A stretch of 21,750 nt of DNA from a virus: the IMG/VR virus record IMGVR_UViG_3300028592_000085, positions 1 to 21,750 of that record; one strand, 5' to 3'. The notes below the pieces were generated by a model, which saw only the letters and a list, made by a program, of their open reading frames with translations, did not search any database and was not told where the DNA came from. The first letter of the stretch is position 1; every line of letters begins with the position of its first letter. Below, piece after piece: positions 1 to 21,750 of this stretch. The position numbers were made by a program, and so were the translations under genes.

Positions 1-300
1 ATGTCAATTTCCGATGCGATGCGACGCCGGATCGAGGAGTTCAAGGAGCGCGACGCGACCTGGCTCGCCAAACAGCCGCACGTCTTCTACCCCACGGACG
101 GCACCGTCGAGTGCAACTACATGGGCCGCCACGGCTCCGCCCAGCAGTTCGGCGTCATCATGCAGCCGACCGCCGGGTATGTCCGGATCACCCCCATGAA
201 CAGCATGGGGCCGGCTTCCGCAGCGTTCATGGACGTTCCCGTCCAGTCGCTCCCGGAAGTGATCGCCATGCTCCAGAGCTTCCTGCCCGCCGCTGAGTGA
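1..300 (+). CDS. Small hypothetical protein, 99 aa, at the left window edge
   Basis: I do not recognise this protein. It begins with ATG at the first base of the window, so no ribosome site can be checked and the true start could lie upstream. The first 25 residues are a charged helix-like stretch (MRRRIEEFKERDATWLAK). The middle and end look like a compact alpha/beta domain, with a segment reading VRITPMNSMG followed by a short helix (LPEVIAMLQSFL). No signal peptide, membrane segment or metal motif is seen. It runs in the same direction as the next small gene and converges on the phage structural operon. It could be a phage accessory gene or the edge of flanking host DNA. The coding call rests on an uninterrupted frame with protein-like composition. 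Confidence 0.55.
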   Translation: MSISDAMRRRIEEFKERDATWLAKQPHVFYPTDGTVECNYMGRHGSAQQFGVIMQPTAGYVRITPMNSMGPASAAFMDVPVQSLPEVIAMLQSFLPAAE

Positions 301-434
301 CCGCCCTTTGCCGGGGACCGCCAGTGACACCGCCCACAGGCAGCAGGGTCGATCGAGACGACCCGGGCGGAATCGAGTCAGCCGCACGTCGCGGCGACGA
401 CAGGTGCGGGTCGCAAGCCCTCTGGAGAAAAACG
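301..434. other. Intergenic spacer between the two plus-strand small genes
   Basis: This 134-base stretch is G+C-rich and holds only the ribosome-binding site of the next gene (GGAG at 424-427). I see no convincing promoter boxes, no strong hairpin and no repeat. Confidence 0.5.
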
Positions 435-722
435 ATGACGACGACCACCGCAATCGCCGATCAGGTCCTGTTGAACCTCGCCGTGCGGATTCGCGAATTC
501 GCTTCGAGAGCAATGGATTCTTATGACGTGACGGTCTACGCGGCTGGCCTCGCGGCAATGAGCGGCCTCGTCTGCGTCTGGCCCGGCCAGACGAATGGGC
601 CACTCCTGGGCGTGGCGCGAAAGCTCGACATCACCACCAGCGACGAAGACGACAGCAGGCAAATCTCCGTGCGGATCACTGACGTTGAGACGCGCACCGT
701 CGATGTCACTGTAGACATCTGA
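435..722 (+). CDS. Small hypothetical protein, 95 aa
   Basis: Not recognised. The frame is open from 297, but the ATG at 435 is preferred because GGAG lies at 424-427 with a spacing of seven bases. The upstream extension (residues rich in Arg, Gly and Pro) looks like read-through of non-coding DNA. The N-terminal third is probably helical (AIADQVLLNLAVRIREFASRAM), and the rest is beta-prone and ends in alternating Val/Thr. There is a CVWPG motif near the middle, but no known catalytic signature. It follows the 99-residue gene after a 134-base spacer and is followed by a hairpin terminator. It probably forms a small plus-strand unit with its neighbour. Confidence 0.55.
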   Translation: MTTTTAIADQVLLNLAVRIREFASRAMDSYDVTVYAAGLAAMSGLVCVWPGQTNGPLLGVARKLDITTSDEDDSRQISVRITDVETRTVDVTVDI

Positions 723-737
723 CCACAGCGTTTCCCC

Positions 738-798
738 TCCCGCGCCGTGCCGGCCTCAGCAACCGGCTCCGCAAGGACCAGCGGCGCGGGGGACTTTT
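738..798 (+). terminator. Candidate rho-independent terminator between converging genes
   Basis: A perfect 9-base inverted repeat (CCCGCGCCG at 739-747 with CGGCGCGGG at 782-790) extends by G-T and C-G pairs on the outside. It encloses a smaller stem (GCCGG at 749-753 with CCGGC at 763-767), giving a branched structure. It is followed by ACTTTTCTT, with the T-run at 795-798, so it best serves the plus-strand genes. On the minus strand the hairpin is followed by AGGGGAAAC, not T-rich, so it would be at most a weak end for the structural operon, whose last stop codon is 31 bases away. Confidence 0.55.
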
Positions 799-820
799 CT
801 TGAGGGCCAGATGGCTCCGG

Positions 821-1246
821 CTAAACGTCAATCCCGGCCGCGGCGATGAAGATGCCATCCAACGCATCAGCCAGGCCGGGGACTACGGCGGCGATCTGCT
901 GGAGCATCGGCGAGTCCCGGCGGAACACGAGCGCGTTGCGGTAAGCGATCAGGGCTTCGTCTCCCGCGGCAGCGACTGCGGCTTCCACGTCTTCGAGAAA
1001 GCCCGCGCGGCGAATGGCGATCTTGGCCTGGAGTGGGGAGACTTCGGTTGGGATTGGTGCGGCATCCCAATCCCACGAGGCAAGGATTCCGTTCGCCAGA
1101 TCCTGCCGCTCTTGGCTGACACCCTCCGCGAAGTCGATCCGCTCTTTCGACAGGCCGACGAAGCCGACTCCTTCATGAGCCAATCGGCGGGACAGGTCTT
1201 CCACTCGCCCCCGAAACTGCAGCATCTCTTCTATCGTCGGGATCAA
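821..1246 (-). CDS. Small phage tail-region protein, 141 aa, last gene of the structural operon
   Basis: The second half resembles a recurrent small protein found at the end of phage tail-fibre clusters, recognised from a pattern like PTEVSPLQAKIAIRRAGF, then a helical stretch, then FRRDSPMLQQIA and a closing helix ending LDGIF. Its role is unknown; a fibre-associated or assembly role is a guess from position. It is mainly helical with no Cys and no signal peptide. The start is TTG at 1246, whose TTGA overlaps the TGA stop of the upstream fibre gene, which suggests coupled translation. An ATG at 1225 is an alternative, but the polypurine run before it (AGAAGAG) lies too close to serve as a normal ribosome site. 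The N-terminal segment IPTIEEMLQFRGRVEDL looks like real protein, favouring the TTG. Confidence 0.7.
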   Translation of the reverse strand: MIPTIEEMLQFRGRVEDLSRRLAHEGVGFVGLSKERIDFAEGVSQERQDLANGILASWDWDAAPIPTEVSPLQAKIAIRRAGFLEDVEAAVAAAGDEALIAYRNALVFRRDSPMLQQIAAVVPGLADALDGIFIAAAGIDV

Positions 1247-2157
1247 TTCCAGGCCCCCCCGCCGAACGTGTAGTAGTAGTAGTTCGAGTTCCCGGACCCG
1301 GTCGCAGATTCTGTGACGTAGTAAATGTTGTAGCCGAGCGTCGGGGCGACAACCAAAGGGATCGCCATACCGGGGATGATCGTGCTATTCCAGTCGAGCC
1401 ACTGAATGTGTGCCGTCGTTACGCTTCCCACGCCGACCCGTGCCCCCTGCGACCCGGCCCCGCTCGCGTTGAAGGCGGCGTTCAGCGTCAGGGTTGCGGA
1501 GTTCCGTGGGATGCACGTCACCCACTCTAGGCAATGCGTGCTGGCGTTGTTCCAGCCGCGCACGGTCGTGGAGCTGTAGGTGTGGCTCGTCGCATCTGTG
1601 CGGTTGAACGGACGAAACACCGGGCGCCACAAGTTCGACACGAATCGCTTTGTCTGCGAGTCCTCAGTCGTGCTTGTCCCCGTGGTCCGGATCGTCCCGA
1701 TGAGAGTCGCCTGACTGGCCGAGATCGACACGCCGCCCATAACCGTCGTGAAACTCGACGTGTTGACGTAGATCCCGCTCAGCAGTGAGAACGCCGTGTT
1801 CCGGGCCGTGTCACTCGTCCAGGCCGGGGCCAAGTCGATCACGACAGCCGAGCCGTTCCAGTAGGCCACGACGTCGTAATTCTTGCCAGACGTCAGCCCC
1901 GAGATCGACCGACTCAGTTCGGAGAAGGTCCGCGGCACGAACCGGGTGCCGTCGTAAATGCAGACCACGTCCCCGCCGTCCGGTGTGAAGTAGATCGTGG
2001 ACTTGGCCGTCTGATCGGACAGCGAGATGGCCACCCCGCTCTCCAGCGTCAGCCGTCCGCATTGGAGCAGCGGTAGCGAGGTTAGGCCCGTCCCGCCGTT
2101 GGATGCGGCGAGAGAAACCGCCAAGGGGCTCAGTGCGGAGAGAACTTCAATCGCCAT
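1243..2157 (-). CDS. Tail fibre / receptor-binding-type protein, 304 aa
   Basis: Probably a distal tail protein contacting the host surface. It carries a module I recognise from many phage fibre clusters: a beta stretch with YFTPDGGDVVCIYDG (about residues 56-70), SGLTSGKNYDVVAYWNG (about 87-103), and a later LIGTIRTTGT...KRFVSNLWRP segment. The N-terminus is hydrophobic and repetitive (VLSALSPLAVSLAAS), probably an attachment or trimerisation segment and not a true signal peptide. The C-terminus is rich in Tyr, Gly and Asn (YYYYTFGGGAWN), typical of exposed fibre tips. The ATG overlaps the stop of the preceding fibre gene as TAATG. Which receptor it binds cannot be read from the sequence. 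Confidence 0.75.
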   Translation of the reverse strand: MAIEVLSALSPLAVSLAASNGGTGLTSLPLLQCGRLTLESGVAISLSDQTAKSTIYFTPDGGDVVCIYDGTRFVPRTFSELSRSISGLTSGKNYDVVAYWNGSAVVIDLAPAWTSDTARNTAFSLLSGIYVNTSSFTTVMGGVSISASQATLIGTIRTTGTSTTEDSQTKRFVSNLWRPVFRPFNRTDATSHTYSSTTVRGWNNASTHCLEWVTCIPRNSATLTLNAAFNASGAGSQGARVGVGSVTTAHIQWLDWNSTIIPGMAIPLVVAPTLGYNIYYVTESATGSGNSNYYYYTFGGGAWN

Positions 2158-2951
2158 TACCCGGTCACCACAACGCGGAACTGATTGGAGGTCGGGGCCG
2201 AAGCGAAGACGACGTCGACCGTGTTCGTGGTGGCGTGGCGCGTTTCAACGATGATTTTGTCGTAGTTCCCAGAGTTGCGGAACACCTCAACGACCACGTC
2301 CCGCGTGCCGAGGTTGTGCGTCACCGTCAGACTGGTGTTTGAGCCGTCGCCGATGCTGGCCGAGTACTTCTTGGCGAAGCCCGTGTAGTTCGCCAGCTTC
2401 AGCGGGGTGACGATGCGAGCGTCGTCAGATCCGGCGTTCGTCTCCGCCTGCGTCGCGAGCTCCGCCTTACCGGCGGACGTTTCCGTTGCCGCCCCGACCG
2501 TCGCCCCGAAGGAGGTCCAGGTGACATCGTTCGAGCCGATGGTCCCGTTCACCGCAGTCTGGCGCCACGTCGAGCCACCGTTGGCCGTTCCCTCATCGAC
2601 GGTCACGACCGCGGACTCGAGCTCGTCGAAGGTGCTGGCGTCAGTCGCCCGGGTCGCCGCTGTGGACGCTCCGTTCCAGATGTAGATGCCGTTCTGGGAT
2701 GCGGTGGACTGGTCCTTGACGAGAATCCGATCGCTCGTTGTGAGCGAGATCCCATCCATCGAGGAGCCTGGGGACGAAAGGTTCACATTGGCGGTTGAGG
2801 CCGCGCGAACGTTGTCCTTCCACGCCAGACCCTCGGACAGTGCATTGAGCTGGGCCAGCGTCACTGGCTGCTGTGCTGAGGCTGCATCCGGAAGGTTGGT
2901 GATCCGGGCAACGCTATCGAAGTCGAGGTCTTGCGCAACGAGAGTGGCCAT
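2157..2951 (-). CDS. Modular tail fibre protein, 264 aa
   Basis: Probable tail fibre subunit made of three widespread fibre modules. Residues 1-125 contain the block ITNLPDAASAQQPVT followed by LNALSEGLAWKDNVRAAS, then SDRILVKDQ and NGIYIWNG, a beta-rich domain frequent in phage fibres and adhesins. Residues 155-190 carry AGKAELATQAETNAG and IVTPLKLANY, the usual linker of fibre proteins. Residues 195-264 form a C-terminal beta module with LTVTHNLGTRDVVVEVF and FASAPTSNQF, related to the C-terminus of the gene just upstream. An excellent ribosome site, AAGGAGG, lies four bases before the ATG and overlaps the upstream TAA stop, suggesting strong translation. Confidence 0.85.
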   Translation of the reverse strand: MATLVAQDLDFDSVARITNLPDAASAQQPVTLAQLNALSEGLAWKDNVRAASTANVNLSSPGSSMDGISLTTSDRILVKDQSTASQNGIYIWNGASTAATRATDASTFDELESAVVTVDEGTANGGSTWRQTAVNGTIGSNDVTWTSFGATVGAATETSAGKAELATQAETNAGSDDARIVTPLKLANYTGFAKKYSASIGDGSNTSLTVTHNLGTRDVVVEVFRNSGNYDKIIVETRHATTNTVDVVFASAPTSNQFRVVVTG

Positions 2952-2960
2952 TAAGCCTCC

Positions 2961-3320
2961 TTACAGGCAACGCGCCGTACCGGCCCGAGCCGAGGCGAAA
3001 CTGATGGTCAAAAGGTTGTTCGACTGGTGAAGGACTTCCCCGATCATCTCGAGGCCGCCCGGGGTTTCGATCGCGACAACGGGGTGGTAGCCAAGGTTGT
3101 GGGCTACTGTCCAAGAGACAGACGCTGAGGACTGCGTGTGCGTGTAGGGATTAATGTTCAACCCGTCGCGACCGCGTGGTCCCCGCGGGATCTCCACTTC
3201 CCGGGCCCGCTGAACCTCAACCTCGGTGACATGCCGGACCGGTTCGACCGCGCACGACCGCTCAATGGTGACGTTGGTCACCTGTTGGACGGGCTCGATG
3301 GTCGCTCCACAATCAGACAT
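2961..3320 (-). CDS. Small fibre protein with tandem repeats, short collagen-like stretch and C-terminal beta module, 119 aa
   Basis: Probably a small fibre or adhesin subunit. Residues 9-25 and 26-42 are tandem 17-residue repeats (EPVQQVTNVTIERSCAV and EPVRHVTEVEVQRAREV), likely a beta or stalk element. A minimal collagen-like segment follows (PRGPRGRDG, 45-53), often a trimerisation or linker element in phage fibres. Residues 60-119 are a beta module with WTVAHNLGYHPVVAIETPGG and SFASA, of the kind found at fibre ends. Two Cys lie near the N-terminus (4, 23) and one near the C-terminus. The start is ATG at 3320, sharing one base with the upstream TGA; a GTG one codon earlier is also possible. 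No strong ribosome site is seen, so translation is probably coupled. Confidence 0.75.
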   Translation of the reverse strand: MSDCGATIEPVQQVTNVTIERSCAVEPVRHVTEVEVQRAREVEIPRGPRGRDGLNINPYTHTQSSASVSWTVAHNLGYHPVVAIETPGGLEMIGEVLHQSNNLLTISFASARAGTARCL

Positions 3321-3670
3321 CACTCAGGATCCGGGGAGGTCGGCAGGAGGATGAGTTCCTCGCGGTACCACTCTTTCCACTCAACTGGGTCGGCAGCGGT
3401 CTTCTGCTGGACCACGATCACGGCCTGGTCCCAGGGGGCACCGTCAAAGTCGTCCGAGGTGTAGGCGAAAGCGATCTCGCCATTGGTGTCGTCGGCCGTG
3501 TACTCGGTCAGGGTGGCGTACCGGGTGAGGCCGTCCGGCGACTGGATCAGGGCCCGAGCGTCGAGCCATGACTCCGTCTCTTCCGCAACGCCGTCCGAGG
3601 AGAACCGATAGACCAGTTCCCCGGAAGTCCCCTTGGACGCCTTCGCCGGTCCTGTGCAATCGCAGCTCAT
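3320..3670 (-). CDS. Small beta-rich tail-associated protein, 116 aa
   Basis: Not firmly identified. After a short Cys-containing N-terminus (MSCDCTG), the chain reads as an immunoglobulin-like beta domain: GELVYRFSSD, WLDARALIQSPDG, ATLTEYTAD, GEIAFAYTSDDFDG, WDQAVIVVQQ. The pattern is reminiscent of the N-terminal domain of phage upper-baseplate proteins of the BppU type, but this is resemblance only. The C-terminus is acidic and ends in a short Pro-rich tail. Its ATG overlaps the TGA of the upstream gene (ATGA). Position between the Cys-motif protein and the fibres suggests a baseplate or fibre-attachment part. Confidence 0.65.
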   Translation of the reverse strand: MSCDCTGPAKASKGTSGELVYRFSSDGVAEETESWLDARALIQSPDGLTRYATLTEYTADDTNGEIAFAYTSDDFDGAPWDQAVIVVQQKTAADPVEWKEWYREELILLPTSPDPE

Positions 3671-4416
3671 TGCAACACCTCACTGTCTGAAGCCCCCGGA
3701 GAAACCGGGAGGGGAGATCCGGCTGCATCGGCTGGCGGTGCCGTCTCCGGGGGCGGGGGACTCATAAGTTTTTCTTCTGGATTGACAAAGTTTTCGTGAT
3801 CTGAGACAGATAAGGCCACGTTATGGATCGAGCCAAATCCATCAACGGGGCCAGCGCCATGGGTCTCATCTGCCGGGTCATCGATTTGTGTTGCCACCTC
3901 GCCGTCTATCCGACGGTGTGGATCTCCGTTTGGATTTTCGGCAACTTCTTGTACCCGCCCCCCTTCGCCTACGACGTTGCCACCCAGTACGGGAAGATTC
4001 CCAGCGGGATCATCAACGGGTTTATTCCCCTCGACGAACGCCCCCCAAAGGCCGTCGGGGCAGAATGACGTGGCCCATTCGATCTTGGTTTTGAGAACGC
4101 AACCGCACTGCTTGTGACCGCACTCGCCAGGAGTCGATAGGCCGAAATAGTCGCAGCCTTGGCACGTCTTCAGTCGCTCGGCCTGAACTTCTGGCGGTGC
4201 CTTCTTCCGGCCAGTGCTGACGTGCTTCGTGACCGCCTTGGTGAAGTTGACAGCCTTTCGCGCAAGCGACGGTCCGACGAGAAGGTCTTGATACTGGGAC
4301 ACGTCGTATCCCTGCGCCCGCCATTGCTTCAGGGTCACAATGCGGAATCGCTCCGTGTACCCATCGATCTGGGCGCGCTGCTCGTCGGTCAGAGGCTTGA
4401 GGTTTGGTTGGATCAT
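3667..4416 (-). CDS. Cys-motif (zinc-ribbon-like, DUF6171-type) protein with a disordered C-terminal tail, 249 aa
   Basis: The N-terminal 75 residues are helical and charged. Residues 85-124 carry C85-x2-C88, C99, C104-G-C106 and C119-PDGLW, a pattern I associate with small phage proteins of the DUF6171 type; it probably binds a metal or forms a small disulfide knot. After residue 130 the chain is low-complexity, acidic and rich in Gly, Asp and Pro, ending in a Pro-Ala-Ser tail. The frame is open to 4578, but the ATG at 4416 is chosen because it overlaps the upstream TGA as ATGA, and the extension would lie inside the neighbouring gene. No good ribosome site is seen. Codons around 3765-3850 (TTA, TCT, TCA, AAA) are more A+T-rich than the rest. 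Function is unknown; it may be structural or an assembly factor. Confidence 0.7.
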   Translation of the reverse strand: MIQPNLKPLTDEQRAQIDGYTERFRIVTLKQWRAQGYDVSQYQDLLVGPSLARKAVNFTKAVTKHVSTGRKKAPPEVQAERLKTCQGCDYFGLSTPGECGHKQCGCVLKTKIEWATSFCPDGLWGAFVEGNKPVDDPAGNLPVLGGNVVGEGGRVQEVAENPNGDPHRRIDGEVATQIDDPADETHGAGPVDGFGSIHNVALSVSDHENFVNPEEKLMSPPPPETAPPADAAGSPLPVSPGASDSEVLQ

Positions 4417-6257
4417 GAAACCGTTACGTTGTTCAAGCCGTCGCATCCGGGCAGATCGCTCGGGCCAGCGACCACGAATGGACCAGATGGACTTGCGGAC
4501 GAGGCGTTGATCGGGCCACCGTCGAGATGCCACGTTCCGCCGTCTTCGTAATACGAGAACGTGAACAGAGACCCGCAAAGCGTCACGACGCCTTCGTAGA
4601 GCCCTTCACCGCCAAGGCACAGTTCTGTGGTTGTCTCACCGCAACCACAGCCGCCGCTCCCGTCATAGTCGAACGTGACGGTAACCGTGTCTTCCGTCGG
4701 CGGATCCCCGCTCTCGCACCGCTTGAAGCACTTGTAGTCGTCGGGGTAGTCGGCAGCTTCACCGCAGACGCTGTCCTGAGTCCCGCTACACCCTGTCGGG
4801 TAGCAGTTCCCGCACGCATCACAGGTTGTAGATTCGGTGTCGACCACCCATCGCTTGCCGAGACCTTCGCCGAGGTTGGTCGCCTTCAGGACACACGCCT
4901 CAATGGCACAGTCCGGGGCGTTCACCTCGCCGCCGCAGTTCTCCGCGTTCTGGCCGCTCGTGTTCGGGGGAAGCGGGTCGTACGCCTGGATGTAGATTCG
5001 GTCGGGAACCTTGGCGTCACCTTCGATGAGGTTGTCATCACCGCAGGCGTAGCTTGGAGACGCCGTGAAGTCGGTCTCTCGCAGAAGCTCCTGCGGTTCT
5101 TGGTTGCAGTAGTCCGTGATCAGAAGTTCGCCGTCATACCGTGCGATGCGACAGCCGTTTTGAGAGCCCAAGGCCCCGTCCTTCACGCGATACCAGAAGT
5201 TGATCAGGACGATCACTTCAACGATGCGGTCGCCACCCTCATTGAAGCCGCACGACAGGCTTACCCGGATCTGAGCAAGGTCGCCGCTCGGGCAGTTGTC
5301 GTTTGTCAGCCACGCGGCGTAGCGGGTCAGTGGTGCATCAACGTCCTGAAAGGGGATCAGGACTCGCGCGGCGTACCCCTTCGTGTTCGTGTCTTCCAGC
5401 GAGACGATGTCGGTCTCACCGTCCGTATCCAAGACACACTGCGGGAGTTCAATCTCATCGGGCCATTCCTCCTGCCCAAGATACCCCGAGAGCAAGACCT
5501 CCATCTCGCCTTCGTGCCCGACCTGCGACGACATTCCGAACCCGAAGTTCGGAATCGTGATCGCCATGAACGGCGTCGTCTGGCAACTGTCCGTGCAAAT
5601 CTGATAGCGGAGCCGACGAACCGGCGTGACGCAAAGATTGCAGTCGTCCGGCACCTCGGCGTATTCGAACGGCATCGTGGTTTTGAAGATCCACGGGCAG
5701 AGGCACTTCAGCCCGCACGCGTCCGCAAAGCACCACGTCGCCTCGATGATCGGGCAGACGGCCGATTCAGGATCGCCGTCGAACTCCAGCGTCACGATTG
5801 GAGTCGCAAGCGGATCGGTGTCGATATTCGGGAACGAGAGCTTGTAGTAGTACTTCAGCTCGTCCTTGAGCGGGATGTACTCCTCACCCTCAACTGGATC
5901 GTTACACGGGGGCCCATCGAACAGGCGGGTTTTCCAGATCCCATCGCCCTGGTACTGGTAGACCTTCTGGTTGCCCGACTCCTCCCAGAGTTTCCGCTCC
6001 CCGCCCGGGAAGCGAACCGTGAGGTACGGGTGAACCGCGACCCGGGTCCGGTTGACGCAGCCGCACTTCGCCGCGAACGGATCGTCCTCCAGAAGCGGAA
6101 CACCGGGCCAGCAGTTACCGCAGGCACAGGTTGCGGAGGGTGTTCCGCGTGGAAGGCCGTTGACCTCTTCCGCGGTGAGAGTGCGGGGGCGCTCCTGCGG
6201 CGTTGGGCGTCGTGGAACGTCGTGCCGTGAAGTGCTTGGAGAGCGTTCGAACACCAT
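4413..6257 (-). CDS. Large cysteine-rich tail-region protein, 614 aa
   Basis: No confident family. I count about 36 cysteines, close to 6 percent, far above any neighbour. Many are in short clusters: C44-A-C-G-N-C49, C65-G-C67, CGLKCLC, CDACGNCYPTGC (from residue 479), CFKRC and GCGCG. Between them lie beta-rich, aromatic stretches, and the ends are Pro-rich (N) and Gly/Ser-rich (C). No signal peptide or membrane segment is seen. Its place directly after the hub-like protein and before the fibres suggests a central tip, spike or adhesin of the tail, possibly stabilised by disulfides or metals. The ATG overlaps the upstream TAA (TAATG) with AGGAGGTG six bases before it, so the start is secure. 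A long opposite-strand frame over the same DNA is judged to be a shadow. Confidence 0.75.
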   Translation of the reverse strand: MVFERSPSTSRHDVPRRPTPQERPRTLTAEEVNGLPRGTPSATCACGNCWPGVPLLEDDPFAAKCGCVNRTRVAVHPYLTVRFPGGERKLWEESGNQKVYQYQGDGIWKTRLFDGPPCNDPVEGEEYIPLKDELKYYYKLSFPNIDTDPLATPIVTLEFDGDPESAVCPIIEATWCFADACGLKCLCPWIFKTTMPFEYAEVPDDCNLCVTPVRRLRYQICTDSCQTTPFMAITIPNFGFGMSSQVGHEGEMEVLLSGYLGQEEWPDEIELPQCVLDTDGETDIVSLEDTNTKGYAARVLIPFQDVDAPLTRYAAWLTNDNCPSGDLAQIRVSLSCGFNEGGDRIVEVIVLINFWYRVKDGALGSQNGCRIARYDGELLITDYCNQEPQELLRETDFTASPSYACGDDNLIEGDAKVPDRIYIQAYDPLPPNTSGQNAENCGGEVNAPDCAIEACVLKATNLGEGLGKRWVVDTESTTCDACGNCYPTGCSGTQDSVCGEAADYPDDYKCFKRCESGDPPTEDTVTVTFDYDGSGGCGCGETTTELCLGGEGLYEGVVTLCGSLFTFSYYEDGGTWHLDGGPINASSASPSGPFVVAGPSDLPGCDGLNNVTVS

Positions 6258-8152
6258 TACGCCACCTCCTGCGAACCGGAGGTGTATTCGAGGTAGGTCC
6301 GCTGGTTCATATTGTCCAGCGTGACGCCCGTGATCTGGACGTAGCGGGGAACAGCCTCCTCGTCGTCAAGGTTGTACGTGTTCAACTTCAGGCTGATCTC
6401 TCGACCGCCGACTTTGGTGATTACGTCCCCGACCTTGAAGCCCGTCAGGATCCCGAAGAGTTGGGCCGTCCCACTCGTGGGCAGGATCTGAAGTGTTTGG
6501 GCCAGCTTTTCGAGGTAGGTCTGCAGGGCAGCGTTGTCGTTGGCAAGATCAGCGTCGCCCGTGAGCGCGGACGCGAAGTCGCCCCCCGTTCGGCGCCGAC
6601 GGAAATGGAACCTGTCAGACAGATCGAGCATGTCGTAGATCGGGTGAACGATCGAAACGTCATGTTGCAGATCGCTGACGTACACTCCGGTGTTGATCCG
6701 GGTGTCGGACTGGACCCCACAGGTGAGACGAAACTCCAAGCCGGGGTTCTGAAGATCCGGTGGCGGCGTGTGGAACTTGATGCCGATCTGATCGGGCAGG
6801 ACGCGGTAGCCCCACTCCTCGGGGGCGGGTAGCCACTCCTGTGTGGATGCGAGCCGATACTGCAGGAACGGAGGTCGACGGATTCGCTTGTCTGTGACAA
6901 CATCCTTGTAGGTCGTCAGGCAGTCCTCGGCCTTTCGACGACGTGGCAGATAGTCGGGCGAACTGAGTCCGTCGTTGAGGTCAACCGGGGGAATCTCCGG
7001 TCGCAGGTCGGTGTAGTCGAGTCCTTCATTGGCCACCCACGCCCGCCCAATGAACGAGTCCGAGTCATCGGGGATGATCGAGTCGGCCGGCGGGTCCCAG
7101 CACTTGTAAAGCGGGATCGTCAGTTCCTCTTCAGTGAAGGAACCGTAGCCGGCAATCGCCTTGGGAAGAGCCAGAAGGGACACGTTGAACTGTGCCCGCT
7201 CCGTCCGGGACTGATCAACCACCTCGCCGATTGCATCTAGCGGGAGTTCCCATTCCGACGCTTCGCCGTTCGGCCGCCCGCGGGTGAAGATGCGGATGCG
7301 AGGCGTCATGCCGTCTTCGATGACCGACGTTCCTTCGAAAACCACGGCCCATTGAAAACCGTGAGGATCGAGCACAGCCGACAGGTACTGCGGGAGCGAT
7401 TTGGTGATCGGGTACGTCAAGTCCTTCACGTCCGGAGGCGTGAGCATCACCTCCCCAAGTTCGTCCGCTATTTCCTCGGCAGTGGTCCCGATCGTCGCGG
7501 GATTCTTGATCCACCATTCGTCTTCGTTGATGGTCCACAGGAAGTAGGCCACGACCTGCGGCAACGTCCATGACGCAGCCTCGGTCCCCATGTATTCGAG
7601 CGCGGCGGTAGAAAGACCTTGCTCGGGGTCGAGGAGATAGAAGTGACGGGCGGTCTCGTAGGGGGCGGATTCGCTTGCCTCGTCATGTGTCGCGTCCCGA
7701 TTGCCCCGAGCTTTTCCATCAACGACAGGGTTGAAGTAGAACTTCTGCCAGGTGTCCAATGGCTTGTCGCTGAACGGTTCCCAGACACGAGCCCCAGGCG
7801 GCAGTTGCCCGAAGTGGTGCGGCCGAAGCGAAGCCGTGTAGCCGCGAGACTCCTGCGAATCGATGGAGTCGTTCCGCCCAACGATCTCCCCCCGGAAGAT
7901 CGGCCCCAGCGGCTCGTTGTCCTGAAACGCCCACACCTCAACGATGTTGTTCGAGATTGAGGTGAGGGCCGTGTTTTCCAACCGCCCCTCGCGGCCGAGA
8001 TCAAAGAGGAGTGTCGCCTCTGCAACGCCGTTGATCGCCAGACGCACAGTCACCACCTGCCACGAAGGATCATGCTCCTCGTAGTCCGGTTCCCCCCCCT
8101 CTTCATCGCCGACGAAGGCTCGGAGTTCGGTGACAGAGACAACGGGCGGCAA
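6257..8152 (-). CDS. Tail hub / baseplate-like structural protein, 631 aa, TTG start
   Basis: Probably the hub at the tail tip, linking tube and fibres. The size, the position two genes after the tape measure, and the layout fit: an N-terminal beta domain with VTVRLAINGVAEATLLFDLG and IFRGEIVGRN (about residues 30-95, like the first domain of gp27-type hubs), a long mixed middle part with many Trp and Tyr, and a C-terminal beta part with GDVITKVGGREISLKLNTY. No catalytic motif is seen. No ATG lies near the N-terminus; the start is TTG at 8152, supported by AAGGAG six bases upstream within the end of the preceding gene. The hub call is inferred from context and fold pattern, not from a clear family signature. 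Confidence 0.7.
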   Translation of the reverse strand: MPPVVSVTELRAFVGDEEGGEPDYEEHDPSWQVVTVRLAINGVAEATLLFDLGREGRLENTALTSISNNIVEVWAFQDNEPLGPIFRGEIVGRNDSIDSQESRGYTASLRPHHFGQLPPGARVWEPFSDKPLDTWQKFYFNPVVDGKARGNRDATHDEASESAPYETARHFYLLDPEQGLSTAALEYMGTEAASWTLPQVVAYFLWTINEDEWWIKNPATIGTTAEEIADELGEVMLTPPDVKDLTYPITKSLPQYLSAVLDPHGFQWAVVFEGTSVIEDGMTPRIRIFTRGRPNGEASEWELPLDAIGEVVDQSRTERAQFNVSLLALPKAIAGYGSFTEEELTIPLYKCWDPPADSIIPDDSDSFIGRAWVANEGLDYTDLRPEIPPVDLNDGLSSPDYLPRRRKAEDCLTTYKDVVTDKRIRRPPFLQYRLASTQEWLPAPEEWGYRVLPDQIGIKFHTPPPDLQNPGLEFRLTCGVQSDTRINTGVYVSDLQHDVSIVHPIYDMLDLSDRFHFRRRRTGGDFASALTGDADLANDNAALQTYLEKLAQTLQILPTSGTAQLFGILTGFKVGDVITKVGGREISLKLNTYNLDDEEAVPRYVQITGVTLDNMNQRTYLEYTSGSQEVA

Positions 8153-8155
8153 CGC

Positions 8156-8440
8156 TTACTCCTTCGGGGCCTTGGCACCAGCTTCCGGATCGGCGCCATT
8201 CACAAGCGTCGGGATGTCGTTCAACTTGAAGTCCGTGACAGCGACAGGCGGGGCCTTGGCGGCTTCCTTCATCTTCCGCTGACAGAACTGGCGGAACTCA
8301 TGGCGGGTCACCTCACTGGGAAACCTCGCGTCGTAGAGCGTGTCCATCGAGAAGTTGACTGCGGTGAAGTCGACACCCTTGATGGCCTCCTCCATCCGCT
8401 CTGCGGCGGTCTTCTCAGGGCTCGGGTTCTGGTTCGGCAT
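8156..8440 (-). CDS. Small acidic/helical tail-region protein, 94 aa
   Basis: Not recognised. It is hydrophilic with probable helices (AAERMEEAIKGV, RHEFRQFCQRKMKEAAK) and a loose Pro/Ala-rich C-terminus. It has no membrane segment. The ATG at 8440 lies 26 bases inside the end of the upstream gene and is preceded by GAGGG with seven bases of spacing. Its stop codon is only three bases before the TTG of the hub-like gene and overlaps that gene's ribosome site region, so the two are probably translated together. A role in building the tail tip is likely from position only. Confidence 0.65.
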   Translation of the reverse strand: MPNQNPSPEKTAAERMEEAIKGVDFTAVNFSMDTLYDARFPSEVTRHEFRQFCQRKMKEAAKAPPVAVTDFKLNDIPTLVNGADPEAGAKAPKE

Positions 8441-8831
8441 TGGGTTCCCTCTGTCGGAAAACGAGTAGGACTTTCACGGTCCAGCCATGCAGGCCAGACC
8501 CATCAGGAAACGTGCGTTCGACTCGCCGCATACTGGCAAAGGTGCAGCTCTCGTAGGTCCGGTCATCAACCACGAGACTGCCGTCGTTGCCCTTGTAGTC
8601 TTCAAGTTCGTCCATCGCGGCTTCGAGCAACGCTCGGGTTTCAAAGCCGCGGTAGCGAACGACAATGGGGATGTCGCGCCCCTTCATCTTGTCCTTGAGG
8701 TGCGTCTCCCCTCGGACGCCAGGGAACTGACCGCTGTAGAGGTTGAACTGCCACTCTTGCGGGTCTTCCCCCTCGTGGATTCCGTACGTCGTGATAAGGT
8801 CGATTGCCGAGTGCGACAGCGTCTGCGACAT
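8415..8831 (-). CDS. Tail protein next to the tape measure, 138 aa
   Basis: Not firmly identified. It lies directly downstream of the tape measure, where lambda has gpM and other phages have a distal-tail protein. It is beta-rich (WQFNLYSGQFPG, IPIVVRYRGFETRALLEAAMDEL, GSLVVDDRTYESCTF, WTVKVLLVFRQRE) and ends in a short Glu-Pro repeat (EPEPEP). The pattern would suit a small ring-forming tail-tip protein, and the lack of a hydrophobic segment argues against a lysis gene. The ATG shares one base with the TGA of the tape measure gene (TGATG), and the gene overlaps the next by 26 bases. Confidence 0.65.
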   Translation of the reverse strand: MSQTLSHSAIDLITTYGIHEGEDPQEWQFNLYSGQFPGVRGETHLKDKMKGRDIPIVVRYRGFETRALLEAAMDELEDYKGNDGSLVVDDRTYESCTFASMRRVERTFPDGSGLHGWTVKVLLVFRQREPNAEPEPEP

Positions 8832-10273
8832 CAGGGAGCCCTCCCCTGCTGCATGACAGGAGAGGCAGGGGCCTTGCCGCTGTTGTTCTGTTTGCGCATC
8901 TCATCAGTGTTGGTCGACAACATCTGACTGTTCTTTCGAAGTTCTGCAGTCACCTCGTCGAATGAGATGTTCATCGGAGAGAACATGCTGTGCGCCGTTC
9001 TCTGGGACACACCCATGCTTCGGGCCATGTCATATCCCCAAGCGTTTACGGCGTTGTGCATTGCCGGCTGGCCGCTCTGCCGAAACATCAGTTCTCGCTG
9101 TTTGGCAATCAGGTCGTCCTGCTGATCCGACGACAACGCTTCTTCCGCCAGAGAAGCATCGAGGCGGTTCTCTGTAGCAACACGACCGGACGTCCCGATT
9201 TCCATCGCCTTCGCCCAGCCGCTGCGGTCTTTTTGTCGACGAAGATTCAGGGCAAAAGCCTCACGTCCCTTCTTGCTCATAAGGGCCGAAAATGCGGCAA
9301 AGTGCTCCTGGCCAACGATGTTTGCGAGATCTGTATCCCGCGTATCCACCGGTGCCTTGTCGTAGGCTTCAGCGATGTCAGTAACCGCTTGAAAAAAGTT
9401 TTCCCCATCCCCAATGAGGTCCACGTTGTCATTGTCGAGACCGAGCCCCTTGAACCCCCGTTGGGCTGACTTATTGTCTTTCTGGGTTTGCAGCTTCCCG
9501 ACAATTCGACTGAGCGATGTTGCTGCCTCAGAAGACGGCATCGTTTCAAGAAGAGTCGCGTAGGCGGCGAACTGCTCAGGCATCGCGACAGACGTCATTC
9601 CCGCGGCATGCTTTGCCAAATCCGGAAGGGCCTGAAGGTTGAAGTTCGTGGGGTTCAACGTCTGAAGCGTCGACATGACATTCGTAATGCCAGCCGCCGT
9701 CTTGTTCTGCCCGGTCGCCGCGAGGTAACTAGAGATCGACGTTGCAAACTCAGCGGGATCGGCATCACGCTCCCCGAGCGCAGCCATGCCCGTCAGTAAG
9801 GCGACGTTTGCCGGTCCCGCCGCGTCTTCCAGTTCGAAGCCAGAGCCCTCAAGTGCCTGTCGGGCCAACGCCGCCTGCTTGATTGTCGTGCCTGCGGTTC
9901 TGGCCGATTGAAAAACCTTCTTTCGGATCGCCTCGGATTCTGGGCCCGAGATGCCAGACAAGGCATCCATCTTTCGGAAAATCGAGTCGTATTCTCGCCC
10001 AACACCTTCCGCTTCCTGGCGGATCTTTCGGTTGGCATCGACGATGAGATTGAGGGTCTGCTGAACACCGACAAGGCTCAGTGCCCATCGGCCGATAGTG
10101 TCGACGACCTGCCCAAAGCTCTGCTTCGTCTCATCCCCAGCCTTCTTCGACTCCTTCGCCAGACCCGACATCTTCCGTTCGAGCTTGTCGAGCATCTGGT
10201 AATGCTTGTTCAGAGCCTCGATGTACTGTCGGTCGTCGAGCGTCTGCGTCAGCGAAATCGTGTTACCCGACAT
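8831..10273 (-). CDS. Tail tape measure protein, 480 aa
   Basis: Sets tail length and is ejected with the DNA in siphoviruses. The N-terminal 50 residues are coiled-coil-like (LNKHYQMLDKLERKMSGLAK). A hydrophobic segment lies at 56-78 (VVDTIGRWALSLVGV...), followed by a TP901-type core: ESEAIRKKVFQSARTAG, LARQALEGSGF, NVMSTLQTLNP, FFQAVTDIAEAYDKAPVDTRD, then DLANIVGQEHFAAFSALMS. The C-terminus is polar with helices. The frame is open to 10351, but the ATG at 10273 has GAGGTG shortly upstream and overlaps the previous gene by only 11 bases; the extension is Arg/Ser-rich and unlikely. At about 1.5 angstrom per residue, the family's usual scaling, the tail would be near 70 nm. Confidence 0.8.
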   Translation of the reverse strand: MSGNTISLTQTLDDRQYIEALNKHYQMLDKLERKMSGLAKESKKAGDETKQSFGQVVDTIGRWALSLVGVQQTLNLIVDANRKIRQEAEGVGREYDSIFRKMDALSGISGPESEAIRKKVFQSARTAGTTIKQAALARQALEGSGFELEDAAGPANVALLTGMAALGERDADPAEFATSISSYLAATGQNKTAAGITNVMSTLQTLNPTNFNLQALPDLAKHAAGMTSVAMPEQFAAYATLLETMPSSEAATSLSRIVGKLQTQKDNKSAQRGFKGLGLDNDNVDLIGDGENFFQAVTDIAEAYDKAPVDTRDTDLANIVGQEHFAAFSALMSKKGREAFALNLRRQKDRSGWAKAMEIGTSGRVATENRLDASLAEEALSSDQQDDLIAKQRELMFRQSGQPAMHNAVNAWGYDMARSMGVSQRTAHSMFSPMNISFDEVTAELRKNSQMLSTNTDEMRKQNNSGKAPASPVMQQGRAP

Positions 10274-10994
10274 CGTCCACCTCGCTTTCGAGGGGAATCG
10301 CGAGTGCCTCCGCTGCGAACTTCTGCTTACGGTGGATCTCGATGGATCCAACAGCCGCCAAGATCATCGGCCCCAGCGTCTCCGAGGTCAGGAGCCCGAG
10401 TACGTTCACGATCTCCGGGGTGATGCGGTAGTTGAGAGCCAACGAGTCGTAGCCGAACTCAAAGGCGTGCCCCCACTCAACGCCGTCTTCCGCCTTGCCG
10501 GTCGTGAGCTGACGGGTAAACGCCTCGCACCGCTTGATCCAGCTCGTCGCCTCAAAGTTGCGAGTCTGGTAGCGAGACATCCTCTCCAGTTTCACGCCGT
10601 CGGCGGTCAGGACGGTGGCCACGGGGAGCAGCAAGACGTCCGGGATGATCCACGCTTGCTCGGCGTCATTGAGCGGGAGTTGGTCCCCCGGAATCGGAAG
10701 CGGGACTTGAAGTTCTCGGGCCCGAGGCAGTTTCTCCGTGCCGTAGCCGACCGAGTATCGACCAGCAGCGAGACCGCGGAACGGCAGGGCCTCAAGCCAC
10801 GTCAGCGGTGACTTCGGGAGGGCGGTCGAGTCCCCTGGCTGAGGCCAGTAGTAGAGGATTCCGCTCTTGCCGTTGATCTGATGGACGATCGTGTGGAACC
10901 CGTGCGCAAGATGTCCCAGGCCAACGTCCCGCAGGGGTGCGGGATCAGCGTTAGCGCAAGGCTGCTCGGCGGGAATCCAGATCCGAAAGTGCAT
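10263..10994 (-). CDS. Unrecognised protein in the tail-assembly-chaperone position, 243 aa
   Basis: It lies between the tail-tube candidate and the tape measure, where lambda has the gpG/gpGT chaperones. The N-terminal half reads as a beta-containing domain (FHTIVHQINGKSGILYY, GLAAGRYSVGYGTEKL). The second half is mostly helical and contains FEFGYDSLALNYRITPEIV followed by LGLLTSETLGPMILAAV, as if a chaperone-like domain were joined to something else. I see no slippery heptamer near its end nor a suitable overlapping frame, so no programmed frameshift is called. The ATG lies three bases after the upstream TGA; the ribosome site is weak (TGAG). Function as a chaperone is a guess from position. 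Confidence 0.6.
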   Translation of the reverse strand: MHFRIWIPAEQPCANADPAPLRDVGLGHLAHGFHTIVHQINGKSGILYYWPQPGDSTALPKSPLTWLEALPFRGLAAGRYSVGYGTEKLPRARELQVPLPIPGDQLPLNDAEQAWIIPDVLLLPVATVLTADGVKLERMSRYQTRNFEATSWIKRCEAFTRQLTTGKAEDGVEWGHAFEFGYDSLALNYRITPEIVNVLGLLTSETLGPMILAAVGSIEIHRKQKFAAEALAIPLESEVDDVG

Positions 10995-10997
10995 TTC

Positions 10998-11894
10998 TCA
11001 AGCGAGAGCGGTGGTGACGGAAGCGGTAAGCGCCTTGCCCTGCACGCGGTAGGTGACCTCGCTGGCACCGCGGCCAGAGCCCTGGACCTGCTGCAGACTG
11101 CCGATGGCGTCACCGAACGACAGGGACAGGTGGCTCGACTGATCGTCCGCGACGTATCCACCGAGGTCTGTACGCCGGCGGCCGTAGACATTGACCGCCG
11201 TGAGGTCTTTGACGCCCGAGGTGAGGCTCGTGAGGTTGCTGTTGGACCGGAACGTGAGGTCAATCGACGGGGCACGGGAGGTGATGTAGATCTCCTTGGG
11301 AGCCTTCCCGCTTCCCTCCCACTGCTTCTCGACCGTGATGCCGAAATTGACCTGCCACGCGATCATGTCCGGCGTGATAACCGTCGGACCGGAGTAGGTC
11401 AGGCTGCCACCGCCGAAGCCGTAGGGAGCGTTGGCCGTTTCCGAGGCATAGTTTGCCGCGGCCGATTCCGAGAGCGGACTTTCACCGTCGTCGGACAGGT
11501 AGTGCACGGACGAAGTCAGGGTGATGTTCTGACCGCCCTGCCGTGCGGAGATCGACTCTGGAATGACCAAAGCTCCTTCGTTCCCGCTGATTGTGAAGTG
11601 GTTGCCGTTGGACTGGAACGTGCCGCCAGAAGATCCCTTGCGGAACGGAACCGTCACCGCCGTGGAGGCCGCGATCAGGAGCCCAGCAGTCGCACTGACA
11701 CCAGTCAGGTAGCCGACGATGTCCTCGGTCGTGAAGTTCACGACCGGCTCGAACATGTGCGAGAAGAACGCCTTCGGGTCCACGTCGGTGGAGCCGTACT
11801 GAGTCATGATCCCGGCACCCGGGCCCACCCCAGAGTTGGTGATCTGGCGAACCGTGGTCCCCCCCAAGATCACGTCGCCCGCAATGAATCTCAT
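10998..11894 (-). CDS. Major tail tube protein candidate, 298 aa
   Basis: Probably the subunit of the tail tube (lambda gpV position). The chain is rich in Ser, Thr, Gly and Val, with alternating beta patterns throughout (LLIAASTAVTVPFRKG, NHFTISGNEGALVIPESIS, IAWQVNFGITVEKQWEG, EIYITSRAPSIDLTFRSN, VTYRVQGKALTASVTT). It has no Cys, a modest Arg and Lys content and no signal peptide, as expected of a self-assembling virion protein. The extra length over lambda gpV (246 aa) could be an outer Ig-like domain or loops. The ATG overlaps the upstream TGA (ATGA). A capsid or fibre role is excluded mainly by gene order. Confidence 0.7.
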   Translation of the reverse strand: MRFIAGDVILGGTTVRQITNSGVGPGAGIMTQYGSTDVDPKAFFSHMFEPVVNFTTEDIVGYLTGVSATAGLLIAASTAVTVPFRKGSSGGTFQSNGNHFTISGNEGALVIPESISARQGGQNITLTSSVHYLSDDGESPLSESAAANYASETANAPYGFGGGSLTYSGPTVITPDMIAWQVNFGITVEKQWEGSGKAPKEIYITSRAPSIDLTFRSNSNLTSLTSGVKDLTAVNVYGRRRTDLGGYVADDQSSHLSLSFGDAIGSLQQVQGSGRGASEVTYRVQGKALTASVTTALA

Positions 11895-12379
11895 GACGCG
11901 CTCACTTTCCGCCTGCGAAGGCGCCGGATGCTTGGGTCGGTGGCCCCCTTGACGTATTCCTGCTCAATCGCCGCCATGTCGGCCTGCTTCTCTTCTGGGG
12001 CGTACGCTTCCAGCTCGCGACGCTGCCAGTCCGGAAGGGGCCGCTTGGCGTTTCCCCGCGTTCTCCAGGTCCACCGATTGGATGTTGCGGTGACCTTTCC
12101 GTTGGACTGAACGAGGTTGTAGAGCTCGCCCGTCATCACGTTTGGTCGGTATGGATCAACGCCCTTTTTCTTCTTCCGCTTGATGGTCGATGAGGCACGC
12201 GGTCGATAGCCGTACGCGCCGCCGGGCGCTGTCAGTGCATTGCGGTTGAAGTGCTTCGGGACCCGCTTGTCTTTGTGCTGATAGCCGCGACGTTCGAGGA
12301 TGCCCTTCAGGAGGCTTCGATGCTTCCCAACCGGCAGGTCATACTGCTCAATCAGAATCTGCAGGTTGCCCGGCATCAT
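11891..12379 (-). CDS. Tail completion / connector protein candidate, 162 aa
   Basis: Probably a tail completion factor of the gpZ or HK97-gp10 type, by position just before the tail tube. It is basic, with a Lys/Arg cluster (STIKRKKKKG, about residues 64-73), then YRPNVMTGELYNLVQS, an aromatic beta stretch (NRWTWRTRGN), a helical region (LPDWQRRELEAYAPEEKQADM) and an Arg-rich tail (RRLRRRK). The TGEL segment, close to a basic region, is what one expects of proteins of this group. Two ATG codons start the frame; the first overlaps the upstream stop (ATGA) and follows GGGGGTGA. A nucleic-acid-binding role for the basic cluster cannot be ruled out. Confidence 0.6.
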   Translation of the reverse strand: MMPGNLQILIEQYDLPVGKHRSLLKGILERRGYQHKDKRVPKHFNRNALTAPGGAYGYRPRASSTIKRKKKKGVDPYRPNVMTGELYNLVQSNGKVTATSNRWTWRTRGNAKRPLPDWQRRELEAYAPEEKQADMAAIEQEYVKGATDPSIRRLRRRKVSAS

Positions 12380-13134
12380 TCACCCCCGATGTCGCAGGTG
12401 ATCTTGCACCCCCAGAGCGGCAGTCCCGTCGGACTCTGCTGTGGCCGGTCCAGTTCATCCGGGCCGTCAGTGATCGCGATCGTTTGGAAGTCCATCCACG
12501 TCCGTCCGGTTGCTCCCGGCCGCTCACTTCCAGCCATGTTCTGAAGGTCGCAAACGACGCCATCAACGAGCTGTGCGAAGGCACGTCCGGCCCCCTGCGG
12601 ATCGTCAATCGAAAGGACGCGATCGAAGTAGGTGGACGGAGCCTCCCACTCCATCACTAGGGTCATCTGTGCCCCGGAGTAGAAGTAGTCCCCCCGAGAC
12701 TGGGACCGCTTCGTGATCTGCGGGCTGTCGACCCAGATCACAATCCGCGGTGGCTCCTGCGGGCGAACGTGGAGCGTTTCGAGGTCGTACTGTGCGATCG
12801 CCTCCAGCACCTGCACCGTTGTGACTTCATCGGCATAGGCCGCGCTCGCGATCGTCAGCGAGTTCCGCATGTCTTTGTGGCCGACGAACCGGCAATGTGC
12901 CCCAGGGAGAAACACCCGAGTCTGATCGCCAGGGATGACGAACGACGCCGCGCCCGCCGCACCATCGGTTACCGAAGACACCGGAACCATCGACTCGTTG
13001 GCGGTAACCCGGAAGATCGCCCGGCTGGCTTGCTGCTGATTGTTCGGCACCCGCAGGAACGCCCGAACCGCCTTCGATGCGGCAAGCATCTCAGCGAAGT
13101 CGTCGAGCAAGTCCCCTTGGATCTGAACACTCAC
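12376..13134 (-). CDS. Tail terminator-like protein with an inserted beta domain, 252 aa, GTG start
   Basis: Probable head-tail or tail-terminator component from its place between the FII-like gene and the tail tube. The N-terminal helix (LLDDFAEMLAASKAVRAFLR) and the later parts (PPRIVIWVDSPQITKRS, MTLVMEWEAP, FAQLVDGVVCDLQNM, WGCKITCDIGG) would together form an alpha/beta terminator-like fold. Residues about 63-113 look like an insert: FVIPGDQTRVFLPGAHCRFVG, then NSLTIASAAYADEVTTVQVLEAI, a small beta module also seen in other phage structural proteins. The start is GTG at 13134 with GAGGGGA five bases before it, and it overlaps the upstream TGA (GTGA). Assignment to a specific lambda equivalent (Z or U) is uncertain. 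Confidence 0.6.
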   Translation of the reverse strand: MSVQIQGDLLDDFAEMLAASKAVRAFLRVPNNQQQASRAIFRVTANESMVPVSSVTDGAAGAASFVIPGDQTRVFLPGAHCRFVGHKDMRNSLTIASAAYADEVTTVQVLEAIAQYDLETLHVRPQEPPRIVIWVDSPQITKRSQSRGDYFYSGAQMTLVMEWEAPSTYFDRVLSIDDPQGAGRAFAQLVDGVVCDLQNMAGSERPGATGRTWMDFQTIAITDGPDELDRPQQSPTGLPLWGCKITCDIGGE

Positions 13135-13460
13135 CGCGGTCCCCTCGTCTGCGGATCCCCCAGAACCAACTCAATCTCCCGCAGGCCGTCATTGCAGACG
13201 GGAGCGATGTTCTCCGTGCCGTACTCGACCCCGTTGATGATCCATCTTTCATAGAGACTGACGGTCACAGAATCAGCCACCTGAATCTTCGGTCGGAAGA
13301 TCCGCCCGTCTCCCCGTTCCTCGGTTCGATCGGGCGGCTCGACCGTCACGATGGCCGTAACCGGCTCGCCGTTCCCTACGCGGGTGATCGACTCGCCGTG
13401 CAGGGCCAAGAGACTCGGCGCGGCAGAGGTCGCAAACAGCAAATCGAATTGACTGGCCAT
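13131..13460 (-). CDS. Head-tail joining protein, lambda FII-like, 109 aa
   Basis: Expected to sit at the head-tail interface after DNA packaging. It begins with a short helix carrying FDLLFATS (lambda FII begins similarly with FDNLF), followed by a beta barrel pattern: ESITRVGNGEPVTAIVTVE, KIQVADSVTVSLYERWIING, and a last strand after DGLREIELVLG. Length (109 aa) is close to FII (117 aa), and it lies directly after the major capsid gene, as in lambda apart from FI. The ATG at 13460 is 11 bases after the capsid stop; the ribosome site is weak. The gene ends in a GTGA overlap with the next. Confidence 0.7.
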   Translation of the reverse strand: MASQFDLLFATSAAPSLLALHGESITRVGNGEPVTAIVTVEPPDRTEERGDGRIFRPKIQVADSVTVSLYERWIINGVEYGTENIAPVCNDGLREIELVLGDPQTRGPR

Positions 13461-13471
13461 CGGCTTTTGGC

Positions 13472-14446
13472 TCAGACGTGCGTGTTGGTCAGGAGGTGAC
13501 CGCAGGCCGTGTACATGACCTTGATCTGACGGTCGTTTCGGACCCGGATCACGTCGCCACGTCGCGTCTCATCGCGGTAGCTCTCGACCACGCCATCGAC
13601 GCCACCGTCGCCCGTCCAGTTGAAGATTCGTCCGAGGCAGGGCTCCGAGACGTCATCGCTGGTCGCGATGCGGGCCACCATCGCCATCGACTCGTCCCAG
13701 ATGCCCGACAGGTTGGCGTTCTGTCCTTCGGCCGCCGTGTCCTTGGTGCCGCCCGCCACGATGATGTAGGGGAGGTCGAACACGACCGAAAGTTCCTGGG
13801 CGGTGATGGCGCCCTTGCGAACGTCCATGAAGCCCTGGGCCTTCGAGCGGTCGATGATCTCGGCCACGTTCCGCAGTTTGCGGTAGAGCAGCCGCGAGAT
13901 GATGAGGGCATTCGCCCAGAGTCCGGTGTTCTCATAGATCTTGAGAACGGCCCCCTCGACATCCGCCACCGGGGTGGCCGTGGCAGCCGTCGACCAGGGA
14001 GTCGATACCGCCGTGGTCAGCGTCGCGCCGGCGTAGGTGACGGTGTTGAAGAGAGCCGCGGCAACGGCCTCCTCGGTCCCAACCATGATCTCCCGCATCG
14101 CCCGGTTGCGCGCCTTCACTTCGGCGTCGAAGTAGTTGGCATACATCTTGGCTTCGCGATCGTCGATCACCTCTTCGACGCCATGCTCTTCGGTGGCAAA
14201 ACTGTCGGTTTCGAAATTCCAGTTGCCACGGCTGTAGCCGGACCGCGGGGCCCGGCGGGTCTCGCGGCGCTTCAGAAGTTCCTTGAGGGGGATCCGGCCG
14301 AAACTCCCGGCCTGAACCGCCACATCGAGTTTCGGCAGGACGCGTTGGCCGATGAAGCCCTCCGCGTCCGCCAGAACATCGAACTCTTCCATCGAAGCCA
14401 AATCGGGTCGCAGCGTTGCAAGGCTGCTCGTTGGGGTTGCGCCCAT
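13472..14446 (-). CDS. Major capsid protein (HK97 fold, gpE-like), 324 aa
   Basis: Main shell protein. It lies right after the decoration gene, the lambda D-E order, and its length is near lambda gpE (341 aa). Recognisable parts are an N-terminal arm and E-loop region rich in Arg (LKRRETRRAPRSGYSRGNW), a long spine-helix region (YFDAEVKARNRAMREIMVGTEEAVAAALFN split over about residues 104-134), an A-domain with NALIISRLLYRKLRNVAEIIDRSKA, and a C-terminal part with LPYIIVAGGTKDTA, WDESMAMVARIA and LGRIFNWTGDGG. The sequence AGAGGA lies about nine bases before the ATG. A hairpin occupies the 74-base leader between it and the decoration gene. Cleavage by the upstream protease is not evident from sequence. 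Confidence 0.85.
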   Translation of the reverse strand: MGATPTSSLATLRPDLASMEEFDVLADAEGFIGQRVLPKLDVAVQAGSFGRIPLKELLKRRETRRAPRSGYSRGNWNFETDSFATEEHGVEEVIDDREAKMYANYFDAEVKARNRAMREIMVGTEEAVAAALFNTVTYAGATLTTAVSTPWSTAATATPVADVEGAVLKIYENTGLWANALIISRLLYRKLRNVAEIIDRSKAQGFMDVRKGAITAQELSVVFDLPYIIVAGGTKDTAAEGQNANLSGIWDESMAMVARIATSDDVSEPCLGRIFNWTGDGGVDGVVESYRDETRRGDVIRVRNDRQIKVMYTACGHLLTNTHV

Positions 14447-14479
14447 GGGGATCGTTCCTCTTTGAGGGGGTATCTGTCA

Positions 14480-14501
14480 GGGGTCGCCGACATGGCACCC
14501 C
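14480..14501 (-). promoter_or_regulatory. Hairpin in the leader of the major capsid gene
   Basis: GGGGT (14480-14484) pairs with ACCCC (14497-14501) and GCC (14486-14488) with GGC (14494-14496) around a five-base loop, with a single bulged base. Neither strand has a T-run after it, so it is not a classic terminator. It lies 34 bases before the capsid start and could protect or process the mRNA; this is inference. Confidence 0.35.
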
Positions 14502-14520
14502 ACAAAGCTCCGCGAGACTC

Positions 14521-15399
14521 TTACGGCTCGGCGGTCCAGGTTCCGGTGTAGCCGAAGACCGACCACTCGCCTGCCTTCGTACACATGAGGTGAACGGTTT
14601 CCCCGTCTGCGTTGGCCGTCAGGTACTTGCCGGCACCGCCGGCCACACCAGTGGACGGCAGAGCGATCGTTTCAGAGCCGTTCGGGTCGATCCGCAGTTC
14701 CTGGGCAGCACCGACCCGGAAGAAGAACTGCAGGCCGACAACCGCGGCCGGCATGGCATACGTCACCGTCCCGCTCGCTCCGACGGTCGTGTGCACCGAC
14801 CCGGATTCCGACGCGGCCAGCGTGTCCCCAGAAGTGTGGGCTTCGACGATCGGCTTGTTGGTCGCCAGGGTCGACGTTACACCCGGAAGAGTAATCGTCG
14901 CGTCCGCGGCGAGATTCGGAGGAACAAGCGTGGCCGTGTAGTTCCCGGTCGCACTGTTCGTGTTGATCGCGACCTTGGCCGCGCTCGAATCACTGTCGAC
15001 GGTGAAGCCGGCAGCCGTGGTCCCGGAAATCGAGGTCGACACATCGACAGGAGCCTGCGGCCCAAGGACCTCGATCACGTCGTTATTGGCGCCCGCGGCC
15101 TGAAGCGCAATCCCTTCGAGGACCGTTCCTGAGGACGCGATCTTGCCGCTTGCCGCCGCGTAGACCGGGTTGCCTGCGGTGATGGAGCCCGCGGCGACCA
15201 TCTTTCGGGTTCCCTGCGCGGTCGCGAGGCGAACGGTGCAGTTCCCCGCCGCGAAGCAGGCGACTTCCATCGTTCCGATTGACGGATCGGAGGCGCCGGC
15301 AACCGCCACCTCCCCAGCCGTCAACTTGACTCGCAGGTGTTCCGCGATTGCGGCCCCCGCGACAAGCGTCTTCGTTGCCGTTTCAACAAACTGACTCAT
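14521..15399 (-). CDS. Head decoration (capsid cement-like) protein with C-terminal beta extension, 292 aa
   Basis: Probable capsid-stabilising protein in the place of lambda gpD. Residues 1-115 match the DUF2190/decoration pattern: SQFVETATKTLVAGAAIAE, ATAQGTRKMVAAGSITAG, NPVYAAASGKIAS, GIALQAAGANNDVIEV. Residues 115-190 are Ser/Thr/Ala-rich beta repeats. Residues 195-292 form a separate module with SGSVHTTVGASGTVTYAMP, LQFFFRVGAAQELRIDPNG, and AGEWSVFGYTGTW, a beta unit otherwise common in fibre and surface proteins. The full length is more than twice gpD (110 aa), so the extension probably projects from the capsid surface. The ATG is preceded by AGGGA with ten bases of spacing. The gene runs opposite to no competing credible frame. 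Confidence 0.75.
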   Translation of the reverse strand: MSQFVETATKTLVAGAAIAEHLRVKLTAGEVAVAGASDPSIGTMEVACFAAGNCTVRLATAQGTRKMVAAGSITAGNPVYAAASGKIASSGTVLEGIALQAAGANNDVIEVLGPQAPVDVSTSISGTTAAGFTVDSDSSAAKVAINTNSATGNYTATLVPPNLAADATITLPGVTSTLATNKPIVEAHTSGDTLAASESGSVHTTVGASGTVTYAMPAAVVGLQFFFRVGAAQELRIDPNGSETIALPSTGVAGGAGKYLTANADGETVHLMCTKAGEWSVFGYTGTWTAEP

Positions 15400-15458
15400 G
15401 GTTTCGATCCCTGTGAGGATGTGAGGAGAAAAGCGTCGAGGCTCACGGCCTCACGGGT

Positions 15459-15920
15459 TCAGATGCGACCGGTACGGCCCGCTTCAGCGTTCTTGGCGTT
15501 GACGTATGCCCGCTGCAGGTCCGGCTTGGCGCGGGCAACCGCGAGTCGCGCCTTGTCCCGGCTGTTGCCGTTCTTCGGCAGCGCGGCCTCGACCGCCTCG
15601 TCCCAGGCTGCGATCGGATCGCTTGTGTCCGCTGCCCCGCTGTCTGCCCCCTTCGGAGCGTCGTTGACTGGCTGCAGGCCGGAGAGCTTGACGACGAGAC
15701 CCGCGACGGGCTGGGCCTTCTTGGCGTCCTCACGGGCCGCGGCCGTGCGATCCTTGAGGGTCTTGCACCACTCGGCGGTTGCCTGACTCGCCGTCAGCTC
15801 TCGCTTCTGGCAGTCGGCGAGGAACATCGCATCGCCTGCCTCGTTGGCTTCGATGCCCGGACATGCAGCGACAAGTTCCTTGAACGTCGCGGCGACCGGC
15901 TTGGGTTGCTCTTCAGACAT
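15459..15920 (-). CDS. Nested in-frame scaffold protein (Nu3-like), 153 aa
   Basis: A second product of the protease gene, starting at an internal ATG (Met304 of the long protein) and ending at the same stop. The site is strong: AGAGGTGATC directly precedes the ATG, and GAGGTGATC matches nine bases of the complement of the usual 16S rRNA 3' end, with good spacing. The product is helical and charged (ATFKELVAACPGIEANEAG, AAAREDAKKAQ, SRDKARLAVARAKPDLQRAY), as expected of an internal scaffold. Lambda makes Nu3 from gene C in this same way. That the start is used in vivo is inferred. Confidence 0.7.
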   Translation of the reverse strand: MSEEQPKPVAATFKELVAACPGIEANEAGDAMFLADCQKRELTASQATAEWCKTLKDRTAAAREDAKKAQPVAGLVVKLSGLQPVNDAPKGADSGAADTSDPIAAWDEAVEAALPKNGNSRDKARLAVARAKPDLQRAYVNAKNAEAGRTGRI

Positions 15921-16829
15921 GATCACCTCTGGGACTGAAATGCCGGTCGCTCGACCAGACGAAGGACGTTTCACTTTTGCCAGCATCTGCATCGCTCGAT
16001 CGAACGACTGAATGCCGTCAATCAACTTGAGTTCCTGGGCCTGCTTCGCCGACCACGTTCGGCCAGACGAGACGGCCTCGAATTCCGACTTGGACATGCT
16101 GCGTCCGGATCGAACCGCTGACTCGAACATGCCGAAGGACTGCTGGACGGAGTCCTGCCAGACGGCAATTTGCGAATCCGGAATCGGGGCCCCTTCGATG
16201 CCGGCCCCTTTGTGCTCTCCGGTCCGGATGACGTGGACGGCTACACCGGCCTCCTCGTACGCCTTGGACCAGTCCTTGACGGCCATCACAACGCCGATGG
16301 AACCGATATCGGCCGACTCGTTGGACAGCACGCGGTCTGCCTGTGACGCTGGCCAGTAGCCTGCGGAACAGCAAAGATCCTCGATGTAGGACCAGACCGG
16401 CTTTGATTCCTTCGCCGCAACGATGTCGTTCGACAGTTCGCTGGTGCCGGCAACCAGACCACCAGGGGTTTCCCAGTGCATCATGATTGCTGTGATAGAC
16501 GGATCCGTTGTTGCGTTCCGGATCGCTCGGCGAGCCCGGACCGTTGAGCCCTCTGGGCTGAAACTGGAACCGTGCTTGGTCATCGGACCGGCCACGCGAA
16601 TGACCGCGATGGAACCGTTGACCTCGTATCCGTAGTTCGTCGCCGCCGCTTCGACCTTCGGCTGATTCAGTGCGAGATGTGCCGCCAGTTCCGGACCGTG
16701 GAGACGGGACGCCTGGGCCACCATCAACTGCAGGTGTCGTTCGTCGATCGCCCACAGCCCTGCATACTGGCTGAAGTGCGGGATCGCGGCGACGTTCGAG
16801 TCCAGGCGGAGGTTAAGCGGGCTGTGCAT
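15459..16829 (-). CDS. S49-family prohead protease with C-terminal scaffold domain (gpC-like), 456 aa
   Basis: Matures the prohead by proteolysis. Residues about 70-290 form an SppA-type domain: GSIAVIRVAGPMT, the oxyanion-region motif ETPGG (120-124), the serine nucleophile in CCSAGYW (Ser155), GSIGVVMAV (176-184) and the lysine base in RTGEHKGAG (Lys207). The Ser-Lys separation of 52 residues is usual for the family. Residues 304-456 are Ala-, Lys- and Glu-rich and helical, as in the scaffold part of lambda gpC (439 aa in total). The ATG at 16829 has AAGGGA before it and overlaps the portal gene by 17 bases. The C-terminal third can also be made alone from an internal start at 15920. Confidence 0.9.
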   Translation of the reverse strand: MHSPLNLRLDSNVAAIPHFSQYAGLWAIDERHLQLMVAQASRLHGPELAAHLALNQPKVEAAATNYGYEVNGSIAVIRVAGPMTKHGSSFSPEGSTVRARRAIRNATTDPSITAIMMHWETPGGLVAGTSELSNDIVAAKESKPVWSYIEDLCCSAGYWPASQADRVLSNESADIGSIGVVMAVKDWSKAYEEAGVAVHVIRTGEHKGAGIEGAPIPDSQIAVWQDSVQQSFGMFESAVRSGRSMSKSEFEAVSSGRTWSAKQAQELKLIDGIQSFDRAMQMLAKVKRPSSGRATGISVPEVIMSEEQPKPVAATFKELVAACPGIEANEAGDAMFLADCQKRELTASQATAEWCKTLKDRTAAAREDAKKAQPVAGLVVKLSGLQPVNDAPKGADSGAADTSDPIAAWDEAVEAALPKNGNSRDKARLAVARAKPDLQRAYVNAKNAEAGRTGRI

Positions 16830-18363
16830 TGGGGCTCCCTTCCGCCGCGACGGTCTCGGACTTGGTTTCGCTCTTGGTGACGCCCTGAGGTTGCGACATC
16901 GGACAAAGCATTTCCGGAGTAGTTTTGAACTCCGGAAACTCGTCGTTTAATTCGCGTGCCGCGATGCACGACAGCCGACGAGCAAACTTCCGATCATCAA
17001 CAATTTCGGCCGCAAGGATCTCCCAATCGACACCATGTCGAGTCGCAGCAAATCGGCGATGGGAGGTCATCCCTTCCCCGAGTTCCATTCGGTGACGGGC
17101 AGCGTCCTTTTCGGGGTCGATGTACTCCCATCCCGGGAAATTCCATCCGTGCCGCAGAAGAACTTTCAGGCCATCCGGACCGGTCTTTTCCAAGAACGCA
17201 AGAAGCCTGTCGTTCGTCTTGGCCCACTGTCGCACCTTCCAGTGATATACCGGGCAGTGCCAGCGGCGTACTTCAGTGTGTCGCAGGTCCGAATACGTCT
17301 CCTGAGCCTTTTGGATCACTCCTCGCCAACCGCTGAAATTCAACTTCGACGGATCCAGAATCAGAACCGCCAGCGGAACATCAATGTTGATCGCGAAGGT
17401 TGTCAGAAGTTGAAGCGTGAAGGTCTCGAACTCACTACCCGGGATGTTTGGGTTGAGTACACGCCACGTCTTCCCCGGCTTTCCCCTGAGTATTCGGCCC
17501 GGAACCATGTCCACTAACGTTCGTGGCGTTCCGTCCGCCCAATAGTCATACGACACTGCCCCATCAGCGACCTCTTGAGGCGTTTGAATTGCGCCAACGT
17601 CCCACTCCTCTGCGTAGGTGATACACGAATTCACCTGTGCGCGAACGAGGTTTGCAAAGAACAAATCGTCTCTCATTGAGGCGATGTCGTAACAGCTCAC
17701 AAACCGGGAAATGCCTCTCGACTGCGTGAAACGTTCGTCGTCATAAACGTGAAACGCGTTGTGCCCACCATCGTCATCGAAAGCGGGGATCGAAGTGACG
17801 TCCGAAACCTTTGCCCGTTCGTTGGGGTTGATAGGCTCCTTTGTAAGCCAGTAACGAGTTGGGCGCCCGGTGTTCTCCATCTCAACGCCGCACACGCCGC
17901 GAAATGTACGGCCGGTGTCAGGCGAGCGAAGGCGGTGAGCCTCCAGCGTCTGAATCTGCCCATTCTCCAGGGGCAAGCCGATGAAGTCGCCGTCGACCAT
18001 CGTTCTGGCAAACCCGACGTTCGTCATCTTCCGCCAGTCCATCTTGCCGGCGGCGTGACATGTCAAAGGGTTTTCGGACCACTCTGCCCACAGGTCAAAG
18101 AGAATCGTGTTGATCTCTTTGTCACCCGTTGTTGGATTGAGAGTCGCGCCTCCCGGCTGCACGCTGCTAACAAGGCGGCGGATCCCTTGCCTTGCGTATG
18201 GGTCCTCTCTCTCCACTTCCCTGGCCAGTTCAACCATCCGCAAATACTGGCTTTGGGAACGGATGTGGTAGTCCGCCCCGGAACCCATCGGATCGAATCC
18301 GGTACGGTCACGACGAAACCGCGACGGCTTTGTCATTCCGTAGTCGGCCCGCATGTCTTGCAT
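16813..18363 (-). CDS. Portal protein, lambda gpB type, 516 aa
   Basis: Forms the dodecameric ring at the capsid vertex for DNA entry and exit. It shows the Phage_portal_2 pattern: an N-terminal part with LAREVEREDPYARQGIRRLVSS split over about residues 46-67, a wing region with DGDFIGLPLENGQIQTLEAHR, FHVYDDERFTQSRGIS, the stem and tunnel-loop region around SKLNFSGWRG (NFSGWRG at 342-348), and the C-terminal signature YIDPEKDAARHRMELGEGM followed by RFAATRHGVDWEI. Length is near lambda gpB (533 aa). ATG at 18363 is used; an ATG three codons later has better spacing from the same GAGG. It overlaps the protease gene by 17 bases. Confidence 0.9.
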   Translation of the reverse strand: MQDMRADYGMTKPSRFRRDRTGFDPMGSGADYHIRSQSQYLRMVELAREVEREDPYARQGIRRLVSSVQPGGATLNPTTGDKEINTILFDLWAEWSENPLTCHAAGKMDWRKMTNVGFARTMVDGDFIGLPLENGQIQTLEAHRLRSPDTGRTFRGVCGVEMENTGRPTRYWLTKEPINPNERAKVSDVTSIPAFDDDGGHNAFHVYDDERFTQSRGISRFVSCYDIASMRDDLFFANLVRAQVNSCITYAEEWDVGAIQTPQEVADGAVSYDYWADGTPRTLVDMVPGRILRGKPGKTWRVLNPNIPGSEFETFTLQLLTTFAINIDVPLAVLILDPSKLNFSGWRGVIQKAQETYSDLRHTEVRRWHCPVYHWKVRQWAKTNDRLLAFLEKTGPDGLKVLLRHGWNFPGWEYIDPEKDAARHRMELGEGMTSHRRFAATRHGVDWEILAAEIVDDRKFARRLSCIAARELNDEFPEFKTTPEMLCPMSQPQGVTKSETKSETVAAEGSPNAQPA

Positions 18364-18399
18364 GGCCTCAAGCGGATTGGAGTTGGTCCGTCTCAGGAT

Positions 18400-18702
18400 T
18401 CAGTCCCGAAAATTGCGGAATGATGGGTGGAGAACCGACCCAGTTCCGGATGGACCGTTTGCCGATCCGTTCGCCTGGATGAATGCCCTCGCGAGCTTTT
18501 GCTGCTCTTGGACCATGCGGGTGTCGAGCGACATGGACGCGCCGCCCTTTCCAGATTGGGAGGGCAATTTCGGTATGAGGGCGGTGCAGATGGTTACGAA
18601 GGCTTTTGCCATCACCAAATCACCATCCTCTTCCCAACCGCAGTTCTCTTGATAGAGGACCAACAGTTGCTGAAGAGTCATTGATCCGGTGACCGTCGCC
18701 AT
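18400..18702 (-). CDS. Small helical protein upstream of the portal (gpW slot), 100 aa
   Basis: Not assigned to a named family. The N-terminal half is helical (MTLQQLLVLYQENCGW, then DLVMAKAFVTICTALIPKLP) and the C-terminal half is a polar helix (RMVQEQQKLARAFIQAN) ending in a loop with HPSFRNFRD. Similar small proteins often lie just before lambda-type portal genes, in the position of gpW, so a head-tail connector or portal-assembly role is likely from context, without clear gpW sequence similarity. The ATG at 18702 lies at the foot of an 8-base-pair hairpin; the nearest AAGAGG is upstream of that hairpin. An ATG seven codons later has no ribosome site. Confidence 0.65.
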   Translation of the reverse strand: MATVTGSMTLQQLLVLYQENCGWEEDGDLVMAKAFVTICTALIPKLPSQSGKGGASMSLDTRMVQEQQKLARAFIQANGSANGPSGTGSVLHPSFRNFRD

Positions 18703-18727
18703 GGGCAGAACAATAAGCCTCTGCCCA
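18702..18727 (-). promoter_or_regulatory. Hairpin at the start codon of the gpW-slot gene
   Basis: TGGGCAGA (18702-18709) is perfectly complementary to TCTGCCCA (18720-18727) around a ten-base loop. In the mRNA the stem lies between AAGAGG and the start codon and includes the A of the ATG. It could hide the start, or bring the distant ribosome site closer as known for phage T4 gene 38. No data in the window decide between these. Confidence 0.4.
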
Positions 18728-18806
18728 CCTCTTTACAGGACGGATCGGCCGGTCGATTGACCGGATTAAACGGACCGTCCGTTAGGCCCCGGAACTGCCC
18801 GGAAGG
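18703..18806 (-). other. Dyad-rich intergenic gap after the terminase block
   Basis: This is the only gap above 100 bases in the operon. Besides the start-codon hairpin it holds a perfect hairpin CCGGTC-GATT-GACCGG (18749-18764) and a near-perfect palindrome AACGGAC-C-GTCCGTT (18769-18783). On the minus strand the palindrome is followed by TTTAAT, so a weak terminator is possible. No clear promoter boxes are seen. It could be an attenuator, operator or processing site. Confidence 0.45.
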
Positions 18807-19103
18807 CTACGCGGCGCCGGACGTGAGCTGCTGCATCACCCACCGAATCACATCGGCCGCGGACTCCACCGGCTTGTCCCCCTTCAATACGACGTTTGCT
18901 GCGCGGAGCCCGGCATGGAGGCGACGGAAGCCGGGAAGTTCGTCGACTCGACTCAACTGCACCTCGATCCGACCATGTTGACCGGCGATATAGGTCCCCT
19001 CCGGCGGATCTGCCATCGGAACCTCGATCGAAAAGGAATCCACTTTCTGCGTCGCCGTACGGGGCTGGATCATCGGAATCTCCTGGGTCTTGGCTCGCGC
19101 CAT
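18807..19103 (-). CDS. Small protein between terminase and portal genes, 98 aa
   Basis: Not recognised by name. It has a polar N-terminus, a beta pair (SFSIEVP, GRIEVQLSRV) and two helices (FRRLHAGLRAANVVL and VESAADVIRWVMQQL). The layout of one strand followed by two helices, with a conserved-looking VESAADVIRWV, recalls small phage proteins of ribbon-helix-helix size near terminases; DNA binding is possible but unproven. The start has AAAGGTGA with suitable spacing. A second ATG four bases upstream opens a different frame of 113 residues that is Arg/Ser/Gly-rich and not protein-like, so it is rejected. The gene ends at TAG before the dyad-rich gap. Confidence 0.65.
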   Translation of the reverse strand: MARAKTQEIPMIQPRTATQKVDSFSIEVPMADPPEGTYIAGQHGRIEVQLSRVDELPGFRRLHAGLRAANVVLKGDKPVESAADVIRWVMQQLTSGAA

Positions 19104-19107
19104 TCAT

Positions 19108-21102
19108 TCACCTTTGGGAAGCCACGAAAGGACCGTCGGACCGCCTCACGAATGAGGATCCGGTTCCGGCGAATTGGTTTTCTTGCTGCTGTGGGCGCCG
19201 CTCCACCGGAGTCGTGATCCGATCCGAGAGCTGAGCCCACTTCGTGCCGTTGGTCGTGTAGTGCCAGGCGAGGACCATCGAGTAGCGGAAGGCGTCGCGG
19301 AAGTCCTGCCCCTCCCATCTCTTGACCCAGGAGGCGCCCTCCTTGATGTCCCCGGTTAGATGGTGGACGAGGTCAACATCAGGGACCGCTCCTTCGAAGG
19401 CTTCGCGCGGGATCGAATACCACTCCGGATCCTCGCGCTTCACCAGCCCCGTCAGCCGATCCTCGACCCAGCTCTGGGAGCGGTCTGTGTTCGGAATCAG
19501 GAGGTCGTATTGCTTCGCCCGGAGCTTTGCCTGAACGAGCCGCGGGTGCAGGTCGACCCGCTGAATCCCCCCGCGGTACATCTCCATAAAGGAATCCGCC
19601 GAGAAGTCCTTGCGGGCATCAACCGACGATCCCTTCATCGGCCAAAAGTCCGGCCGCTGACCGAGAGACGCAACCAACTTGTAGATCTGATTCGTGTAAG
19701 ACCCAGAGTCAATTCCGAATCGGGATACGCGAAGGTCCGGACCGCCATCGGCGTGTGGGTAAAACCGGTTTGTAACCAGCTTCCTGAGTTCTGTCTCTGA
19801 CCACACGACTCCCAGGTCCACGAGTTGCCCGCGACCGTGAAGCCCCCAGGCGGACACCCACCAGTAGAAGATCAACTCCTCGCCAACGCGCCCGACGTCC
19901 GCCGCCAGAGTTAGGAACCGGGCCCAGGGGGGGCACAGTCGGAGCGGTTCGTCAGTGGCCATTCGGTCAACCACGTCATCATGGGAGACCTGCACCGGTG
20001 AAACATCGAACGTTTCGCCTTCCCACGAGTTGATGTAGTTCCGGATCCGCTCCGATCTGTTCTCCTTTGCGGTTTGGGCCTCAACAAAAGTCTGTGCGAC
20101 CGAGGCGAAACTGACCCCGGGGAGCAGCGAATGAAGGGTCGACAGAGGGCCGAAAGAAGCGTGACGCCCGGGGCGAACCGGCTCACCCACTATCTTTCCA
20201 CTGCCGCGGACCTCGCACCCCTCCTTGACCCAGAGGCCAGCGTTGCACATCGACTTCCGGTCGTGCTCCTCGATGCGTCCGCTGCACTTCTCGCACTGGT
20301 AGTGGGCGGTGTCGAACGCCTTCTCCGCACTCAAGCGGCCGCTGGCCAGTTTCTCGAATCGCAGGCCGCCGGCCTCCTTCCCATCGCCAGTTCGCAGGGT
20401 CTGGAAGTGATCACAGCGAGGGCACGGCACCAGCCGGCGCCGGTTGTCGCCTGCCAGTCTTTCAGACTCGATGAACGACGCTCCCTTGATGGATGGGGTG
20501 GAGATCTGAAGGATCTTGAACCGGTTGTATCCCTTGCATCTGTCCCGCATCAGATAACGGAAGTCTGCCTCCTTGGAGGTTGACGCGGGAGCCATTTTGT
20601 CGGTTTCGTTCAGGATCACGAGCGCTGCACCGTAGTCCGCGGCGGAGGACGCTGACCGGGGCCAGGCGCCATGAACAATCGTTGTCCGAAACTCCATGCG
20701 ATGCTCTGCACGAGCCCACGGGGGCGGCATGATGTCCGCCATCGCGTCGCACACTGCAAACGTCCGCCAAGTTCGACCGATCACGCGGCGGGTTGAGTTT
20801 TCGTCGGCATCAGCCCAGGCGGAAGGACGACCGTCGACCGTCACATGCTTCGCCAGGCACATCTGGGCGAACACGGTCTTTGCGGTCTGAGCCGCAAACT
20901 GCAGGGTGATGATCGAAATCGAGTCGTCATCGAAAAGGGACAGGGGCTCAATGACGTGCGGAAACAGGTCCAGACGTGCCCGCCCGACGATCTTGGAGTC
21001 GTTCGACAACCGGAAGTTGTCTCGGATCCAGTCGACCGTCGAAATGGATTCCCGCGGCAAGAGAGACCGCAGGACCGCCGGGTGAAGTTGGTAGGAAATC
21101 AT
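19108..21102 (-). CDS. Terminase large subunit, GpA family, 664 aa
   Basis: Packages DNA using an N-terminal ATPase and a C-terminal nuclease. The ATPase shows a Walker A-like QFAAQTAKT (68-76), a Walker B-like VILNET (162-167) and the coupling motif STP (201-203). Two CxxC pairs (C227/C230 and C270/C273) make the zinc site seen in GpA proteins. The nuclease part shows AADVGRVGEELIFYWW (Asp402), FGIDSGSYTNQIYKL (Asp465) and DLVHHLTGD (Asp585), the usual GpA acidic positions. Odd points: Ala replaces the Gly of GKT, and Asn165 replaces the Asp of the DE pair. Both codons are clear (GCA, AAC). Length fits lambda gpA (641 aa). ATG overlaps the small subunit stop (ATGATG/TGA). Confidence 0.92.
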   Translation of the reverse strand: MISYQLHPAVLRSLLPRESISTVDWIRDNFRLSNDSKIVGRARLDLFPHVIEPLSLFDDDSISIITLQFAAQTAKTVFAQMCLAKHVTVDGRPSAWADADENSTRRVIGRTWRTFAVCDAMADIMPPPWARAEHRMEFRTTIVHGAWPRSASSAADYGAALVILNETDKMAPASTSKEADFRYLMRDRCKGYNRFKILQISTPSIKGASFIESERLAGDNRRRLVPCPRCDHFQTLRTGDGKEAGGLRFEKLASGRLSAEKAFDTAHYQCEKCSGRIEEHDRKSMCNAGLWVKEGCEVRGSGKIVGEPVRPGRHASFGPLSTLHSLLPGVSFASVAQTFVEAQTAKENRSERIRNYINSWEGETFDVSPVQVSHDDVVDRMATDEPLRLCPPWARFLTLAADVGRVGEELIFYWWVSAWGLHGRGQLVDLGVVWSETELRKLVTNRFYPHADGGPDLRVSRFGIDSGSYTNQIYKLVASLGQRPDFWPMKGSSVDARKDFSADSFMEMYRGGIQRVDLHPRLVQAKLRAKQYDLLIPNTDRSQSWVEDRLTGLVKREDPEWYSIPREAFEGAVPDVDLVHHLTGDIKEGASWVKRWEGQDFRDAFRYSMVLAWHYTTNGTKWAQLSDRITTPVERRPQQQENQFAGTGSSFVRRSDGPFVASQR

Positions 21103-21620
21103 CCCTCAAGTTGAGCACGTTGCTCGTCAATCCCCCTCAGATAAGCCTGCAATCGGTCACACCAATCCCGCAAAAGCTGTGACGTTTCCGCCTTCGCCTT
21201 CGCCTCCAACCCCGGGCGGTACTTCTTGGGGATGTCCATCGCGAGGATGAACCCCAGGTTGACCAGTCCTTCGCTGAATTCCTTAGCCGAAAAAGCGATC
21301 AGCCGCTCCAAGGCGTCCCGCGGAATTAGGTCCCGCTCCTTGAGGGCAACCTCCAGTTCCGCCTTGTCCGCCTCCGCCTTCTTCTGGCGGGCCTGTTCCT
21401 CCAGTAGCCGACACCGGAGTTGAGTTAGGCTGGAAGTCTCCGCCTCGGGGGGCCGAGCCGCCTGGATCGCCTCAACATCGATCCCGGCAGGTGTGATAGC
21501 GGCCCTCGGGAACCACTCAGCACGCTTCCACCGGCGAAACGTCCGTGGGTCCACCTTGAACCATTTGGCAGCCTCCTCCGACGTCTGGGCGAGTTCGGCG
21601 GCCCCCGGGCGGGCGGACAT
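21099..21620 (-). CDS. Terminase small subunit, Nu1-like, 173 aa
   Basis: Recognises the packaging site and hands DNA to the large subunit. Residues about 13-38 form a helix-turn-helix (EEAAKWFKVDPRTFRRWKRAE), followed by a Pro-rich linker and a long charged helix (LLEEQARQKKAEADKAELE, about 72-90) for oligomerisation, then a helical C-terminus that should contact the large subunit. The frame is open up to 21722, but the ATG at 21620 is chosen: AAGGAG lies 12 bases before it, which is long but the only clear site, and the upstream extension is Gly/Arg/Pro-rich without protein character. It is the first gene of the operon. Confidence 0.8.
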   Translation of the reverse strand: MSARPGAAELAQTSEEAAKWFKVDPRTFRRWKRAEWFPRAAITPAGIDVEAIQAARPPEAETSSLTQLRCRLLEEQARQKKAEADKAELEVALKERDLIPRDALERLIAFSAKEFSEGLVNLGFILAMDIPKKYRPGLEAKAKAETSQLLRDWCDRLQAYLRGIDEQRAQLEG

Positions 21621-21750
21621 CGATTTCAAAAACTCCTTATCGACAAAAAAGACGCGATGGAACCACTGCGCGCGTTGGCCACCCCCTCCGGAAGGACCCA
21701 AAAGGCGGGTGGGCACCCCCAACCTGAAGTCGATCTTATGGTTGCCTTAA
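21621..21750. other. Right-edge non-coding region upstream of the terminase genes
   Basis: No gene is supported here. It contains the ribosome-binding site of the small terminase gene and a G+C-rich stretch (about 21680-21722) with runs of C and G and a short GGTG/CACC dyad. Promoter boxes are not clear on the minus strand. Packaging sites often lie near small terminase genes, so a cos or pac site could be here, but no signature is visible. A plus-strand ATG at 21657 opens a frame running off the window end, too short to judge. Confidence 0.35.

Follow-up and report, generated by a model that had tools for sequence, protein, structure and literature searches.

We analysed a linear fragment of 21,750 bases that makes up a whole IMG/VR virus record (the window) and propose that its gene P0001 (4413..6257, minus strand; an ORF call of 614 aa with 36 Cys) encodes a cysteine-rich distal tail protein acting as a variable adhesin, probably stabilised by disulfides and attached through a cysteine-cluster anchor, a reading to which we give roughly even credence. 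On this reading P0001 belongs to a known class, the variable tail adhesins. The protein itself is an orphan, and the broader claim made below for a whole group of phages draws its evidence from relatives and not from P0001.

Cysteine content and authenticity of the gene

An extreme cysteine richness had been reported for this ORF by a sequence-only reading and proves real: cysteines account for 5.9% of P0001 (36/614 residues), compared with 0-2.5% across the window's 23 remaining gene calls, and they form the clusters that it described, on the minus strand. These comprise CACGNC (residues 44-49), CGC (65-67), CDACGNC (479-485) and CGC (537-539). The first two make up an N-terminal cluster (residues 44-67; 6057..6128, minus) that we liken to the N-terminal CCC and CCxC clusters of relatives, and residues 479-514 form a second dense cluster containing 7 Cys (4716..4823, minus). 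Clustering exceeds that expected from composition to a modest degree, with eight CxC/CxxC pairs observed against 4.0 expected, a count reached in 168 of 5000 shuffles. The suggestion that the two similar clusters reflect an internal duplication finds no support: both CGNC[W/Y]P motifs are present as an eight-residue motif, but the DNA match covers 27 nt (81%, E 0.12) and a protein self-BLAST returns the self-match alone.

Several features indicate that the ORF is genuine, namely a third-position GC of 0.756, as in the adjoining genes, an AGGAGG ribosome-binding site (6265..6270, minus) 7 nt ahead of the ATG, and overlaps on both sides, of the start with the stop codon of the preceding hub gene (TAATG) and of the stop codon with the start of the next gene (ATGA). 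An antisense ORF of 567 aa (4527-6230, plus strand) was rejected, its third-position GC being only 0.602.

P0001 has no recognisable homologue in the collections searched. None was found in the viral-contig scan, using either the whole protein or its C-terminal 100 aa, nor by tblastn in phages or plasmids; the PDB yielded no homologue (best E 1.2), Pfam, with curated tail families including gpL covered, 0 families at E up to 1, NCBIfam 0 families, and PHROGs no named family and one unnamed PHROG at E 0.048. The best match in 80 genomes of the phylum of G008 (E 0.0097, 13.8 bits) was taken as chance. A single-sequence structure model has a mean pLDDT of 34 and is unfit for a fold search; the C-terminal region (residues 515-614; 4416..4715, minus) is the sole part of that model hinting at regular beta strands, at low confidence (block pLDDT means ~42-59).

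Position in the tail module

The minus strand of the window carries, in order, genes for the small and large terminase subunits, portal, head protease, capsid, tail proteins, a hub, P0001 and the gene at 3667-4416. The major capsid protein (13472..14446, minus; phrog_1005) served as the marker for finding related phages. A probable tape measure protein of 506 aa lacking cysteine (8831..10351, minus) is assigned from its place, its size and a relative in L026, and has no family match. Downstream of P0001, a 249-aa product read from the ATG overlapping the P0001 stop (3667..4416, minus) belongs to phrog_13558, of unknown function, a match found with the longer ORF; it contains a four-cysteine ribbon-like stretch and has no Pfam match. 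Small cysteine-ribbon stretches also occur 3' of the equivalent position in four related contigs (L018, L045, L046, L124).

The gene directly upstream of P0001 encodes a tail hub protein of 631 aa (6257..8152, minus) with a VgrG/baseplate-hub-like model. Distant relatives sharing 25-30% identity (alignment A4) were found in five other phage contigs (L005, L026/L122, L123, L124, L125). A model built from six hub sequences has a mean pLDDT of 53, and almost all of its top PDB matches are hub proteins (eCIS, AFP baseplate, VgrG, Mu, PhiTE and P1 baseplate; best E 9e-4); since model confidence is modest, these matches are taken as indicative. With a hub-like neighbour, P0001 occupies a place typical of tail-tip and adhesin genes, and the tail-tip or spike position proposed for it earlier is thus supported, the gene directly following a hub whose VgrG/AFP/Mu-type model has modest confidence.

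Recurrence of an N-terminal cysteine cluster in related phages

Searching with the capsid marker recovered seven viral contigs and one MAG contig (in MAG Gpa_8), and subsequently 80 loci were retained of 242 (alignment A1); three contigs found via the hub (L123-L125) carry the same capsid family as the window. A distant capsid relative (L019, G063:C358; 27% identity, E 7.7e-23) is from a second genome of the phylum to which MAG Gpa_8 belongs. We refer to the place at the end of the tail module, at or beside the position equivalent to that of P0001, as the slot, and score a protein as having an N-terminal cluster if 3 Cys lie within 12 residues inside its first 70 residues; the slot, this criterion and the hub types used below were all set after inspection of the data.

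A cluster of this kind (CCC, CCxC or CxCxxC) is present at or beside the slot in 19 of 24 readable capsid-family contigs, and the same criterion picks out 13 ORFs from a background of 807 further non-identical ones on the plus strand, which excludes slot proteins as well as a separate, conserved zinc-finger-like family (35 ORFs) encoded ahead of the tape measure. Members of that family (e.g. L049 13694-14020, L033 7302-7628) are conserved proteins of ~108 aa with several CxxC pairs, resembling DnaJ zinc fingers by eye; they lie 5' of the tape measure in many capsid relatives, and none was found in the window.

Recurrence differs between hub types. Hub-2 is represented by 26 contigs, 10 of them cut before the slot, and 15 of the 16 readable ones encode a cluster protein (L022, L033, L045, L046, L048, L049, L050, L053, L056, L064, L057, L067, L068, L069 and L076; L056 and L064 are near-identical, and L076, whose ORF is cut at 76 aa, was scored by eye), the sixteenth being L004. 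One gene intervenes before the cluster protein of L053. Among hub-B contigs the cluster is present in L009/L018 and absent in L027/L031/L034, with L025, L040 and L006/L014 cut before the slot. Hub-A phages have it in the window, in L124 (after the hub, with one small ORF between) and in L125 (directly before the hub), while no such protein lies by the hub in L005, L026 and L123, i.e. in 3 of 6 with the window counted. Relatives that keep the gene order with the cysteines gone had been named beforehand as evidence against a cysteine-dependent tail protein, and half of the hub-A phages do lack a cluster protein; however, because the post-hub proteins of L005 and L026 are not recognisably P0001-like, what is apparent there is replacement rather than cysteine loss.

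The P0001 cluster is at residue 44 and not at the extreme N-terminus, and phmmer finds no sequence relation between P0001 and the other slot proteins. Among the 17 slot proteins measured (L064 and L076 omitted), 14 contain 3.7-8.0% Cys overall and the remaining three (L050, L053, L068) 1.3-2.6%. We suggest that a tight N-terminal cysteine cluster after the hub could serve as a marker for tail-end genes that share no sequence.

Variable bodies behind a conserved start

Comparison of closely related contigs shows that the bodies of slot proteins are hypervariable. L049 and L056 are identical at 324/325 capsid and 284/300 hub-2 positions, but the slot proteins of the two, each opening with a CCC cluster, are unrelated to one another. 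Those of L050 and L068, whose hub-2 proteins are identical at 260/284 positions, share the nine residues MAFKVCCSC and then diverge (24% overall), a pattern repeated in L033/L045/L067; in contrast, L057 and L076 are identical at 46 of the first 68 slot residues. Receptor-binding parts of phage tails combine a constant start or anchor with a fast-changing body, and with hypervariable bodies behind a conserved start the slot proteins behave like tail adhesins. For P0001 itself, we infer such behaviour from its place and composition.

Genes for sugar and sulfate transfer also occur in these regions. Sulfotransferase and glycosyltransferase genes lie near the cysteine-cluster tail genes of L069 (14978-15490), L124 (10663-12045) and L125 (4772-5482; weak), and either the tail protein or the host surface may be modified by their products. 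The L056 slot protein (16713-17120; also in L064 and L098) starts with ...ACCCD followed by a serine-rich stretch including an unbroken run of 45 serines, and its gene is near GT25 glycosyltransferase and methyltransferase genes. The transferase genes near the slot and this serine run together raise the possibility of glycosylated adhesins.

Erv1/Alr-like genes beside the slot

In four distinct relatives, represented by five contigs (L022, L049, L069, L056, L064), the gene immediately following the slot encodes an Erv1/Alr-like domain (L049 18564-19031; L022 19540-20820; L069 13954-14997; L056 17105-17620). Scored against PF04777, whose cut-off is 27.6 bits, L049 lies above it at 39.1 and L069, L022 and L056 below it at 24.0, 18.2 and 16.1, respectively. 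A profile of the four sequences gave 16 PDB matches at E up to 1, the top 14 being ALR/Erv FAD-linked sulfhydryl oxidases (best E 1.8e-5). The FAD-proximal motif reads CxxC in L049 and L022, CxC in L069 and CxxxC in L056, and the HN..VN motif of L049, L022 and L069 is replaced by KNAVN in L056; in L069 the domain precedes a GT8 glycosyltransferase domain within one protein.

When 29 virus records were searched whole, the profile matched in four, every time beside the slot, and the domain occurs in 5 of 14 contigs with a readable neighbouring gene (the window, L018, L022, L045, L046 (partly), L049, L050, L053, L056, L064, L067, L069, L124 and L125). No such gene was found in the window, which is a fragment, or in its closest hub relatives. 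PF04777 matched in one of 14 control genomes, under the cut-off. Single-sequence tblastn of the Erv-like domains against 50,697 phage records, a search insensitive for so divergent a family, found nothing, and no named PHROGs match was better than E 0.02. Erv1/Alr-like domains in tailed-phage contigs are possibly undescribed so far in phages, and the pairing of a cysteine-rich tail gene with a sulfhydryl oxidase is not described in the excerpts of the literature searched, including those of PMC10721106, PMC10276861, PMC12750041, PMC10598087 and PMC3509050.

Proposed function and alternative explanations

Our preferred model sees P0001 as the distal, hypervariable end piece with which a siphophage-like tail would bind its receptor, and both its virion location and its role as an adhesin are what we infer. 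The N-terminal cysteine cluster would form a compact anchor on the hub, and the long cysteine-rich body would consist of successive small domains, mostly beta, which vary between phages and contact the host. Most body cysteines would pair as disulfides, keeping short, fast-evolving domains rigid, and in some relatives oxidation may take place inside the host, through the putative activity of the neighbouring Erv1/Alr-type enzyme on this presumed substrate. For the earlier idea of a disulfide-locked device, the relatives offer indirect support through Erv1/Alr-type genes beside the equivalent gene in four of them, while the window contributes none. Several observations weigh against the preferred model: an Erv1/Alr gene is missing from the window, from its closest hub relatives and from 9 of the 14 readable neighbouring positions; two of the four Erv-like domains depart from CxxC and three score under the Pfam cut-off; the P0001 cluster lies at residue 44 in a protein unrelated by phmmer to the other slot proteins; half of the hub-A phages have no cluster protein by the hub; and the P0001 model is of very low confidence.

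Metal binding, in which CxC, CxxC and CxCxxC groups would hold Zn or Fe-S and so fold and stiffen small modules, is the likeliest of the alternatives, and we think it rather unlikely. It has a tail-tip precedent in the [4Fe-4S] cluster that lambda gpL and the R4C hub each bind through four cysteines, as given in excerpts of PMC10721106 and PMC10276861, and it requires no oxidase in a reducing cytoplasm. Moreover, CC, CxC and CxxC number 36, 32 and 30 against ~15 expected in the 17 whole slot proteins (0/500 shuffles). Beyond the first 70 residues, however, the excess of CxxC is mild (12, with 7.1 expected; 25/500 shuffles), and the remaining close spacings show next to none, x4 (19/500 shuffles) being the exception. 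Comparing whole proteins with bodies in this way attributes the enrichment to the N-terminal clusters, which could bind Zn or Fe-S instead; body cysteine spacing is nearly uninformative as a test between metal and disulfides. P0001 has no gpL-family match, and Erv1/Alr genes adjoining the slot point to oxidation.

That P0001 is not part of the virion at all, and is an infection-stage product (for surface modification or superinfection exclusion) that happens to follow the hub gene, strikes us as improbable. Genes found close to the slot of L056, L069 and L124 (GT25, GT8, GT1, methyltransferase, sulfotransferase) would fit a surface-modifying cassette. The overlaps of P0001 with the genes on either side and the place of the slot gene as the last of the tail module in several relatives speak against this reading, and the conserved N-terminal cluster ahead of a variable body suits an anchored adhesin. 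We regard as very improbable a thiol-active adhesin whose free tail cysteines would undergo disulfide exchange with a proteinaceous cell surface rich in cysteine, leading to covalent attachment. Some bacteria do have disulfide-rich walls, and such exchange would account for a very high, poorly conserved cysteine content at the host-facing end, yet free thiols would oxidise in water.

Returning to disulfide stabilisation, we put forward more tentatively, and with a chance well short of even, that an uncultivated clade of tailed phages builds disulfide-locked hypervariable adhesins in the reducing cytoplasm with its own adjoining Erv1/Alr-type oxidase. Ordinarily one would expect tail adhesins to fold there and to do without disulfides. 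If the proposal is true, phages would have an equivalent of the disulfide-forming systems that large eukaryotic DNA viruses use in the cytosol, and a means by which very short, quickly evolving domains could stay rigid. Cysteine-packed adhesins across a phage group, some of them beside an oxidase-like gene, would show another route to rigid, fast-evolving binders, and adhesin and oxidase form a defined gene pair that can be expressed and tested.

Comparison with known systems

Slot proteins resemble siphophage receptor-binding proteins and tail fibres in lying at the end of the tail module and in having, among the relatives, a short constant start and a fast-changing body; they differ in that the constant start is a tight cysteine cluster and the bodies are often 4-8% Cys, and no known fibre family was recognised in them. 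With lambda gpL and the RcGTA- and R4C-type hubs, P0001 shares the presence of cysteines, a presumed tail-tip location and a gene within the hub region, but those proteins, in the excerpts of PMC10721106 and PMC10276861, have four conserved cysteines in one cluster, whereas P0001 has 36 cysteines, no family match and no conserved sequence, and is encoded after a separate hub.

For the Erv1/Alr-like genes the nearest counterparts are the oxidases of mimivirus (R596), ASFV and poxviruses (E10R), likewise viral genes of the PF04777 family, which there catalyse disulfide formation; according to excerpts of PMC3509050 and PMC10598087, Erv enzymes make disulfides via a di-cysteine beside FAD and are highly conserved among large eukaryotic DNA viruses. 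The domains described here differ from these in residing in tailed-phage contigs beside a tail gene, in having a putative activity, in carrying CxC or CxxxC in two of the four, and, in L069, in being fused to a glycosyltransferase.
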